Shown piece after piece: positions 1 to 64,000 of a stretch of 64,000 nucleotides of DNA. Location: assembly GCF_033547075.1 (NCBI RefSeq), contig NZ_CP137891.1, positions 620,001-684,000 on the forward strand, given 5' to 3'. The position numbers and the translations under genes are program-made. Positions within the stretch are counted from its first letter, which is position 1; each line of letters starts with the position of its first letter. Origin of the DNA: Flavobacterium ardleyense (lineage in GTDB: Bacteria; Bacteroidota; Bacteroidia; Flavobacteriales; Flavobacteriaceae). The notes under the pieces are model-generated. The model was not told the DNA's origin. It did no database searches and saw nothing but the letters and a program-made list of their open reading frames with translations.

Positions 1-62
1 ATTTTACTTTGAAAAATAGTTCGTCCTTAATTATACTGACAATTGTGGTAACAACAAGTTTC

Positions 63-210
63 CTAGCCCCGATTGCAGCGAAAATCCCTTAGCCATCATT
101 TGCCTTTTTGCAACAGCGGCAGGTAAGAGCGACCAACGGAAGCTCCTTAACTGCCCACTGTTGCGGCAAATGCTGGCTAAGGATTGTAGAGAAAAGCGGG
201 ATAAAGCTTC
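63..210 (+). repeat. Structured repeat family, copy 1
   Basis: About 148 bp. It starts with a CTAGCCCCGATTGCAGCG flank and ends with GATTGTAG...AGCGGGATAAAGCTTC. The core AAGAGCGACCAACGGAAGCT lies at 125-144 and continues CCTT. Arms at 88-104 and 165-181 are complementary over 17 bp with one mismatch, and a second inner stem (GCAACAG/CTGTTGC) sits inside. Related copies occur at 4490-4636, 19671-19818, 46479-46576, 48473-48619, 59313-59455 and 61200-61320. It lies upstream of ricT. I infer a structured RNA or a palindromic mobile repeat. Nothing else is evident in bases 1-349. Confidence 0.8.
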
Positions 211-349
211 AAAAAATAATTTTAATAGATATAAATTCAATTTTGGCGGCGGTGTTGATTCTAGTATGTTTAATTCAAAATATACTATCTTTACCCTCAA
301 AACGTTTTAAGAACTTAAGTCGTGTTTATCGCGACACTACCTATATATT

Positions 350-1678
350 ATGGCATGTACAAGTTGTTCAACCTCTGATGGCGGTGCGCCAAAGGGTTGC
401 AAAAATAATGGGACTTGCGGCACCGATGGCTGCAATAAACTCACAGTCTTTGACTGGTTGGCAAATATGAGCTTACCTGATGGTCAGGAACCTTTTGATT
501 GTGCGGAAGTTAGATTTAAAAATGGTCGAAAAGAATTTTATAGAAATACCGAAAAATTAACACTCAGCATTGGCGATATTGTTGCTACAGAAGCTTCGCC
601 AGGCCATGATATCGGAATTGTAACTCTTACTGGTGAATTGGTAAAAATCCAAATGAAAAAGAAAGGAGTTGACCACAAATCCAATGCTGTTGCGAAGATT
701 TATAGAAAAGCTTCTCAGAAAGATATTGATATTTGGTCGGTTGCTCGTGATCGAGAAGACGGCATGAAGGTACGTGCGCGTGAACTTGCGATTGAGCAGA
801 AATTGGAAATGAAAATTTCTGACATTGAATTTCAAGGAGATGGTAGCAAGGCAACTTTCTATTACACAGCCAACGATCGTATCGATTTCCGAACGTTAAT
901 CAAAGATTATGCAAAGGAATTCAGCACTCGAATTGAGATGAAGCAAGTAGGCTTTAGACAAGAAGCAGCTCGCTTGGGCGGAATTGGTTCTTGTGGACGT
1001 GAACTTTGCTGTAGTACTTGGCTTACAGATTTTAGAAGTGTAAATACTTCGGCTGCACGCTATCAGCAATTGTCTTTAAATCCGCAAAAACTTGCGGGAC
1101 AATGTGGAAAATTAAAATGTTGCCTGAACTATGAGCTTGATACTTATATGGATGCGCTAAAAGGTTTTCCAGATTTCGACACTAGATTGATGACCGAAAA
1201 GGGAGAAGCAGTTTGCCAAAAGCAAGACATCTTCAAAGGTTTGATGTGGTTTGCCTATACCGATAATTACTCTAATTGGCATGTGCTTAAAATTGAGCAA
1301 GTGCGTGAAATTGTTGCAGAAAATAAAGAGAAAAGACGTGTTTCTGCTCTAGAGGATTTTGCGGTAGAAATTGCTGCGGAACCAGAACAGAACTATAATA
1401 ATGCAATGGGACAAGAAAGTCTGACTCGCTTTGATCAGCCTAAGAAAAAGAAACGTCCTACCAAGAAGAAAAAACCAGCCGGCGAGAAAGAAGGTGCGGC
1501 CGTGGCGAGAGAGCCAGGAACTCCCGCTATTGTTGCTAAGAAAAATGCTGTAAAAGCTGACGGTCAGCCTAAAAAAGGGAATAATCCTTCAAACAATAAG
1601 GATAACCTTAGAGAACCAAAAACTCCAAAAGCTAGAATAAAAATAACTCCTAATAAGAAAGATGATTCTAAAGAGTAA
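350..1678 (+). CDS. ricT: RicT/YaaT-like PSP1-domain protein
   Basis: This 442-residue protein has the PSP1 C-terminal domain of the RicT/YaaT family. In Bacillus RicT acts in a complex with RicA and RicF that affects RNA processing and development; the role in Bacteroidota is not established. Conserved cysteine clusters GSCGRELCC and GQCGKLKCC lie near residues 210-265, plus a Cys-rich N-terminus (MACTSCSTSDGG) that may bind an Fe-S cluster. The last ~80 residues are a Lys-rich, probably disordered tail. The ATG at 350 gives the family's usual N-terminus. It overlaps gldH by 17 bp, so the two are probably co-transcribed and translationally coupled. The ricT-gldH-mrcA order is common in flavobacteria. 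Confidence 0.92.
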   Translation: MACTSCSTSDGGAPKGCKNNGTCGTDGCNKLTVFDWLANMSLPDGQEPFDCAEVRFKNGRKEFYRNTEKLTLSIGDIVATEASPGHDIGIVTLTGELVKIQMKKKGVDHKSNAVAKIYRKASQKDIDIWSVARDREDGMKVRARELAIEQKLEMKISDIEFQGDGSKATFYYTANDRIDFRTLIKDYAKEFSTRIEMKQVGFRQEAARLGGIGSCGRELCCSTWLTDFRSVNTSAARYQQLSLNPQKLAGQCGKLKCCLNYELDTYMDALKGFPDFDTRLMTEKGEAVCQKQDIFKGLMWFAYTDNYSNWHVLKIEQVREIVAENKEKRRVSALEDFAVEIAAEPEQNYNNAMGQESLTRFDQPKKKKRPTKKKKPAGEKEGAAVAREPGTPAIVAKKNAVKADGQPKKGNNPSNNKDNLREPKTPKARIKITPNKKDDSKE

Positions 1679-2147
1679 GCATATCGTGATACTTATCGCA
1701 GCAGTCACACTAGTGTCCTGCGATAAGAGCCGCGTATTTGACGACTTCCATTCGGTGGGCAGCGCTTGGCACCGTGATTCTATTGTGAGTTACAATCTGC
1801 CAAAGCTTGATACAACTAAGTCTTATGACTTATTTGTCAATCTCAGAACATCAAATAAGTATCCTTTTTCCAATCTATTTTTGATTGTTGCTCTTGAGCA
1901 ACCAGATGGAATGACCAAAGTTGATACATTAGAATACCAGATGGCTGAACCTGATGGCACTATGCTGGGCAATGGTTTCTCAGATATTAAAGAGAGTAAG
2001 TTGTACTATAAAGAAAAAATGAAATTTAAATCCGGAAAATACAGAGTCCAGATAAAACAAGCAGTTCGAGAGACTGGAAAAGTAGATGGTCTGCAGGAAT
2101 TGCCCGGAATTACAGAAGTTGGTTTTAGAATTGAATCCTTAGAATAA
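1662..2147 (+). CDS. gldH: Gliding motility lipoprotein GldH
   Basis: A 161-residue lipoprotein. A short basic N-terminus and hydrophobic stretch are followed by the lipobox LVSC, with Cys20 as the lipidated residue. The body is the single GldH domain, with family signatures FHSVGSAWHRDS and DLFVNLRTSNKYPFSN. In Flavobacterium johnsoniae GldH is needed for gliding and for the linked type IX secretion machinery. The gene starts inside the ricT 3' end and is followed after 3 bp by mrcA, so it sits in a tight three-gene operon. It indicates that the organism probably glides or uses T9SS, though the other gld genes are outside the window. Confidence 0.93.
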   Translation: MILKSKHIVILIAAVTLVSCDKSRVFDDFHSVGSAWHRDSIVSYNLPKLDTTKSYDLFVNLRTSNKYPFSNLFLIVALEQPDGMTKVDTLEYQMAEPDGTMLGNGFSDIKESKLYYKEKMKFKSGKYRVQIKQAVRETGKVDGLQELPGITEVGFRIESLE

Positions 2148-2150
2148 AAT

Positions 2151-4460
2151 ATGGCTCAGAAAAAAGTTACAAAATCACGCACAACCAAAAAGGTAAAGGA
2201 TGTAAGCTATTACAAAGCTTTGTTTTGGAAAATATTCTTTATCACTTTAGGATTCTTCCTATTGTTTTTCCTTTTTGCATCTTGGGGACTTCTGGGATCG
2301 ATGCCTTCTTTTGAAGAGTTAGAGAATCCAGATTCAAACTTAGCAACAGAAGTTATTTCTTCTGACGGCGAAGTTTTAGGTAAATTTTATAGTGAAAACA
2401 GATCACAGATCAAATTTTCAGATCTTCCGCCTCATCTTGTTAACGCATTAGTCTCTACAGAGGATGAGCGTTTTTACAAGCACTCTGGAATTGACTTCAG
2501 ACGTACTGCTTCGGCAGCATTGAGTGCAGGAACTAGAGGTGGAGCAAGTACGATTACTCAACAATTGGCAAAACTGCTCTTCCACGGCGAAGGTTCAAAA
2601 TTTATCATTTTCCGAATTATTCAAAAAGGGAAAGAGTGGATCATTGCTACTCGTCTTGAGCGGCAATATACCAAGCAGGAAATTATAGCCATGTACCTCA
2701 ACAAAGCAGATTTTGTAAACACTGCAGTTGGAATTCGCTCAGCTGCAAAAGTGTATTTTGGCAAAGAACCAAAAGATCTAACCATAGATGAGAGCGCTAT
2801 GCTTGTAGGAATGCTCAATAATCCATCATACTATAATCCTTTAAGACGTCTGGAAAAAACTCAAGCGCGACGTGATATTGTACTTAAACAAATGGAGCGA
2901 AATGGCTTTCTTACCGAGCAGGAAAAGAAAACATACCAAGCAAAACCTATCAAGCTAGACTTTAAACCAGAGTCTCACAAAGAAGGAACAGCAACTTATT
3001 TTAGAGAATTTCTTCGCGAATATCTAAAAGGTTGGAGCAAAGACAATAAAAAGGCAGACGGATCTGATTATGACATTTACCGCGACGGCCTCAAAATATA
3101 TACTACAATTGACTCGCGTATTCAAAAATATGCTGAAGAAGCAGTAACTATGCACCTTTCTAATCTGCAAGAGGAATTTTTTGCAGAGTCCAAAAACAAT
3201 AAAAACGCACCGTTTGTCAACATTTCCAAAGAGGAAACAGATCGTATTATGATGCGTGCGATAAAGGCGTCAGAACGGTGGAGATTGATGAAGGCACAAG
3301 ATATTTCGGATGCAGATATAATTAAATCATTCGACATAAAGACTGACATGAAAGTCTTTACCTACAAAGGTGAGCGCGATACAGTGATGACGCCTCGCGA
3401 TTCTATCCGATATTTTAAAAGTTTCTTGCAAACAGGAGTGATGTCAATGGAACCTCGTACTGGTCACATCAAGGCTTGGGTGGGCGGAATCAATTACAAA
3501 TATTTCCAATATGACCACGTAGGACAAGGCGCAAGACAGGTAGGATCTACTTTTAAACCTTTTGTTTACGCCACCGCAATCGAGCAATTAAACATGTCTC
3601 CCTGCGACTCTATAATTGATGGGCCTTTTACAATTCCAGCTGGTCGTCACAACGTAACTAAATCGTGGAGTCCGAATAACTCAGACCATAAATTCCGAGG
3701 AATGGTAACGCTAAAACAAGCACTTGCTGGATCGATCAATACAGTTTCGGCAAAGTTGATTGACAAAGTAGGACCGTCGGCGGTGGTAACTCTGACCAAA
3801 AAATTAGGTGTAGAATCTGACATTCCAGAGCAAGCTTCAATTGCGCTAGGAGCCGTAGAAATCACGGTTCGCGATATGGTCGCTGCCTACAGTACCTTTG
3901 CCAATCAAGGGATTTACATCAAACCGCTATTTGTAACTCGAATCGAGGACAAAAATGGCGTGAGTATTTACGAGCCGATTCCAGAATCGCATGACGTATT
4001 GAACAAAGACATTGCATTTGCTGTAATAAAATTACTACAAGGAGTAACTGAATCAGGATCTGGAGCACGTTTACGTACTACTGGCGGCGGAAATGGCTAT
4101 AACAGAGTGACAGGTTATCCTTACGCTTTTACCAATCCAATTGCTGGAAAAACTGGTACTTCGCAAAATCAATCTGATGCTTGGTTTATGGGAATGGTGC
4201 CAAATTTAGTGACTGGAGTTTGGGTCGGCAACGAAGATAGATCAGCGCATTTCAAACGGATTACCTACGGTCAGGGAGCCACGGCAGCCTTGCCTATTTG
4301 GGGAATTCTGATGAAAAAAGTGTATGCAGATAAGGATTTGGACATTTCTAAATCAGATTTTGAGCGTCCAGCAAACCTGTCGATTAAAGTAGATTGTTGG
4401 GTGCCAAAGGTTAAAGATTCGACCACCTATGATCAAAGCACAGACGAATTTGAATTGTAA
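2151..4460 (+). CDS. mrcA: Class A penicillin-binding protein 1A
   Basis: A 769-residue bifunctional murein synthase. One membrane helix lies at about residues 25-48. It is followed by a GT51 glycosyltransferase domain containing TEDERFYKHSGIDFR, with the catalytic Glu in TEDE, and GGASTITQQLAK. The transpeptidase domain has the active-site STFK (Ser466, Lys469), a GSINT box and the KTGTS motif. It polymerises and cross-links peptidoglycan in the periplasm. It follows gldH by 3 bp. A weak hairpin (CCAAGTA/TACTTGG, 4474-4491) just after the stop runs straight into an inverted copy of the structured repeat, which may form the real 3' end. Confidence 0.95.
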   Translation: MAQKKVTKSRTTKKVKDVSYYKALFWKIFFITLGFFLLFFLFASWGLLGSMPSFEELENPDSNLATEVISSDGEVLGKFYSENRSQIKFSDLPPHLVNALVSTEDERFYKHSGIDFRRTASAALSAGTRGGASTITQQLAKLLFHGEGSKFIIFRIIQKGKEWIIATRLERQYTKQEIIAMYLNKADFVNTAVGIRSAAKVYFGKEPKDLTIDESAMLVGMLNNPSYYNPLRRLEKTQARRDIVLKQMERNGFLTEQEKKTYQAKPIKLDFKPESHKEGTATYFREFLREYLKGWSKDNKKADGSDYDIYRDGLKIYTTIDSRIQKYAEEAVTMHLSNLQEEFFAESKNNKNAPFVNISKEETDRIMMRAIKASERWRLMKAQDISDADIIKSFDIKTDMKVFTYKGERDTVMTPRDSIRYFKSFLQTGVMSMEPRTGHIKAWVGGINYKYFQYDHVGQGARQVGSTFKPFVYATAIEQLNMSPCDSIIDGPFTIPAGRHNVTKSWSPNNSDHKFRGMVTLKQALAGSINTVSAKLIDKVGPSAVVTLTKKLGVESDIPEQASIALGAVEITVRDMVAAYSTFANQGIYIKPLFVTRIEDKNGVSIYEPIPESHDVLNKDIAFAVIKLLQGVTESGSGARLRTTGGGNGYNRVTGYPYAFTNPIAGKTGTSQNQSDAWFMGMVPNLVTGVWVGNEDRSAHFKRITYGQGATAALPIWGILMKKVYADKDLDISKSDFERPANLSIKVDCWVPKVKDSTTYDQSTDEFEL

Positions 4461-4489
4461 TAAATTATAATTTCCAAGTATTTTTACTT

Positions 4490-4636
4490 GGAGCTATTTC
4501 CGGCTTTTTGCTGCAAGTCCTCACAAAAAAAGCAGTATTTGCTAGCTACACAAAGAGCTTCCGTTGGTCGCTTTTGTGCAGCTGCAACTACAAAAATGCT
4601 TTTTTTGCTCCGGGCTTTCCGCTACAATCCGGGCTA
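4490..4636 (-). repeat. Structured repeat family, copy 2 (inverted)
   Basis: Read on the minus strand this has the conserved flank GATTGTAGCGGAAAGCCCGG, the core GCGACCAACGGAAGCT (within 4552-4575) and the closing GGAAATAGCTCC. Its arms differ from copies 1 and 3: an AGCAAAAAAAGCATTTTTG-type left arm and a CAAATACTGCTTTTTT right arm remain complementary. It fills most of the 193-bp gap between mrcA and scoA. Confidence 0.75.
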
Positions 4637-4653
4637 AAAAATTTACGTAAACT

Positions 4654-5352
4654 ATGATTGACAAACAAGTAAAGAGCGTTCACGACGCTTTAGAAGGAAT
4701 TAAAGATGGTGATACAATTATGTTGGGTGGTTTTGGACTCTGCGGAATCCCAGAAAACTGCATCAACGAATTAGTAGATTTAGAAATAAAAGATCTTACC
4801 TGCATTTCGAACAATGCTGGAGTAGACGATTTTGGATTAGGGTTATTACTTCACAAAAGACAAATTAAAAAAATGATTTCGTCTTACGTGGGTGAAAATG
4901 CCGAATTTGAACGTCAGATGCTTTCGGGCGAACTTGATGTAGAATTAACTCCTCAAGGAACATTAGCTGAAAAATGCCGCGCTGCACAAGCTGGAATTCC
5001 TGCTTTCTTTACACCGGCAGGTTATGGTACTGAAGTAGCTGAAGGAAAAGAAGCACGTGAATTCAACGGCAAAATGCACATTATGGAAGAAGCTTTCAAA
5101 GCAGATTTCGCAATTGTAAAAGCTTGGAAAGGCGATACTGCTGGAAACTTGATTTTCAAAGGAACTGCCAGAAACTTCAATGCTGTAATGGCTGGAGCGG
5201 CTGCAATTACCATTGCCGAAGTAGAAGAATTGGTTCAGCCAGGCGAACTGGATCCGAATTCAATTCACATTCCGGGAATCATGGTAAGTCGCATTTTTCA
5301 AGGTAAAGAGTACGAAAAACGCATTGAGCAACGCACCGTAAGACAGCGTTAA
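4654..5352 (+). CDS. scoA: 3-oxoacid CoA-transferase subunit A
   Basis: A 232-residue alpha subunit of the family I CoA-transferases (ScoA/AtoD type). The N-terminal glycine-rich signature [13 protein letters not shown] and the SYVGEN segment are typical. Together with ScoB it should transfer CoA from succinyl-CoA to acetoacetate or a related 3-oxoacid, linking ketone or branched amino-acid breakdown to the TCA cycle. The length is typical for the family. scoB follows 52 bp downstream on the same strand, so the pair is probably an operon. The substrate cannot be fixed from sequence alone. Confidence 0.92.
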
Positions 5353-5404
5353 AAAGCAGTAAAAGCTAAGACAATTTTTCAAGACATTATAAAGAACATT
5401 AGAT

Positions 5405-6061
5405 ATGTTAGATAAAACAGGGATTGCAAAACGCATCGCAAAAGAACTTAAAGATCGCTACTATGTTAACCTCGGAATTGGAATTCCAACACTCGTAGCA
5501 AATTATATTCCCCAAGGCATCAACGTTGAATTTCAAAGTGAAAACGGCGTTTTAGGTATGGGGCCATTTCCATTTGAAGGAGAAGAAGATGCCGATATCA
5601 TCAACGCAGGAAAGCAAACTATTACGACCCTTCCGGGAGCATCATTTTTCGATTCAGCATTTAGCTTCGGAATGATTCGCGCCCAAAAAGTGGATCTTAC
5701 GATTCTTGGAGCAATGGAAGTTGCCGAAAATGGAGACATTGCCAACTGGAAAATTCCAGGCAAAATGGTAAAAGGAATGGGTGGCGCAATGGATCTTGTG
5801 GCTTCTGCCGAAAACATCATCGTCGCAATGATGCACGTAAACAAAGCTGGCGAAAGCAAAATCTTAAAACGTTGTACATTGCCGTTAACCGGCGTTGGCT
5901 GCGTTAAGAAAATTGTAACCGAAATGGCTGTTCTGGAAGTAACTCCGCAAGGATTTAAGCTGCTTGAACGCGCTCCTGGTGTAAGTGTTGAGCACATCAT
6001 CAAAAGTACCGAAGCAGAACTTATTATTGAAGGAGAAATTCCTGAGATGGTGATTGGTTAA
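5405..6061 (+). CDS. scoB: 3-oxoacid CoA-transferase subunit B
   Basis: A 218-residue beta subunit that carries the catalytic glutamate in the SENGVLGMGP motif (residues ~45-54), the residue forming the glutamyl-CoA thioester. It also shows the family segments NLGIGIPTLVANYI and GGAMDLV. It partners ScoA encoded just upstream. Full length and intact. A long open frame on the opposite strand (5533-6003) is a coding shadow. Confidence 0.93.
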   Translation: MLDKTGIAKRIAKELKDRYYVNLGIGIPTLVANYIPQGINVEFQSENGVLGMGPFPFEGEEDADIINAGKQTITTLPGASFFDSAFSFGMIRAQKVDLTILGAMEVAENGDIANWKIPGKMVKGMGGAMDLVASAENIIVAMMHVNKAGESKILKRCTLPLTGVGCVKKIVTEMAVLEVTPQGFKLLERAPGVSVEHIIKSTEAELIIEGEIPEMVIG

Positions 6062-6096
6062 AGATTTAATGTGCTGGTTTCAATTTCCAATTCAAC

Positions 6097-6654
6097 ATGA
6101 AAGTATTATTATATTCATTATTATTTTTCTCGCTACCTCTATTTGCGCAGACTAAAACTGCGATTGATATTAAACTTTATAATGATGCCAATGCATTTTA
6201 CCAAGTTTACAATAGTGGAGATGTTAATGTATTGACATCTGAGGCAGATATAAATGCTGTAAGAAATTCTACGGATGACGAATATTGTCTTAAGAGGGCA
6301 TTTGAGAATTTTAAAAAAATTGTTGAAGAGTATCCATATTCGGAATATTATCTAACTTCTTTATATTACGTTGGTCATTTTGAATTTGGTGAATTAAAAT
6401 TGGCGGAGAGTAAAAAACATTTACTTGAGGTCATCGAATCTGATCAATCTAATGGCTATTATATACGACAGGCTTTTCTCGACTTAGCTGATATAGCAAT
6501 AGAGGAGAAAGATTATATCCTAGCACAAAAGTATATTGCTAATATTGAAAATTCAACACCTACCCGATTTTGGTGCGGAGTCGCGAGAAATCAAGATGAA
6601 CATCGAGTAAAATTTATAAAAGAAAGACTAGCAACTGGCTTAATTAGAAAATAA
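6097..6654 (+). CDS. Secreted TPR-like protein
   Basis: A 185-residue protein with a clear signal peptide (MKVLLYSLLFFSLPLFAQ, cut after AQ). The rest is helical with TPR-like pairs around residues 65-160 (for example YLTSLYYVGHFEFGELKLAESKKHL). I do not recognise a named family. It starts 35 bp after scoB on the same strand but is more AT-rich than scoA and scoB. A bidirectional terminator follows. Function unknown; such small periplasmic TPR proteins usually hold protein partners. Confidence 0.7.
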   Translation: MKVLLYSLLFFSLPLFAQTKTAIDIKLYNDANAFYQVYNSGDVNVLTSEADINAVRNSTDDEYCLKRAFENFKKIVEEYPYSEYYLTSLYYVGHFEFGELKLAESKKHLLEVIESDQSNGYYIRQAFLDLADIAIEEKDYILAQKYIANIENSTPTRFWCGVARNQDEHRVKFIKERLATGLIRK

Positions 6655-6735
6655 AATTAGCCACTGGTTTAAAGAAGGAATTATTGAAATAAAGTTTCAT
6701 AAATATATAATAACAGAAATTCTCTTTTAGTCATG

Positions 6736-6764
6736 AAAAGGATTGCCGAAAGGCAATCCTTTTT
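6736..6764. terminator. Bidirectional terminator
   Basis: A perfect 12-bp stem AAAAGGATTGCC / GGCAATCCTTTT (6736-6747 with 6752-6763) with a GAAA tetraloop and T/A tracts on both sides. It lies between the convergent secreted protein (plus) and M16 peptidase (minus) genes. Confidence 0.9.
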
Positions 6765-6783
6765 AAATTTACTTACAACCTTA

Positions 6784-9591
6784 TTATTTGGCAGGTTTAA
6801 AGACTACTTCATAAGATCTGCTTTTATCAAAATACTCTTTTGCGAATTTCTGTAAATCCGCCTTTGTTATTGACTTAATAATATACTCGTAAGTCTTTGG
6901 GTCATTCATATTATATCCGTCAGTGTAGAAGTTGTAAAGTACGTCATAGCTGTAGCCGTTATAACTTTTACTATCTTCTCTTGATTTGAAATAGTTGTTT
7001 TTCACTTTCTCAATATCTTCCATCAGAATATTACCAGCTTTGATTTTGTCAATTTCTTGATAAACGATTGGCAATAGAGATTCTACTTTCTCATCGTCAC
7101 ACTCAAAGCTAATAAACAGTTTTCCTAATTCTTGAGGTCTTCTTTGTGCATCAAATCCTGTAGAAGCTCCATAAGTTCCACCTTCTTGCTCACGCAAAGT
7201 CGCCATATAACGAAGTGACAAAACATCTGCAAGCATATTTCCCATCAATTTGTTTTTCTGATCGTATTTCATATCATCTTCAAACTGAATAATAACCGTA
7301 CTTTTTGCCGTTTCCATCGGTAAATAAACATCTTTGTCGATTCTTGGAGAAATCCATTTTGTAGTATTGTCTATGAAATTCTCTCTGCTCTTTGTAGTTG
7401 GAATTCCAGCAATGTACTTTTCTAGCAATGGTTTCACAGCATCTGCACTTACATCTCCAACAATGTAGAATTGGAAATCAGCGATATTTGCAAAACGCTC
7501 TTTGTAAATTTGTTGCATTCTCTCAAAAGATAAATCATCAATATAAGACTGATTCATCATACGGATTTCAGGATTGTTCTTTCCGTAAATAGAAATCGAA
7601 AGACTATCGCTCATTTTAGCATTGATATCTTCGGCTCTAGCAACTAGCGTATTTTCTAAGTTATTTTTCAATAAATCAAACATTGCCGAATCAAATCTTG
7701 GGGCAGTAAACTGCAATCTAAAAATCTGCAACAATGTTTCAAGATCTTTTGCCGTAGAATATCCTTCAATTTTTTCGGTAATCGAATTAATTGAAGTTCT
7801 TGTCTGAACCGTTTTCCCTGCAAGTAATTTCTTTAATTCAGAACTAGAAAATCCTGCTATGCCAGACATTTGCGCAAGCGCTGCAGTTTGTCTTAATGAC
7901 GGGAAATCTTTTGGCTCATATAAAGATGATCCACCATAACTTTCGGCCGTAACCAATACTTCACTTTTATTTTTGTCAGCGAATTTATAATGAACCACCA
8001 CTCCATTGCTTAAAGTAAATGTTGTTGAACCAAGTTTCTTGCTCTTCTTTTCTTTTTTAATTTTCCCAGGTTTTACATCTTCATTTTCTAATAGAGTACG
8101 ACCAGCAAAACTATCAACATAAGCTGTAAGTGCAGTATTATTTTCAGCATCAGCGAGAACTTTTAGAGCTTCTTCGCGTGTAATATTCTTTTCTCCAATA
8201 ACTCCTGTAACTGCAATTGCTCTGTTTTTTGAAGTAAAATTTTCAGTTAATCTTTCTTGCAAACGTGCAGAATTAATTCCGGCGAAGATAGCTTTTGCCA
8301 TTTCATATTCAGCCTTAACATCTCTCATCACTTTTCCGTCAAGGTAATTGCTCTTGGTGATTTCGATAATTGCAGCGTGAGAAGTTTCATTTTCTCTTTC
8401 GATAAGATTCTCGTAAGCAGTTTTCTTTGAAGCAATAGCGCGTTCAATTTCCCCTTCAGAAAATCCGAATTTTTTAGCACGCATATATTCAGTGACAACT
8501 GCATCAAAAGCTTCTTTTTGCAAATTTGGCTTTGGCATAATATCCAAACTAAGCGCCATATTTGTGCGTAGTAATTTATCAAATCCAGCGTACGCATCTT
8601 TGAAGGGTGCGCTTGCCGATAGTGTCAATTCTTTTAATCTAATATTTAGAAGTGAAGAAGCAATTTCGTTTTCGAGTTTAGCTTGAAGATCTGCATAAGT
8701 ATTATATTTCATTTTCTGATTTTGTGAAATCAGGAATGTAATTGTCGATCTAGTAACTTCTTTGTCTAAAGCAACTTTAAAGTTAGGTTCGTTATTATCT
8801 GCAATAGTAACCTCATAACGTTCCTTTGGATCTTTGATCGCTGGGATTTTTGAGAAGAGAGTTTTAATTTTAGCTTCAACTTCTTTTGCATTAATATCAC
8901 CTACAACAACGATTGCTTGCAGATCTGTGCGGTACCAATCGTGGTAGAAATCTCTAAGAGCTTTATATTTAAAGTTCTGAACAATGTCCATAGTACCAAT
9001 TGGACTACGGTCTGCATATTTACTATTATTGTAATAGATAGGCGTTAACTGATCATAAATTCTCTGTCCACCATCGTTTCTTGTTCTCCACTCTTCTGTA
9101 ATGACACCACGTTCGGCATCAATTTCTTCTTCTTCAAGAGAAAGTTCATCAGCCCAATCGTGCAATACAAGAAGGCAAGTGTCAACTAGTCCAGGGACAT
9201 TTGTAGGGATATTATCAAGGTTGTAAACTGTTTCGTCCAATGCCGTATAAGCATTAATATTTCGACCAAAAACAGCTCCGTGTGTTTGCAAAGTATTTAA
9301 AATTGCCTTGTCTGGAAAGTTTTTTGTTCCGTTAAAGGCCATGTGCTCCAGAAAGTGCGCTAGTCCTTTTTGATCGTCATTCTCTAGAATTGACCCTACA
9401 TTTTGAATGATATAGTAACTCGCAGTATTTTTGTTAACTTCTGTACTATAAATATAATATGTAAGTCCGTTTGCTAAGACTCCCCTAGTGATCTTGTCAC
9501 TTGGTTTAAGCGGCGTTGTTGAGGAAAACTCTTGTGCAGTTGCTCCAATGCTTATTAGAAAACCTAATAATAGGTAAATTGATTTTTTCAT
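6784..9591 (-). CDS. M16 family zinc metallopeptidase
   Basis: A 935-residue secreted protease with a signal peptide (to about residue 20). The inverted zinc motif HFLEH (His79, Glu82, His83) is followed by the downstream Glu region (ELSLEEEEIDAERGVITEEW, residues ~150-170). Two M16 halves are seen, with inactive C-terminal M16 domains, as in pitrilysin/PqqL-type proteins. It is the last gene of the sigma/FecR/SusCD/TlpA run, 133 bp after the TlpA gene and separated from it by a hairpin. PqqL-like M16 proteases digest proteins brought in by TonB receptors, so I infer that it processes an imported peptide or protein. Confidence 0.93.
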   Translation of the reverse strand: MKKSIYLLLGFLISIGATAQEFSSTTPLKPSDKITRGVLANGLTYYIYSTEVNKNTASYYIIQNVGSILENDDQKGLAHFLEHMAFNGTKNFPDKAILNTLQTHGAVFGRNINAYTALDETVYNLDNIPTNVPGLVDTCLLVLHDWADELSLEEEEIDAERGVITEEWRTRNDGGQRIYDQLTPIYYNNSKYADRSPIGTMDIVQNFKYKALRDFYHDWYRTDLQAIVVVGDINAKEVEAKIKTLFSKIPAIKDPKERYEVTIADNNEPNFKVALDKEVTRSTITFLISQNQKMKYNTYADLQAKLENEIASSLLNIRLKELTLSASAPFKDAYAGFDKLLRTNMALSLDIMPKPNLQKEAFDAVVTEYMRAKKFGFSEGEIERAIASKKTAYENLIERENETSHAAIIEITKSNYLDGKVMRDVKAEYEMAKAIFAGINSARLQERLTENFTSKNRAIAVTGVIGEKNITREEALKVLADAENNTALTAYVDSFAGRTLLENEDVKPGKIKKEKKSKKLGSTTFTLSNGVVVHYKFADKNKSEVLVTAESYGGSSLYEPKDFPSLRQTAALAQMSGIAGFSSSELKKLLAGKTVQTRTSINSITEKIEGYSTAKDLETLLQIFRLQFTAPRFDSAMFDLLKNNLENTLVARAEDINAKMSDSLSISIYGKNNPEIRMMNQSYIDDLSFERMQQIYKERFANIADFQFYIVGDVSADAVKPLLEKYIAGIPTTKSRENFIDNTTKWISPRIDKDVYLPMETAKSTVIIQFEDDMKYDQKNKLMGNMLADVLSLRYMATLREQEGGTYGASTGFDAQRRPQELGKLFISFECDDEKVESLLPIVYQEIDKIKAGNILMEDIEKVKNNYFKSREDSKSYNGYSYDVLYNFYTDGYNMNDPKTYEYIIKSITKADLQKFAKEYFDKSRSYEVVFKPAK

Positions 9592-9659
9592 TATCGTTTT
9601 ATAGAAATTATTAATATGGTTGTACCTACGTTCCTTGGGTACGAAAAAAAAGCTACAAT

Positions 9660-9686
9660 AAAGGCTATCAAAATTCGATAGCCTTT
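9660..9686 (-). terminator. Hairpin after the TlpA-like gene
   Basis: AAAGGCTATC / GATAGCCTTT form a perfect 10-bp stem with a 7-nt loop, 38 bp past the thioredoxin gene stop and upstream of the M16 gene. The U-tract is short on either strand, so it may attenuate rather than fully terminate. Confidence 0.65.
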
Positions 9687-9724
9687 AATAGAAACATGCT
9701 TTATAGGGAATTAGCAATGTTTAA

Positions 9725-10756
9725 TTAGATACCTAAAGAATCAAAAAGCTCTATTAATTCTGGTTCTGAAGGTCTGGCAGTATTGTTTGAAACGATTTTC
9801 CCTTGGGGATCAAGCAAAATAAATTGTGGTATTGCTTCTACATAATATGCTTTTACAAAGTCAGAATCGATTTCATTATCTGCCAGCAAATGAGTCCCCG
9901 TCATTCCTTCTTTTGCAATCATTTTTTTCCATTTCTCTTTGTCTTTCTGACGATCGATTGAGATGCTCACAAATTCAATATTTTTTCCGTGGTATTTTTT
10001 TTCTAAATCAATTAGAAATGGAACTTCGTATTTACAAGGTCCGCACCAAGTTGCCCATAGGTCAATAAATACATACTTACCTTTAAAGTCTGTTAGTGAT
10101 TTTTTACCACTTTTATAGTCTTCATAGTTTGTAAACTGTGGTGACATCATTCCTGGTTTCAGGTTTTTATCTATCTTTAACTGTTTGTCATTCTGAACCT
10201 GCATATCTTTCTTGAAATCTGCAAAGGCAGCTTTTTCACGAGCAACAAACGCAGTTCCCAATTCGTTAGCATTGTCATTTAGTAGACTTGAAACCTTAGC
10301 GATATGCTCATCGACAGCTTTATCAAATTGTGCTTTCTCGGTACCAAAGAAACCCTTATAGTCTTCACCAATAAGTTTTCCTAATGATTTAGATTTCTCA
10401 CGCATATAATTATTTGCAACGCTTCCATCTCCAGAAAAAGTAATTGTTTTTCCGATGTTTTTTGAATCAAAATTTAATTTAAGATCCATTCCATTTGCTA
10501 ATTCGACTCCAAAATATCCTGTGTAGGTAGCACTAAATGAGGTTGACTTTTTTAGGTGTAAAGTATCGTTGAAGTTTCCGTCTTTGTCAACTGTAAGAAG
10601 TCGAGTTTTGCTCGTCTCCGGATTGAATAAACGAAATGCTTGCCCTTCTACTGGGTTCGTTATTTTTCCTGAAATTTTTGCATAGTCCTTTTGTCCTTGA
10701 GTTTCATTGCAAGAAATAAGTCCAAATAAAACTGCTGCGGCTAGTATTTTTTTCAT
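9725..10756 (-). CDS. TlpA-like thioredoxin lipoprotein with DUF4369 domain
   Basis: A 343-residue periplasmic disulfide oxidoreductase. The lipobox FGLISC (Cys16) anchors it in the membrane. Residues ~25-125 match the DUF4369 beta domain common in Bacteroidota, then a helical linker. A C-terminal AhpC/TSA-thioredoxin fold carries the active site WCGPC (Cys238, Cys241). It lies between susD and the M16 gene on the same strand. Related proteins are frequent companions of SusC/SusD pairs; a role in reducing disulfides of the imported ligand or of the locus's own proteins is inferred. Confidence 0.92.
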   Translation of the reverse strand: MKKILAAAVLFGLISCNETQGQKDYAKISGKITNPVEGQAFRLFNPETSKTRLLTVDKDGNFNDTLHLKKSTSFSATYTGYFGVELANGMDLKLNFDSKNIGKTITFSGDGSVANNYMREKSKSLGKLIGEDYKGFFGTEKAQFDKAVDEHIAKVSSLLNDNANELGTAFVAREKAAFADFKKDMQVQNDKQLKIDKNLKPGMMSPQFTNYEDYKSGKKSLTDFKGKYVFIDLWATWCGPCKYEVPFLIDLEKKYHGKNIEFVSISIDRQKDKEKWKKMIAKEGMTGTHLLADNEIDSDFVKAYYVEAIPQFILLDPQGKIVSNNTARPSEPELIELFDSLGI

Positions 10757-10821
10757 AAAATTGAAATTTAATTGTAGTGAAAATCAAGCGACTTATATCG
10801 TTTGATTAGTTGAATTCTTCT

Positions 10822-10849
10822 AGCCTTCGCAATTAATTTAGCGAAAGCT
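10822..10849 (-). terminator. Weak hairpin between susD and tlpA
   Basis: AGCCTTCGC / GCGAAAGCT form a 9-bp stem with one mismatch and a 10-nt AT loop. It lies between the susD stop and the thioredoxin start on the minus strand. There is no clear U-tract, so it is only a possible attenuator or mRNA 3' end protector. Confidence 0.4.
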
Positions 10850-10865
10850 AAAAAGCTTCTTGTAA

Positions 10866-12272
10866 TTAATATCCCGGATTCTGAATCATTAAATTGTTTC
10901 CTGTAAGTACATTAATACCAATTGGTAATATAAACTGCTTACTACTCGTCAACGAAGATTTTTCGTCAAAAGCATTTACATCGCCGGCTTTGTGATATCT
11001 GATTAAATCGAACCAAGATTCTCCATTTTCATAAAACATTTCCAACATTTTCTCTTCACGGATATCATTTAATAAAGTTGCCTTGTCTGTAGTTTCTTTC
11101 TCATCTACTCCAGCTCTTAAACGTAAAGTGTTTACATCTGCAAATGCAGCATCAAGATCTCCATTGCTTCTTGCAATTGCTTCAGCTCTTATTAGATACA
11201 TTTCAGCTAAACGGATATAGTAAAGAGTGTTTCTAGTTGATGTTGCCACATTTTCGTTTCCAGGATACTTTCCGTTAAGGTTAATTCCTTTTGTAGCATC
11301 AGAATAGGCAAATGAAAACCTTGGATCGAAACCAGATCCCGTTGCGTCAAGACTACCTTCACCCGGTACTTGAGCGTCTGCAATATCTTTGAAAGCATTA
11401 CTATACTTTGTACGACTTGCCTGATACATACCACTACCACTAGATGGTGGAATGTCATTGTAAATTGCAAAAATTACTTCTGATGAATTATATCCATTTG
11501 AGAAAATAGAATCATAAGAATCTTCTAATACATATCCTTCAGCATTGTCAATTACAATTCCTGCCAAAGTTTCTGCAGCTGCATATTCACCTCTGTAAAG
11601 TTGCACTCTCGCCAATAAAGCAGTAGCTGCAACTTGACCAACACGGTAATGCTCCACATATTGAGGACCATTATTCATAGCATAATCAAGATCTGAAAGG
11701 ATTAATGAATAGGTCGCTGCTACAGATGAACGAGGACGATACTCTAATCCATTTGCGAAGTTTGTTCTAACAACTACACCATACTGAGAACTTGCATCGA
11801 AATATTCCCCAAAATAGCGCAACAGATTAAAATACGCCATTGCTCTATGAAACTTTGCCTGAGCAAGCATTTCAGATTTGGAGCTTTCGCTAATACCTAC
11901 TGCTTTTCCAGCTTCTAATTCTTGAATAAGAAAGTTAGATCCGTTGATTATTTTGTAATGAGCATTATAAAGATTGCTGATGTATGCATTCTCTGGAAGT
12001 ACTTGGTTTGAATTAAAACCATTGCTACCAGCAACTGATCCAGTAAAATTACCAACTGTTCCTAAAGCTTCAAGATGTAGCGGAAAAGCGTTTAGTTCTA
12101 ATACTTTCCAACCACTATAAATTCCATTTAACACTCCCTGAGCCGAAAGTTCATCTCGTACAACGTTTTCTGCTGTAAGTTGATTAAATGGTTTCACGTC
12201 ATCAATATTACAGGATGAGAATGTCGCAAAGCACATCACTGCTACAACCGATTTTATTATATATTTTTTCAT
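10866..12272 (-). CDS. SusD/RagB family outer-membrane lipoprotein
   Basis: A 468-residue surface lipoprotein with lipobox FSSC (Cys21) and the SusD/RagB fold. It has N-terminal TPR-like helices (NFLIQELEAGKAVG, KFHRAMAYFNLLRYFGEYF) and the C-terminal signature YYIRLAEMYLIRAEAIAR...LDAAFADVNTLRLRAG. SusD proteins form the lid on the SusC barrel and bind the ligand at the cell surface. Its start lies 14 bp from the susC stop, so the pair is co-transcribed. The ligand is not predictable here; neighbouring protease and thioredoxin genes favour a peptide over a glycan. Confidence 0.94.
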   Translation of the reverse strand: MKKYIIKSVVAVMCFATFSSCNIDDVKPFNQLTAENVVRDELSAQGVLNGIYSGWKVLELNAFPLHLEALGTVGNFTGSVAGSNGFNSNQVLPENAYISNLYNAHYKIINGSNFLIQELEAGKAVGISESSKSEMLAQAKFHRAMAYFNLLRYFGEYFDASSQYGVVVRTNFANGLEYRPRSSVAATYSLILSDLDYAMNNGPQYVEHYRVGQVAATALLARVQLYRGEYAAAETLAGIVIDNAEGYVLEDSYDSIFSNGYNSSEVIFAIYNDIPPSSGSGMYQASRTKYSNAFKDIADAQVPGEGSLDATGSGFDPRFSFAYSDATKGINLNGKYPGNENVATSTRNTLYYIRLAEMYLIRAEAIARSNGDLDAAFADVNTLRLRAGVDEKETTDKATLLNDIREEKMLEMFYENGESWFDLIRYHKAGDVNAFDEKSSLTSSKQFILPIGINVLTGNNLMIQNPGY

Positions 12273-12286
12273 AATGTACTTTTTTT

Positions 12287-15200
12287 TTAGAATTGTAATT
12301 GAACACCAACAGATACCGATTTCGCTAAAGGATAAGGATCAAGATTGTTGGTCTGTCCCGTAATACCTGACGAGTCGCCAAAAGTCTCTGGGTCTAATCC
12401 TGGATATTTTGTAAATGTCAACATATTAGAAGCTGCGATAAATACTGATGCACGGCTTAACGATAACCTTTCAATTAGGTTCTTGTCAAAATTATAAGTC
12501 AACTGAATGTTTTTCAATCTTAGGTAAGAAGTATCAAAAAGATACTTATCTGAAATTCTAGAGTTTCCAGCTGGATCAGTATAAACTGCTTTTGCATAAG
12601 TTGCGCCAGTATTTTCTGGAGTCCAAGTATTAAGACCGTATTCAGCTAGTTTGTTTGCACCTAATGGATTGTAAACTCCTGAAGGAATTGCATCCCAAAT
12701 AGTTTCTGATCCTACAGAAAATTGGAAGAATGCAGCTAGAGAAAGATTTTTATAAGTAAAAGTATTGCTAAATCCTCCAAAGAAGTCAGGCTGAATATTG
12801 CCAATTATCTGTCTGTCCAATGTCGTAATCTCTCCATCACCGTTAGTGTCTACAAATTTGTAATCTCCAACGCCAGCATATTGAGAACTGTAAAATCCAT
12901 TAGGAGAAGCAGCATTCAAGTCATCAATTTCTGATTGATCTTGAAAGATTTTTTCAACTTTGTATCCTTTTATTGTTCCTACTGGTTGACCTTGTACGTA
13001 GTAATCAAGACTAAATTGGTTGATATTTGCTCCATACAATTCTTTTAACTCATTTTTATTGGAAGCCCAATTAAGGTTTACATTCCAAGTGAAGTTCTCA
13101 TTTCTAACTAAATCTCCACCAAGATTAATCTCGATTCCTTTATTAGAAACATCCATAAGGTTTGAGAAATATCTTAATGGACCCAATTCGTAAGGAATTG
13201 GTGTCAAAGCAAGAGCTCCAGTTGTCAATCTATCGTAGATATCAACGCTACCATACAATCTATGAGAGAATAATTTGAAATCTAAACCGAAATTAATCTC
13301 TTTTGTACCTTCCCATCCAATTCCCAAATTAGGTAAAACATCTGAAGGTCTAACTCCAGGATTATTTCCATAACCTCCAGGAACAATTTCAAAAAATGGT
13401 ATATATGCAAAGTCATCAGTATTTGCAGATCCTACAATACCTCCACTAGCTCTTACTTTAAGCACATTGATTTGTGGTATGTCTGCTAGAAATTTTTCAT
13501 TAGAGGCATTCCAACTTAATGAAAGTGACGGGAAGGGGCCTCTTTTATTATCAGGTCCAAATTTTGACGAGGAATCTACTCTATAATTTACAGTAACATT
13601 ATACAAATCTTTGTAGCTATAGCTTAAGCGTGAGAACAAAGAATTTATTCCAACTTCCCCTTTAAAACTATTTTGTCCCAAAACTGTAGCTGCAGAATTT
13701 GCATCAATCAAAACATCGTCATCAGGAAATCCTTGGTAAAAATGACCACTACTTTCTCTTTTTGTTCTATCGTAGGCAACACCAACTAAAGCGTTAAATT
13801 CATGATTTTCTGCTATTTTAAAATTATATTTTGCAGTTACATTCGTCGTAATATTAGAGCTTAAACCATCATTTGTTACCAAAGAAGATTCATTTGGTCC
13901 AAAAGTGAAATCTGTTAATGTGTACTTAGGTACAAAAAGAGAAGTTTTGTTGTAAAAAACACCTCCATTTATGTCGGCCCGAAATACTAATTTATCTATT
14001 GGTGTGAATTCTAAATAAGTATTTCCAATAAAATTATAAGCACGAGATTCATATATATTAGATAATTTTGCAAGCGGATTCGGCTCAAAAGTTTCAAAAC
14101 CATAAGTATAATCAGCTTGATTAAAGAAGGTACCATCTTCATTATAAATAGGTAAATCTGGTCTAGCTACAACATTTGCAGTATTGATATTAGTAATACT
14201 AAAATCTACTGCTTCACCCGTAGTTGCTTTAGTATGAGAGATATTTGCGGTTGCTCCAGCTGTAAATTTCTCACTCAACTTTGTATCTAGAGCCATTCTC
14301 ATATTGTATTGATCAAATTCATCTTTAATTGTAAGACCTTCTTGATCTACAGCAGACAGGCTAAAAGAGTGATTTGTTTTTTCATTTCCTCCACTTATCG
14401 TAAAGTTAGTTTGATTTGTAACAGCTAATTTTCTGAAAACTTCTTTATTCCAATCTGTATCTGCGGTACCAAAGTAATCATCTCTAATCCCGTTATTTGT
14501 ATACTGAAAAGTATCGTAATCCAAATCGATATTTGCAATATTCATAAGGTCAAAATCATAATAGAATTCTAAAGTTCCATCATTCAACCCATTTACACTA
14601 TTTGTAATAAGTGTGTTATAAAAGTCTTTATATTGAGAAGCATTTAAAGCTTTTAAAGTATTTACAGGAGTCGCAAATGTAGAAGAGTACGATAAATTAA
14701 CTCTTGCTTTTTGATTTCTCTTACCTCTTTTGGTCGAAACGATAATTACACCATTTGCTCCACGTGATCCGTAGATTGCAGTTGCTGCAGCATCCTTCAA
14801 GACATCGATTTTTTCGATATCGCTTGGGTTAATTGCTAGTAACGGATTAACTCCTGATATAGCATCGGTATTAAAAACGATTCCGTCAATGACAAACAAT
14901 GGTTGATTTAATTGCCCCGATAGTGGAGACGTTAAACCTCTGATGTTTATTCTGATGGCTTCACCTGGACGTCCACTATTTTGAGAAACTTGCATACCCT
15001 CTGACAGTCCACCCAAAGCTTTGTCAAATCCAACAGTACCTGTTGCCATTTGCTCTATCTGAGCACTCTTTATTGATGATATAGCCCCTGTAACCTTGTC
15101 ACGAGTTTGAGATCCGTAACCAATAATTACAACTTCTTGCATACTTGTTACCGCTTCCTTCATAACAATTTTCATATTGTCGGGAGACGTAATAGTATAT

Positions 15201-15763
15201 TCTAAATCTTCGTAACCTATGTAAGAAACCAATAAAATTGGATTGCTACCAGAAACAGTCATTTTAAAATTTCCAAGAGCATCAGTCATTGTTGAATTTT
15301 GAGTGCCTTTTTCAAGAATACTTGCAGCAATCAATTTCTCATTCATTTCATTAAATACAGTTCCTGTAATGGTGGTAGTTTGCTGTTTAGCAACCACAGT
15401 TTTTTTAGGACTTGCAACTAAAGAAATCGTTTTACCTTGAATAACGTAATCGAAATCTGCGTTTGCAAAGGCTTTATTTAGCACCTCTTCCAACGGTTGA
15501 TTCGTCACGTCAAGAGATACAGGTTTTGCATCTTTTGCTAAAGCGCTATCATAGAAAAACACATAATCTGTTTGCGTTTTCACAATATTCAAGAACTTTT
15601 TGAAAGCGATATTTTTGCCAGAATACGTAATCGTCTGAGACGATGCAGCAGCTGAAACTTGCAATGTTAACACAAGAAAGAAGATGGAGGCTAGCTTCAT
15701 AATTTGCCAGGTTTTAGACGAAAGTCGATGATTTTTCGACTTAATTTTTAGTAATAATTTCAT
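12287..15763 (-). CDS. SusC/RagA TonB-linked receptor with STN domain
   Basis: About 1158 residues if the ATG at 15763 (MKLLLKIKSKNHRL) is used. An in-frame ATG at 15799 would add 12 residues. Order of domains: an unusually long basic signal peptide; an STN (secretin/TonB N-terminal) domain at ~45-115; a CarboxypepD_reg-like domain at ~135-210 (TGTVFNEMNEKLIAAS); a plug at ~220-350 (GYGSQTRDKVTGAISSI, RGANGVIIVSTKRG); then a 22-strand barrel to the C-terminal QLQF. The STN domain normally contacts a FecR anti-sigma factor, and fecR lies directly upstream, so this receptor probably signals ligand occupancy to its own sigma factor. Confidence 0.95.
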   Translation of the reverse strand: MKLLLKIKSKNHRLSSKTWQIMKLASIFFLVLTLQVSAAASSQTITYSGKNIAFKKFLNIVKTQTDYVFFYDSALAKDAKPVSLDVTNQPLEEVLNKAFANADFDYVIQGKTISLVASPKKTVVAKQQTTTITGTVFNEMNEKLIAASILEKGTQNSTMTDALGNFKMTVSGSNPILLVSYIGYEDLEYTITSPDNMKIVMKEAVTSMQEVVIIGYGSQTRDKVTGAISSIKSAQIEQMATGTVGFDKALGGLSEGMQVSQNSGRPGEAIRINIRGLTSPLSGQLNQPLFVIDGIVFNTDAISGVNPLLAINPSDIEKIDVLKDAAATAIYGSRGANGVIIVSTKRGKRNQKARVNLSYSSTFATPVNTLKALNASQYKDFYNTLITNSVNGLNDGTLEFYYDFDLMNIANIDLDYDTFQYTNNGIRDDYFGTADTDWNKEVFRKLAVTNQTNFTISGGNEKTNHSFSLSAVDQEGLTIKDEFDQYNMRMALDTKLSEKFTAGATANISHTKATTGEAVDFSITNINTANVVARPDLPIYNEDGTFFNQADYTYGFETFEPNPLAKLSNIYESRAYNFIGNTYLEFTPIDKLVFRADINGGVFYNKTSLFVPKYTLTDFTFGPNESSLVTNDGLSSNITTNVTAKYNFKIAENHEFNALVGVAYDRTKRESSGHFYQGFPDDDVLIDANSAATVLGQNSFKGEVGINSLFSRLSYSYKDLYNVTVNYRVDSSSKFGPDNKRGPFPSLSLSWNASNEKFLADIPQINVLKVRASGGIVGSANTDDFAYIPFFEIVPGGYGNNPGVRPSDVLPNLGIGWEGTKEINFGLDFKLFSHRLYGSVDIYDRLTTGALALTPIPYELGPLRYFSNLMDVSNKGIEINLGGDLVRNENFTWNVNLNWASNKNELKELYGANINQFSLDYYVQGQPVGTIKGYKVEKIFQDQSEIDDLNAASPNGFYSSQYAGVGDYKFVDTNGDGEITTLDRQIIGNIQPDFFGGFSNTFTYKNLSLAAFFQFSVGSETIWDAIPSGVYNPLGANKLAEYGLNTWTPENTGATYAKAVYTDPAGNSRISDKYLFDTSYLRLKNIQLTYNFDKNLIERLSLSRASVFIAASNMLTFTKYPGLDPETFGDSSGITGQTNNLDPYPLAKSVSVGVQLQF

Positions 15764-15831
15764 ACATTCGTAATGGTTTTGGTTAATAATAGTACTCATA
15801 CAACAGTCTAAAAATTAGAAATCAAAGTCAG

Positions 15832-15848
15832 TAAACCTAAAAGGTTTA
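15832..15848. other. Small palindrome in the susC leader
   Basis: TAAACCT / AGGTTTA with a 3-nt spacer, in the fecR-susC gap about 70-85 bp upstream of the chosen susC ATG. It lies immediately beside the terminator-like hairpin at 15850-15885 and could be an mRNA stem or an operator. Confidence 0.4.
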
Positions 15849-15849
15849 G

Positions 15850-15885
15850 GCCGGCGATGCTCGAACATCAGTCGGCTTTTTTTTT
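15850..15885 (+). terminator. Terminator-like hairpin in plus orientation between fecR and susC
   Basis: A 10-bp GC-rich stem (15850-15859 with 15866-15876, one bulged A, one G-U pair) with a 6-nt loop is followed by nine T residues. That is a strong intrinsic terminator on the plus strand, although both neighbours are on the minus strand. It could stop transcription antisense to fecR or mark the end of an unannotated plus-strand RNA. Confidence 0.65.
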
Positions 15886-15922
15886 GAAATCTTTTCTTTA
15901 TTTTATAAAATAAGAAGGCAGT

Positions 15923-17101
15923 TTAATTCGAAATAAAAACGGTACGTCCTTCAAGTTTAAATTTTACTTTATTTAATTCTAATATTCTCAATACTTCTGA
16001 GAGTTTCAAGTTTCGCTGAATCTCTCCTTCAAAATTACGCTCTGGAACATCGCCTTTATAGACAACATCCACATCATACCAGCGACTTATATCACGCATA
16101 ACTTCCTGAAGACTAGAATTTTCAAAATAGAATAAACCATTTTTCCAGCTCATCACTTGCGAGAGATTTACATTTTTTTCAAGGTTGATATCTCCAATAG
16201 TATTCACAACCGCTTGCTGACCAGGATATAATTTTTTGGATTTTATGTTTTGTGTAACGACCACACTTCCTTCAAGAAGAGTTGTTCTGATCACTTCTTC
16301 ATCATTATATGAATTTACATTAAAGTGAGTTCCAAGAACCTCAACTTGCATTCCACCCACATCAACAATAAATGGACGACTTTTGTCAGGACTAACTTCA
16401 AAATATGCTTCCCCAGTGATGCTTACTTGTCTGCTTGCGCCAGAAAAAGCTGTAGGAAATTTAATAGAAGATGAAGCATTGAGCCAAACTTTTGTTCCGT
16501 CGGCCAGTTGCAAATTATATCGTTGTGCCTTTGGAGTAGACATTGTATTGTATACCGTTGCAGCTCCTTTTTGAGAATTGTAGATTAATTTTCCATCTCT
16601 GTTAGAAATTGTAGTATTAGATTGTTGTGCGATTTGTCCATTTCCGAGACTATCCAAAAGAATCTGCGATCCGTCTGCAAGTGTAAGTATTGCACCAGGA
16701 ATTGCGGGAGAAATGTCTTTAATAGTTTCATCTGTAGTTACTACTTGTGTTTGCACCGGCTGATCATCATTAATGAAAAATGTCGTTCCAACTCCAACTG
16801 CAAGTATTAATGACGCTGCAACTACCAATTTTTTCCATCCAAACATCTTAATAACTTTTGGCTCTTGAGATTTTTGAGAAGTGTTGATTTTTAAATTTAT
16901 TGCATTGATAAATTTTTCTGTCTGTGCTTCTGTGGCAAAATTATTTTCCGCTTTCGCTAAATTGTCTCTCAATAGCAAATCTAATGAATCTAGACTTTCG
17001 TCCCTGTCAAGCAAATCAAGCAACCGCGCCTTTTCTGAAGATGAAATTTCTCCAGAGATATAGCGCGATATCAGTTCATTAAATTCTTTTTCCTGCAACA
17101 T
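15923..17101 (-). CDS. FecR family anti-sigma factor
   Basis: A 392-residue inner-membrane signal transducer. The cytoplasmic N-terminus (~1-85) should bind the sigma factor encoded upstream. One membrane helix lies at ~88-110 (KLVVAASLILAVGVGTTFF). The periplasmic FecR domain follows (GEAYFEVSPDKSRPFIVDVG, residues ~225-250), with a DUF4974 C-terminal domain (~315-390) that contacts the receptor's STN domain. It lies between the sigma and susC genes on one strand, the classical cell-surface signalling arrangement of Bacteroidota. Confidence 0.95.
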   Translation of the reverse strand: MLQEKEFNELISRYISGEISSSEKARLLDLLDRDESLDSLDLLLRDNLAKAENNFATEAQTEKFINAINLKINTSQKSQEPKVIKMFGWKKLVVAASLILAVGVGTTFFINDDQPVQTQVVTTDETIKDISPAIPGAILTLADGSQILLDSLGNGQIAQQSNTTISNRDGKLIYNSQKGAATVYNTMSTPKAQRYNLQLADGTKVWLNASSSIKFPTAFSGASRQVSITGEAYFEVSPDKSRPFIVDVGGMQVEVLGTHFNVNSYNDEEVIRTTLLEGSVVVTQNIKSKKLYPGQQAVVNTIGDINLEKNVNLSQVMSWKNGLFYFENSSLQEVMRDISRWYDVDVVYKGDVPERNFEGEIQRNLKLSEVLRILELNKVKFKLEGRTVFISN

Positions 17102-17201
17102 AATTATATTTATTTGGCAACGATAGTATTAGTCTCTATATATAAAGACGACAACAGTTGACCAAAGTGGCAATGGAAAAGGAAAAATTTTATAATTATT
17201 T

Positions 17202-17792
17202 TTAGACTTTAATAAACAGTAAGGCTAAAATGCTGGAAATGTATTGATTATGAATATGAGTACGCATAAAATTTAACGCCTCGGCAAGATGCCAACGCAC
17301 AGTTCTTTTGGCAATTCCCAATTCGGCACTAATGAAATCTGAATCTCGACCTTCAATTCGGCTAAGTAAAAATACCGATCTGCGTGGCTCAGACAGCAAA
17401 TCTGCACCTTCTTGAATGATGCTTTCTAGCTCCTGGAATGCAAACTGCTCATCAGGCTTGAAAAACATTTCTTCTAATTTCTGTTCTTTGAGAGTACTAG
17501 TTTCAACTAGTTTTTTGCGAATGTGGGTAATAATAAGATTCCGACTCACGATAAAGAGATAATTATCAAAACTTTTTACATCGGTAAGTTTTTCGCGTTT
17601 TTCCCAAAGTTGAATAAAAACATCCTGAGTTAGTTCTTCTGCAACTTGGTAGGATTTGACAAAGGTCAACGCATGCTGAAGAACCTTTTGCCACCGTTGC
17701 CTAACAATTTCGGCAAAAGCCACAGAATCTCCGGCAGCTACTTTTAATAACAGCGAATTCTCTTCTGTACCGGAAGTTAAATGATCCATCAT
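17202..17792 (-). CDS. ECF RNA polymerase sigma factor (FecI-like)
   Basis: A 196-residue sigma-70 family factor. Region 2 contains AEELTQDVFIQLWEKRE and NYLFIVSRNLIITHIRKK; region 4 contains RRSVFLLSRIEGRDSDFISAELGIAKRTVRWHLAEAL as the -35-binding HTH. It is paired with fecR 100 bp downstream and should switch on the susC-susD-tlpA-M16 genes when the receptor is occupied. A -7 box lies at 17833-17840. MMDHL has two adjacent ATG codons; the first is used. Confidence 0.94.
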   Translation of the reverse strand: MMDHLTSGTEENSLLLKVAAGDSVAFAEIVRQRWQKVLQHALTFVKSYQVAEELTQDVFIQLWEKREKLTDVKSFDNYLFIVSRNLIITHIRKKLVETSTLKEQKLEEMFFKPDEQFAFQELESIIQEGADLLSEPRRSVFLLSRIEGRDSDFISAELGIAKRTVRWHLAEALNFMRTHIHNQYISSILALLFIKV

Positions 17793-17832
17793 TAAAATTA
17801 AAGTTGCTTTGCGTTAGCTGTGAATTAACACA

Positions 17833-17840
17833 CAAAAGTA
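17833..17840 (-). promoter_or_regulatory. Bacteroidota -7 box of the sigma-factor gene
   Basis: TACTTTTG on the minus strand matches TAnnTTTG, 41 bp upstream of the sigma ATG. A TTG lies 14 nt further upstream, closer than the usual -33 spacing, so only the -7 element is well supported. Confidence 0.5.
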
Positions 17841-17930
17841 TGGCCTGAATATTACAATTAGAATAATCTGTAAAATTAGTACAATACTAAAGAGGTTTGT
17901 AACTATCTATATGCAAATAGTTGTAGATAA

Positions 17931-19634
17931 TCATGAATGATCTAAAGTACCTTTCGGTATTGCATCAATCAGTTTTTGAGTGTAGACACTCTTGGGACTA
18001 GAATATAAAATATCAGCGTCGGCGGTTTCTTCGATTTTTCCTTTATTCATTACCACCACCTGGTCTGACATATATTTGACTACAGCAAGATCATGCGAAA
18101 TAAATATATAGCTAAAGCCAAAATTATCCTTCAAATCATTTAGAAGATTTAGCACTTGGGCTTGCACCGAAATATCCAAAGCTGAAACCGATTCGTCACA
18201 AACAATCATTTTTGGCTGAAGCGCTACGGTTCTTGCAATTCCAATTCGTTGCCTTTGTCCTCCAGAAAATTCGTGGGGATATCTATCAAAATGCTCAGCG
18301 GTAAGTCCTACTTGTTCTAGAATTTCGATAGTTTTTGCTTTCCGCTCTTTGTCATCATTATACAATTTATGAACCTGCATCGGTTCCATAATTGCTTTCC
18401 CCACTTGAATTCGGGGATTTAAGGAGGAATACGGATCTTGAAAAATTATTTGAATTTCCTTTCGAAGATTTTTCAGTTCGTCTTTTCCGATATTGGTAAT
18501 GTCTTGGCCTCGGTAAAAAATCTGTCCAGCCGTTGCTTTATCAAGTTGCAAGATTGCATTCCCCAATGTTGATTTTCCACAACCTGATTCGCCCACTAAA
18601 CCGAGAGTTTCACCTTCATAAAGTTTAAGGCTGACATCATCAACTGCTTTAAAGCTCTTGGTTTTGCCCAGAAATCCTGCCGAAAAAAAGTATTCTTTTT
18701 CGAGATTTCGAATTTCTAGTAATGGTGGTGTACTGTATAATTTGTCTAATCGAATTTGTCTTTCCTCGGGACTTACAATTTCAGATTTGATTTTATTTTC
18801 GAGAAAATCTTTTATTGTTGGAAGACGATTAAGTCGTACATCAAGCGAAGGTCTCGCGCTCAACAACGCCTTTGTATATTGATGTTGAGGATTTGAAAAT
18901 AATTCTTTTTTACTTCCTTGCTCAACAATACTTCCCTTGTACATCACAATCACTTTGTCGACAATTTGAGAAACTAAAGACAAATCGTGAGAAATAAAGA
19001 GGATGCTCATTTTGGTTTCCTGCTGCAGCTCTTTGAGTAACAGCAATATTTCTTTCTGAACGGTTACGTCCAATGCCGTTGTAGGTTCGTCGGCAATCAG
19101 AAGTTTTGGTTTGCAAGCGATTGCCATTGCAATCATTACACGTTGCTTTTGCCCGCCAGAAATTTGGTGTGGATATTTTTCAAAAAGCTGTGCTGGATCT
19201 GGAAGTTTTACTTGTTCAAAAAGTTCAATAGTTCTCGTTTTACTTTCCGATTTGGATAATTTGGTATGCTGTAGCAAAATTTCTTGCACTTGCACACCAC
19301 ATTTTGTTGAAGGATTTAAAGAACTCATTGGTTCTTGAAATATCATTGCGACTTCGTTTCCACGAAAATTCTGCCAGTGTTTTGCGGTAAAATCTGCGAC
19401 ATTTCTATTATTGAAAATTATTTCTCCTTCCGATATTTTCGAAATTTTTGCGGGCAACAATCCCATTATTGACAATGAAGAAACCGATTTCCCTGAACCT
19501 GATTCACCCACAATTCCAACGATTTCATTTGGCTGAATGCTATAGCTGATATTATGAATTACCGAATTCCACTTTCCGTCTGAAGCAAAAGCGATATTTA
19601 GATTTTCGACCGACAATAAAGGAGCAATTTTCAT
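17931..19634 (-). CDS. Fused dipeptide/oligopeptide ABC transporter ATPase
   Basis: A 567-residue protein with two ABC domains in one chain (DppD-DppF type). Domain 1 has Walker A GESGSGKSVS (~residue 40), signature ISGGQKQR and Walker B LLIADEPTTALD. Domain 2 has Walker A GESGCGKSTLGN (~350), signature FSGGQRQRIGIAR and Walker B MIVCDESVSALD. Each domain ends in the oligopeptide-type C-terminal extension. It should energise uptake of peptides or related solutes, but no permease or binding protein is adjacent, so the transporter must be assembled from genes elsewhere, as is usual in flavobacteria. Confidence 0.93.
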   Translation of the reverse strand: MKIAPLLSVENLNIAFASDGKWNSVIHNISYSIQPNEIVGIVGESGSGKSVSSLSIMGLLPAKISKISEGEIIFNNRNVADFTAKHWQNFRGNEVAMIFQEPMSSLNPSTKCGVQVQEILLQHTKLSKSESKTRTIELFEQVKLPDPAQLFEKYPHQISGGQKQRVMIAMAIACKPKLLIADEPTTALDVTVQKEILLLLKELQQETKMSILFISHDLSLVSQIVDKVIVMYKGSIVEQGSKKELFSNPQHQYTKALLSARPSLDVRLNRLPTIKDFLENKIKSEIVSPEERQIRLDKLYSTPPLLEIRNLEKEYFFSAGFLGKTKSFKAVDDVSLKLYEGETLGLVGESGCGKSTLGNAILQLDKATAGQIFYRGQDITNIGKDELKNLRKEIQIIFQDPYSSLNPRIQVGKAIMEPMQVHKLYNDDKERKAKTIEILEQVGLTAEHFDRYPHEFSGGQRQRIGIARTVALQPKMIVCDESVSALDISVQAQVLNLLNDLKDNFGFSYIFISHDLAVVKYMSDQVVVMNKGKIEETADADILYSSPKSVYTQKLIDAIPKGTLDHS

Positions 19635-19670
19635 AAGGTAAATGTAAATATTATTTTGGAAACAACTGCC

Positions 19671-19818
19671 CTAGCCCTGATTGTAGCGGAAATCCCTTAG
19701 CTAGCATTTGCCTTTTTGCAACTGTGGCAGGCAAGAGCGACCAACGGAAGCTCCTTGAATGCCAACTGTTGCGGCAATTGCTAGCTAAGGATTGTAGAGA
19801 AAAGCAGGAAATAGCTCC
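19671..19818 (+). repeat. Structured repeat family, copy 3
   Basis: The best-preserved copy. The CTAGCCCTGATTGTAGCGG flank is followed by left arm CTTAGCTAGCATTTGCC (19696-19712), the core AAGAGCGACCAACGGAAGCT (from 19733), right arm GGCAATTGCTAGCTAAG (19773-19789) and the closing GATTGTAG...AGCAGGAAATAGCTCC. The arms pair over 17 bp with one mismatch. It fills the gap between the ABC ATPase and exonuclease genes. Confidence 0.85.
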
Positions 19819-19828
19819 AAAAAAAAAA

Positions 19829-20542
19829 TTAAACAGAAAGAACTTCTTCGGGAATTAATATGGCTTCATTGCGCATTCGGAGAAAAATTTGTGCCACGGT
19901 CAAGGTGTCTTTCTCACAATAGGTCACGATGCGGTCGATATCCTTTTCTTTGTAAAAAACTGCGGCGACTTCACTGCCATCTATATCATCTTTTGGCGAT
20001 GGTATGCCTAAAATTTTTGCTAATAACTTGAGTGATGTAAAGTGTTTATAGTCACCAAATTTCCACATTTCGAGAGTGTCTAGATGCGGGATTTCCCAAG
20101 GCTTCTTTCCGACTAAATTAAGCTTCGTAGGCAATGGAATACCTTTGATAATACAGCGTCGAGCAATAAATGGCAGATCAAATTCCTTGGCGTTGTGCCC
20201 GCATAATACATGCTGTGGACCAGAAAAATGATCGTTGAGAAGTTGCGAAAAATCTTTGAGAATTTGAACCTCATCTCCAAAAAAGGAGGTAACTCTAAAA
20301 TTTCGGATGTCATTTTTGATATTGAAATATCCTACAGAAATGCAGATTATTTTACCGAATTCTGCCCAAATTCCTGCGCGATTGTAAAAATCTTCTGCAC
20401 TAGCCTCGTCCCGCCTCTGATAATGCGTTTTATGATCCCACAAAACTTGCATTTCTGAGTCCAAATCTGAAAAAGTTTCAACTTCGGGAACTGTTTCGAT
20501 ATCTAAAAATAATATATTTTCGAGTTTTATCTTTTCTATCAT
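19829..20542 (-). CDS. DEDDy 3'-5' exonuclease (PolB exonuclease-like)
   Basis: A 237-residue nuclease of the RNase H-like fold. ExoI is FLDIETVP (Asp and Glu, residues ~14-19), ExoII is HNAKEFDLPF (~117-126) and ExoIII is YCEKDTLTVA (Tyr and Asp, ~208-217). It matches the family annotated as predicted 3'-5' exonuclease related to the DNA polymerase B proofreading domain. It probably trims DNA or RNA 3' ends in repair, but no substrate is known. It stands apart from the serine hydrolase upstream by 20 bp on the same strand. Confidence 0.9.
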   Translation of the reverse strand: MIEKIKLENILFLDIETVPEVETFSDLDSEMQVLWDHKTHYQRRDEASAEDFYNRAGIWAEFGKIICISVGYFNIKNDIRNFRVTSFFGDEVQILKDFSQLLNDHFSGPQHVLCGHNAKEFDLPFIARRCIIKGIPLPTKLNLVGKKPWEIPHLDTLEMWKFGDYKHFTSLKLLAKILGIPSPKDDIDGSEVAAVFYKEKDIDRIVTYCEKDTLTVAQIFLRMRNEAILIPEEVLSV

Positions 20543-20561
20543 ACCGCGCTGTTTTTAGAAT

Positions 20562-21719
20562 TTACGAGTTCATTTGCTCGAGCATTTTATAAGCCTCTTC
20601 GATGTAAATATAGAAATCCTTGCCGTGCTCATCGCCATTTACAGGCGTTGCTCGATGTCCTAAACGGGTGATTATAATATCGTCTTCGGGAATTACAATC
20701 ACGTATTGTCCAAGGTGTCCGCGCATATAAAAGACATCTTTGCCTTGATATTTTGCCAACCACCACCCATAACCATACTCGGGAGCATCTTTAAATCGAG
20801 GAGTTATCGATTTTGCCACGAAAGCGCTATCGAGTATCTGCTTGCCTTCCCACTTACCAAATTGTTTGTACAACTTTCCAAATCGTGAAAAATCACGAGC
20901 ATCAGATGCTATACAGCAATAGGCTTTCACGATTCCATCTTTTTGATCGGTTTGCCAAAGCGCGTCATTTTCGGCGCCCATTGGTTGCCAAAACTTTTCT
21001 GAAACATAGGTTGCAAGGGATTTGCCAGTAGCTTTTTCTATGACCATTGCTAGCAATTGTGTGTTGCCACTTAAATAAATAAAATATTTTCCAGGTTCGC
21101 TTGTTACTCTTAAATTCTTAATAATTGCGGGTAAATCCTTGTCGAAATAGGCTCGCGTGGTCACAGAAAACGGACTGTAATAGGATTCGTCCCAATTAAG
21201 GCCCGAGGACATTGATGACAGGTCGCCAACGGTAAGAGTAGCTGCTTTTCCAGTTGAAAACTCTGGAAAGAAATCGCCGACTAGTTGATCGAGACCTTTA
21301 ATTTTCTTCTCTTGAATCGCTTTTCCCAAAGCTGCCGAGACCAAACTTTTGGCCATCGAGAATGAATTTGACTTAGAATCCTTATTATAATCATCGTAAT
21401 AATGTTCGTATTGAATACTGTCATTTTTAATGATAAGATAAGCGACAGTTCCATTTTTTGAATGCAGGGAATCTAATCTATTACTACTGCTTGCCGAATT
21501 GTATTTGGCAGAAATTGGCCAGGATTGTGGAGTTTTTGACTTCTCTATAATCCGGTTTTCGAAATAATTATAATCATCTAAGAATGCTGTTTTGTGGCCA
21601 TTAAGATAGGTGATTCGAACTGCGGTAATAAGATAGTCTACCTTAAAAATATATAAAGCGGCAATTAGCAATGCGAAAAAGGCAACTAAGCCAATTAAAA
21701 AGTATTTGAGAATTTTCAT
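20562..21719 (-). CDS. Class C beta-lactamase-like serine hydrolase
   Basis: 385 residues from the ATG at 21719 (MKILKYFLIGLVAFFALL). Upstream in-frame codons lack good support. An N-terminal membrane anchor (~4-27) precedes the beta-lactamase/transpeptidase-like domain, with the SxxK motif in SFSMAKSLVS, a Tyr motif in KYFIYLSGNTQL and a C-terminal HLGQ segment in the KTG position. Family members include penicillin-binding proteins, esterases and D-amino-acid peptidases. It acts in the periplasm. The substrate cannot be assigned. Confidence 0.88.
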   Translation of the reverse strand: MKILKYFLIGLVAFFALLIAALYIFKVDYLITAVRITYLNGHKTAFLDDYNYFENRIIEKSKTPQSWPISAKYNSASSSNRLDSLHSKNGTVAYLIIKNDSIQYEHYYDDYNKDSKSNSFSMAKSLVSAALGKAIQEKKIKGLDQLVGDFFPEFSTGKAATLTVGDLSSMSSGLNWDESYYSPFSVTTRAYFDKDLPAIIKNLRVTSEPGKYFIYLSGNTQLLAMVIEKATGKSLATYVSEKFWQPMGAENDALWQTDQKDGIVKAYCCIASDARDFSRFGKLYKQFGKWEGKQILDSAFVAKSITPRFKDAPEYGYGWWLAKYQGKDVFYMRGHLGQYVIVIPEDDIIITRLGHRATPVNGDEHGKDFYIYIEEAYKMLEQMNS

Positions 21720-21798
21720 AAGATACCGACAATTAAAAATGCGAAGACCGTAACGAAAATACAACTTTTTTTAACAAGTATTTTTTCTGTTACAAAAA

Positions 21799-22269
21799 TT
21801 AGAATAATTGTTCTTGCTGGCAATTTTGTTCGTGATGTAGCAGCCATTCTTTGCGCCAAAGTTCGGCTGAGAAACCTCCAAGTCCACCATCTTTTGAAAT
21901 AATGCGGTGACATGGAATAATAATGAGAATAGGGTTTTTGCCATTTGCCGAAGCGACAGCACGGCTGGCTTTTGGATCGCCGTATTGTTCAGCAAGCTGA
22001 GAATAGCTCAAAATACTTCCGTATGGTATATGTTGGAGCAAATTCCACACCTTTTGTTGAAATATTGTTCCTTTCGGATTGATTTTAACTGTAAATTCTC
22101 TCCTACTTCCTGCAAAATATTCCTGGAGCTGGTTTACAACATTTTGAAGTTCAGTGGCAACTACGGGAGATTCTTGTAAAGAATCACAAAAATTTAAATA
22201 AAAAATTCCATCCTCATTCCCTATAATCTTAATGAAACCCAACGGCGAATTGATCACAGATGTTTTCAT
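21799..22269 (-). CDS. ogt: Methylated-DNA--protein-cysteine methyltransferase
   Basis: 156 residues from the ATG at 22269 (MKTSVINSPLGFIKI). An upstream in-frame start at 22311 gives a non-homologous extension. The C-terminal domain has the helix-turn-helix YSQLAEQYGDPKASRAVASANGKNP and the acceptor-cysteine motif PCHRII. It repairs O6-alkylguanine by transferring the alkyl group to its own cysteine. It follows the cytochrome c gene on the same strand. Confidence 0.94.
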   Translation of the reverse strand: MKTSVINSPLGFIKIIGNEDGIFYLNFCDSLQESPVVATELQNVVNQLQEYFAGSRREFTVKINPKGTIFQQKVWNLLQHIPYGSILSYSQLAEQYGDPKASRAVASANGKNPILIIIPCHRIISKDGGLGGFSAELWRKEWLLHHEQNCQQEQLF

Positions 22270-22311
22270 AATCAAGAAAGAATGATGATGGAATAAATTA
22301 CTTGCAGACAA

Positions 22312-22767
22312 TTATTTAGCCATTGAAAGCATATATGCTTCCAAAGACGCTAATTCGTCAGCACTCATTTTTTTTGTAATTGCTAAATTGGCTTGCATAA
22401 CCACATATTGAGCTGGATCGACAATTGGCTTGGCGTCATCTTTAAGAAATGCAACAAGACTTGCACCCTCTTTTTTGTAAATAGTACCAATTTCAGTAAT
22501 ACTTGGTCCGATTGTCTTTTCGGCTGGTTGGTGACAAGCAATACAAGTTCCTTTTCCAGAGAAGAGTGCTTTTCCTTTTTCAACTAAAGCAGGATCCAAA
22601 CCTGATGCAGCTAAAGCCGCTTCGGCAGCGGGATCTGGCGCATCTGCAACTGCTTCTGCTGGCATCTCCATTTCGTCTTCATATATAACGGTTTCTGCAT
22701 TTTGAACTGGTTTGTCTTTACAGGCAAAAAGCATCAAAAGGGAAGCGAATACGATTACTTTTTTCAT
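22312..22767 (-). CDS. Lipoprotein-type c-type cytochrome
   Basis: A 151-residue periplasmic cytochrome c with lipobox LLMLFAC (Cys16), an acidic and Ala-rich linker (~28-55) and a single haem site CIACH (Cys75, Cys78, His79). A distal Met lies in VVMQANLA. It resembles the small electron-carrier cytochromes of the cytochrome c551/c552 group. It is encoded next to ogt, with no functional link obvious. The 223 bp upstream hold no other gene. Confidence 0.92.
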   Translation of the reverse strand: MKKVIVFASLLMLFACKDKPVQNAETVIYEDEMEMPAEAVADAPDPAAEAALAASGLDPALVEKGKALFSGKGTCIACHQPAEKTIGPSITEIGTIYKKEGASLVAFLKDDAKPIVDPAQYVVMQANLAITKKMSADELASLEAYMLSMAK

Positions 22768-22990
22768 AACTTAAAATATTTGTGTTGTTTTTTGTTGCTA
22801 TTTTCTAATGAGTGTCTATAAATTGCTGATTTATGGCAAAAGACTTGAGATTATTTAAAATTACATAAAATATTACCGCAAATTTAAGCCTTTTTTAAAT
22901 TCTAAACTTTATTTTAAACAAGATTTAGATTGAAGCAACTCAATATATACGGATTCTAATCTAGTATCATTCAAGGATTATTTCCGGAAT

Positions 22991-23989
22991 TTATTTTTGA
23001 TTATCTTTTAGAAATTGTGCCGCTTCTCTAGCAAAATATGTTGAGATCAAACTTGCTCCTGCCCTTTTGATACACATCAATTGCTCCATCATAATTTGGT
23101 CGTGATCAAGCCATCCTCTTTCGGCTGCAGCCTTAATCATCGCATACTCACCCGACACGTGAAAAACAGTTACTGGAACATTTACCGCGTTTTTTACTTC
23201 GCGAACAATATCAAGATACGCAATTCCTGGTTTTACCATCACCATATCTGCGCCTTCTTCTACATCCCACAAAGCTTCTTTAATAGCTTCGATGCGGTTT
23301 GCATAATCCATTTGGTAGGTCTTCTTATCTTTTGGAACTTCGATATCAGCTTCTCGTGGTGCACTGTCTAAAGCATCGCGGAAAGGACCATAAAATGCCG
23401 AAGCATATTTAGCCGAATAGCTCATAATTCCCACATTGTGGAAACCTGCTTCATCCAATCCTTGACGCAATCTCAAAACGCGACCATCCATCATGTCACT
23501 TGGCGCAACCATATCTGCTCCCGCTTTTGCGTGCGAAACAGCCATTTTGACCAATGCGTCATTAGTAACATCATTGGCAACATCCCCATTTTTGATAATT
23601 CCGTCGTGTCCGTACATTGAGTACGGATCCAATGCTACATCAGGCATTACAATCATATCTGGACAAGCTTCTTTAATTGCTCTGATGGTGCGTTGCATCA
23701 ATCCTTGGTCATTCCAAGCTTCTTTTCCGGTATTGTCTTTAACAGACTCATCAGCTTTCACGTAGATATTAACCGCGCGAATTCCCAATTCGAAAATATC
23801 TTTAACTTCTTGAACAGTCAAATCTATCGATCGATGGAAAATTCCCGGCATTGATGGAATTTCTATTTTGACGTTTTCGCCTTCGGCAATAAACATCGGA
23901 AACATAAAATCACTTGGACTTAATGTAGTTTCGCGAACAAGACTTCGCATAGATTCGTTGACACGTAGTCGGCGGCCTCGGTGCAGCAT
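22991..23989 (-). CDS. hemB: Porphobilinogen synthase
   Basis: A 332-residue delta-aminolevulinate dehydratase that joins two 5-aminolevulinate molecules. The active-site lysines lie in MSYSAKYAS (~195) and MVKPGIAYLD (~250), and APSDMMDGRV is present. The cysteine-rich zinc site of animal and yeast enzymes is replaced here by DVALDPYSMYGHDGI (no Cys), which indicates the Mg/other-metal class. The N-terminus RGRRLRVNESMRSLV is standard. It is the last haem gene of the minus run, separated from hemF by a four-helix-bundle gene and 7-bp repeats. Confidence 0.96.
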   Translation of the reverse strand: MLHRGRRLRVNESMRSLVRETTLSPSDFMFPMFIAEGENVKIEIPSMPGIFHRSIDLTVQEVKDIFELGIRAVNIYVKADESVKDNTGKEAWNDQGLMQRTIRAIKEACPDMIVMPDVALDPYSMYGHDGIIKNGDVANDVTNDALVKMAVSHAKAGADMVAPSDMMDGRVLRLRQGLDEAGFHNVGIMSYSAKYASAFYGPFRDALDSAPREADIEVPKDKKTYQMDYANRIEAIKEALWDVEEGADMVMVKPGIAYLDIVREVKNAVNVPVTVFHVSGEYAMIKAAAERGWLDHDQIMMEQLMCIKRAGASLISTYFAREAAQFLKDNQK

Positions 23990-24000
23990 AAGTTAGTTTA

Positions 24001-24042
24001 GTTTACGGTTTACGGTTAACAGTTTTTGGTTTGCGGGTAAGC
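24001..24042. repeat. 7-bp-phased tandem tract (left of the four-helix gene)
   Basis: Six heptads in phase: GTTTACG twice, GTTAACA, GTTTTTG, GTTTGCG, GGTAAGC. A related tract at 24581-24622 lies on the other side of the four-helix-bundle gene. The rest of 23990-24213 shows nothing else. Confidence 0.7.
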
Positions 24043-24213
24043 AGACTTCTATGTTATTGTGAACCAATATTATTAATTATACGTTGACAAATTATGAAAA
24101 TTTTCTTAGTTTAAAGTTCTTTGTAGATCGTTAACAGCCGTTTATCGTACCATATTGAAATTCCTTCTCCTTTAAATAGTATTTCTCAATTATTTTTGCT
24201 GGAACATTATTGA

Positions 24214-24573
24214 TTATAATGTTGATTTTATCTTTCTAATAAGAGAACCCAACATTTTTTTAATTTCTAAAAGCTCAGTTAATAATCTCTCTGACTCGTC
24301 TTGATTTATAAATTTTAAATCAGTTGCTAGTAAGATTAAATATTCTACCTCGTGTGCTGATCCTGATGATATGTATAAGAATCTAATCAATTCTTTTTGA
24401 GTTTCTCGTCCACAGCCTTCGGCAATATTGGTTGGGATGGAAATTGCAGCTCTATTAATTTGCGGAACAATTGTAAACATTTCCGATTTTGGAAAAGTTG
24501 AAGTAATTCGATAGACATCCAAAACTAATTGATGTGATCGCTGCCAAACGTGATATTTTTTATAATCTACCAT
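24214..24573 (-). CDS. Four-helix-bundle protein (23S rRNA IVS type)
   Basis: 119 residues from the ATG at 24573 (MVDYKKYHVWQRSHQLVLDVY). The longer frame reads into the hemF 3' end. It is the S23/ribosomal-intervening-sequence four-helix family, with hallmark segments YRITSTFPKSEMF, QINRAAISIPTNIAEGCGR and FLYISSGSAHEVEYL. The fold is known as a pentameric bundle; the function is not. It sits between hemB and hemF with heptad tracts on both sides, which suggests it arrived as a small cassette. Homologues are often next to unrelated genes in Bacteroidota. Confidence 0.9.
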   Translation of the reverse strand: MVDYKKYHVWQRSHQLVLDVYRITSTFPKSEMFTIVPQINRAAISIPTNIAEGCGRETQKELIRFLYISSGSAHEVEYLILLATDLKFINQDESERLLTELLEIKKMLGSLIRKIKSTL

Positions 24574-24580
24574 TCGTCCT

Positions 24581-24622
24581 ACTTTTAACTGTGAACCGTA
24601 AACTGTGAACTTTAAACTATTT
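24581..24622. repeat. 7-bp-phased tandem tract (right of the four-helix gene)
   Basis: Six heptads: ACTTTTA, ACTGTGA, ACCGTAA, ACTGTGA, ACTTTAA, ACTATTT. The last of them overlaps the hemF stop region. It has the same phase and composition class as 24001-24042. Confidence 0.7.
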
Positions 24623-25522
24623 GAGCCACTCCACCGGTCTCTCCAACACCTGCACCAATCTTTCCTCCTCGCTTCCAACTTCTGGATGATGATCGTAAAT
24701 CCATTGCACATGCGGCGGTAAACTCATCAAGATACTCTCGATTCTTCCGTTCGTTTTAAGACCAAATAAAGTTCCTTTGTCGTGAACTAAATTAAATTCG
24801 ACATAGCGGCCTCTTCGTACTTCTTGCCATTTGCGATTTGCATCTGATGATGGTAAGTTTTTTCTCTTTTCAACAATTGGAATGTATGATTCAACAAAGC
24901 TATTTCCAACTTCTGTGACAAAGTTATACCAAGCTTCCATCGACATTTCTGGGGTTTCTTTTAGATAATCAAAGAATAACCCACCGATTCCTCGCGCTTC
25001 GTGTCGATGTGCATTCCAGAAATATTCGTCACATTGCTTTTTGTATTTTGCGTAGAACGTTGGATTGTGTTTATCGCAAGCTTCTTTACAAATAGTATGA
25101 AAATGAACCGCATCTTCATCAAATAGATAATAAGGCGTAAGATCTTGGCCTCCACCAAACCAACTATTGATAACCGTTCCTTCGGCATCATACATTTCAA
25201 AATAGCGCCAGTTTGCGTGAACAGTTGGCACCATTGGATTTTTTGGATGAATAACTAAACTCAGCCCGCAAGCAAAAAAATCTGCTTCTCCCACATTAAA
25301 TAACTTTTGCATACTATCCGGAAGTTTTCCGTGGACCGCCGAAATATTGACCCCGCCTTTTTCGAAGACAGCTCCATTTTCGATTACTCGAGTTCTTCCG
25401 CCACCACCTTCTGGTCTGTCCCAAAGATCTTCGCGGAATTTGGCTGTTCCATCTTGAGCTTCGAGGGCTGCACAGATTTGGTCTTGTAAGTTTAATATAT
25501 ATGAATAAAATTTATCTTTCAT
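24617..25522 (-). CDS. hemF: Oxygen-dependent coproporphyrinogen III oxidase
   Basis: A 301-residue HemF that decarboxylates coproporphyrinogen III to protoporphyrinogen IX using O2. Signatures are GGGGRTRVIENGAVFEKGGV, the HemF core PTVHANWRYFEM, and SWFGGGQDLTPYY. Its ATG overlaps the stop of the BRO-type gene upstream by one base (TAATG), so it is translationally coupled to an apparently foreign gene. An O2-dependent enzyme points to aerobic haem synthesis. Confidence 0.95.
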   Translation of the reverse strand: MKDKFYSYILNLQDQICAALEAQDGTAKFREDLWDRPEGGGGRTRVIENGAVFEKGGVNISAVHGKLPDSMQKLFNVGEADFFACGLSLVIHPKNPMVPTVHANWRYFEMYDAEGTVINSWFGGGQDLTPYYLFDEDAVHFHTICKEACDKHNPTFYAKYKKQCDEYFWNAHRHEARGIGGLFFDYLKETPEMSMEAWYNFVTEVGNSFVESYIPIVEKRKNLPSSDANRKWQEVRRGRYVEFNLVHDKGTLFGLKTNGRIESILMSLPPHVQWIYDHHPEVGSEEERLVQVLERPVEWLK

Positions 25523-26355
25523 TATTCCAATTCTTTTTTAATATTCAGGTAGTCGATCGCTTTTAATTTATTTACAACACTTTTACCGGTTTTCTCTTCA
25601 ATTTCTTTACGAGTATTTCCTGCAATTGTTCCACCTTGTTTCGCAATAACTTTATTTTCGACAAATGTCTCTGGCTTCTTTTCTTTGCTAATTTCTGTAG
25701 TTGTCGCTTCTGCCAACATATTGAGTACTAATTCTAGATTACTCATATTATCACGCAGATTTTCTTTTTTTAACCCTTTGTGATTTTTATATTCTTTAAC
25801 TGATAATCCACTCCAAGCCTTGGTAATTTCATCAGTTAAAATCGCATATTCTTGACCCTTCTTTACACCTCTATTATCCCATTCATCCGTCAGATCTTTT
25901 CGAACTTCTATACTTTTCAACCGCTGATTGACCCATTCTTTGGAATATCCTTTTTTTAGATAAGTTTCCATCAAACGATCAATACCTATTTCTGGATCTT
26001 CGATTTCGTCGATTCTTTCACGGGCAACCTGCGCAATCCATAATTTAAATGGCTCTGCTTTAGGTGAGGGAATTGATTGTATTAGTCTAAATAACTGCTC
26101 GGTATCAGCAATGTCGGTTTTATAAAACTTCCCATCCGCAGCTTCCATTTTCAGTTGTCCGATTTTATCGGACAACTGACTTCCTTCTTTTTTGAGTTTC
26201 GATTTTAAGTCGCTCCAATATTTTCTTGGTCTATCGGTTTCAGTAAGAACTTCGACAATATCAACAATCGAAAAATACCATTTCTCTTGCTCATCATCCC
26301 AAAATGATCGAATTTTATTCTGCTCAAATAATTTTATCGCTGTTTCCTTTGTCAT
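25522..26355 (-). CDS. BRO-N domain (phage antirepressor-like) protein
   Basis: 277 residues. The N-terminal half (~10-110) matches the BRO-N domain (KIRSFWDDEQEKWYFSIVDIVEVLTETDRPRKYWSDLKSKLKKEGSQL; segments FSIVDIV and PRKYWSDLK are diagnostic). The second half matches the DinD-like chromosomal versions (EWVNQRLKSIEVRKDLTDEW, then NLELVLNMLAEATTTEI). BRO proteins bind DNA and derive from phages or viruses; the host role is unknown. It is wedged into the haem run between the unknown gene at 26.4 kb and hemF. Confidence 0.85.
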   Translation of the reverse strand: MTKETAIKLFEQNKIRSFWDDEQEKWYFSIVDIVEVLTETDRPRKYWSDLKSKLKKEGSQLSDKIGQLKMEAADGKFYKTDIADTEQLFRLIQSIPSPKAEPFKLWIAQVARERIDEIEDPEIGIDRLMETYLKKGYSKEWVNQRLKSIEVRKDLTDEWDNRGVKKGQEYAILTDEITKAWSGLSVKEYKNHKGLKKENLRDNMSNLELVLNMLAEATTTEISKEKKPETFVENKVIAKQGGTIAGNTRKEIEEKTGKSVVNKLKAIDYLNIKKELE

Positions 26356-26416
26356 AATTTCAGTATTTACAGTTCAATTTACACAAAATCAACCAGTTAT
26401 CAGTATAAAGTATTTT

Positions 26417-26797
26417 TTATAGTTTGGCTTGCGCCGAAGTAATCTTCCCCATTATCGAGAAAGACATTGTATGACTTTCGGTCTGAATGAATTTATAAAT
26501 CGAAATTGCTTTCTCACCGAAATTATATTGACTTCCTTTCGACAGATTTATAAGAATATCTGCAAATTGCTCTAGTTGTTCAAATTCCAAATTATTCTGC
26601 TTTAGAAGTTTAATTAAATCTTCAGAACTCGAATTGCTGATAGTTTCTAAGGTCATTCCAAACTTTTCTAGCTGTTCGTCAATCGAAGAAAGTTCCGTCA
26701 CATTCCAAAACTTCGGAACAAAAACTAGTGATAATAAGGTCTTTAGAATATTATCGATTCGTACTGCTTGCTCGTCTCTTAGTCCTTTGTTTAGCAT
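26417..26797 (-). CDS. Small helical hypothetical protein
   Basis: 126 residues from the ATG at 26797 (MLNKGLRDEQAVRIDNILK). The upstream extension starts with TTG and lies in low-complexity sequence. It is mostly alpha-helical and acidic, with no signal peptide and no recognised family. It lies between the RAYT element and the BRO gene on the same strand and may be part of the same insertion. Confidence 0.55.
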   Translation of the reverse strand: MLNKGLRDEQAVRIDNILKTLLSLVFVPKFWNVTELSSIDEQLEKFGMTLETISNSSSEDLIKLLKQNNLEFEQLEQFADILINLSKGSQYNFGEKAISIYKFIQTESHTMSFSIMGKITSAQAKL

Positions 26798-26885
26798 TGC
26801 TGTTTTATTCTTTACTAATATTTTTATCAAGCTGTTTTGCAAAATCAATTACCGCTATTGTGAGAGCCGTGTCTTTAGAACAATA

Positions 26886-26913
26886 CCTACAAGGTTTAAA
26901 AAAAACCTTGCAG
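26886..26913. repeat. REP hairpin, 3' side of RAYT
   Basis: CCTACAAGGTTT / AAACCTTGCAGG form a 12-bp stem with one mismatch and an A-rich loop. The same sequence recurs at 27507-27533 and 27562-27589 on the other side of the transposase gene. Confidence 0.85.
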
Positions 26914-26933
26914 GATCGCCAACTTAAGATTTT

Positions 26934-27485
26934 TTACTCAAGCGTATGTTTTACCGTTAGCGCATCACTTTGATTCTTGTGACAAAATTTGAAATTTTCG
27001 ATTCCTCCAAATAGTTCTAAAACTTCTAACCTTTCTAACTTTGTTTCCTTTTCTGATAGTATAGATTGATACGATGAAAATCTAAAAACTTCAAAATTCA
27101 AATCCAAATGATGTTTTGGATTTAAATTGGTATAAATAATTAAATGTTTTAAGTATTCTTCGTTATCTAGCTTTATCCTTTTAAAATGTTTTTCGAAGAG
27201 ACTGCCTGTTCTACCATTTTCTTTATTCACAGCTTTGACATACGAATTCAAGAAATTAGAAAAAGATTGTGTTACAAGCTCTCCTTCTTCGAGTAATCTT
27301 ACAACTAAATGATAATGGTTGTCAAGTAAACAATAAGCATACAATGAAATTTTACCTGATAAATATTTGTTCAACTGCTTAAGAAAGAACATTTTATTTT
27401 TATCTGTAAAGAACACATCGCCTCCATTTATACCTCTATTATAAATGTGATAATAATGATCTTTTTCTAAAACTTCAAGTTGCAC
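26934..27485 (-). CDS. REP-associated tyrosine transposase (RAYT)
   Basis: A 183-residue Y1 single-strand transposase of the IS200/RAYT type. It has HxH in LLDNHYHLVVRL (residues ~52-63) and the catalytic Tyr expected in the helix EEYLKHLIIYTNLNP (~113-127). N-terminal YHIYNRGINGGDVFF is typical of the group. The length is complete. CCTGCAAGG-type hairpins flank it (one downstream, two upstream), which is the expected REPtron layout. RAYTs usually move or maintain REP hairpins rather than themselves. It splits hemE from hemF. Confidence 0.9.
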   Translation of the reverse strand: MQLEVLEKDHYYHIYNRGINGGDVFFTDKNKMFFLKQLNKYLSGKISLYAYCLLDNHYHLVVRLLEEGELVTQSFSNFLNSYVKAVNKENGRTGSLFEKHFKRIKLDNEEYLKHLIIYTNLNPKHHLDLNFEVFRFSSYQSILSEKETKLERLEVLELFGGIENFKFCHKNQSDALTVKHTLE

Positions 27486-27506
27486 TAATCGCGTTTTTTA
27501 GACTTT

Positions 27507-27589
27507 CCTGCAAGGTTTTAAAAACCTTGTAGGTATTGTTGTTTTTCGGAATGCTAAAAATCCTGCAGGGATTAGAAAAACCTTGCAGG
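27507..27589. repeat. Two REP hairpins upstream of RAYT
   Basis: Hairpin 1 at 27507-27533 (CCTGCAAGGTTT / AAACCTTGTAGG) and hairpin 2 at 27562-27589 (CCTGCAGGGATT / AAACCTTGCAGG, less perfect). They lie 28 bp apart between the RAYT start and the hemE stop. Confidence 0.85.
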
Positions 27590-27600
27590 ATAATTTATTA

Positions 27601-28626
27601 TTACTGCTTATATTCTTTTACTGCATCAATAAATGCTTTGGCGTGGTCTATTGGAATATGAGGTAGAATTCCGTGCCCTAGATTTACGATGTATTTGTCT
27701 TTTCCGAATTCGTCAATCATTTCGTGAACCATTTTCTTGATCACAGGAATTGGAGACATTAGTCTTGAAGGGTCAAAATTTCCTTGCAAAGTGATGTTTC
27801 CACCTGTCAAGTATCTAGCGTTTGTTGGAGAACAAGTCCAATCTACTCCAAGTGCAGAGGCGCGGCTTTTTGACATTTCGCCAAGTGCAAACCAACATCC
27901 TTTTCCGAAAACGATTACCGGAGTTTCATCTGCCAACGCTTCGATAATCTGATTGATATATTTCCAAGAGAATTCTTGGTAATCAGCTGGAGCTAACATT
28001 CCGCCCCAAGAATCAAAAATCTGAACTGCATTTACACCAGATTTTACTTTTTCTTTTAGGTAAAGAATTGTGGTATCGGTAATTTTTTGAAGTAAAACGT
28101 GTGCAGCTTCTGGATATTGAAAACAAAATCCTTTTGCTTTATCAAAACTTTTTGAACCTCTTCCTTCTACAGCATAACACATAATTGTCCAAGGTGAACC
28201 TGCAAATCCGATAAGTGGAACCTCATCGTTAAGCATCTCTTTGGTCAATTTAATAGCATCAAAAACGTATTGTAATGTTTCGTGAACATCTGGAACTATT
28301 ACTCTTTCTACATCTTGAGGTGTGCGAATTGGATTTGGAACAAAAGGTCCAAAATCTTCTTTCATCAATACTTCAAGTCCCATTGCTTGCGGAATTACAA
28401 GAATATCTGAGAATAAAATCGCTGCATCTGGAGCAATTCTTCTTATAGGTTGTACGGTAATTTCGGCAGCAATTTCAGGTGTTCTACAACGTGTAAAGAA
28501 ATCGTATTTATCGCGCAAGGCCATAAATTCTGGCAAATATCTTCCCGCCTGACGCATCATCCAAACTGGTGGTCTTTCGACAGATTCACCTTTTAAAGCT
28601 CTTAGAAATAAATCGTTTTTTATCAT
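27601..28626 (-). CDS. hemE: Uroporphyrinogen decarboxylase
   Basis: 341 residues. It converts uroporphyrinogen III to coproporphyrinogen III. Signature 1 is [16 protein letters not shown] (~18-33) and signature 2 is [16 protein letters not shown] (~140-155). The catalytic Asp lies in [14 protein letters not shown]. It follows hemD by 18 bp on the same strand. REP hairpins begin 12 bp past its stop. Confidence 0.96.
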
Positions 28627-28644
28627 TGTAATTAAATTTTTTAT

Positions 28645-29337
28645 CTAAAGTGATTTAGATGTTTTATAATAATTTAGAACCTGAATAATTGTATTCTCAA
28701 CCGTTTGAACAGTTGCAATATGAATCTGATCTTCTGAAACATATCGATTAATTAGCGCTTGGGAAGTCGTTCTGCCAATGCAGAAATACTGCTGATCTTT
28801 CTCCAAAGAATTTTCCATTAAATAACTATCTACTCCACTTGGACTGAAAAATAATATAGCTTCCGCCGAAGATTGGATCATTTGTGGCGACAAAACCGTT
28901 TTATAAACTTCAATTTCGTTATAGCTGATATTATGATCCTTGAGACCTTGAGGAATCGTTTCGTGTCTTAAATTTCCAGAGAAAAAAGTATATTTTCTAT
29001 CCGAATATTTCGAACCGAGAATTTCTACAAGTTCCGCAGCATAATTGGTAAATTCCAACACTTCAAAACCATTTTTCTCTAATAAATCTTTGGTTTTAAT
29101 TCCAACACAAAAAACTGGTTTAGACTTTAAATCCCCCACTTTCGAAGTTTTTAAAACTGAAGTTACCGAATTTTGACTAGTGAAAATTAGATTCTCGTTT
29201 GTGTCTTTAATTTCAACCGCATAATATTCGATGCTAATAAAATTGGCTTCAACCACTGTCAGCCCAGCATTCAGCAGAAACTGCTTCTGATTGGGTCGTA
29301 ATATTTTTGTGGATAAAACTCGAACTGTATCGTGCAT
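28645..29337 (-). CDS. hemD: Uroporphyrinogen-III synthase
   Basis: A 230-residue HemD. The family is weakly conserved, but the two-lobe pattern is visible, with FTSQNSVTSVLK (~50-61), VFCVGIKTKDLLEKNGF (~75-91), and the closing lobe ILFFSPSGVDSYL and YFCIGRTTSQAL (~185-196). It closes hydroxymethylbilane with inversion of ring D. Position between hemC and hemE supports the call. Confidence 0.93.
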   Translation of the reverse strand: MHDTVRVLSTKILRPNQKQFLLNAGLTVVEANFISIEYYAVEIKDTNENLIFTSQNSVTSVLKTSKVGDLKSKPVFCVGIKTKDLLEKNGFEVLEFTNYAAELVEILGSKYSDRKYTFFSGNLRHETIPQGLKDHNISYNEIEVYKTVLSPQMIQSSAEAILFFSPSGVDSYLMENSLEKDQQYFCIGRTTSQALINRYVSEDQIHIATVQTVENTIIQVLNYYKTSKSL

Positions 29338-29368
29338 CGCAATATTCTTTATAGAAAAATCAGGAGGA

Positions 29369-30283
29369 TTATTTTTTTAAGTCTTTCTTAATCTGAGCCA
29401 TAATAACATCTCCGCCTCTTGACAGGATTTCTCTGGCACATTCCTGTCCAAATTCTGCGTACTCATCGATACTTATTGTCTTTTCGATGTCAATTTTCTG
29501 AGCACCATCAAGAGAAAACAATCCGCCTTTAAAGCGAATTTCATCGTCAATAATTGTAGCAAGTGCCCCAATAGGAGCTGTACATCCACCTTCAAGAGTC
29601 TTTAAAAACATTCTTTCAACGTGGGTGCAAATTTCTGCTTCCTGATTATTTAATTTGGCAACAGCCTCCTTACAATAATCATCGTTTGCCATCACCACAA
29701 CCACCATCGCGCCTTGTGCAGGTGCGGGAATCATCCAATCTAGTTCTTGAAAATTCGCTGGTTTTTTGTTGATACGGTTTAGTCCGGCAGCAGCAAATAC
29801 TGCTCCTTCCCAAGGATTGTCGGCAAGTTTCTGCAGTCTTGTATTTACATTTCCACGCAAATCTACAACCTGATGATTTGGATATCTATTAAGCCATTGT
29901 GCTTGTCTTCTCAACGATCCTGTAGCAATTGTGCAAGGCGCTTGAAAATCCACTTCGCCTTTTTTGACAATGATGTCAAGAGTACTTTCACGCTCCAAAA
30001 CTGCAACTTGTTCTATTCCCAAAGGCAAAGCGGTCGGCACATCCTTCATAGAATGTACTGCTATATCTACCTGATTGGTAATCATTGCAACGTCTAAAGT
30101 TTTGGTGAAAATTCCTGTGATTCCAAACTCATATAATGGTTTGTCAAGAACGATATCTCCTACAGATTTGATGGGAACGATTTCGGTATTATAGCCTAAA
30201 TCTCTTAGTTTATCTTGAACGTGATTGGCTTGCCAGAGTGCAAGTTCACTATCTCTAGTTCCAATTCTGATGATTTTTGTCAT
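29369..30283 (-). CDS. hemC: Hydroxymethylbilane synthase
   Basis: A 304-residue porphobilinogen deaminase. The motif IGTRDSELALWQANHV opens the protein. The dipyrromethane cofactor is held by Cys in LEGGCTAPIGA (~233-243), and the Arg-rich substrate site is in ATGSLRRQAQW. It polymerises four porphobilinogens. Its ATG overlaps the hemA stop by 4 bp, so translation is coupled. Confidence 0.96.
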   Translation of the reverse strand: MTKIIRIGTRDSELALWQANHVQDKLRDLGYNTEIVPIKSVGDIVLDKPLYEFGITGIFTKTLDVAMITNQVDIAVHSMKDVPTALPLGIEQVAVLERESTLDIIVKKGEVDFQAPCTIATGSLRRQAQWLNRYPNHQVVDLRGNVNTRLQKLADNPWEGAVFAAAGLNRINKKPANFQELDWMIPAPAQGAMVVVVMANDDYCKEAVAKLNNQEAEICTHVERMFLKTLEGGCTAPIGALATIIDDEIRFKGGLFSLDGAQKIDIEKTISIDEYAEFGQECAREILSRGGDVIMAQIKKDLKK

Positions 30284-31536
30284 TTTGCCAGCGCTTCAAT
30301 TTGAAAGATCTTTTCGATCCATTCGATACTTTCATCTACCATTGTGTCATCATCTTTAAGGTGATTGGCAAAATGAGTAGTTATTTTTTGAATAATTCTA
30401 TTGCTAATAATTTCTGCTTGCTCTTCGTGAAAATCGCTGAATTTCTTACGCTGAAAGTTTAGTTCATTCTGCTTGATCGAATTCAGTTTTGCTTTAAGTG
30501 CAAAAATTGTTGGAGCAAACTTGCGGTCTTTTAGCCACGCTTTAAATTCGCTTTTTACCTCTTCAATAATCGCTTCGGCAGCAGGAATTTGTTTTTTTCT
30601 ATTGATAAGAGTTTCGTCAGTCATTTGTGCGAGGTCATCCATGTGCACAAGAGTAACTCCTGGAATTGACTTCACATTCTCGTCTACATTCTTTGGAATC
30701 GATAGATCAAGAATAAGCAAAGGCTTTTTTATATTTAAAATTGCTGCATCAACAGTTGGCTTTTGAGCTCCTGTTGCAACAATTAGAACGTCTGCTTTCT
30801 GAATTTCTAACTGAAGATCGCTGAAGTCTTGCACGATAAGATTAAATTTTCCAGCAACTTCTAGCGCTCTGTCTTTGGTACGATTAATCAGTGTGATGTG
30901 ATCATTTTTGGTATGCTTTACTAAATTTTCACAAGTATTACGACCAATTTTCCCTGTACCAAAAAGAAGAATATTTTTATTTTTAAGATCCTCGATACTG
31001 CGCATTATGTACTGTACAGATGCAAAAGATACTGAAGTAGCACCCGAACTAATTTGAGTTTCGTTCTTAATTCTCTTACTCGCTTGAATCACACAATTAA
31101 TAAGCCTCTCCATAAAAGCGTTGGTAAGACCCATATTTTTCGCTTCTGCAAAACCGTTTTTTATCTGGCTTATAATTTCAAAGTCACCTAGAATCTGACT
31201 ATCTAATCCCGTACCAACTCTAAATAAATGATTAACTGCCTCATTGTTTTTATATACATAGGCAACTTTTTGGAAATCTTCAACTGTACCTAAACTATGA
31301 TTGCATAAAAGCTGAATTAATTGGAAAGGGTGCTCTGCATAACCGTAAATCTCAGTTCGATTGCAAGTAGAAATAACGATTAAACTTTCCAAACCATTTT
31401 CCTTCGCTTCCGCTAAAAGATTTGTTTTTGCTGCCGAATCTACACTAAACTTTCCTCTCATACCGGCGTCAGCTTTCTTGTAGCTTAGTCCAATAGCGTA
31501 AAAGGTTAGGTGCTTCGACGAGTTGTAATTTTCCAT
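30280..31536 (-). CDS. hemA: Glutamyl-tRNA reductase
   Basis: 418 residues from the ATG at 31536 (MENYNSSKHLTFYAIGLSY). The longer frame opens with a TTG inside the -7 box and is rejected. The catalytic motif STCNRTEIYG (Cys ~ residue 50), the Rossmann GTGKIGRNTCENL and the C-terminal dimerisation helix are all present. It makes glutamate-1-semialdehyde from Glu-tRNA, the first and usually regulated step of C5 haem synthesis. It heads the hemA-C-D-E run and diverges from the AraC gene. Confidence 0.95.
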   Translation of the reverse strand: MENYNSSKHLTFYAIGLSYKKADAGMRGKFSVDSAAKTNLLAEAKENGLESLIVISTCNRTEIYGYAEHPFQLIQLLCNHSLGTVEDFQKVAYVYKNNEAVNHLFRVGTGLDSQILGDFEIISQIKNGFAEAKNMGLTNAFMERLINCVIQASKRIKNETQISSGATSVSFASVQYIMRSIEDLKNKNILLFGTGKIGRNTCENLVKHTKNDHITLINRTKDRALEVAGKFNLIVQDFSDLQLEIQKADVLIVATGAQKPTVDAAILNIKKPLLILDLSIPKNVDENVKSIPGVTLVHMDDLAQMTDETLINRKKQIPAAEAIIEEVKSEFKAWLKDRKFAPTIFALKAKLNSIKQNELNFQRKKFSDFHEEQAEIISNRIIQKITTHFANHLKDDDTMVDESIEWIEKIFQIEALAK

Positions 31537-31563
31537 ATTTGAAGATATCTCTTTAAGACGATA

Positions 31564-31571
31564 CAAAACTA
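31564..31571 (-). promoter_or_regulatory. -7 box of hemA
   Basis: TAGTTTTG on the minus strand fits TAnnTTTG, 28 bp before the hemA ATG, and decides the start. No convincing -33 TTTG was seen. Confidence 0.55.
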
Positions 31572-31665
31572 TCGCTATCTTACCGATGAAAGTAACGCTA
31601 GAAGTACTTTTTATAACGCTATAAGCTTTTAGAATTATAAATCGTTTCTTTTTAGTAAAATAGCG

Positions 31666-31673
31666 TAACTTTG
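31666..31673 (+). promoter_or_regulatory. -7 box of the AraC gene
   Basis: TAACTTTG on the plus strand fits TAnnTTTG, 93 bp before the AraC ATG, leaving a leader of about 85 nt. The hemA and AraC promoters are divergent in the same 230-bp gap, so one regulator could serve both. Confidence 0.6.
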
Positions 31674-31765
31674 CAATGAAATCAGCTTGTTAGAGTGGTT
31701 CAATTTAGAGTTGTTCTAAATAAGAATCTCTCAAATGTTAAATTTTATTTTAAAAAAACATCGCT

Positions 31766-32644
31766 ATGGGTTCTCCCGAAATTATTACAATTGAAGAAGA
31801 TTTCATTATAATCAAATCTGAAAACAATACTTCAGAAACTGAATTTGTCTCGCATTCTGTGAGTACTGGCCTGATACAGTTTCATTTTCAACTGAAAGGA
31901 AAGTCGAAATTTATTTTCAATAATGGTTCGTATGCATTGGAACTTCGTGATAGTAAATCCCTGTTTTTATACAATCCGCAGAAGGAGCTTCCGCTAAATT
32001 TAGAACTAGGCGCAGAATCTTGGGTGATCACAGTTTTGATTTCCATCAAAAAATTTCACGCGTTGTTTTCCAATGAAGCAAATTATATCAGCTTTCTAAA
32101 TTCCGATAATAAGGACAAAAAATATTACAAAGAAGAAGATGTAAGTCCGTCGATGGCAATCGTGCTTAGTCAGATGTTTCATTACAACCTTCACTCATCA
32201 ATCAAGAATCTTTACTTTAAAGGAAAAGGTTACGAAATTTTAAGTCTCTACTTTAATCAGAGCGAGGATCCAGTTTCTGAGCAGTGTCCTTTTTTAAGTG
32301 ATGAAGACAATGTGCTTAAAATTCGAAAAGCAAAAGACATTATTATCGCCAATATGACCGAGCCTCCCGGACTTCAAGAGTTGGCAGATCAGGTGGGATT
32401 GACTTTGAAGAAATTGAAAATGGGTTTTAAACAAATTTATGGCGACACAGTATTTGGATTCCTCTTCGATTACAAAATGGATTACGCTCGAAAATTACTC
32501 GACAGCGGTTCGTATAATGTAAATGAAGTAGGTCTCAAAATTGGCTACAGCACCGGAAGTCACTTTATTGCTGCTTTTAAAAAGAAATATGCCACTACTC
32601 CCAAAAAATATTTAATGTCTCTTGTAGTTAATGAGACGAAATAA
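31766..32644 (+). CDS. AraC-family transcriptional regulator
   Basis: 292 residues. The N-terminal ~170 residues form a beta-rich cupin-like sensory domain (TGLIQFHFQLKGKSKFIF). The C-terminal AraC HTH pair covers ~195-290, including GLQELADQVGLTLKKLKMGFKQIYG and VGLKIGYSTGSHFIAAFKKKYATTPKKYL. It is placed between hemA (divergent) and hemH (35 bp downstream, same strand), so I infer it regulates haem or iron genes; the ligand is unknown. Confidence 0.92.
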   Translation: MGSPEIITIEEDFIIIKSENNTSETEFVSHSVSTGLIQFHFQLKGKSKFIFNNGSYALELRDSKSLFLYNPQKELPLNLELGAESWVITVLISIKKFHALFSNEANYISFLNSDNKDKKYYKEEDVSPSMAIVLSQMFHYNLHSSIKNLYFKGKGYEILSLYFNQSEDPVSEQCPFLSDEDNVLKIRKAKDIIIANMTEPPGLQELADQVGLTLKKLKMGFKQIYGDTVFGFLFDYKMDYARKLLDSGSYNVNEVGLKIGYSTGSHFIAAFKKKYATTPKKYLMSLVVNETK

Positions 32645-32679
32645 AAAAATAAGTTCAAAAAAAATAAATATACTGTAAT

Positions 32680-33699
32680 ATGAAGGGTGTTTTATTAGTA
32701 AATCTAGGTTCTCCTCAAAGTCCAACTCCAAAAGATGTAAAGCCATATCTTGACGAATTCTTGATGGACAAATATGTGATCGATGTTCCGTTTTTATTGC
32801 GTGCATTGTTGGTTCGCGGAATTATTTTGCAAGCACGTCCTAAAAAGTCTGCCGCGGCTTACGCCAAAATCTGGTGGCCTGAAGGTTCACCACTTATTGT
32901 ATTATCTGAAAGAATGCACAAGAAAGTTGAGCCGAAATCAAAAGTTCCAGTATCCCTAGCAATGCGTTATGGACAGCCGTCGTTAAAATCTGGATTGCAG
33001 GAATTGGTAGATCAAGGTGTAACTGAAATTATGTTGTTTCCGCTGTATCCTCAGTATGCAATGGCATCGACAATGACAATTGTAGAGCTTGCAGAAGATT
33101 TACGCAAAAAACATTTTCCACAAATCACGTTTACCCACGTACCTGCTTTTTACAACAAACCAGATTACATCAAAAATCTATCTGATTCGATTAAGGATTC
33201 ATTGAAAGATTTTGAGTACGACCATTTATTATTTTCATACCACGGAATTCCAGAAAGACATATTCGCAAAACAGACGTTACCAAATCTCACTGTAAGATA
33301 GATAAGAGCTGCTGCTCTACCCCATCACCAGCGCACGAATTCTGTTACCGTCATCAATGTTACGAAACTACAAGACTTGTAGTTGAAAAATTGGGAATTC
33401 CAGAAGGAAAATACAGTCAAACTTTTCAATCAAGACTTGCTGGAGACAAATGGCTTGACCCTTATACCGATGTGGAGATAAATAAATTACCTGAGAAAGG
33501 CGTGAAAAATCTTGCTGTTGTAACACCAGCCTTCGTTGCCGATTGTCTTGAAACTTTGGAGGAAATTGCAATGGAAGCAAATGACGAATTTCTTGCTCAC
33601 GGTGGAGAAAAATTCCACACCATCCCTTGTCTTAACGACGATGAAGCTTGGACCGATACTGTTGCTTCTTGGATTAATGATTGGGCTGTAGCCAAATAA
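32680..33699 (+). CDS. hemH: Ferrochelatase
   Basis: A 339-residue enzyme inserting Fe2+ into protoporphyrin. GVLLVNLGSPQSP opens the protein. The catalytic His is in LFSYHGIPERHIRK (~186-199), and Glu sits in the C-terminal TPAFVADCLETLEEI. A cysteine-rich stretch (CKIDKSCCSTPSPAHEFCYR, ~207-226) follows the catalytic loop and may hold a metal or Fe-S centre; this is an inference. It lies between the AraC regulator and hemJ. Confidence 0.95.
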   Translation: MKGVLLVNLGSPQSPTPKDVKPYLDEFLMDKYVIDVPFLLRALLVRGIILQARPKKSAAAYAKIWWPEGSPLIVLSERMHKKVEPKSKVPVSLAMRYGQPSLKSGLQELVDQGVTEIMLFPLYPQYAMASTMTIVELAEDLRKKHFPQITFTHVPAFYNKPDYIKNLSDSIKDSLKDFEYDHLLFSYHGIPERHIRKTDVTKSHCKIDKSCCSTPSPAHEFCYRHQCYETTRLVVEKLGIPEGKYSQTFQSRLAGDKWLDPYTDVEINKLPEKGVKNLAVVTPAFVADCLETLEEIAMEANDEFLAHGGEKFHTIPCLNDDEAWTDTVASWINDWAVAK

Positions 33700-33716
33700 A
33701 ATTAGCCTATTATTCT

Positions 33717-34259
33717 ATGGAATATTATAATTATATCAAATCCCTGCATCTCATTTTTGTAATCACTTGGTTTGCAGGGCTTTTTTATATCGTCCGACTT
33801 TTCGTTTATCAGATTGAAGCCGCTTCCAAAGAATCTCCCGAAAAGGAAATTTTGCAAAAGCAATATAAGATTATGACCTACAGATTGTGGTATATTATCA
33901 CTTGGCCTTCGGCTGTATTAGCAACACTTTTTGCAGTTGTCTTACTTATAATGATGCCCGAATGGCTGAATCAAGATTGGATGCATGTCAAGCTATTCTT
34001 TGTTTTAATGCTATTTTTATATCATTTTAAATGCCAGCAGATATTTACTTCTTTGCAAAATGATGATGTGAAATACACCTCAAATTATATGCGAATCTTT
34101 AATGAAGGTGCGACTTTGATTTTGTTTGCAGTGGTATTCTTAGTGATTTTAAAAAATGCTTTTAATTGGATTTTTGGAGTTATCGGAATCTTTGCATTTT
34201 CGATTATCTTGATGCTAGGATTTAAACTGTACAAAAGAATTCGAGAAAAAAACCAATAG
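33717..34259 (+). CDS. hemJ: HemJ-type protoporphyrinogen oxidase (CopD family)
   Basis: 180 residues from the ATG at 33717 (MEYYNYIKSLHLIFVITWFAG). The frame's earlier start lies in the hemH end. Four membrane helices are expected. The conserved His in KSLHLIFVITWFAGLFYIVR and a conserved Lys region (HVKLFFVLMLFLYHF) are visible. The family (UPF0093/HemJ) oxidises protoporphyrinogen IX in organisms without HemG or HemY. It follows hemH by 17 bp and completes the late pathway, so a protoporphyrin-dependent route is likely. Confidence 0.9.
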   Translation: MEYYNYIKSLHLIFVITWFAGLFYIVRLFVYQIEAASKESPEKEILQKQYKIMTYRLWYIITWPSAVLATLFAVVLLIMMPEWLNQDWMHVKLFFVLMLFLYHFKCQQIFTSLQNDDVKYTSNYMRIFNEGATLILFAVVFLVILKNAFNWIFGVIGIFAFSIILMLGFKLYKRIREKNQ

Positions 34260-34262
34260 CGT

Positions 34263-35735
34263 ATGGCGTTTAGCTTTAATATATCGATGTTGTCGTTGCG
34301 AACAAGAATATTCATTACGATGATATTGCTGATTGTAGTGTCATCTGTATTACTAGCGTCAATTTCGATTATTCAATTTAAAAGTGAGGCAAAACAGTAC
34401 CATCAAGAACGATTAGAAAATAAGGAAAATGCTATTAAGGAGCATATAAACTATATTCTTTCGACCACCACTTATCCGCTTACCACCGAGAATTTACCGC
34501 TGATTTTTAAAGATAGAATTTACGAACTTTCGGACATTCATAATTTGGAAATCAACATTTACGATCTTCAAGGAAATTTATTAAAGTCGTCTAAAGCAGC
34601 TTTTGCAATTGATCCTGTATCGCCGCCGATTCCGCAATATATTGTAAAGCTTGTTCAATCTTCGGTTGAAAAAAGATATGTTGATATTAAGAATATTGAC
34701 GGCAAGAAAAACCGAAGTTCCTTTAGTCAGCTTAAGGACGATAAGTTTAAACCGATGGGGATTTTGAATCTACCTTACGTTGAAGATGACGGATTTTACG
34801 AACGAGAACTTCAGAATTTCCTGTTACGTCTTGGTCAGGTCTATTCTTTTACCTTATTAATAGCTTTTGGATTGGCGTATATTCTTTCGACTTATATTAC
34901 AAAATCATTAAAAACGATCTCGGATAAGATTAATGAAACAACCTTACGTCAAAAAAATCAGAAGATTTTAGCTAGAGCAAATAGTAAAGAAGTTGATTTA
35001 TTGATTCAGGCATACAACGCAATGGTTGATGAACTTGAAGAAAGTGCCGATAAACTTGCGCAAAGTGAACGAGAAGAAGCTTGGCGCGAAATGGCCAAAC
35101 AAGTCGCTCACGAAATTAAGAATCCTCTGACTCCAATGCGATTGACCGTTCAGAATTTTCAACGAAAGTTTGATCCCGACGATCCAGATTTGATTGTAAA
35201 ACTGAACGATTATTCGAATATTTTAATTCAGCAGATAGATACAATGAACTCAGTTGCCTCAGCGTTTTCGAGTTTTGCTTCAATGCCAGCACAGCAAAAC
35301 GAAACCTTGAATGTTGTGGATGTTGTGGAATTAGCTTTGGAAATTTTCAATGAAGAATTTATAAGTTTCCATAGCGAAGAAGAAGTTATCAAAACGAAAA
35401 TTGATCGTACTCAATTGATTCGGATTATTACAAATCTGGTAAAAAATGCGATTCAGGCAATCCCTTCAAATGTAGAAAACAAATACGTTAAAGTTAGCAT
35501 TGAACGCGTTGATGAATCTGTACATATTAAAGTAGAAGATAATGGTGTGGGAATCGCAACTGCGAATTATCGACATATTTTCGAACCGAAATTCACCACA
35601 AAATCTAGCGGAATGGGATTAGGTCTCGGTATTATCAAAAATATCATCGAAAATTACAAAGGAACTATTACATTTGAATCAGAAGTAAACGAAGGAACTG
35701 TTTTTACGGTTTCCTTGCCAATTATTAAAAATTAA
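34263..35735 (+). CDS. Sensor histidine kinase (HAMP-HisKA-HATPase)
   Basis: 490 residues. The first membrane helix is at ~18-38 (IFITMILLIVVSSVLLASI) and the second at ~195-215, with a periplasmic sensor region between them. Then come HAMP (~215-265), HisKA with the phospho-acceptor in AKQVAHEIKNPLTPMRL (His ~283), and HATPase_c with N box NLVKNAIQAI, G1 VEDNGVGI and G2 GMGLGLGIIKNII. It resembles NtrY-like kinases. No response regulator is adjacent, so the partner is unknown. It starts 3 bp after hemJ. Confidence 0.92.
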   Translation: MAFSFNISMLSLRTRIFITMILLIVVSSVLLASISIIQFKSEAKQYHQERLENKENAIKEHINYILSTTTYPLTTENLPLIFKDRIYELSDIHNLEINIYDLQGNLLKSSKAAFAIDPVSPPIPQYIVKLVQSSVEKRYVDIKNIDGKKNRSSFSQLKDDKFKPMGILNLPYVEDDGFYERELQNFLLRLGQVYSFTLLIAFGLAYILSTYITKSLKTISDKINETTLRQKNQKILARANSKEVDLLIQAYNAMVDELEESADKLAQSEREEAWREMAKQVAHEIKNPLTPMRLTVQNFQRKFDPDDPDLIVKLNDYSNILIQQIDTMNSVASAFSSFASMPAQQNETLNVVDVVELALEIFNEEFISFHSEEEVIKTKIDRTQLIRIITNLVKNAIQAIPSNVENKYVKVSIERVDESVHIKVEDNGVGIATANYRHIFEPKFTTKSSGMGLGLGIIKNIIENYKGTITFESEVNEGTVFTVSLPIIKN

Positions 35736-35747
35736 AAAATCATAGAA

Positions 35748-36530
35748 ATGACATTTGAAAACATACTTATTTCCAAAGAAAATTCGATTCTAACTCTTAC
35801 AATCAATCGTCCAGAAAAACTGAATGCACTTAACAAAGCGCTTATTCAGGAGATGCACGATGCTATGAAAGAGATCGAGAAAGACAACGAAGTTCGTGTT
35901 GTAGTAATAACAGGAAGCGGCGCAAAAGCATTTGTTGCTGGAGCAGATATTTCGGAGTTTTCAGATTTCTCTATAGAAGAAGGTGCTCAACTTGCAGCAC
36001 AAGGACAAGAATTGTTGTTTAATCTAATCGAAAACTTTTCGAAACCAGTAATTGCGGCGGTTAACGGTTTTGCACTTGGTGGCGGATTAGAGCTTGCAAT
36101 GGCCTGCCACTTCCGTGTTGCATCTGACAATGCCAAAATGGGATTGCCAGAAGTATCTCTTGGAGTAATCCCTGGATATGGCGGAACACAACGTTTACCT
36201 CAACTTGTAGGAAAAGGAAAAGCAATGGAACTTATTATGACTGCTGGAATGCTAACGGCAGATGAGGCTAAAGAGTTAAAATTGGTAAACTATGTAGTTA
36301 CTCAAGAAGAACTTCTTGCACATTGCTACAGTATTGCTCAAAAGATCATCAAGAACTCTCCAATGGCTATTAGAAAAGCGATTAAAGCGGTTAATGCAAA
36401 CTTCCAATACGGAGTAAATGGATACGAAACTGAAATTAAAGCTTTTGGATATTGCTTTGGAACTGCAGATTTCAAAGAAGGAACTACAGCTTTCTTAGAA
36501 AAAAGAAAAGCAGTTTTCGCTGGAGAATAA
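35748..36530 (+). CDS. Enoyl-CoA hydratase/isomerase (crotonase)
   Basis: A 260-residue crotonase-fold enzyme. The oxyanion hole residues lie in AFVAGADISEF (~62-72) and FALGGGLELAMACHF (~104-118), and the catalytic Glu in PEVSLGVIPGYGGTQRL (~132-148). Both acid/base glutamates typical of hydratases are in place. It acts in fatty acid or amino acid degradation. It begins 12 bp after the kinase gene; an intrinsic terminator follows. Confidence 0.92.
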   Translation: MTFENILISKENSILTLTINRPEKLNALNKALIQEMHDAMKEIEKDNEVRVVVITGSGAKAFVAGADISEFSDFSIEEGAQLAAQGQELLFNLIENFSKPVIAAVNGFALGGGLELAMACHFRVASDNAKMGLPEVSLGVIPGYGGTQRLPQLVGKGKAMELIMTAGMLTADEAKELKLVNYVVTQEELLAHCYSIAQKIIKNSPMAIRKAIKAVNANFQYGVNGYETEIKAFGYCFGTADFKEGTTAFLEKRKAVFAGE

Positions 36531-36552
36531 TTCGGCAAAAGCCTAAAATAAT

Positions 36553-36583
36553 AAAGGAGCAACTTCAACGGTTGCTCCTTTTG
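36553..36583. terminator. Terminator after the crotonase gene
   Basis: A perfect 11-bp stem AAAGGAGCAAC / GTTGCTCCTTT (36553-36563 with 36571-36581) followed by TTTTG. It lies between convergent crotonase (plus) and HD hydrolase (minus) genes and can serve both. Confidence 0.88.
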
Positions 36584-36605
36584 TATTTTATAAATCTATC
36601 AAAAC

Positions 36606-37271
36606 TTAAAATCCCTTCGTTCCACATTCTTCGAAGAAGTTTTCGAGGAACAACTCCATAAACTGATGCCTTTCTTGAGCGATTTTCTTTGCAGTTTCGG
36701 TGTTCATTTTGTCTTTTAAAAGCAACAACTTTTCGTAGAAATGATTGATCGTTGGCGAATCAGATTTTTTATATTCTTCCTTAGTCATTGAAAAATTTGG
36801 TGTAATTTCAGGATTGTACAAAGCTCTATTTTTAAAACCTCCATAATTGAAAGTTCGAGCGATTCCCACCGCGCCAATTGCGTCGAGTCTATCGGCGTCT
36901 TGTACAATGTCGAGTTCAATAGATTTAAATTTCTGATCGAAGTTTCCACCCTTGAAAGAAATATTTTCGATAATAATAATTACCTGTTCGATAACTTCCG
37001 TGGCAACTTCTTGCTTAGAAAGAAATTCTCGAGCAATCTGAGGACCTCTGCTTTCGTCTCCGTCGTGAAACTTACTGTCGGCAACATCGTGTAGCAAAGC
37101 GCCTAGTTGAACCACGAGAAGATTGCAGTTTTCACCTTTGGCAATCTTTACTGCATTGTTCAAAACTCTTTCGGTGTGAAAATAATCGTGTCCGCCTTCA
37201 GCATCTTGTAATTGCTGTTTCAAGAATGTTTTAGTGTCTTCTATTAATTTTATATCGCTTGTTGTCATCAT
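36606..37271 (-). CDS. HD domain phosphohydrolase
   Basis: A 221-residue metal-dependent HD hydrolase. The first His lies in GGHDYFHTERVLNNA (~27-41), the HD doublet in GALLHDVADSKFHDG (~57-71), and the distal Asp in VQDADRLDAIGAVG (~126-139). It matches the YedJ-like group of uncharacterised nucleotide phosphohydrolases. Two adjacent ATGs start the frame. Substrate unknown. Confidence 0.9.
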   Translation of the reverse strand: MMTTSDIKLIEDTKTFLKQQLQDAEGGHDYFHTERVLNNAVKIAKGENCNLLVVQLGALLHDVADSKFHDGDESRGPQIAREFLSKQEVATEVIEQVIIIIENISFKGGNFDQKFKSIELDIVQDADRLDAIGAVGIARTFNYGGFKNRALYNPEITPNFSMTKEEYKKSDSPTINHFYEKLLLLKDKMNTETAKKIAQERHQFMELFLENFFEECGTKGF

Positions 37272-37317
37272 AATTTAATGATTTGAAATACTTGATTTTG
37301 TTTTGGGGCACGGATTA

Positions 37318-37361
37318 TAAATCCGCGCTATCGGTTTAGGTAAATCCGCGCTATCGGTTTA
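37318..37361. repeat. Two-copy direct repeat, 23-bp period
   Basis: TAAATCCGCGCTATCGGTTT occurs at 37318 and again at 37341, each followed by an A. It lies between the HD gene and the small lipoprotein gene. Preceded by GGATTATAAATCC, a short palindrome. Confidence 0.75.
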
Positions 37362-37378
37362 TAAATAATTGTAACCGA

Positions 37379-37870
37379 TCATTCTAGCAACCTTTTACTT
37401 AAAACACTATTAAGAGAATCTATTCTATTTAAAACTTCATTGCTGTTCTCATTAAATATTTTATTGTCGATATTAAAGATTTTTAGAACAATAGCATCTG
37501 AAGCAATGGAAGAGTCTGAATTGGTATCTTGTAATACAACTTCATCTTTTGAAATCTTTAGAATGTGCAATTTTGAATCATTTAAGGATATTGAATCGTC
37601 CTTAGTAAGTAGAAATTTGTTTGAGTCAATCTTATCTCCATTGTCCAAAAATTCAAGGTTTTTTGTTTTTGAATTGTAGGAGTAGCGGAAAAAATCATTG
37701 TTATTATTAAAATACCAAAGTGTATATCCATTATTATAAGAGTCTCTATCATTTGACTCTATATACCAAATCTTCGCATTGTTATTGGTTAAAAAATAAG
37801 TCCGATTATCTTGCAGAGAATTATTACAAGATGTCGTAGTAAGAAAGATTAAAGCAATGCATCTTTTCAT
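37379..37870 (-). CDS. Small putative lipoprotein
   Basis: 163 residues from the ATG at 37870 (MKRCIALIFLTTTSCNNS), chosen because it gives a clean SPII signal with Cys15. An ATG 18 bp upstream adds MDKFIT. The mature part is Asn/Asp/Ser-rich and beta-prone (WYIESNDRDSYNNGYTLWYF); no family is recognised. It is AT-rich. The 300 bp upstream hold no gene and only short GCGAAAGC-type palindromic motifs. Confidence 0.65.
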   Translation of the reverse strand: MKRCIALIFLTTTSCNNSLQDNRTYFLTNNNAKIWYIESNDRDSYNNGYTLWYFNNNNDFFRYSYNSKTKNLEFLDNGDKIDSNKFLLTKDDSISLNDSKLHILKISKDEVVLQDTNSDSSIASDAIVLKIFNIDNKIFNENSNEVLNRIDSLNSVLSKRLLE

Positions 37871-38114
37871 AGTTATAAATTTATCCATATTAAGGATGAT
37901 TTTAAAAGTACAGCATAATTTTTATGAATGTAATTTAGGTGACTTCCAAATGGAAATTCATTTTGCTACTGATCATTTTTGAATGTTTTCTGACTACTTA
38001 TATTTACCGATGTTGCAAATCGAATATACCTTTATTAATTTACTAACTGCCTTTCTAGCACAAGTCTTGCGCTAATTTCTTTCGGCGAAAGCCAAAAAAA
38101 AATTCTGTAAAAAG

Positions 38115-38157
38115 AAAATGTTGGAATCAAAGCGCAAAACTTCAAATCCAACATTTT
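38115..38157 (-). terminator. Terminator after the desaturase gene
   Basis: An 11-bp stem AAAATGTTGGA / TCCAACATTTT (38115-38125 with 38147-38157), 19 bp beyond the desaturase stop, with T-rich sequence following on the minus strand. Confidence 0.75.
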
Positions 38158-38175
38158 TATGAATTTTAATCTAAA

Positions 38176-39162
38176 TTATTTTGTAGCTGGCTCAACCCAC
38201 TTAAATATTGTAGACTCTTGCGGAATCACCATTCTCTCAGATATTCTGGCCATTCTAGCTGGTAATTTCATCAGATAATCACGTGCTTTTTCAGCTTCGG
38301 ATGTAAGATTTGTAATTTTGTCAATTTCCCATCTCACCATCAAACGCTCCATAATATCCACATAATCCATCGCTGTGTAAACACCAATTCGCTGTGCAGA
38401 ATCTGAGAATTGCTCAAATGCTGTTCCGATTTTATTTCCTGATTCTCTCAAGAAATGCGCAGGCATTACGATTTTTTGCTTCATCATATAATGGAAAGCA
38501 AGCATCATTTCGCTTGGGTCAACCTTAAAAATTCTGTCCACAAATTCGCTATAAGCGTGGTGATGACGCATCTCGTCACCAGCAATCATCTTACACATTT
38601 TAGACAATTTATGGTCGCCATATTTTTTTGCCATTTGCGACACACGGTTGTGAGAAATATAAGTTGCAAGCTCTTGAAAACTCGTATAAACAAAGTTTTT
38701 GTAAGGATCAGTACCTGTACCAATATCAAAACCGTCACTTATCAGGTGTTGAGCAGTAATTTCTACCTCACGCATATTCACGCGTCCAGAAAGATACAAG
38801 TATTTATTAAGCACGTCACCGTGTCTATTTTCTTCACCTGTCCATTGTCTAATCCAACGAGACCAACCATTCCCTTCAGTCTGATTGATTCCTTCGACAT
38901 CCATTAGCCAAGATTCATAAGTAGGCAACGCTTCTTCGGTAATTGTATCACCTACCATCACAACCCAAAAGTCGTAAGGTAAATCTTTCGCTATTTCGCG
39001 TAATTCCTTCACCTCATCATAGAAACTTTCTTGCTGTGAATTTGGCAAGAAGTCTGTTGGCTGCCATATAGTGTCAATCGGAATAAGAAATTGATTTGTA
39101 TAAGTATCAATATCTTTTTCCAAGAATTGCATTACTTCCAATCGTTTATTTGTAATTGCCAT
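38176..39162 (-). CDS. Acyl-ACP desaturase
   Basis: A 328-residue soluble di-iron enzyme of the stearoyl-ACP desaturase (fatty acid desaturase type 2) family. The two iron-binding motifs are EENRHGDVL (~110-118) and DEMRHHHAY (~196-204), the expected EENRHG/DEKRH pair. It introduces a double bond into acyl-ACP in the cytoplasm. It follows plsC by 6 bp, so desaturation and phospholipid acylation genes share a transcript. Confidence 0.93.
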   Translation of the reverse strand: MAITNKRLEVMQFLEKDIDTYTNQFLIPIDTIWQPTDFLPNSQQESFYDEVKELREIAKDLPYDFWVVMVGDTITEEALPTYESWLMDVEGINQTEGNGWSRWIRQWTGEENRHGDVLNKYLYLSGRVNMREVEITAQHLISDGFDIGTGTDPYKNFVYTSFQELATYISHNRVSQMAKKYGDHKLSKMCKMIAGDEMRHHHAYSEFVDRIFKVDPSEMMLAFHYMMKQKIVMPAHFLRESGNKIGTAFEQFSDSAQRIGVYTAMDYVDIMERLMVRWEIDKITNLTSEAEKARDYLMKLPARMARISERMVIPQESTIFKWVEPATK

Positions 39163-39168
39163 AAGTCT

Positions 39169-39909
39169 TTAATTATTATATTTTAAATCTCCCACAACAT
39201 CTGCCTCAGCTTTTGCGATGATTTCGTCGGCAGTAGCGCTATTTACGGCAATCGCAGGATGAATTTTTATTGTAATATGATTTCCTAAACCTACTGGAAA
39301 AAAGCCAAAACGCATCATTTTCCAGGAATTATTTATAGATATTGGCACCACATAAGCATCGGGCGCCGCCTTCATTAGTACTTTTAAGCCAGTTGCAGCA
39401 AACGGTTTCGGCGTGCCAGTTTTACTTCTTGTTCCTTCTGGAAAAATCGCCGCTGCCCGATTGTATTTCTGTATGTATTGACCAAGTCCCTTTATTGCCG
39501 GTATTGCCTGTTTTGGTTGATCTCTATCAATTAAAACCGATCCTCCTTTTCTTAAATTATAAGAAACACTCGGAATTCCCTTACCTAATTCGGCCTTACT
39601 CACAAATTTCGGATGAAATTTACGCAAATACCAAACCATCGAGATGATATCATACATACTTTGATGATTAGCTACCAAAATAAGCGGAACTCCCTCAGGA
39701 ATTAATTCTCGATTGCTCACTTTGTAAGTTGTACCAAGCATTCTCGTGCAAACTATCAAGCAAAGATTTAGATAATCCACACTTACTTTATGAGCTTTAT
39801 ATCCAAAAACATTAAAACAGACCCATTGTATTGGATGAAAAACCACCAAAACAAGTCCGAATAATAAGTAATAAATCGCCGATAAAGGGTAAGAAACTAT
39901 CTTTTGCAT
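39169..39909 (-). CDS. plsC: 1-acyl-sn-glycerol-3-phosphate acyltransferase
   Basis: 246 residues from the ATG at 39909. The longer frame starts at a TTG two bases from the -7 box and is rejected. N-terminal hydrophobic segment, then the acyltransferase motifs NHQSMYDI (H-x4-D, ~78-85), the FPEGTRSK motif (~149-156) and the PISINNSW block. It acylates lysophosphatidate at the inner membrane. It forms an operon with the desaturase. Confidence 0.92.
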   Translation of the reverse strand: MQKIVSYPLSAIYYLLFGLVLVVFHPIQWVCFNVFGYKAHKVSVDYLNLCLIVCTRMLGTTYKVSNRELIPEGVPLILVANHQSMYDIISMVWYLRKFHPKFVSKAELGKGIPSVSYNLRKGGSVLIDRDQPKQAIPAIKGLGQYIQKYNRAAAIFPEGTRSKTGTPKPFAATGLKVLMKAAPDAYVVPISINNSWKMMRFGFFPVGLGNHITIKIHPAIAVNSATADEIIAKAEADVVGDLKYNN

Positions 39910-39928
39910 ACTGCACTTTAACAACAAG

Positions 39929-39936
39929 CAAAAGTA
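39929..39936 (-). promoter_or_regulatory. -7 box of plsC
   Basis: TACTTTTG on the minus strand fits TAnnTTTG, 20 bp before the chosen plsC ATG, and supports that start. Confidence 0.55.
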
Positions 39937-40124
39937 TGAATTATATTTTAAAATTTCATAGCTACAACGGCTTTATAATGCACAGAAATGAACATTTGAA
40001 CGATCATAAATCTATTTATTACATACTTTTTCAGCCAATAATATACGAATTTAATAATTTATACTTTTACAAGCCTCATTTTCGAAGATTTAAAACTACA
40101 CTTTTTGCTATCATCACCATAATT

Positions 40125-40330
40125 TTTATACGCTTACGCGAAAGTTATAAAGATGACGACTTTGCTAGACAGCATCGATTTAAAGCCGATTACTAGCATC
40201 TAAATGACACTTATCATAATCGAAAAATTAAAACGAGAATTTTTTCGCTTACGCGAAAGTTAGAAAAACGAAATCTTCTACAAACAAGATTAAATCTAAG
40301 TCGATAACAAGCTTTAAATTGCAATTTTAG
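40125..40330. repeat. Diverged direct repeat pair with CGCTTACGCGAAAGTTA core
   Basis: CGCTTACGCGAAAGTTA occurs at 40131 and again at about 40246, each followed by ~55 bp of partly matching sequence (GATTTAAAGCCGAT versus GATTAAATCTAAGTCGAT). The second copy forms a TTTCGC / GCGAAA hairpin. The rest of the 496-bp gap between plsC and recA holds only the plsC promoter; a plus-strand open frame there is not gene-like. Confidence 0.55.
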
Positions 40331-40423
40331 CAACACAAAAAAATAGTTAAGAATTTGACTATTACCATCCTTAGAATGGTTTGAAGACAGCAAAAAAAAT
40401 AGTATTTTTACAAAAAAGTTATT

Positions 40424-41458
40424 ATGGCCAAAGAGAAAGAAAAAGACGCTACTAAAATGAGCTCGGAGAAGGAAGCAAAACTTAAAGCATTGCAACTTAC
40501 CCTTGACAAACTTGACAAGACTTACGGAAAAGGAACTGTAATGAAAATGGGCGACAAAGCAATCGTAGAAGTAGAGACCATCTCTTCTGGATCGCTAGGT
40601 CTTGACCTTGCACTTGGTGTAAACGGATATCCTCGAGGTAGAGTTATTGAAATATACGGACCTGAATCTTCAGGTAAAACAACATTGACCCTTCACGCAA
40701 TTGCCGAAGCTCAAAAAGCTGGTGGTATCGCTGCTTTTATCGATGCAGAACACGCATTTGATAGAAATTACGCAGAAAAGCTTGGAGTAGATATCGAAAA
40801 TCTAATTATTTCGCAGCCAGACAACGGAGAGCAAGCATTAGAAATTGCCGAAAACCTAATTCGTTCGGGCGCAATTGATATTGTGGTAATTGACTCAGTT
40901 GCTGCTTTGACTCCAAAAAGTGAGATTGAAGGCGAAATGGGAGATTCAAAAATGGGTCTTCACGCACGTTTAATGTCTCAAGCATTAAGAAAACTTACCG
41001 GAACAATTAGTAAAACCAATTGTACAGTATTTTTCATTAACCAATTGAGAGAGAAAATCGGTGTAATGTTCGGAAATCCTGAAACTACAACGGGAGGAAA
41101 TGCGCTTAAATTTTACGCATCTGTTCGTATTGATATCCGTCGTTCATCTCAAATTAAAGATGGAGATAACGTAATTGGAAACCGTACGAAAGTGAAAATC
41201 GTAAAAAACAAAGTAGCACCACCATTCAAGGTTGCTGAGTTTGATATTATGTATGGAGAAGGAGTTTCAAAAACAGGAGAAATCTTGGATTTGGCAGTTG
41301 AATTCGAAATCGTGAAAAAAGCAGGATCTTGGTTTAGCTACGGAGATACAAAATTAGGACAAGGTCGTGATAGTGTGAAAGTACTTATCAAAGACAATCC
41401 AGAACTAGCCGATGAGCTAGAACAAAAAATTAAAGACAGAATTAAAGAAAATCTTTAA
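40424..41458 (+). CDS. recA: Recombinase RecA
   Basis: A 344-residue RecA. Walker A is [10 protein letters not shown] (~83-92), Walker B is [12 protein letters not shown] (~155-166), and the signature [14 protein letters not shown] is followed by the L2 loop with [18 protein letters not shown]. It drives homologous pairing and the SOS co-protease function. A strong intrinsic terminator follows. No SOS box was identified upstream, as expected since LexA sites differ in this phylum. Confidence 0.97.
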
Positions 41459-41464
41459 TTTCAA

Positions 41465-41489
41465 AAACCCGCTGCTAGCGGGTTTTTTT
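41465..41489 (+). terminator. recA terminator
   Basis: A 9-bp stem AAACCCGCT / AGCGGGTTT with a GCT loop, followed by TTTT, 6 bp after the recA stop. Confidence 0.92.
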
Positions 41490-41508
41490 GTACTTTGAAA
41501 TGGCGTTT

Positions 41509-41661
41509 TTAATGTTTTTTATTCAAATCTTTTCTCAACTCTGAAATTGCAAACGCAGTTGCTTTCGCTTCAAAACTGGTTCTTGTTTGAGTACCAACTT
41601 TGCCATATCTTTTGTCAAGATGTTCGCCAAGAGTAGTTATGTTTTTATTTTTCCTTTCCAT
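41509..41661 (-). CDS. Small ORF resembling the N-terminus of HigA-type antitoxins
   Basis: A 50-residue frame starting ATG at 41661: MERKNKNITTLGEHLDKRYG, then KVGTQTRTSFEAKATAFAIS and a Lys-rich end. The pattern L-x-E-x-L-D-K-x-Y-G-K-x-G-T-x-x-R-x-x-F-E is that of the leader segment in XRE/HigA antitoxins, but the HTH that should follow is missing. It could be a relic of an antitoxin or a free-standing small protein. No toxin is adjacent. Confidence 0.5.
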   Translation of the reverse strand: MERKNKNITTLGEHLDKRYGKVGTQTRTSFEAKATAFAISELRKDLNKKH

Positions 41662-41684
41662 TTTATATAAATCTTAGTATTGGC

Positions 41685-42470
41685 TTAGACGCGCACTCCC
41701 TCCAATTCCTCCTCAACCTTCTCCACTCCCTGAAACTCCAGCAATGCCTCCAAAATCTGTTCTCTAGATTTATCTCTAATCCCCTTTACATTCATTTTGC
41801 TATCGTCAAGACCTTCAGTTTCTACAAACCCGCAGAATTTAGCTCTCATAATGCCTGGACTTCCACTAAAGAACGTATAAGAGAATCGCTTTTTATTATC
41901 GGCGAAAGCCAAAGGAACAATCGGAATATGATGGCTTAAGGCCAATCGGAACGCACCATCTTTAAAGTCGTCAAGCAAAATACTTTCGTCATCCGGAACT
42001 CCTCCTTCTGGGAATATGCAAATGCTCAAACCTCTATTTAATCTTGCTTGTGCTCTTTCAAAAACCTGCATTCTACTTTTCGAACTACTTCTATCAACCA
42101 AGATGCAAGTTCTTTTATAGAAAAATCCAAATAACGGAATCTTCGCTAGTGACTGTTTTCCAACAAAAACAAAAGGATGTTTTACCACCGCCAGCATCAA
42201 CATTACATCGGTTATCGAAGTATGGTTGGCAATAAACATATAGCTTTTGCCTTTTTCTAATTTCTGCCTTTTTTCAACTTTATAATAAAAACCCATTCCG
42301 AAGAGAATCGTTTTTGCCCAAATTCTCGCCATTGCAAAATAGTAGGGATACCACTTTTCTCTAGAAATCGAAATCAGTAAAAAAGGCAACATTATAAGGA
42401 TCGGCAGTCCCATTAGGATGTAGAACCACACGCGCCACAAGAGCCAGCCAATCTTCTTTATTAATTTCAT
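41685..42470 (-). CDS. Lysophospholipid acyltransferase (PlsC family)
   Basis: 261 residues from the ATG at 42470 (MKLIKKIGWLLWRVWF). Two hydrophobic segments at the N-terminus. The acyltransferase motifs are NHTSITDV (~77-84), the FPEGGVPDD variant (~147-155, GG in place of the usual GT) and the IPIVPLAF block. A second PlsC paralogue in the window beside that at 39.2 kb; it may act on other lysolipids or ornithine-lipid precursors. Confidence 0.9.
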   Translation of the reverse strand: MKLIKKIGWLLWRVWFYILMGLPILIMLPFLLISISREKWYPYYFAMARIWAKTILFGMGFYYKVEKRQKLEKGKSYMFIANHTSITDVMLMLAVVKHPFVFVGKQSLAKIPLFGFFYKRTCILVDRSSSKSRMQVFERAQARLNRGLSICIFPEGGVPDDESILLDDFKDGAFRLALSHHIPIVPLAFADNKKRFSYTFFSGSPGIMRAKFCGFVETEGLDDSKMNVKGIRDKSREQILEALLEFQGVEKVEEELEGVRV

Positions 42471-42517
42471 AAGTTCAAAAGTAATCAATACGACTATACC
42501 AATTTTTAAAAATACAC

Positions 42518-42525
42518 TAACTTTG
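42518..42525 (+). promoter_or_regulatory. -7 box of trpS
   Basis: TAACTTTG fits TAnnTTTG, 17 bp before the trpS ATG. Confidence 0.6.
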
Positions 42526-42542
42526 CTTCAAATTTATTTCAA

Positions 42543-43523
42543 ATGGCAAAAATACTTACTGGCGTTCAGAGTACTGGAACACCACACTTGGGAAATTTGT
42601 TGGGAGCGATTATCCCAGCAATCGAATTATCAAATAAACCTGAAAATGATTCTTTCCTATTCATAGCTGATTTGCATTCAATGACGCAAATCAAAGATGG
42701 AGCTCAACTGAGAGCGAACACTTTAAGTACTGCTGCAACTTGGCTGGCCTGTGGAGTAAATATCGAAAAAACCACTTTCTACCGACAGTCAGATGTTCCT
42801 GAAACTGCTGAATTGTCGTGGTACTTAAGTTGTTTTTTTCCATTTCAAAGACTAACATTAGCACATTCTTTCAAAGACAAATCAGATAGACTTGACGACG
42901 TCAACGCGGGACTTTTCAGTTATCCGATGTTGATGGCCGCCGATATCCTATTATATGATGCCGAATTTGTTCCCGTAGGAAAAGATCAACTGCAACATAT
43001 CGAAATTACTAGAGATGTCGCAGCGAGATTCAACCATCAGATGGGCGAAACTTTTGTACTTCCTGAATCATATCTTCAAGAAAACACCAAATATGTTCCT
43101 GGAACAAACGGTGGGAAAATGAGCAAGTCTGCAAATAATTTCATCAATATTTTCTTAGCTGACAAAGCTTTGCGCAAGCAGGTAATGAGTATCGAAACGG
43201 ACAGTACCGCACTTGAAGATCCGAAAGATCCTGAAACCTGCAAAATCTTTGCAATCTACCAACTTCTGGGAACTGATGCGCAAATCGCTGAACTACGTGA
43301 AAAATACAAAAATCCAAACCGCGATTTCGGTTGGGGACACGCAAAACAAGAATTGTTTGAGTTGATTATTTCTAAATTCGAAAAAGAAAGAAGCCTCTAC
43401 AATTATTATATGGAGCATCCAGAAGAAGTTGAAGAAGCACTATTAATAGGAGCCGCAAAAGCACAAGTAGTTGCAAAAGGTGTTCTTAGCAGAGTAAGAG
43501 GGAAATTGGGTTATAGAGCGTAA
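42543..43523 (+). CDS. trpS: Tryptophanyl-tRNA synthetase
   Basis: A 326-residue class I synthetase. The HIGH-like motif is in GTPHLGNLLGAI (~12-23) and the KMSKS loop is GGKMSKSANNFI (~190-201), with ATP-site segment PVGKDQLQHIEI. It charges tRNA-Trp. Complete, with its own -7 box and an intrinsic terminator. Confidence 0.97.
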   Translation: MAKILTGVQSTGTPHLGNLLGAIIPAIELSNKPENDSFLFIADLHSMTQIKDGAQLRANTLSTAATWLACGVNIEKTTFYRQSDVPETAELSWYLSCFFPFQRLTLAHSFKDKSDRLDDVNAGLFSYPMLMAADILLYDAEFVPVGKDQLQHIEITRDVAARFNHQMGETFVLPESYLQENTKYVPGTNGGKMSKSANNFINIFLADKALRKQVMSIETDSTALEDPKDPETCKIFAIYQLLGTDAQIAELREKYKNPNRDFGWGHAKQELFELIISKFEKERSLYNYYMEHPEEVEEALLIGAAKAQVVAKGVLSRVRGKLGYRA

Positions 43524-43534
43524 ATCATATTATT

Positions 43535-43569
43535 AAAGAGCTGTTGAAGAATTTTCGGCAGCTCTTTTT
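43535..43569 (+). terminator. trpS terminator
   Basis: AAAGAGCTG / CAGCTCTTT (43535-43543 with 43559-43567) extended inward by G-U pairs and followed by T residues. It overlaps the end of the parE stump on the other strand. Confidence 0.88.
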
Positions 43570-43652
43570 TAATCATTTATTCTATTTTGATATCCATTCC
43601 AAATATTATTCAAATCTTCGAGAGCTTTTTCACTGATGATATAATCCGTCAT
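43569..43652 (-). pseudogene. Truncated ParE toxin (N-terminal stump)
   Basis: Frame of 27 residues: MTDYIISEKALEDLNNIW then GYQNRIND-like sequence and a stop. The first 18 residues match the start of RelE/ParE-family toxins (normally ~95-100 residues, beginning M-x-x-Y-x-I-S-x-x-A-L-x-D-L-x-x-I-W). The remaining three quarters are gone and the trpS terminator follows at once. Its ATG overlaps the parD stop (coordinates share one base), the normal coupling of parD-parE pairs. A deletion has probably inactivated the toxin. Confidence 0.8.
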
Positions 43653-43897
43653 TATTTTTGGAAGTGATTATGCAGTATATCTAAATTTTCTTTCCTGTCA
43701 AAATCGTGAATCTTTCTGCTTTTTTCTCCAATTTCTAATTCGCTGAGCAAAGACTGTTTTTGAATTTCTTCTTTTTCAAAATGTCTTAATGCAGTTCTAA
43801 CAACTTCACTAACAGAACTATATCTTCCTGTTGTTATCTGACCATTGATGAAATTCTCATAATAATCTCCAATTATAATCGATTTATTTCGTGCCAT
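43652..43897 (-). CDS. parD: ParD-type ribbon-helix-helix antitoxin
   Basis: 81 residues from the ATG at 43897 (MARNKSIIIGDYYENFINGQ). The longer frame reads through repeats. It is the CopG/ParD family, with an RHH N-terminus and the hallmark GRYSSVSEVVRTALRHFEKEE, and a C-terminal toxin-binding tail (EIGEKSRKIHDFDRKENL). It appears intact although its toxin partner is cut to a 27-residue stump, so it is an orphan antitoxin. Confidence 0.88.
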   Translation of the reverse strand: MARNKSIIIGDYYENFINGQITTGRYSSVSEVVRTALRHFEKEEIQKQSLLSELEIGEKSRKIHDFDRKENLDILHNHFQK

Positions 43898-44045
43898 AAT
43901 TTTCAGTTTTAAACAAAATACCAATTTATGGTATTGATAGAAACGAGTTCTAGTTTCTTTAGATATTTTTTGTGCCTCGCGAAATTCACTTAAAATGGCG
44001 AGTAGGAGAAAGAAGATGTGAAATAACAACACTAAAGTTTCAGCA

Positions 44046-44165
44046 CCGCTCTTCGATGGTCTCTGACCTCGAAGCAGGTTCATTTCTAATTTAACTTATA
44101 TTTTATAAACACAATATATTCCCGCTCTTCGATGGTCTCTGACCTCGAAGCAGATTCATTTCTAA
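44046..44165 (-). repeat. Two copies of the GGTCnnnGACC hairpin repeat
   Basis: Copies at 44046-44089 and 44122-44165, 76 bp apart, each CCGCTCTTCGATGGTCTCTG then ACCTCGAAGCAG-TTCATTTCTAA. The minus-strand reading is the same hairpin found many times at 46.9-48.4 kb. It occupies the gap between parD and dprA. Confidence 0.85.
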
Positions 44166-44227
44166 ATAAACCTCGCATTTTTTACAAACACTATATATTG
44201 TTCAACAAACTCAATCAAGGTACAAAT

Positions 44228-45328
44228 TCATATCGCCTCAAACATCTTCCCCGGCAACGGTCGAGCCACGCCTTTAAGTTCAAGATTTAGAAGAATAGAC
44301 GACAATTTATAAATCGGCAATTGACATTTAATGGCAATCAAATCCATCTCTGATTTCCCGTTTGCCTGCATATAGTCGTAAACTCTTTGCTCGTCAGGTT
44401 CGAGTGTAATAAAAAGCTGCTTTTGAATCACTTTCTTTCTGTTCTCCAATTCCCAATTTAGAATATACATAACATCTGCCGCCGACGTTAGCAAGTTTGC
44501 CTTTTGGGTTTTTATCAGATTGTTACAACCTTGGCTAAACTTATCCGAAGTTCTGCCCGGCACCGCAAATACATCGCGGTTGTAGTCATTTGCAAGATTT
44601 GCAGTAATAAGCGAACCACCTCTTTCTGCAGATTCAATTACAATTGTAGCTTCAGACATTCCTGCGACGATGCGATTCCGCCGAACGAAATTCTCTTTGT
44701 CAGGATTTCCACCACTCCAAAACTCAGTTAAGAAACCGCCGTTCTCCTCAATCCTGCGAACATACTTTTTGTGTACCGCCGGATAAATCTGACTCATTCC
44801 GTGAGCGACCACCGCAATCGTCTGAAGTCCCATATCCATTGCCGCTTGATGCGCGACGATGTCCACACCATAAGCAAAACCGCTTACAATAATAGGATTT
44901 AGAGGCGCAAGATCTGAAATCAACTTTCGGCAAAATTCCGTTCCGTGAGATGTGATTTGCCGAGTGCCAACGATGCTGATGATTCGAGGATTTTCCAAAT
45001 CGATATTTCCCGTACTAAATAACAGTACGGGTCCATCATAGCAATGTTTTAGGCGCATCGGATAATTATCATCCTGAAAATACATCGTCTGTATCTGATG
45101 ATTCTGAATATATTGTAGTTCATTTTCAGCCTTTTCAAAAATTGATTTGTCTGTAAGATTCTTGATGATTATCGAGCTAATCTGATTGATAGAAGCAAGT
45201 TTATTTTTGGGTGTTTTAAAGATTTCTTCGGCACTGCCACAATGAGCAATAAGTTTTTTGGCCATAACATCGCCTACTCCATCCACTTTCTGAAGCGCCA
45301 AAACGTACAACAAATCATCTTCTTTCAT
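44228..45328 (-). CDS. dprA: DNA-processing protein DprA
   Basis: A 366-residue protein with an N-terminal helix-hairpin-helix-like segment (VDGVGDVMAKKLI, ~14-26), the Rossmann-like DprA/Smf domain with ISIVGTRQITSHG (~110-122), SGFAYGVDIVAHQAA and SAERGGSLITANLA, and a C-terminal winged helix (~310-360). It loads RecA on incoming single-stranded DNA in natural transformation. Confidence 0.94.
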   Translation of the reverse strand: MKEDDLLYVLALQKVDGVGDVMAKKLIAHCGSAEEIFKTPKNKLASINQISSIIIKNLTDKSIFEKAENELQYIQNHQIQTMYFQDDNYPMRLKHCYDGPVLLFSTGNIDLENPRIISIVGTRQITSHGTEFCRKLISDLAPLNPIIVSGFAYGVDIVAHQAAMDMGLQTIAVVAHGMSQIYPAVHKKYVRRIEENGGFLTEFWSGGNPDKENFVRRNRIVAGMSEATIVIESAERGGSLITANLANDYNRDVFAVPGRTSDKFSQGCNNLIKTQKANLLTSAADVMYILNWELENRKKVIQKQLFITLEPDEQRVYDYMQANGKSEMDLIAIKCQLPIYKLSSILLNLELKGVARPLPGKMFEAI

Positions 45329-45417
45329 AGGTATCGATTTGAAACTGAAATGTATACAATTTTCTCGAAATTGTTAATAAAATTTGTTGATAAAATTATA
45401 TTCCTTCAAAGCTTTGC

Positions 45418-45425
45418 TTAACTTT
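45418..45425 (+). promoter_or_regulatory. -7 box of the HU-CCDC81/SPOR gene
   Basis: TAACTTTG fits TAnnTTTG and ends 6 bp before the ATG at 45432, so the transcript would have almost no leader. The longer frame start (TTG at 45384) lies upstream of this box and is rejected. Confidence 0.5.
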
Positions 45426-45431
45426 GTTTTT

Positions 45432-46415
45432 ATGAAAATCGCACAGCACATTTCGCAGCTTTTGTATAGATACCAATGTGTTATGGTACCCGGTTTTGGT
45501 GCATTCCTGACTGAAACTCAGTCGGCACAAATGCAGCAAGGCACACATACTTTTTTCCCGCCGAAGAAACTTTTGTCTTTCAATGCACAGATAAAAAATA
45601 ACGACGGACTTCTTGCCAATTATATCGCACGTCACGAGAATATCTCTTACGAAGAAGCGGTTGTAATGATTCAGCACGAAGTTGCAATTTGGCAGTCTAT
45701 GCTTGATACAAATCAAGCAGTCACACTCAATAATATCGGATTTTTAAGTCTCAACGACGATCATAATATTGTGTTTTCTCCAAACACCCAGAAAAATTAC
45801 CTTGCCGAGTCCTTTGGTCTTAGCGCAGTAAATGTCGAGGCGATTGAGAGAATTGCAGTAGAGAATTTATTGGCAGCAAGTGAGCAGCCAAATACTGTTT
45901 TTGAGCGTAAAGTTGAAGTTGTACAAGACGAAGTTGCCGAAACTCCGGTTATCGCGATGGACACTCAAAAACGCCGTCCTTACCTGCATTACGCAGCTGT
46001 TTTAGTTTTGGCTTTGGCAGTTACTGGAAGTGTAGGATATAATTTTTTCCAAACACAAGTCGCAGCCGAAACTCTGCAAGTTCAGAATGAAGTTCAGCGA
46101 GAAGTTCGTGCCAAAATTCAAGAGGCGACTTTCTTTATCGAGAATCCAATTCCTTCGGTGACACTCAATGTTCGCGATACCAAAATGCCGTATCACGTTG
46201 TTGCTGGAGCTTTCAGAAACGTTGAAAATGCAGACAAAATCTTTCAGAAATTGAGTGATGCAGGTTATAAATCCAAAAAGCTAGAGGTGAATAATTTCGG
46301 ATTAACCCCGGTTATTTATGGCAGTTTTTCATCCTATACAGAAGCTTACAAGCTAATGAAAACGATTCAGAAAACCGACAATCCTGACGCTTGGCTTCTT
46401 ATCAAGGAATTATAA
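45432..46415 (+). CDS. HU-CCDC81 and SPOR domain membrane protein
   Basis: 327 residues from the ATG at 45432 (MKIAQHISQLLYRYQCVMVP). Two HU/IHF-like CCDC81 domains lie at the N-terminus (~1-58 with VPGFGAFLTE, and ~60-125 with VTLNNIGFLSL). One membrane helix is at ~192-212 (YAAVLVLALAVTGSVGYNFF), and a C-terminal SPOR domain at ~250-325 (YHVVAGAFRNVENADKIFQKL) binds denuded peptidoglycan. This arrangement is typical of Bacteroidota and probably acts at the division site. A good terminator follows. Confidence 0.9.
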   Translation: MKIAQHISQLLYRYQCVMVPGFGAFLTETQSAQMQQGTHTFFPPKKLLSFNAQIKNNDGLLANYIARHENISYEEAVVMIQHEVAIWQSMLDTNQAVTLNNIGFLSLNDDHNIVFSPNTQKNYLAESFGLSAVNVEAIERIAVENLLAASEQPNTVFERKVEVVQDEVAETPVIAMDTQKRRPYLHYAAVLVLALAVTGSVGYNFFQTQVAAETLQVQNEVQREVRAKIQEATFFIENPIPSVTLNVRDTKMPYHVVAGAFRNVENADKIFQKLSDAGYKSKKLEVNNFGLTPVIYGSFSSYTEAYKLMKTIQKTDNPDAWLLIKEL

Positions 46416-46436
46416 GGTCACATAAAATATACTTAC

Positions 46437-46478
46437 AATCCGCATTTTCCCTTAAAGGAATTTGCGGATTTTTTTTTG
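46437..46478 (+). terminator. Terminator after the HU/SPOR gene
   Basis: AATCCGCA / TGCGGATT stem (46437-46444 with 46463-46470) with inner TTCC/GGAA pairing and a run of eight or more T residues. Confidence 0.88.
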
Positions 46479-46576
46479 GGCGTGTCCCTTTGGGCCGGGC
46501 TTTCCACTCCCACTCTTTGTTGTAGCTTTTGCTCCGCAACGCCACAACAAAGGAGTTCCGCTACAATCCCTCACGC
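46479..46576 (-). repeat. Structured repeat family, short copy 4
   Basis: On the minus strand this begins GAGGGATTGTAGCGGAACTC and ends GTGGAAAGCCCGGCCC, the family flanks. The arms are CTCCTTTGTTGT and ACAACAAAGAGT. The GAGCGACCAACGG core is absent, so this is a shortened copy. It directly follows the HU/SPOR terminator. Confidence 0.65.
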
Positions 46577-46747
46577 AGACTTGTGGTGAGATTGAAGTGA
46601 GGTGGTTGAAAGATGATACTTTTCATATTTACTCTATCTAAAACTCAAATAGCATTCCTCACGCAAACTTTTGGTAAAATTGAATTGAGGTGGTTGAAAA
46701 ATTTATTGTTTTAAATCTACACTATCTAAAACTGCATACTCAAACTT

Positions 46748-48418
46748 GTCATTTCGACGTAGGAGACCCGAGCAAAGCGAACGGGCGAAGCAAATCACAT
46801 AATACTGAATTTGATTTCCTGTATAACTAGACTCGAATTATTTTCTAGAAATTTGAATTTTGGAGAAAGAAGAATTAGCATCAAATGAGTCCCTTCCTTC
46901 GTCAGGGTGACAAAATTGCGTATTTGGCTTGTGAGTGAACTAAATGCTTCGAGGTCACAGACCATCGAAGAGCGAGACCTAAGATCGAGCATCAAATGAG
47001 ACCCTTCCTTCGTCAGGGTGCAAAATTGCGGATTTGGTTTGTGAGTGAATAAAAGGCTTCGAGGTCACAGGCCGTCGAAGAGCGAGAAATAAGAAACTAG
47101 CATCAAATAAGACCCTTCCTTCGTCAGGGTGACATGTTTGTGGGAGATGGTTTGCGCGTAAATTTTCTAATGGTGTGTAGTTCTTTATAAGTTCAAAGGA
47201 ATGAGATTGAGTAGCAAATGAGACCCTTCCTTCGTCAAGGTGACAAGATTGCGGGAGATGGTTTGCGCGTAAATTTTCTAATGGTGTGTAGTTCTTTATA
47301 AGTTCAAAGGAATGAGATTGAGTAGCAAATGAGACCCTTCCTTCGTCAGGGTGACAAGTTTGCGGGAGATGGTTTGTGAGTGAACTAAAGGCTTCGAGGT
47401 CACAGACCATCGAAGAGCGAGTCACAGACCATCGAATAGCGAAAATTACAATTTTGGAGAATGAAGAACTAGCCTCAAATGAGACCCTTCCTTCGTTAGG
47501 ACGACAAGTTTGCGGGAGATGGTTTGCGAGTGATCTAAAGGCTTCGAGGTCACAGACCATCGAAGAGCGAGTCACAGAACATCGAATAGCGAAAATTACA
47601 ATTTTGGAGAATGAAGAACTAGCCTCAAATGAGACCCTTCCTTCGTCATGGTGACAAGTTTGCGAGAGATGGTTTGCGAGTGAACAAAAGGCTTCGAGGT
47701 CACAGACCATCGAAGAGCGAGTCACAGACCATCGAATAGCGAAAATTACAATTTTGGAGAACTAAGAACGAGCCTCAAATGAGACCCTTCCTTTGTCAGG
47801 GTGACAAGTTTGCGTATTTGGTTTGCGAGTGAACTAAAGGATTCGAGGTCACAGACCATCGAAGAGCGAGTTCAAAGGATTTAGTTTGAGCCTCAAATGA
47901 GACCCTTCCTTCGTCAGGGTGACAAGATTGCGTATTTGATTTGCGAGTGAACGAAAGGCTTCGAGGTCACAGACCATCGAAGAGCGAGAGCGAGTCACAG
48001 ACCATCGAAGAGCGAGAGTTCAGAGGAATTAGTTTGAGCCTCAAATGAGACCCTTCCTTCGTTAGGACGACAAGTTTGCGGGAGATGGTTTGCGAGTAAA
48101 TTTTCTAATGGTGTGTTGTAGTTTATAAGTTCAAAGGAATGAGATTGAGTAGCAAATGAGACCCTTCCTTCGTCAGGGTGACAAGATTGCGGGAGATGGT
48201 TTGCGAGTGAACAAAAGGCTTCGAGGTCACACACCATCGAAGAGCGAGTCACAGAACATCGAATAGCGAAAATTACAATTTTGGAGAACGAAGAATTAGC
48301 ATCAAATGAGACCCTTCGTTCGACAGGGTGACAAGATTGCGGGAGATGGTTTGCGAGTGAACAAAAGGCTTCGAGGTCACAGACCATCGAAGAGCTAGAA
48401 TATCGAATAGTGAAGTTG
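46748..48418. repeat. Composite tandem array with 111/150-bp spacing
   Basis: A gene-free 1.7-kb array. Box P (ACCCTTCCTTCGTCAGGGTG, itself a hairpin) occurs 12 times, starting at 46890, 47001, 47112, 47223, 47334, 47484, 47634, 47784, 47903, 48050, 48161 and 48311. The steps are 111 (x4), 150 (x3), 119, 147, 111 and 150. A second hairpin H (CTTCGAGGTCACAGACCATC then GAAG) occurs at 46947, 47057, 47392, 47542, 47692, 47841, 47959, 48219 and 48369. Some units replace H with a different segment (TTTTCTAATGGTGTGTAG). The left edge (46748-46790) carries a TCATTTCGACGTAGGAGA repeat of a type common in the phylum. Open frames here are artefacts. Between 46577 and 46747 only a partial duplication (CTCACGCA-ACTT, TTGA-GTGAGGTGGTTGAAA) is seen. 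Confidence 0.92.
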
Positions 48419-48472
48419 ATAAGTTTGAAAAAGCAGCCTATTCTTAAGCACCAGACACCTTTTTTGGACTTC

Positions 48473-48619
48473 TCTAGCCCCGATTGCAGCGGAAATCCTG
48501 CGGTGGCAAACGACATTGCGCACTGCGCGGCAAGAGCGACCAACGGAAGCTCCTTGCCGCGCAATGTGCGCAAGGAGTTTTGCCGCTGCAGATTGAAGTG
48601 GAAAGCGGGATTAAGCTCT
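48473..48619 (+). repeat. Structured repeat family, copy 5
   Basis: CTAGCCCCGATTGCAGCGG flank, core AAGAGCGACCAACGGAAGCT (from 48532), closing GTGGAAAGCGGGATTAAGCT. Arms are GC-rich and unlike the other copies: TGCGCGGCAA (48524-48533) pairs with TTGCCGCGCA (48554-48563), with outer GTGGCAAA / TTTTGCCGC. It abuts the right end of the tandem array. Confidence 0.85.
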
Positions 48620-48680
48620 AAAAAAAAATCATAATATAATTGACGGCTATTCCTATAATCGAGATGTATACAAACAAAAA

Positions 48681-48701
48681 AGCCTTCAGGAATTGAAGGC
48701 T
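48681..48701 (-). terminator. Terminator after the 48.7-kb lipoprotein gene
   Basis: AGCCTTCA / TGAAGGCT with a 5-nt loop, followed on the minus strand by TTTTTTG, 21 bp past the stop. Confidence 0.85.
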
Positions 48702-48722
48702 GGTCATTGAAAATTTTAGAAA

Positions 48723-49487
48723 TTAGTAACTGTATGTTACAGTCAAATACTCGGTGTTATTTGGACTACTATCATCGAAAATGGCTGCCGAATTAACTTT
48801 TGTTGGATAACCATTTGAATTATAAATGAAAGAATTCATCATATAATTCTGATTTTCATTTTGTAATATAATCGAAATAATATTTTTCGCTCTTCCGTGT
48901 AATTCATAATCACCTACTACAGCGTCTGCAATTTCAGCATAACCTGTTACATTTTTCATTGGATTATTATTGCTGTCGTATGTGTATACATATGTATTTC
49001 CGTTGGATTGAACTTCTTTTGAAATTTCACCATTTGTATAAGTCATTGTACTGGTTTCGGATGGTAGTCCAACTGTAGTTCGAGTTACAGTATTGTTAGA
49101 ATTGTAGGTGTAAGTATAAATATCATCACTACTATCTGACATAAATCTGTGACGGTATTCAGTCAATTTCCCCGCTGGATTATAAGCAAAAGTTTCTTTT
49201 GTGTAAAGCGTACCATCTACAAAATATTCTACTTTAGTGATTAAGTCACCTGAATAAAAGAATTTGGAGAAAGAACCATCATTATATTGCTCTTTAAGTA
49301 GCTTATTTCCGTCATAAAAATAGTCAGCTGTGAAATTTAGACCATCGCCGTTTGCTTGCTGATAGACGGCACGCTTTAACAATATATCAGTAACTGCTGG
49401 GTTTGTAGCTGGTCCATCATCATTACTTGAGCAAGAAGAAAGTGCGACGAAACTAATCGCGCTCAAAAATAAAAAAATTTTTTTCAT
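48723..49487 (-). CDS. Lipoprotein with RHS/YD-like beta repeats
   Basis: 254 residues from the ATG at 49487 (MKKIFLFLSAISFVALSSCS, lipidated Cys19); the eight-residue upstream extension is rejected. The body is a run of short YDSNNN/TYTYNSNN-type units (YFYDGNKLLKEQYNDGS, YTYNSNNTVTRTTV, YVYTYDSNNNPMKNV) like the beta strands of RHS/YD-repeat or DUF4595-type surface lipoproteins. Function unknown. It has the best complete promoter in the window. Confidence 0.8.
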   Translation of the reverse strand: MKKIFLFLSAISFVALSSCSSNDDGPATNPAVTDILLKRAVYQQANGDGLNFTADYFYDGNKLLKEQYNDGSFSKFFYSGDLITKVEYFVDGTLYTKETFAYNPAGKLTEYRHRFMSDSSDDIYTYTYNSNNTVTRTTVGLPSETSTMTYTNGEISKEVQSNGNTYVYTYDSNNNPMKNVTGYAEIADAVVGDYELHGRAKNIISIILQNENQNYMMNSFIYNSNGYPTKVNSAAIFDDSSPNNTEYLTVTYSY

Positions 49488-49527
49488 AGGTTTGGTCTGT
49501 ATGGTTAACAATTAATTAACATAATGC

Positions 49528-49557
49528 CAAATATATAACTTTTTGTGAATTGCCAAA
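49528..49557 (-). promoter_or_regulatory. Complete Bacteroidota promoter
   Basis: On the minus strand TTTG (49557-49554), an 18-nt spacer, then TATATTTG (49535-49528), matching the -33 TTTG / -7 TAnnTTTG consensus. It lies 41 bp upstream of the lipoprotein ATG. Confidence 0.75.
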
Positions 49558-49636
49558 TCTTTTTTTTACCAGAACGAAGATTTATTCTAAAATCTTAAAT
49601 TTGTCCTAGACAGTCCGATTTGTAAACTCACAATAC

Positions 49637-49644
49637 TATCTTTG
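49637..49644 (+). promoter_or_regulatory. -7 box of the thioesterase gene
   Basis: TATCTTTG fits TAnnTTTG and ends 12 bp before the ATG at 49657. A TTTG lies 14 nt upstream, shorter than the usual spacing. Confidence 0.5.
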
Positions 49645-49656
49645 TTAAAAAAAAGA

Positions 49657-50166
49657 ATGCAAGCAAAAACACCTTCAGAATCTGCTACGATCGCTACTGA
49701 TATCGTATTACCAAGTGAGACAAATCCGCTGAATAACCTATTTGGAGGAGAACTTCTAGCGCGTATGGATAGAGCCGCGAGTATTGCTGCACGACGACAC
49801 GCGAGACGAATTGTCGTGACAGCTTCTGTAAATCACGTGGCTTTTAATAAAGTAATTCCGCTGGGAACGGTGGTTACAATTGAGGCGAAAGTTTCTAGAA
49901 GCTTTAATACTTCGATGGAAATCTTCTTGGATGTGTGGATTGAAGAGGTAACTTCGGGACTTCGTAGTAAAGCTAACGAAGCTATCTATACCTTCGTTGC
50001 AGTAGATGACTCGGGAACACCGACAAAAGTTCCTGAACTTAAACCTGAAACAGAACTTGAGATTGAACGTTTTTCTGCAGCATTGCGCCGTAAACAGTTA
50101 AGTCTTGTGCTTGCCGGAAAGATGAAAGCACATGATGCGACGGAGTTGAAAGCATTATTTAGTTAG
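49657..50166 (+). CDS. Acyl-CoA thioesterase (hotdog fold)
   Basis: 169 residues from the ATG at 49657 (MQAKTPSESATIATDIVLPS); the TTG 15 bp upstream is rejected. It is a hotdog-domain thioesterase of the YciA/BACH type, with PSETNPLNNLFGGELLARMD (catalytic Asn/Asp region, ~16-35) and VTASVNHVAFNKVIPLG. It hydrolyses acyl-CoA esters in the cytoplasm. Chain-length preference is unknown. Confidence 0.9.
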   Translation: MQAKTPSESATIATDIVLPSETNPLNNLFGGELLARMDRAASIAARRHARRIVVTASVNHVAFNKVIPLGTVVTIEAKVSRSFNTSMEIFLDVWIEEVTSGLRSKANEAIYTFVAVDDSGTPTKVPELKPETELEIERFSAALRRKQLSLVLAGKMKAHDATELKALFS

Positions 50167-50173
50167 TCTTAAG

Positions 50174-50241
50174 TTGACAGTTGACAGTTTACAGTGGCTG
50201 AGGAGTAGCTATCAGCTGTCAGCATTAAGCTCTTAGCTTTT
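50174..50241. repeat. 7-bp-phased tracts upstream of the ABM gene
   Basis: Heptads TTGACAG, TTGACAG, TTTACAG at 50174-50194, then AGCTATC, AGCTGTC, AGCATTA, AGCTCTT, AGCTTTT at 50207-50241. A further set lies at 50447-50481. The rest of the 331-bp gap is AT-rich with no gene. Confidence 0.7.
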
Positions 50242-50446
50242 TGACTTAGGAAAAATATCGAGTTGTCGTTTTTAATAAATAATAATTGATGACTTAATTG
50301 CAGTTGAACTATGTAACAATTTATTAAAAATTGTTATCTATCTTTCAGCATCAATTAACTAATTGCAAACTGAAATCCGTCAGTTGTGACAAATTAAAAC
50401 TATTCCGAAGTCATAACCTTAACTGGAAATTTTCAACTACTAAAAA

Positions 50447-50481
50447 TAACTGTTAACCGATAACTGTAAACTTATAACTAT
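50447..50481. repeat. 7-bp-phased tract next to the ABM gene start
   Basis: Heptads TAACTGT, TAACCGA, TAACTGT, AAACTTA, TAACTAT, ending 16 bp before the ABM gene ATG. Confidence 0.65.
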
Positions 50482-50497
50482 ATTAAAACTGTAACCT

Positions 50498-50875
50498 ATG
50501 AGAATATTTTATTTCCTTTCGCTACTAATCTGTGCAACTTTGATCAGTTGTGGCAGCACAAATTCTGAAGATAATTTACTAGTTATCGTGAAGTACAAAA
50601 CACAACCAAATAAAAATATCGATGCGATAGTTGCCTTAAAAGCATTAGTTGAACAAGCTGAAAAAGAAGATCATTTTGTTGAACTGAAGATTTATGTTGA
50701 TCCAGATGATAACTCGACTATTCTTGTTCAAGAAGAATGGGAAGACGCCACATATTATAAAAATGATCATATGAAAACTGCACACTACCAGAAATTCATG
50801 ACTGACTCACCTGCCTTTTTAGTTGGAACTCCAGAGATTAGTTATTGGAATTTGAATTCAGCATATAGGAAGTAG
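50498..50875 (+). CDS. ABM-domain lipoprotein (quinol monooxygenase-like)
   Basis: 125 residues. The SPII signal MRIFYFLSLLICATLISCGS gives Cys19. The mature part is a single antibiotic-biosynthesis-monooxygenase-type ferredoxin-like domain, with LVIVKYKTQPNKNIDAIVAL, VDPDDNSTILVQEEWED and HYQKFM. Cytoplasmic YgiN-like relatives act on quinols, but a secreted lipid-anchored version is less usual and its role is unknown. The gene is bordered on both sides by heptad tracts. Confidence 0.82.
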   Translation: MRIFYFLSLLICATLISCGSTNSEDNLLVIVKYKTQPNKNIDAIVALKALVEQAEKEDHFVELKIYVDPDDNSTILVQEEWEDATYYKNDHMKTAHYQKFMTDSPAFLVGTPEISYWNLNSAYRK

Positions 50876-50925
50876 GCTGTTAGCCTTTAGCTGTCAGCGA
50901 TTAGCTTTTAGCTATCAGCTTTCCT
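50876..50925. repeat. 7-bp-phased tract downstream of the ABM gene
   Basis: About seven heptads of the AGCnnnn type: GGCTGTT, AGCCTTT, AGCTGTC, AGCGATT, AGCTTTT, AGCTATC, AGCTTTC. It starts at the ABM stop. Confidence 0.75.
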
Positions 50926-50950
50926 TAATGATGCGTAGACCTAAATTAAA

Positions 50951-50990
50951 AAGTCTCTAAGAAGGTATTTTTACCTTCTTAGAGACTTTT
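50951..50990. terminator. Long perfect bidirectional terminator
   Basis: A perfect 17-bp stem AAGTCTCTAAGAAGGTA / TACCTTCTTAGAGACTT (50951-50967 with 50972-50988), TTTT loop, T tract on the right and A-rich on the left. It sits between the ABM gene (plus) and the EnvC-like gene (minus). Confidence 0.92.
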
Positions 50991-51052
50991 TTTATTCTGA
51001 ATCTTATGATCAAAGTTCAATCTTCAAAGTAACTTTATACTTATTTTCGATC

Positions 51053-51106
51053 TTTTAGATTATTTTAATTTTTTAGATTTTTTAGATTATTTCAGTTATT
51101 TAAGAT
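51053..51106. repeat. 9-bp-phased tandem tract
   Basis: Six nonamers: TTTTAGATT, ATTTTAATT, TTTTAGATT, TTTTAGATT, ATTTCAGTT, ATTTAAGAT, followed by an 8-bp AATCTTTA pair near 51127-51142. It fills the gap before the EnvC-like stop. No gene. Confidence 0.65.
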
Positions 51107-51157
51107 TTCTCGGAAATCTTTAAATTTTTGAATCTTTAAATCTTTAAATTTCTCCTC

Positions 51158-52462
51158 CTACATTCCCGACAACCACTGCTGTGGATTTACGTAAGTTGCA
51201 TTTTGGGAGATTAGGAATTTGATAACTGTCGCTCCGGTTTCACCGTTGGTGTTGACCGTTCCGATGCTTTGTTTTAAACTTACTTTATCTCCTTTATTAA
51301 CTGTAACGTGGTTTAGGTTTTGATAGACCGAGAAGAAATCCCCATGTTGAATAATTACAATTTTATTAATTGGCGATAGTACCATCACACTACTCACTTC
51401 TCCGCCAAAGACAGCTCGTGCGATAGCTCCTTTTTCTGTAGTGATTTCCACACCACTATTATAAATTACAAGTGATCTGTGCACTGGGTGTGCTTGTTGG
51501 CCATAACCTAAGGTTACAACTCCACGTTCTACAGGCCACGGAAGTTTATTCTTGTTGGCTCTAAAGTTGGCAGCTACAATTTCGCCTTCTGGTGTTAATG
51601 CAATTTTTGTTGATGATACTGGCGCAGCTTTGGTTGAAGCAGCTTCAGCTGCCGCTTTCTTAGCTGGCGCCGAACTTGGATTTGCTTTTGCTAATGCAGC
51701 AGCTTTGGCCGCAGCTTCAGCAGCAGCTTTTCTGTTGGCTTCGGCAATTGCAGCACGAATAAGACGATCGATTTCTTTGTCGATTTTCTTGCTTTCTTGC
51801 TCTTTCTTGCGAATATCAGTAGTAATATTCTTCTTATCCTTCAAAATTCCCTGGAAAATCTTTTCAGTGTCTTTACGTTCTAATTCCAACGATTCTTTTT
51901 CCTTGCGATTTTCAACAAGAAGTTTTTCTTTTTCGGCTTTCTGACCTTTTAATGTTTCATTTAAAACTTCCAGATCCTTAGTTTTTTTCTTAAGCTCTTC
52001 TCCCTGCGATTTTCTAAATCTCGCATATTGCTTCATATATTGTGCACGTTTGTAGGCTTGAAGAAAACTTTCTGATGATAATAGAAACATCGCTCTACTC
52101 TGCTCCGATCTACTTTTGTAAGACTTGACAATTAGCTCAGCATAATCTGCACGCAATTCTACCAACTCTTTTGTAAGTTCGTTAATCTTCTTTTGATTGA
52201 TATACATATCATTTGCCAAAAGTTTGCTTTGCCTTTCGGTAGTTTGGATAAGTTTCTCTTTTAGACCAATCTTATTTTTTTGAAGTAATAATTCGCTAGT
52301 GGTCGATTTTTCTTTTGTCCGTACCGATTTTAAGAGCGCTTGATTTTCTCGTATCTCCTTTTGTATCTGCAATTTACGTGCTTCAAGTTTGTCTTGGGCC
52401 GATTGACTCCACGACAATGAAGTGATCAAAATAAAGAATAGGCTTAAAATAAATTTCGGCAT
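51158..52462 (-). CDS. EnvC-like murein hydrolase activator
   Basis: 434 residues from the ATG at 52462 (MPKFILSLFFILITSLSWSQ, signal peptide); the upstream TTG start is rejected. A long coiled coil covers ~20-250 (KLQIQKEIRENQALLKS, RKKEQESKKIDKEID), an Ala/Lys-rich linker ~250-295 and a LytM/M23 domain ~310-430. The zinc ligands are replaced (NSGVEI in place of H-x-G-x-D; YQNLN in place of Y-x-H-L), so it is an activator of amidases rather than an enzyme. It is co-directional with DUF4292 and TPR genes. Confidence 0.9.
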   Translation of the reverse strand: MPKFILSLFFILITSLSWSQSAQDKLEARKLQIQKEIRENQALLKSVRTKEKSTTSELLLQKNKIGLKEKLIQTTERQSKLLANDMYINQKKINELTKELVELRADYAELIVKSYKSRSEQSRAMFLLSSESFLQAYKRAQYMKQYARFRKSQGEELKKKTKDLEVLNETLKGQKAEKEKLLVENRKEKESLELERKDTEKIFQGILKDKKNITTDIRKKEQESKKIDKEIDRLIRAAIAEANRKAAAEAAAKAAALAKANPSSAPAKKAAAEAASTKAAPVSSTKIALTPEGEIVAANFRANKNKLPWPVERGVVTLGYGQQAHPVHRSLVIYNSGVEITTEKGAIARAVFGGEVSSVMVLSPINKIVIIQHGDFFSVYQNLNHVTVNKGDKVSLKQSIGTVNTNGETGATVIKFLISQNATYVNPQQWLSGM

Positions 52463-52485
52463 TTTTGAATAAGATTTTGACAAAT

Positions 52486-53256
52486 TTAATCAATATTAAT
52501 TCTTTCAAAGCCACTTGGCGCTGAGTATGGAAAAGAAAAATCTTCGTTGAAGGTAACTGACTTATAATCAATACCTATAAAGCTTGTTCCTTTTTCTTGT
52601 GCTGCTTCGATTGAAAATCTTTTAGGAAGTGTTCCTTCTGGAAAATCTGTATGTTCTTGGTAAAAAACAGTTAAGCTTTTGCCTTGCGATTCTTCGGTAA
52701 GGGTTTGCATTTTGAGTAAAAACTGCGCAGCATCAAAATAATATCCTTGTTTTATTGTAGACTTGTTTGCAGATTCTAATGCATACATATCTTCAAAAAT
52801 GGAAGAATTATATTTAGAGTCACGCAAATTGTCCAATGGCTGCCCTAGTAGCAAATTTTGAATTTTCTCGAAATTTAATTCAGTTCCCAACCATTTACTC
52901 AGGGTCGAATAATCACCATCAAAATATTTAGAATTTGGCTTTTCATAATACTGAACTCGATCTGGAGTAATTAACGCTTTCGCCATTGTGATTCCCAAGA
53001 ATCGAATGCTTACCAAAATCATTTCGTCTTTTTTGATTTTGATTTCGGCGGTTACAGATTGCGATTGTTTGTTGTCCTTGTACGAAACGTTTGCTTTGAT
53101 GTATGCAGTTGAAAAGTCGATTTCATCATTGGCATAATGATTTTTGATAATCTTTTCGGCAGATAAATTTTTCTCCGCTTTTTCGGTCGCAACTGTGGCT
53201 TTAGACTTGCAAGCGAAAAAAAGTGGTAGTAATAGAAGTAGTACGAATTTGCGCAT
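52486..53256 (-). CDS. DUF4292 lipoprotein
   Basis: 256 residues with lipobox LFFAC (Cys16). It matches the DUF4292 family of LolA/LppX-like lipoproteins (signature AYIKANVSYKDNKQSQSVTAEIKIKKDEMILVSI; segments VSIRFLGITMAKALITPDRV). Those proteins carry lipids or lipoproteins between membranes, so an envelope role is inferred. It overlaps the TPR stop by one base and precedes the EnvC-like gene, suggesting an envelope-assembly operon. Confidence 0.82.
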   Translation of the reverse strand: MRKFVLLLLLPLFFACKSKATVATEKAEKNLSAEKIIKNHYANDEIDFSTAYIKANVSYKDNKQSQSVTAEIKIKKDEMILVSIRFLGITMAKALITPDRVQYYEKPNSKYFDGDYSTLSKWLGTELNFEKIQNLLLGQPLDNLRDSKYNSSIFEDMYALESANKSTIKQGYYFDAAQFLLKMQTLTEESQGKSLTVFYQEHTDFPEGTLPKRFSIEAAQEKGTSFIGIDYKSVTFNEDFSFPYSAPSGFERINID

Positions 53257-54608
53257 TATTTTTTAAATTGTTTTAGTAATTTTTCAGCTTTGATAAAGTA
53301 AGTTTCCTTTTTTTTCTGATCTCCCAATCCGTTTGCTGCTTCGCCCAACTGAATCAAGAAATTGATTTCGAGTTGTGGATTATTAACAACATAAAAATAA
53401 CCTTCATCTAAAACGGCAAGTGCTTTTTTATATTGCTGTAGCTGATTATTTGCCAGTCCATTGTAATAATACATTTGTGGTTGGGCCGGAAAAAGATCAA
53501 TCATATCGGCAGAAGTTTTCAGCATTTTATCAAATTCTCCAGTATGACTGTACGCTTCCATTAATAGAAACACCGATTTATAATCGTCGGAATTTTCCTT
53601 TAGATGCTGCTCGTAGTATTTCACCACATTTGGCCAATCGCCAGTATTGCTGTAAAACTTTGCTACTTCTTTTGAAACATCCACAGGATCATTATCAAAA
53701 TATTTGATTGAATTTTCTACTTCGGCGGCATATTGAGGTTTGCCTTGTGAGAAAATTAAAAACTCATTAAGAACTCGATGTTTTATTTTTCTGTCGATTG
53801 TCTTACTAGCCAAAACGCGCTTCATTGATGCGACTGCTTTCTCGCCATCATTGTTATTAACGTGAAATTTAAAAAGTCCAATCTGTGCAAATTCAGATTC
53901 GGGGATAGCTTTTTCTAATTTCTTGGCAATTTCCAACGCTTTCTCTTCTTGATTGCTTTCAGAGTACATTAGAATCAATGCCAAATAGTTGGACTCGTCT
54001 TTTGGATTTTTGGCAATTTGATCTAAAAGATTTTTCTTTTCTGGACCTTGGTATTTTGCATCTTGCAGAATCTGTGCTTTATAAAGTTCACGCATATCGC
54101 GCTTGCCCACAGTTTCATTCAGTTCATTAATCAAATCTAAAGCTTTGTCATATTGCTGCGTGCTCATATAAAGAGCGGTTAAATCTTCTTTGTATTCTAC
54201 TTTAAAATCAATCAGTTTTGTGACAATTGTAATGGCGCGGTTAAAATCTTTGGTCTCGTAAGCGACATCATACATCCCAACGTAGTACCACATATTTGTA
54301 GGATCTAGTTTGGTTGCTTTTTCAAAAGCTTCGTAAGCTCTAGGATAATTGCGTTGTGCGAGCAGATTCTTGCCCATTTCGTGGTACAAAACAGCATTGT
54401 TGGGTTGTTGTTTCAGACATTTTTCGAGAAACGTAATTGCTCGGTCGTAATTGCCAATTCCTTTTTGAGTTAAAGCCTCGTAAAAGTTATTCAGAAACTG
54501 ATCGTCTTCCAGAGGAATTGTATCTGGCTCAGCCTGTGCCATGGCAGGATTTGCAGACAAACACATTGCTGCAAATAATCCCGAGATAACAACTTTGTAG
54601 TAATTCAT
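53256..54608 (-). CDS. Secreted tetratricopeptide repeat protein
   Basis: 450 residues from the ATG at 54608 (MNYYKVVISGLFAAMCLSAN, signal peptide ending AMAQA). At least eight TPR units run from ~45 to the end, for example GNYDRAITFLEKCLKQQPNN and YPRAYEAFEKATKLDPTN. It probably acts as a periplasmic scaffold. In flavobacteria a gene of this type usually sits between the sugar nucleotidyltransferase and the DUF4292 gene, which here are split by a 3-kb insertion. Confidence 0.85.
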   Translation of the reverse strand: MNYYKVVISGLFAAMCLSANPAMAQAEPDTIPLEDDQFLNNFYEALTQKGIGNYDRAITFLEKCLKQQPNNAVLYHEMGKNLLAQRNYPRAYEAFEKATKLDPTNMWYYVGMYDVAYETKDFNRAITIVTKLIDFKVEYKEDLTALYMSTQQYDKALDLINELNETVGKRDMRELYKAQILQDAKYQGPEKKNLLDQIAKNPKDESNYLALILMYSESNQEEKALEIAKKLEKAIPESEFAQIGLFKFHVNNNDGEKAVASMKRVLASKTIDRKIKHRVLNEFLIFSQGKPQYAAEVENSIKYFDNDPVDVSKEVAKFYSNTGDWPNVVKYYEQHLKENSDDYKSVFLLMEAYSHTGEFDKMLKTSADMIDLFPAQPQMYYYNGLANNQLQQYKKALAVLDEGYFYVVNNPQLEINFLIQLGEAANGLGDQKKKETYFIKAEKLLKQFKK

Positions 54609-54803
54609 TTTTTTGATTTTCAAAATGCAGCTCAACAAAAATAGATAAAAAAAACTTCAATGACTTATCTTGATGAAGTATGATTTTATTAAGTCGATTT
54701 ACTTACTCTGCTTGCAGAAGTCAACAAAAACTTATTTGTCAGCGAATTGGATATCACCGAAGATTCAAAATATAATATTTGATATAGATATTTATGGATT
54801 GAC

Positions 54804-55118
54804 TTATTTTCCTACGCTAATACTCAGATTAGGTAATTCGACCTGTAATTTTATTTTCGCTTTTAAGGCTGTAAAAACTTTCAATAAAGTTTCCATTGTT
54901 GCATTACTAGCGTTGCTTTCAAGTCTCGAAATCTGTGCTTTTTGTACACCGATTAATTTCCCCAAGTCTTCCTGAGTTAAATTTCGTTCTTTTCTAGCTT
55001 CTTTAATTGCTTTTCCAATGAGATCCATTTGAAGTTCATATTCAAATATTTCTCGGTCAGGCGTTCCTCTTTTACCGATTAATTTATCTTGAACTTCATC
55101 TAAAGTATGTGTGTTCAT
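54804..55118 (-). CDS. XRE-family antitoxin (HigA type)
   Basis: A 104-residue protein with a leader (MNTHTLDEVQDKLIGKRGTP) and a Cro/C1-type HTH at ~40-90 (GKAIKEARKERNLTQEDLGKLIGVQKAQISRLESNASNATMETLLK; core LTQEDLGKLIGVQKAQISRL). It is directly downstream of the HigB gene and shares one base with it, the usual toxin-first HigBA order. The antitoxin is intact; the toxin is broken. Confidence 0.9.
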   Translation of the reverse strand: MNTHTLDEVQDKLIGKRGTPDREIFEYELQMDLIGKAIKEARKERNLTQEDLGKLIGVQKAQISRLESNASNATMETLLKVFTALKAKIKLQVELPNLSISVGK

Positions 55119-55498
55119 TATTTGTTTTGTTTTAATGCTTTGTCCGCAAAGTATTTTTCTCTACTACTTAAAGCCTTTTCAATTTCTTGGTCGGGAACTT
55201 TGCTCCTCTTTTTTATAAATCCGTGTGTAGAAATAACCAAAGTTTCGGTTGCGGAGGTTTTATCCCAAAACGCAAGTAGGCGATATTGAAAACCTTGATA
55301 TAAAGTTCGAAATTGGCTTCGCCGAACCACTTCCTTAGGTTTCCCAGATTTCGTTATTTAATTTTTTAAAAAGTTCTGCATCAACCTGAATTTGCGATTT
55401 ACGAATATTGTAAAGTATTTTCTCGTAATGCTTTTTTTCCAATCCACTTAAAAATCAAAGGCTTCATCCAAAAATATAATTTCGAAAAGTTTCGCCAT
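55118..55498 (-). pseudogene. HigB/RelE-family toxin, broken by a frameshift and a 28-bp insertion
   Basis: The toxin can be read in three pieces. ATG at 55498 gives MAKLFEIIFLDEAFDF and a stop at 55448. A missing T in the T-run near 55451 would restore SGLEKKHYEKILYNIRKSQ through LNNEIWE. Then 28 extra bases (55313-55340), including a TAA, separate IWE from FRTLYQGFQYRLLAFWDK, which runs to the normal C-terminus GFIKKRSKVPDQEIEKAL. Joined, it is a full ~115-residue HigB-like toxin (Gp49/DUF891 family). The only open frame left is a 70-residue C-terminal piece starting at a GTG (55330). Confidence 0.82.
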
Positions 55499-55518
55499 CG
55501 CCAATAATTTAATAAAGT

Positions 55519-55569
55519 AAAGACACTAAAGGTTTCGTTTTAACGAAAATTTTTAGTGTCTTTTTTTTT
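55519..55569. terminator. Terminator upstream of the HigBA remnant
   Basis: AAAGACACTAAA / TTTAGTGTCTTT (55519-55530 with 55552-55563) with inner TTTCGT / ACGAAA pairing and a run of nine or more T residues on the right. It can end the lipoprotein operon from the right or plus-strand transcripts. Confidence 0.85.
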
Positions 55570-55662
55570 CGATTTGGTCCAAATAAAAATAATAACATTA
55601 GGATAAGGCAGCGGTTCAAGGACATTGTTTGCAAGACCACGAACTAATTCAGCCGAAAAATC

Positions 55663-56154
55663 TCAATTGCAATCAATTGCTTGATCATATAAGTCCAAAC
55701 CAATTGTATAATGCAAGGTGTAATTTTTTCTATTTATTACATCTGTATTGTAATCGTCGTAATTTTTCAGATTAAATGGTCCAGTTCCTCCATTAACACC
55801 AACGCCGTTATTAATTTCTCTAGTAAAAGTCAGACATTTATTATCTTCAAAAACTAGTACCAAAGAATCTCCGACAAAATTACTTTGTATAGAATAAAAA
55901 GGTGCCGTTATCGGTTTTCCTACAGAAATGATTTCTTTTGATTCTCCAGCGTTGATTGAATATTGCTCTGATAAATCTCTGTTAGTATCATAAACCTTCA
56001 TAATCAGATTTCTGTCGCTAGTATTTTGATAAATATAAGTTGCAGTACGTCTTTCATCAATTTCACCTTTCTCACAAGAGGTAAAGAGGGTTGCTATTAT
56101 AAGAACACTAATTCCAGTAAGTAAATAGTGCATCCACGTTATTTTTTGTTGCAT
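55663..56154 (-). CDS. Small putative lipoprotein next to the metallopeptidase
   Basis: 163 residues from the ATG at 56154 (MQQKITWMHYLLTGISVLII); an ATG at 56133 is equally possible. Lipobox LFTSC. The mature part (ATYIYQNTSDRNLIMKVYDT) is beta-rich with no recognised family. It overlaps the 3' end of the HELAH gene by up to 47 bp and is surely co-expressed with it, so it could be its partner, pro-region or immunity factor (speculative). Confidence 0.7.
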   Translation of the reverse strand: MQQKITWMHYLLTGISVLIIATLFTSCEKGEIDERRTATYIYQNTSDRNLIMKVYDTNRDLSEQYSINAGESKEIISVGKPITAPFYSIQSNFVGDSLVLVFEDNKCLTFTREINNGVGVNGGTGPFNLKNYDDYNTDVINRKNYTLHYTIGLDLYDQAIDCN

Positions 56155-57694
56155 TGTTATCTGAATTTTTAATATTATCTCTCCAATTATTCCACGTTCT
56201 TTCACCTTGTAAAGCATCTTCAATTTGCCTTATCGTATAACCACTAACTTGGTCATATCCGCTTACTCCATCAATCATATCTGGAACTATCCCTGTATAA
56301 TTAGAAGAGGGCTCACTATATCCATCTTTTTTTCGGGCGAACCACGTTGTGAAAAGTGGATATGTCATTCTTGTTAATTCCCACTCTACCCCCCTCGCCC
56401 ATGATTCTTTAACTATTTTTTGACTGTCTTTATAATCAGTTTTTTTCATATTGAAATGTGAAGCGTGCGCTAATTCATGAATTGTTGTTGCATAAATTTC
56501 ACAACTAGGAGAAGTTGGATTGTAAATTCTAACGGAAGGAAATATACCTAAAAATCTAGCTGCACATCTATAATCACCATTGATATTAATATTATTCTCG
56601 TAGAATGCGCCTATTTTCATTTGAGGTTTCCACGATCCATTTTCTGGTGGACGTCTTAAGCCTTTTATATTTTTATAATAATAATGCAACGCTGCTCTGT
56701 GAATATGACCATAATATTCATCGGAGCCTCCTTGTATATTTTTATTCCAATCTTGTCTCTTCATTAGTGGACCTCTTAATTCTGCTTGACCAAAATTACC
56801 ACTCCTAATGCTGTAGTGATATCTTTCCCATTGAATAATGTATCTAGCTTCTCCCCGAATTGTACCCGTCGAAAAATAACCATTTGAATTAGATATTCCG
56901 CTATCGACTGTGAACCATTGTCGAATTAGAATTTTAGCGCCTTCTAATGGCATAAGAGATTGAACCTTTGTTGATAGATTGCGCTCGCAACTTTCTGCTA
57001 TTTTAATTGTTCCTGCGGGACGCCATTTCTTACCGAAAAACCAACGATTAGTGAGTGTAGATCCTTCTTCTAAAACTTCTTCTTCGTGGCCGGTTCTAAC
57101 AAATGCGTCAAAAATTAAATGATTATACAAATCAGTTTTATTATTGATTTTATATGTAATTAGATATCGCTCCTGTTCCTCAGTATCGTTAAAAAAATTA
57201 TCTTGTTCGGGAATATACAATTCTTCTAAAACTTCATAAGGCACGGCAGGAATTGCTTTGTTTATTTGTATAGCACTATAATAATCTGGAATACTATCTT
57301 TTTTAAATTTTCGATTATCCAAAAAGTCATCTTTATATTCATAATCTAGTCTGTAATTAAAAAGGAATAATGTAGAGTCTGCTTTTAATAATGACTCTTC
57401 TTGTATGCTTTTGGGCTTGAACTTCACATAAAGATGAGAAGCAACAATTGTCAAATTTTCTAACTCTACAAAAGGAGAATCTGGATTTTTTCGCTTGATA
57501 TCCATTAGAGACATTTTCATATTTGACACCGTGTAAGGGTTTTCGAGTTTTAAAGAATCTCCAACAAAATGTCGTTCTGACAATTTACCAGAACTATGCT
57601 GAGAATTATTATAATCCATCACATCATCATTATTCTCACAAGAACAAAATATTAAAATTACTGCAGTTGCAAACAGCTTAGAGATTTCTTTCAT
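56108..57694 (-). CDS. Putative zinc metallopeptidase lipoprotein (HELAH)
   Basis: 528 residues with lipobox FCSC (Cys19). The N-terminal ~200 residues are of unknown fold; then a carboxypeptidase-regulatory-like beta segment (VQSLMPLEGAKILIRQWFTVDSG, ~240-262, and GYFSTGTIRGEARYIIQW), and a C-terminal catalytic half. The zinc motif is TTIHELAHASHFN, with His406, Glu407 and His410; a third ligand is likely in KESWARGVEWELTR. It has the look of a surface-exposed protease or toxin-like enzyme of Bacteroidota, otherwise unassigned. It lies in what seems to be an insertion between the TPR and nucleotidyltransferase genes. Confidence 0.78.
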   Translation of the reverse strand: MKEISKLFATAVILIFCSCENNDDVMDYNNSQHSSGKLSERHFVGDSLKLENPYTVSNMKMSLMDIKRKNPDSPFVELENLTIVASHLYVKFKPKSIQEESLLKADSTLFLFNYRLDYEYKDDFLDNRKFKKDSIPDYYSAIQINKAIPAVPYEVLEELYIPEQDNFFNDTEEQERYLITYKINNKTDLYNHLIFDAFVRTGHEEEVLEEGSTLTNRWFFGKKWRPAGTIKIAESCERNLSTKVQSLMPLEGAKILIRQWFTVDSGISNSNGYFSTGTIRGEARYIIQWERYHYSIRSGNFGQAELRGPLMKRQDWNKNIQGGSDEYYGHIHRAALHYYYKNIKGLRRPPENGSWKPQMKIGAFYENNININGDYRCAARFLGIFPSVRIYNPTSPSCEIYATTIHELAHASHFNMKKTDYKDSQKIVKESWARGVEWELTRMTYPLFTTWFARKKDGYSEPSSNYTGIVPDMIDGVSGYDQVSGYTIRQIEDALQGERTWNNWRDNIKNSDNNATKNNVDALFTYWN

Positions 57695-57781
57695 ATTTTA
57701 AAATTAAATTTGATTTAAAACGAGTTACAAATGTTATTATAATAAGTATATTAAAATAAACTGTTAGAAAATAATTTATCA

Positions 57782-58792
57782 CTATTCCAAAACCGAATAA
57801 TCTCCAATACTAATACTTGTGAAATTTCCATCAAATGTGGCATAATTCCCAATCATTGCATTGTCAATATTAGCGTTGTGAATATGGCTATGATTTTGAA
57901 TCAAGCTATTGCGAACGGCTGAATCTGTAACAGTGCAATCATTTCCGATTGAAACATTTGGACCAACAGTTGAATTTGTAAGCACTACATTTTCGCCAAT
58001 AAAACACGGCTGAATGATTGTTGAATTATTACTGATTACCGAATCTGACACTAGATTTTGACCATCAGCCATCAGGAAGTTTAGCAATCTTGAATTGGTA
58101 TCGACAGTTACATTCTTGTTTCCGCAGTCCATCCATTCGTCAACTTTTCCTGGAACAAAAAGAAGTCCTTTCTGCTTCATATTTTCAAGCGCGTCAGTAA
58201 GTTGGTATTCGCCTCCTTTAATTACGTTGTTGTCTAAAAGATACTGAAGTTCGGCACGAAGTGTTTCGCCACTTTTGAAATAGTAGATTCCGATGATTGC
58301 AAGATCTGAAACAAATTGCGCAGGTTTCTCTACGAAATCTACGATTTGGTTTTTATCATTTAATTGAACAACTCCAAAAGCACTTGGATCTTCAACTTGC
58401 TTTACCCAAACAACGCTATCCGCATTTGTATCTAAAGAAAAGTCTGCACGGAAAAGCGTATCGGCGTAAGCAACTACGACTGGTCCTTGCAAAGATTCTT
58501 TTGCGCACATAATTGCGTGAGCGGTTCCCAAAGCTTCATTTTGATAGCAGATTGTTCCTTTTGCACCCAACTTTTCGGCAATGGCAAGAAGGTCTTTTTC
58601 TACCTGAACTCCAAAATCCTTGTGAATAATAAAAGAAATCTCTTCGATTTTCTCGTTGATTACCGCAGCGATATCTTCGACAAGACGGTGCACAATTGGT
58701 TTTCCTGCAATAGGAATAAGTGGTTTTGGAATTGTAAGAGTATGTGGTCTAAGACGTGATCCTCGACCCGCCATTGGAACAATTATTTTCAT
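57782..58792 (-). CDS. Sugar-phosphate nucleotidyltransferase with left-handed beta-helix
   Basis: A 336-residue enzyme of the GlmU/RmlA group. The N-terminal nucleotidyltransferase domain carries PMAGRGSRLRPHTLTIPKPLIP (segments GRGSRLRPHT and PKPLIP, residues ~7-28) and VVAYADTLF. The C-terminal ~75 residues have hexapeptide repeats (NVVLTNSTVGPNVSIGNDCTV). It probably makes an NDP-sugar for surface polysaccharide; the sugar cannot be told. It follows dut by 54 bp. Confidence 0.92.
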   Translation of the reverse strand: MKIIVPMAGRGSRLRPHTLTIPKPLIPIAGKPIVHRLVEDIAAVINEKIEEISFIIHKDFGVQVEKDLLAIAEKLGAKGTICYQNEALGTAHAIMCAKESLQGPVVVAYADTLFRADFSLDTNADSVVWVKQVEDPSAFGVVQLNDKNQIVDFVEKPAQFVSDLAIIGIYYFKSGETLRAELQYLLDNNVIKGGEYQLTDALENMKQKGLLFVPGKVDEWMDCGNKNVTVDTNSRLLNFLMADGQNLVSDSVISNNSTIIQPCFIGENVVLTNSTVGPNVSIGNDCTVTDSAVRNSLIQNHSHIHNANIDNAMIGNYATFDGNFTSISIGDYSVLE

Positions 58793-58846
58793 TCGGTTAT
58801 GCTTTGTGGTTATATACTATATTTTTTTGTTCGATTTATTCAGAGA

Positions 58847-59281
58847 TTATTTCACTCCTGTGCTACCAAAACCGCCTTCTCCTCTATCTGAAGTTGACAA
58901 TTCTAAAGCTTCTGACCATTCGGCACGTTCGTGTTTTGCAATTACAAGTTGCGCAATACGATCGGCATTTTCGATGGTAAAAGCTTGGTTGGAAAGGTTG
59001 ACTAGAATAACGCCAATTTCGCCACGATAGTCTGCATCAATTGTTCCAGGAGCATTAAGGCAAGTGATTCCGTTTTTGATTGCTAGTCCACTACGAGGTC
59101 GAACTTGTGCTTCGATTCCCACAGGAAGTTCGATAAAAAGTCCGGTTTTGATCAAAGCTCTTTCGAGCGGTTGAAGCGTAATTGATTCAGAAATTGATGC
59201 ACGAAGATCCATTCCTGCCGAAGCGATTGTTTCGTAAGAAGGAAGTTCGTTTTGTGATTTATTGATGATTTTGACTTTCAT
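58847..59281 (-). CDS. dut: dUTP diphosphatase
   Basis: A 144-residue trimeric dUTPase with all five motifs: AGMDLRA (1), RSGLAIKNG (2), [14 protein letters not shown] (3), RIAQLVI (4) and [10 protein letters not shown] (5). It removes dUTP and supplies dUMP. It lies between the flippase and nucleotidyltransferase genes, a conserved flavobacterial order. Confidence 0.96.
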
Positions 59282-59312
59282 ATCTAATGTTGTTTTGAAA
59301 CCTGATCGTTTT

Positions 59313-59455
59313 TAGCCGTGATTGCAATGGAAAGCCCGGAGCGAAAAAATCGTGAATTTCCTGAACCAAAAGAGCGACCGGAGGAAGCTCCTTTTGGGGC
59401 ATTGGAAATACCGATTTTTTAGTGAGGACTTGCAATGGAAAGCGCGAATAGCTTC
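59313..59455 (+). repeat. Structured repeat family, copy 6
   Basis: TAGCCGTGATTGCAATGG flank, core variant AAGAGCGACCGGAGGAAGCT, closing TTGCAATGGAAAGCGCGAAT. Arms AAAAAATCG (59344-59352) and CGATTTTTT (59412-59420), with inner ATTTCC/GGAAAT and CCAAAAGAGC/GCTCCTTTTGG stems. It lies between the flippase and dut genes. Confidence 0.85.
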
Positions 59456-59467
59456 ATATTATTATTC

Positions 59468-60928
59468 TTATTTTACTTTTAATACCTTGAAAATCACATC
59501 TTTTTCGTTTTTGTAAATAAAATAGGCGAATACGAGTAATAAGGCGGTGCCAATATAGTAGTTTTCTCTAAAATAGTAGAAGGAAACGACCGAGAAAATG
59601 ATGGAAGTTGCGAGATAAGCGACGATTTTTTTCATATCGTAGGGAATTGGGTAGTATTTATTTCCCCAACTGTAGGAAATTAACATCATTGTGGAATATG
59701 CGGCTAATGTGGCGATTGCGGAGCCCAAATATCCGATGCTTGGAATGAGTAAAAAGTTGAGCGCAATGGTGACTGCCGCTCCGATTATGGAGATAATTGC
59801 TCCGATATATGTCTTGTCTATCAGCTTGTACCAAACGGATAAATTGGTGTAAATTCCTAAGAAAAAGTTTGCCAAAATAATTAGCGGCAGTACTTTCATC
59901 GCTTCCCAATAACTGCTATCTTGAATCATAATAACTTTGAGAATATCGGCAAATACCACGACTCCCAGCTGAATAAATGCGCCGAAAATCACAAAATATT
60001 TGGTGATCATCGCATAGGTTTGTGGTGCATTTTCATTGTGGGCGTAACTGAAGAAAAACGGTTCGATTCCGAGCGTATAAGCGGTTCGGAAAAGCACCAT
60101 GAAAACCCCAAGTTTGTAGATTGCGCCGTAAATTCCTACCTGCGCGGTGGCGGTATTTGGCGGTAAAAGGTATTCTAAAAGGATTTTGTCGATGTGTTCG
60201 TTGATGGCGAAAGCGATTCCTGCAAAGAGAATTGGCCATCCGTAGCGCATCATTTTTCGCCATAATTTGAAATTAAAGTGCCATTTGATGCGGAAATAAT
60301 TGTCCGAAAGCATTGAGAATGTAAAAAGCGATGCGATGATATTTGATACGAAAATATAGCCAATTTGGAAATCTTCGAAATAGATAGATCCAAGGAAACT
60401 GTTTGGATTTCGTTCATTAATTTCGGGTAGAATTGTCAAGAAAAAAATGTTGAAAGCTAGCATTATCACAACATTTAAAATCTTAATGATAGCATATTTT
60501 CCTGACTTTCCTTGCGCTCGCAATTTGGAAAATGGAATGATGACAAATGCATCAAGTGCGAGAATCCAAATCGCGTAAGTGACGTACTGCGCTCCAATTC
60601 CGGACCATTCGGCGAGTTGCGACTTGAAAATAAGTCCCAAGCTGAGAAACAATATGGTACTCCAAAATATGGAAACGGTCGAGGTCTCGATGACTGAATT
60701 CTTGTTATCCTCTTTGCTATAGAATCTAAAGAATGAGGTTTCCATCCCGTAGGCCAAAATGACATTAAAAAATATCATGTACGCAAAGATTATGGTGACT
60801 TGACCGTATTCTTCTTTGGGTAAAAGTCCGGTGTAAAGTGGCACCAAAATGAAGCTAAACATTCGTGGCAAAACGGTTGCGAGACCATAAATGGCAGTTT
60901 GCTTAAAGAGGCTTTTGAATAATCCCAA
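59468..60928 (-). CDS. Polysaccharide flippase (Wzx/MATE-like)
   Basis: A 486-residue membrane protein with about 14 helices. The opening TAIYGLATVLPRMFSFILVP is typical of the RfbX/Wzx polysaccharide biosynthesis family. It should flip lipid-linked oligosaccharides. The start is a TTG at 60928 (MGLFKSLFKQ): no in-frame ATG occurs before an upstream stop, and the family N-terminus begins exactly here. A -7 box lies 25 bp upstream. Confidence 0.92.
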   Translation of the reverse strand: MGLFKSLFKQTAIYGLATVLPRMFSFILVPLYTGLLPKEEYGQVTIIFAYMIFFNVILAYGMETSFFRFYSKEDNKNSVIETSTVSIFWSTILFLSLGLIFKSQLAEWSGIGAQYVTYAIWILALDAFVIIPFSKLRAQGKSGKYAIIKILNVVIMLAFNIFFLTILPEINERNPNSFLGSIYFEDFQIGYIFVSNIIASLFTFSMLSDNYFRIKWHFNFKLWRKMMRYGWPILFAGIAFAINEHIDKILLEYLLPPNTATAQVGIYGAIYKLGVFMVLFRTAYTLGIEPFFFSYAHNENAPQTYAMITKYFVIFGAFIQLGVVVFADILKVIMIQDSSYWEAMKVLPLIILANFFLGIYTNLSVWYKLIDKTYIGAIISIIGAAVTIALNFLLIPSIGYLGSAIATLAAYSTMMLISYSWGNKYYPIPYDMKKIVAYLATSIIFSVVSFYYFRENYYIGTALLLVFAYFIYKNEKDVIFKVLKVK

Positions 60929-60952
60929 AGTAGATTTGATTTTTTAGAGGAG

Positions 60953-60960
60953 CAAAGATA
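60953..60960 (-). promoter_or_regulatory. -7 box of the flippase gene
   Basis: TATCTTTG on the minus strand fits TAnnTTTG, 25 bp before the TTG start. Confidence 0.55.
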
Positions 60961-60981
60961 GGGAAATGGATAGTAGGGATA

Positions 60982-61065
60982 TTAGATTTTAGATTTTAGA
61001 TTTACGAGATGGAATTTGGAATTTGTGTTTGATTAGCGATTGGAAATTAGCGAAAGGAGATTGGA
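60982..61065. repeat. Twelve-unit 7-bp-phased tract
   Basis: TTAGATT three times, TACGAGA, TGGAATT twice, TGTGTTT, GATTAGC, GATTGGA, AATTAGC, GAAAGGA, GATTGGA, all in one 7-bp phase. It is the longest such tract in the window and lies in the 462-bp gap before the accessory island. The gap otherwise holds only structured repeat copy 7. Confidence 0.75.
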
Positions 61066-61199
61066 AAGAGTGTCGTAGCGATGACTGATCGGCTGCTACT
61101 AGTTTATATAACTATGGATTGTATCTTATATTTGATAATTTCGGTTTCTCATTTCATTTAGATGGTTTTGATTCTTTTGATTTTTTCGATTTTTCTTTG

Positions 61200-61320
61200 G
61201 CTGCCCGCGCCGAAAAAGGCGCGCCGGGCTCTCCGCTGTATCTTTTTTGTTAGAGGATTTTGGGGAAAGGAAGGCTATTTTTGGCAACAAAAAAGGATGC
61301 CGCTGCGATCCCTGTCAGGG
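61200..61320 (-). repeat. Structured repeat family, copy 7 (divergent)
   Basis: On the minus strand it starts GGGATCGCAGCGGCATCC and ends CAGCGGAGAGCCCGGCGCG, the family flanks. Arms CCTTTTTTGTT and AACAAAAAAGA pair. The GAGCGACCAACGG core is missing and replaced by unrelated sequence. Confidence 0.6.
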
Positions 61321-61390
61321 GAATTCATAACGAATAATCTTTTTAGGAGAGGACCATCAGTAACCATCAATTTACCCATCCCAGGTATTC

Positions 61391-61837
61391 TTAACAAGTA
61401 TATATTTTAATTACTTCGATATCCACTTCGTAGTCAACAAAATCCTCATTTTCCTTTGCTTCCCAGTTTTCCCAACAATCTGCGAGAGCGCCTACTATTT
61501 CAATTTTTGTTTTATCGAATTTCATTTGTTTAACTGGATAATCCATATAGTCATGTCTATAAATCAATTTACCTTTATTTGGCACTTTGAAATAACCATA
61601 TTTTTTAATGATTTTGTAATCATCCTTTACTTGATAAAGCTTTAGTTCCCACTCGCCACTACATTCTAAATTGTACAAAATCTTTGGCAATCGCAAAATC
61701 AAATCAGCGTAGTTTGTAAATAATACATTCTGTACATTTACATAACCATCTATATTATTGCCTAGCAACAAAAACGATAAATCTTGCTGAATAGTTCTTT
61801 TGTAACTTTTTTCGGAGAAAGATATTTTATTTGACAT
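61391..61837 (-). CDS. Hypothetical protein, divergent from the HTH gene
   Basis: 148 residues from the ATG at 61837 (MSNKISFSEKSYKRTIQQDL); the longer frame extends through the palindromic operator and is rejected. No signal peptide, mixed alpha/beta, rich in Lys, Tyr and Asp (KLYQVKDDYKIIKKYGYFKV). No family recognised. It begins 6 bp from the palindrome at 61844-61875, so it is likely controlled together with the island genes on the plus strand. Confidence 0.65.
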   Translation of the reverse strand: MSNKISFSEKSYKRTIQQDLSFLLLGNNIDGYVNVQNVLFTNYADLILRLPKILYNLECSGEWELKLYQVKDDYKIIKKYGYFKVPNKGKLIYRHDYMDYPVKQMKFDKTKIEIVGALADCWENWEAKENEDFVDYEVDIEVIKIYTC

Positions 61838-61843
61838 AACTAA

Positions 61844-61875
61844 ATATTTTATGTTACAAATGTAACATAAAATAT
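61844..61875. promoter_or_regulatory. Perfect 15-bp inverted repeat, probable operator
   Basis: ATATTTTATGTTACA (61844-61858), 2-bp spacer, TGTAACATAAAATAT (61861-61875). It lies in the 56-bp gap between two divergent starts (61837 minus, 61894 plus) and must overlap both promoters. This symmetric site suits a dimeric HTH repressor; the small HTH protein encoded next to it is a candidate. Confidence 0.8.
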
Positions 61876-61893
61876 ATAACATCATAGTAATCA

Positions 61894-62082
61894 ATGCTTA
61901 TAAATACTGAAGAGTTATTAACCATAACAAATTTTGCGTCATCAAAGCAGTTAAGTCGGCAGCATGTATACCGACTTATTGAAAGTAATGAGATTACGAA
62001 AGTAGAAATTGACGGGGTGTTATTTATACTGCAAGACGAGAAAGCGAAAAACTTTTTAAGAAAGAGGAAGAGGAGTGTTTAG
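61894..62082 (+). CDS. Small HTH (excisionase/MerR-like) DNA-binding protein
   Basis: 62 residues: ITNFASSKQLSRQHVYRLIE is a winged-helix/MerR-type HTH (~11-30), followed by a beta pair EITKVEIDGVLFILQD and a basic tail KRKRSV. Size and pattern match the helix-turn-helix domain family of excisionases and small regulators. It is the first plus-strand gene after the palindrome and overlaps the next frame by 1 bp. Confidence 0.82.
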   Translation: MLINTEELLTITNFASSKQLSRQHVYRLIESNEITKVEIDGVLFILQDEKAKNFLRKRKRSV

Positions 62083-62378
62083 TGTTTTTAGAAATTGTAA
62101 ATCTTTCAAATAACCAAGGTCAAAAAACAACATTTCGTTTTAAAATAGATTTTTTTAGGGAGGGGATCTCATTAAGACGACGAGATTTTCAGTACCAATA
62201 TGAAATGATGTTACCATCAATATCAAAATATCTAGATAACATCATCACTTACAGGATTTTAAAACTAATTTTCGTTTTAAATAGAATCAAAAATTCACTT
62301 TTAAATAATTTGATATTATATAAACATTCACTCAATTCAAATTGGATGAATGTATCCAATTGCATATCTTGCACCTAA
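62082..62378 (+). CDS. Possible small island protein (98 residues)
   Basis: A GTG-started frame that overlaps the HTH gene's TAG by one base (TAGTG). The first ~55 residues look protein-like (FLEIVNLSNNQGQKTTFRFK, DFFREGISLRRRDFQYQYEM); the last ~40 are low-complexity AT-rich coding. It could be a real coupled gene, or a truncated one. No family recognised. Confidence 0.4.
   Translation: MFLEIVNLSNNQGQKTTFRFKIDFFREGISLRRRDFQYQYEMMLPSISKYLDNIITYRILKLIFVLNRIKNSLLNNLILYKHSLNSNWMNVSNCISCT
62340..62361. other. Hairpin upstream of the DUF4007 gene
   Basis: AATTGGAT / ATCCAATT with a 6-nt loop, 31 bp before the DUF4007 ATG. No U-tract. It could be an mRNA leader stem or an operator half-site pair. 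Confidence 0.45.
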
Positions 62379-62392
62379 AAAATAGCATTTAA

Positions 62393-63277
62393 ATGATTTT
62401 AAAATTTTCCGGTCATGACACCTTTCATTGTAGACAACAATGGCTTTCTAAAGGATTGCAATTTATTGAGAATCATGGATATAACTCTTTTAATAACACC
62501 GAAGTCGCAATTTCAAATTTAGGAGTCGGTAAAAATATGGTGCAGTCAATTCAGCATTGGTTGCGAGCATTTGACTTGATTAGTGAAAATCACGAAATTA
62601 AAGAGTTTGCAAGAGATATGTTTTTTGAACCAAAATCTTACGATCCTTATTTAGAAGATGAAGGAAGTTTATGGCTATTGCAATATAAAATCTGCAAGAC
62701 ACAATATGCAAGCATCTATAATATAATTTTTGCCGAATATTTTAATGACAAATTGAATCTAGAATTTTCTGAATTTCAAATCATTCAGTTTATTGAAAGA
62801 AAGATACGTGATAAAAGTGAAAGAGAAGTTAGTAAAAACACGCTTAGCTCCGATTTTAAAGCTTTTATAAAGCTATACACAACTCCTACAAAAACTTTAA
62901 AAACTATAGAGGACGATTTCAATTCTCCTCTATTGGAACTTAATTTAATATCTCAATTATCTGCAACAGATGGTAGTGAAAAGCAGTTTAGATTGAATAA
63001 GGAAGATCGATCAAATATTCCTACAGCAATTTTTGCTTATTGTTTACTTGATCAATTTGATGGTAAAGAAATAGTAAATTACGACGAAGTTAGAAGGACT
63101 CTTGGAGCATACTTCTGCTTATCAAATGAATCCTTAGATAATCTAATTGATTTACTATCTACAGTTTATAGCGAATTCGTCTATAAAAACGATGCAGGTA
63201 TAAGGCAAATTCAGATCAAAGGATTAGATCAAAATTTTAAAAACGATTTATTGCAAGCATATTATGAAAAACAATAG
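62393..63277 (+). CDS. DUF4007 family protein (defence-associated)
   Basis: 294 residues, full length for the family. Diagnostic segments are FSGHDTFHCRQQWLSKGLQF (~5-24), VAISNLGVGKNMVQSIQHWL (~38-57) and YDPYLEDEGSLWLLQYKICK (~83-102); the C-terminal ~100 residues look like a winged-helix region (NYDEVRRTLGAYFCLSNESL). DUF4007 has no proven biochemistry; from memory, members occur beside DndC-like PAPS-reductase genes and ATPases in DNA-phosphorothioation or BREX-like islands. Its end overlaps the ATPase start by 14 bp. Confidence 0.85.
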   Translation: MILKFSGHDTFHCRQQWLSKGLQFIENHGYNSFNNTEVAISNLGVGKNMVQSIQHWLRAFDLISENHEIKEFARDMFFEPKSYDPYLEDEGSLWLLQYKICKTQYASIYNIIFAEYFNDKLNLEFSEFQIIQFIERKIRDKSEREVSKNTLSSDFKAFIKLYTTPTKTLKTIEDDFNSPLLELNLISQLSATDGSEKQFRLNKEDRSNIPTAIFAYCLLDQFDGKEIVNYDEVRRTLGAYFCLSNESLDNLIDLLSTVYSEFVYKNDAGIRQIQIKGLDQNFKNDLLQAYYEKQ

Positions 63278-64000
63278 TATCTCAACCAATATATTACGAG
63301 ACGAATCAAAGGATTTGAATTATGTTGTTACTCCAAACGCAATTCAGATTTATAATCGCATTTTTAAGACTTCATCAAGTAGCAATAAATCCTTTACTCT
63401 TATTGGAAATTACGGTACAGGGAAGTCCACATTTTTATGGGCGCTTGAAAAAAACCTACAACGACAAAAACTTTATTTTAGCAGCGACGCTAATTTTGAA
63501 GATAAAGAGTACGAGTTCATAAAATTGATTGGTGAAAATAATTCTCTACGTAATTCACTTTCTAAACTTCTATCGTCCAAAATATTATCTGCTTCAGAAA
63601 TTATAATTGAGTTAGAAAGTAGAAGAAAAAAGGCAGCGAAGAAAAATAAGGGAGTAGTTTTAATAATAGACGAATTTGGCAAGTTCTTAGAGTACATTAA
63701 TAAAACTAATGATGCCGACGACTTATATTTATTGCAGCTAATTTCAGAATGGGCGAATGACGATGAAAAAGAAGCTTACTTTATAATTTCCTTGCATCAA
63801 AGCTTTGTTTCATACGGTAGCAGCTTAGACGTTTCAGATAAACTTGAATGGGAAAAAATTAAAGGCCGTTTCGTTGAATTATTATTTAACGAACCCATTG
63901 AGCAGTTACTATTTTTTGCGTCTAAAAAATTGGAAGCGCATGTTTTACCTAACAAAAACTTTAATCGATTCAATCAATTAAACAAGCTAATTAAAAATAA
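63264..64000 (+). CDS. P-loop ATPase, partial (cut by the window end)
   Basis: 245 codons seen from the ATG at 63264 (MKNNSISTNILRDESKDLNY), frame open to the window end. Walker A is GNYGTGKST (Gly48-Thr56, Lys54) and Walker B is GVVLIIDEFGKFLE (Asp136, Glu137); a sensor-like SLHQSF follows at ~178. The LIIDEFGK and SLHQS pattern resembles large BrxC/PglY-type or defence AAA ATPases, which often exceed 1000 residues. It overlaps the DUF4007 gene by 14 bp in another frame, so the two are translationally coupled. Confidence 0.85.
   Translation, partial: MKNNSISTNILRDESKDLNYVVTPNAIQIYNRIFKTSSSSNKSFTLIGNYGTGKSTFLWALEKNLQRQKLYFSSDANFEDKEYEFIKLIGENNSLRNSLSKLLSSKILSASEIIIELESRRKKAAKKNKGVVLIIDEFGKFLEYINKTNDADDLYLLQLISEWANDDEKEAYFIISLHQSFVSYGSSLDVSDKLEWEKIKGRFVELLFNEPIEQLLFFASKKLEAHVLPNKNFNRFNQLNKLIKN

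Follow-up and report, generated by a model that had tools for sequence, protein, structure and literature searches.

The island inserted between the wzx and atpG genes of Flavobacterium ardleyense is probably a phosphorothioation-based restriction-modification system built from two known modules, an Ssp writer and a Pbe effector. Its left edge occupies the end of the window, the whole stretch of 64,000 nucleotides analysed here. It contains an sspBCD operon, a convergent operon composed of sspA, pbeA, a gene for a 71-aa protein, pbeC, pbeD and a gene for a 133-aa protein (p133), and, between the two, a GIY-YIG-like gene and dndB. From sspB to dndB neighbouring genes overlap by 4 to 29 bp, in the convergent operon the spacing ranges from -4 to +16 bp, and the catalytic motifs of the families represented are kept in the island members.

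The first-pass annotation had read positions 61391-64000 as the start of an AT-rich, multi-gene, probably anti-phage island with four packed frames. The four frames are present as described, and the GC content of the island is 0.296, versus 0.366 for the window up to 61390 and 0.389 and 0.382 in the flanking wzx and atpG. The next 12 kb, which it had recommended searching, encode DndB, a PAPS reductase of the SspD type and a cysteine desulfurase, along with an ABC ATPase and an SF2 helicase that carries an HKD nuclease part; these gene families suggest that the anti-phage role was rightly proposed. Comparison with same-genus relatives was possible for 15 of 18 genomes, wzx and atpG being on different contigs in G408, G410 and G412, and in all 15 the same site was without the island (gaps judged from listed frames of at least 90 aa, the largest of 780 aa). 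These empty sites rule out a housekeeping locus; the downstream genes are not housekeeping genes only, nor is the locus present in all relatives. The two island flanks share no exact repeat, direct or inverted, of at least 12 nt.

Features at the end of the window (positions of the window)
Feature	Position	Strand	Remarks
Divergent orphan protein	61391..61837	-	148 aa from ATG; outermost left gene of the island
Near-perfect palindrome, 38 bp, operator-like	61841..61878		divergent promoter; perfect 12-nt arms at 61847-61872
Putative HTH regulator, 62 aa	61894..62082	+	sub-threshold HTH matches only
SspB (DUF4007), 294 aa, DNA-binding subunit of the Ssp writer	62393..63277	+	PF13182, PADLOC, solved SspB
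SspC AAA+ ATPase, start of frame	63264..64000	+	continues beyond the window to L002:7494; 1076 aa in full

Searches of Pfam, PADLOC, NCBIfam and PHROGs gave no match for the orphan protein, which is found in one of the 395 genomes of our phylum sample, its own. The minus-strand frame extends over 61391-61894 (167 aa from a TTG at 61894), the first internal ATG at 61837 being the likelier start. As to the small HTH protein of the first-pass annotation, the frame stands, while its HTH identity reaches only sub-threshold values (HTH_17, E 0.043; phage HTH and excisionase families, E 0.03-0.08). A 98-aa frame between it and the DUF4007 gene received no support in family searches. The palindrome has 18-nt arms which are 94% complementary, and its 26-mer core, picked post hoc, has a single occurrence in the window and none in 100 shuffles. 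Helped by this palindrome in the divergent promoter, we infer that the 62-aa protein is probably the island's own repressor, which would act on the writer operon from the palindrome. Two further genes lie between the operons. GIY-YIG nucleases are recognised by GIY and YIG motifs and by conserved Arg, Glu and Asn residues; the 177-aa protein has GLY and YIG, and a homologue has a weak Pfam match (E 0.018), its own sequence having no Pfam match and nothing useful in a solved-structure search. It could occupy a cargo slot as an additional effector. The other gene matches the DndB family; DndB limits writer expression, and it probably does so here.

The writer gene set is complete, with SspB, SspC and SspD together and the cysteine desulfurase SspA. 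The DUF4007 protein, thought at first pass to belong to a family without assigned activity, is in fact SspB, with solved relatives 6juf and 6lb9; it matches PF13182 at E 1.8e-69 in Pfam, SspB at E 5e-101 in PADLOC and solved SspB 6juf at E 3e-14 in a solved-structure search. Its gene overlaps that of the ATPase by exactly 14 bp and the ATPase carries Walker A and B motifs (GNYGTGKS and VLIIDE), both as annotated. The whole ATPase scores 1215.6 bits with the PADLOC SspC model, and the PAPS reductase matches SspD at E 5e-83 versus DndC at E 2e-4. Solved-structure searches with SspD and SspC gave nothing useful, and NCBIfam no useful match. By their families, sspBCD and sspA are predicted to form an Ssp DNA-phosphorothioation writer which would mark DNA. 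The first-pass annotation had left the type as Dnd-like, BREX-like or new. Plain Dnd is ruled out by the SspD-like PAPS reductase and by no DndD match in the island. BREX was considered for the resemblance of SspC to BrxC and the DUF4007 of type 4 BREX. Type 4 BREX as described in PMC12839542 (BrxP, BrxC, DUF4007, PglZ, BrxL) has DUF4007, an SspC/BrxC-like ATPase, a PAPS reductase and a cysteine desulfurase in common with the island, but neither of its PglZ and BrxL was matched in 10 island proteins. The island combines a writer of the Ssp type with an effector of the Pbe type.

The effector genes follow the PbeABCD order, that is A, a small B, the ABC ATPase C and a DndE-like D. PbeC was assigned by PADLOC, the 71-aa protein in the PbeB place by position and size, and the PbeD-like protein by position and one weak homologue, a solved-structure search with it giving nothing useful; all three are very divergent in this strain. 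On its own motif and the description in PMC10853773, PbeC was read as a Cys-hook ABC ATPase rather than as an SMC protein. This hook is CxxC, not CxC, as in the other Bacteroidota copies examined except L070.

The HKD nuclease and SF2 helicase parts of PbeA lie in one frame which is split between them by an in-frame stop. PbeA is intact in relatives, and of the 10 strong PbeA matches in the phylum sample this copy is the only one with a stop (comparisons were made with the stop shown as X and no base restored). A natural two-gene PbeA was rejected, since an HMM of the HKD part gave no separate HKD gene in loci with HKD-less PbeA; such forms measure 455-506 aa in cyanobacteria and in the Bacillota loci L115 and L130, and one of 477 aa is found in the Ssp locus L071 of Bacteroidota. 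For these two reasons, the lack of a separate HKD gene and the stop in one copy out of ten, a sequencing error or a recent interruption of the gene is a likelier origin of the split than a functional division of the protein. Because of the stop, restriction may be off in this strain while marking continues, or the PbeA halves may act as separate proteins. The stop, the long branch of the helicase part in the PbeA tree (1.38 versus a median of 0.35) and the divergence of PbeC and the 71-aa gene would also fit a functional writer with a decaying remnant of an effector, the phosphorothioate (PT) marks serving another role such as regulation or redox and defence being a thing of the past. We regard this as possible but doubtful, as the PbeA frame is open on both sides of the stop with its catalytic motifs kept, 44 of the 53 residues that follow the stop are shared with L085, and the other effector frames are open. 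In addition, low resistance remained in cells without pbeA in the archaeal system, as reported in PMC6459918, so that by analogy PbeBCD may still act.

The joining of an Ssp writer to a Pbe effector recurs in other genomes. The known partners are SspE and SspFGH for Ssp, and Dnd writers or methylases for Pbe; no paper on Ssp combined with Pbe was found. In the phylum sample PbeA (E<=1e-80) is present in 10 genomes, SspC (E<=1e-40) in 22 and both in 7, within 20 kb in each of the seven, versus 0.56 expected by chance (P 6.5e-8, with genomes treated as unrelated); the PbeA cut-off drops 29 of 39 genomes, those with weaker matches. A wider scan of genome contigs listed at least 196 relatives and kept 80 loci, many of them from MAGs; the 57 with a PbeA score of at least 150 were counted, leaving out 23 more distant helicases. 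Among the 57 listed loci at least 21 adjoin SspB/C/D-type genes, at least 12 Dnd genes and at least 24 neither, the corresponding values for the at least 34 listed loci of 18 kb or more being at least 12, 9 and 13. Ten of the 21 listed Ssp-type loci lack a strong match to SspD (two of them had their PAPS reductase examined), and one of these ten, L107, shows just a short SspC tail and SspA at the contig end. In two clostridial Pbe loci examined a BrxP-like enzyme takes the place of SspD. Other genomes of the genus gave a helicase match in 13 cases, and the 11 loci fetched contain ssp genes in three (plus G218) and dnd genes in four. On a PbeA tree of 68 rows, obtained by quick search with L141 left out and L002, L066-L074, L165 and L168 added, the ssp label changes five times, three of the changes being forced by starred branches; if only rows labelled ssp or dnd are counted, the minimum is four.

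Writer and effector could also be two independent systems which just occupy one island, and common insertion hot spots could be an alternative source of their co-occurrence. The histories of the modules do differ, the HKD part of this mosaic PbeA being 92% identical to L085 and 84% to L066 as against 69% and 36% for SspC, and Pbe is also found with Dnd or with neither. We nevertheless consider independence improbable, as L087 and L091 have their writer and pbe genes in a single co-directional run, spaced by -11 to +19 bp, sspA is inside the effector operon in this strain and in L085, L087, L088 and L094, and the pairing recurs in at least six phyla among the matches listed in the wider scan.

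The last gene of the effector operon encodes p133, which is possibly a stand-alone PT reader. Its family profile matches the DNA sulfur-binding domain (SBD) with hhalign probabilities of 87-89% (E 5e-7 and 2e-6) and a score of 42.4, whereas 199 shuffles reached no more than 22.6; reversed and unrelated-family profiles served as further controls. Searched against 8074 ORFs, an SBD-only HMM recovers four of six p133 copies at E<1e-3 and misses those of this strain and of L296. The SBD pocket is described as His116, Arg/Lys117 and Pro165 in ScoMcrA numbering, with Arg/Lys contacting the phosphorothioate, and R117Q as weakening ScoMcrA binding (PMC6224610). In p133 the pocket His, Pro and Ala are invariant in all six copies, and all six have Gln where most SBDs have Arg/Lys. 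This Gln, the miss of the strain's own copy by the HMM, the poor AlphaFold2 model of a homologue (pLDDT 59.6) and a solved-structure search which reached SBD 8h0l at E 0.69 only would suit an unrelated component of the Pbe complex, either an adaptor or a DNA-binding protein. That role appears unlikely in view of the controlled profile comparison, the four homologues found by the HMM, the invariant pocket residues and the Gln at the same place in the HNH homologue L310. Foldseek with the poor model gave no fold match at E<=0.001, and no p133 was found in viral contigs and plasmids. It is missing from most Ssp-Pbe loci seen and is therefore not essential to the pairing.

Several known systems resemble the island in part. 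SspABCD-SspE and SspABCD-SspFGH have the same sspA, B, C and D writer (by PADLOC, and for SspB also by solved relatives), but their effector place is held here by pbeABCD. No match to SspE, SspF, SspG or SspH was found in 13 of 15 island frames (98-aa and 71-aa frames excluded; the PADLOC release may not include SspFGH models), and two GmrSD-type genes elsewhere in the genome, located by a genome-wide GmrSD_N family search, have a weak SspE match (E 2.6e-4) or none. DndCDEA-PbeABCD of Haloterrigena jeotgali A29, as presented in PMC6459918, has the HKD and SF2 PbeA, the small gene, the ABC ATPase and the PbeD-like gene in common order; its writer is DndCDE whereas that of the island is SspABCD, without a dndCD pairing, and the island differs also by the extra SBD-like gene, DndB and the CxxC hook of PbeC. 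The sulfur-binding domain of the SBD-HNH restriction enzymes (ScoMcrA and an E. coli homologue) is matched by the p133 family, but p133 is stand-alone, without a nuclease, in an effector operon which itself includes a writer, and has Gln at the Arg117 place.

In the composite system which we favour, SspA would draw sulfur from cysteine and SspD would activate it, and SspB and SspC, by DNA nicking and ATPase activity, would insert it, at a short motif, into the DNA backbone. The effector proteins, namely PbeA, PbeC, PbeD and the small protein at the PbeB position, would attack or stall incoming unmarked DNA, and p133, by binding PT DNA, may let the effector recognise self.

Of 2,678 sspBCD clusters surveyed with single BLAST queries, about 84% are reported to have no sspE or sspFGH nearby, 196, 199 and 36 having one or both (PMC8092258). 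The recurrent Ssp-Pbe pairing supplies a candidate effector for some of those with neither, and the composite is easily missed because PADLOC names its two halves by separate families. The use of PT by Pbe was left to speculation in the account of its discoverers (PMC6459918), a question which the small SBD-like gene of the pbe operon opens to direct testing. The strain itself is a natural case of a writer kept with an effector gene interrupted. Tentatively, with the arguments nearly balanced, PbeABCD may be a general plug-in effector for PT writers, namely Dnd, Ssp in several phyla and probably BrxP-SspB-SspC in clostridia and relatives, and one missing partner of the numerous sspBCD clusters without sspE and sspFGH. 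The writer-effector junction would then be a slot for effector exchange, and flavobacteria would have gained a stand-alone SBD subunit telling the effector which DNA is marked, which, if true, would answer which part of Pbe senses PT.

The 64,000 nt sequence corresponds to bases 620001-684000 of a single-contig genome of 3.19 Mb. Its right-hand continuation was read from L002 (genome 679001-699000), in which adding 59000 to a position gives the window position, and L002:5001 onward lies beyond the window. All four frames which the first-pass annotation had placed at the window's end were found in their positions, including the 14-bp overlap between the DUF4007 and the ATPase frames; the ATPase, described as running off the window, is 1076 aa in full. 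The same annotation had listed DUF4007 as having no assigned activity, but this is no orphan domain, since the solved SspB structures 6juf and 6lb9 match the protein at E 3e-14, which is also SspB according to PADLOC (E 5e-101; Pfam DUF4007 E 1.8e-69). SspA to SspD have roles in transferring sulfur, nicking DNA and using ATP.

Proposed Ssp (writer) and Pbe (effector) genes of the phosphorothioation (PT) island, with coordinates in L002
Feature	Coordinates	Strand	Evidence
SspC	L002:4264-7494	+	PADLOC 1215.6 bits
SspD	L002:7491-8618	+	PADLOC E 5e-83; Pfam PAPS reductase
GIY-YIG-like protein, 177 aa	L002:8590-9123	+	GLY and YIG motifs
DndB-family protein	L002:9113-10375	+	DGQHR motif; PADLOC E 6e-17; Pfam E 7e-27
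SBD-like protein (p133), 133 aa	L002:10546-10947	-	SBD profile comparison
PbeD-like protein, 164 aa	L002:10944-11438	-	one homologue, same place, 26% identity, E 2e-4
PbeC	L002:11440-13626	-	PADLOC E 8.5e-12; CYVC hook
71-aa protein in PbeB place	L002:13628-13843	-	20-residue BLAST match to same-place gene in L073, nothing else
PbeA helicase part	L002:13845-15314	-	PADLOC PbeA (two pieces: E 8e-134 and 4e-86); Pfam ResIII
PbeA HKD part	L002:15471-16046	-	PADLOC PbeA (two pieces: E 8e-134 and 4e-86)
SspA	L002:16063-17172	-	PADLOC E 1e-148; Pfam class V aminotransferase

The plus-strand genes overlap by 4 to 29 bp from sspB to dndB and the minus-strand genes are spaced by -4 to +16 bp from sspA to the p133 gene; given this tight packing on both strands, each series likely forms one operon. 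The 177-aa protein itself had no match in the Pfam search, and GIY-YIG was matched by a 29%-identical homologue at no better than E 0.018. The divergent gene and the HTH gene have a 38-bp near-perfect palindrome between them. Its 26-base core has a single occurrence in the window and was absent from all 100 shuffles, in a test chosen post hoc; the palindrome would fit as a candidate operator of the putative HTH protein. DndB represses dnd genes.

Among 395 sampled genomes of the phylum, PbeA (E<=1e-80) is present in 10, SspC (E<=1e-40) in 22 and both in seven, against 0.56 expected by chance (P 6.5e-8, kinship ignored), and in all seven the two genes are less than 20 kb apart. A scan of genome contigs with a PbeA alignment gave at least 57 loci of PbeA proper among the matches listed, adjoined by SspB, SspC or SspD in 21, by DndC or DndD in 12 and by neither in 24, some of the latter on short contigs; for the 34 of at least 18 kb among these matches the figures are 12, 9 and 13. 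On the PbeA tree of 68 rows (SH-aLRT support, quick search) five changes of the ssp label are needed, three of which are forced by starred branches. The ssp-linked copies come from Bacteroidota, Acidobacteriota, Pseudomonadota, Bacillota, Fusobacteriota and Methanobacteriota, several of them from MAGs. Out of the 21 ssp-linked loci among the matches listed, SspD was matched in 10, L092 has SspB and an SspC fragment, and in the remaining 10, which belong to clostridia, other Bacillota, a fusobacterium and a methanogen, SspB and/or SspC occur with no strong SspD match; a BrxP-like sulfur enzyme was present in both loci of the last group that were checked. Writer and effector form a single co-directional run in L091 (sspB-sspC-sspD-pbeA-small-pbeC-pbeD) and in L087 (sspB-C-D-GIY-dndB-sspA-pbeA-small-pbeC-pbeD). 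On two IMG/VR contigs classed as viral (L165 and L166), sspBCD, pbeA and pbeC make up a single run, reflecting either carriage by a mobile element or host DNA.

GIY-YIG-like and DndB genes are found at the junction between writer and effector in the source strain, L067, L085 and L087. In L066 and L085 the junction has a deoxyribosyltransferase-like protein, in L069 a DEDDh exonuclease and in L094 both a kinase and a GmrSD_N protein; L068 codes for a protein matched twice by HATPase, and L088 for an AAA-like one below the Pfam cut-off; several other junction proteins had no family match, and in L091 the junction is empty. As its content differs among loci, this place takes up different genes, which by their predicted products are partly of kinds known from defence systems. 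Elsewhere in the source genome there are two GmrSD_N genes, G000:C1:1732922-1733536 and C1:2668018-2668422 (L306 and L307; 597 and 349 aa), with HEC-05 and NsnA as top PADLOC matches, and with SspE at E 2.6e-4 for the 597-aa protein only.

The p133 protein, resembling the DNA sulfur-binding domain (SBD), was found in three of the 395 genomes, each with an Ssp-Pbe island, and again in L085 and two further genomes of the genus; all six copies lie in Ssp-Pbe loci. Its gene adjoins pbeD in the four fully mapped loci; in L294 and L296 it lies on the side of pbeC. The best informative solved structure, SBD 8h0l, is in register at the G-x-x-PH motif at non-significant values (E 1.1 and 0.69). The p133 family was then aligned by hhalign with the N-terminal domains of six SBD-HNH enzymes, the E. 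coli one being annotated as "phosphorothioated DNA-binding restriction endonuclease", giving a probability of 86.6% (E 5e-7, 121 columns) or, at default settings, 89% (92 columns, E 2e-6, score 42.4). Among the controls, the highest score from 199 column shuffles was 22.6 and that of the reversed profile 13.9; the probability for 11 unrelated families was 1.5% at most. An SBD-only HMM run against 8074 frames matched four of the six copies at E<1e-3 and missed the source strain's own and that of L296. Of the pocket positions described for ScoMcrA (PMC6224610), His, Pro and Ala are invariant in all six copies, and the Arg/Lys position is Gln in all six, as in one HNH homologue (L310). An AlphaFold2 model of the L085 copy, built without alignment, was poor. 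Two cyanobacterial Dnd-Pbe loci carry a stand-alone SBD-like gene of 130 aa (L114:8197-8589) and an SBD-HNH gene (L105:16759-17730), respectively; a putative PT reader beside Pbe is therefore not confined to the p133 clade.

A stop at residue 192 divides the PbeA frame of the source strain into two pieces, and 44 of the 53 residues after the stop are identical to L085; uninterrupted copies are present in relatives. The protein is a mosaic, with residues 1-300 80-94% identical to L085 and the remainder 25-54%, and the branch of its helicase part is 1.38 long, compared to a median of 0.35. The remaining effector genes could still act, by analogy with an archaeal system in which cells without PbeA kept low-level resistance (PMC6459918). 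PbeA lacking the HKD part (462-506 aa) is found in eleven cyanobacterial loci (L110-L114, L116, L118, L119, L123, L124 and L126), where no separate HKD gene was found, and helicase-only copies of about 470 aa in two genomes of the genus (G687:C1:5342253-5343668 and G694:C11:576405-577802), in one of which the matched stretch contains two in-frame stops.

The island has a GC content of 0.296, compared to 0.389 for wzx, 0.382 for atpG and 0.366 for the window up to 61390, and wzx and atpG are 15,727 bp apart. The gap was compared in the 15 of 18 other genomes of the genus with both genes on one contig, where it is shortest in G396 (148 bp) and G399 (301 bp) and longest in G398 (17,238 bp). As none of these gaps has a frame of SspC size (longest 780 aa), the island is missing at this site in all 15; this is the comparison with relatives that the first-pass annotation had proposed. 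The larger gaps are occupied by other genes, and the site accepts other cargo too. By eye, the inserts of 17.2 kb in G398 (L265) and 8.1 kb in G402 (L266) contain transporter-like and unknown genes. No exact repeats of at least 12 nt common to both flanks were found. A 513-aa frame, transposase-like by eye, lies some 19 kb right of the island (L003:16110-17651; C1:715110-716651). Near the 3' end of wzx, a stretch of about 150 bp (L002 ~310-475) is a dispersed repeat, with many matches of about 70-80% identity in the same genome and in relatives.

SspBCD has been published with SspE and SspFGH as partners (PMC8092258), and Pbe with Dnd writers or, for some solitary copies, with methylases nearby (PMC6459918; PMC10853773). 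A review lists the restriction branches dndFGH/sspFGH, sspE and pbeABCD and considers modification and restriction clusters sometimes exchangeable, with no Ssp-Pbe pair named in the parts at hand (PMC12707154); a research paper gives the same three branches (PMC9239217). Pbe is not mentioned in the available portions of PMC11931770 and PMC13251355, and none of the titles and abstract openings among the papers listed by full-text literature searches described the pairing, which may be tabulated in supplements or subscription papers. DUF4007 and an ATPase are common to the island and Type 4 BREX (PMC12839542). Since the published partners of Ssp and Pbe differ, the island, as predicted from its genes, represents a variant of PT-based defence that is new by combination.
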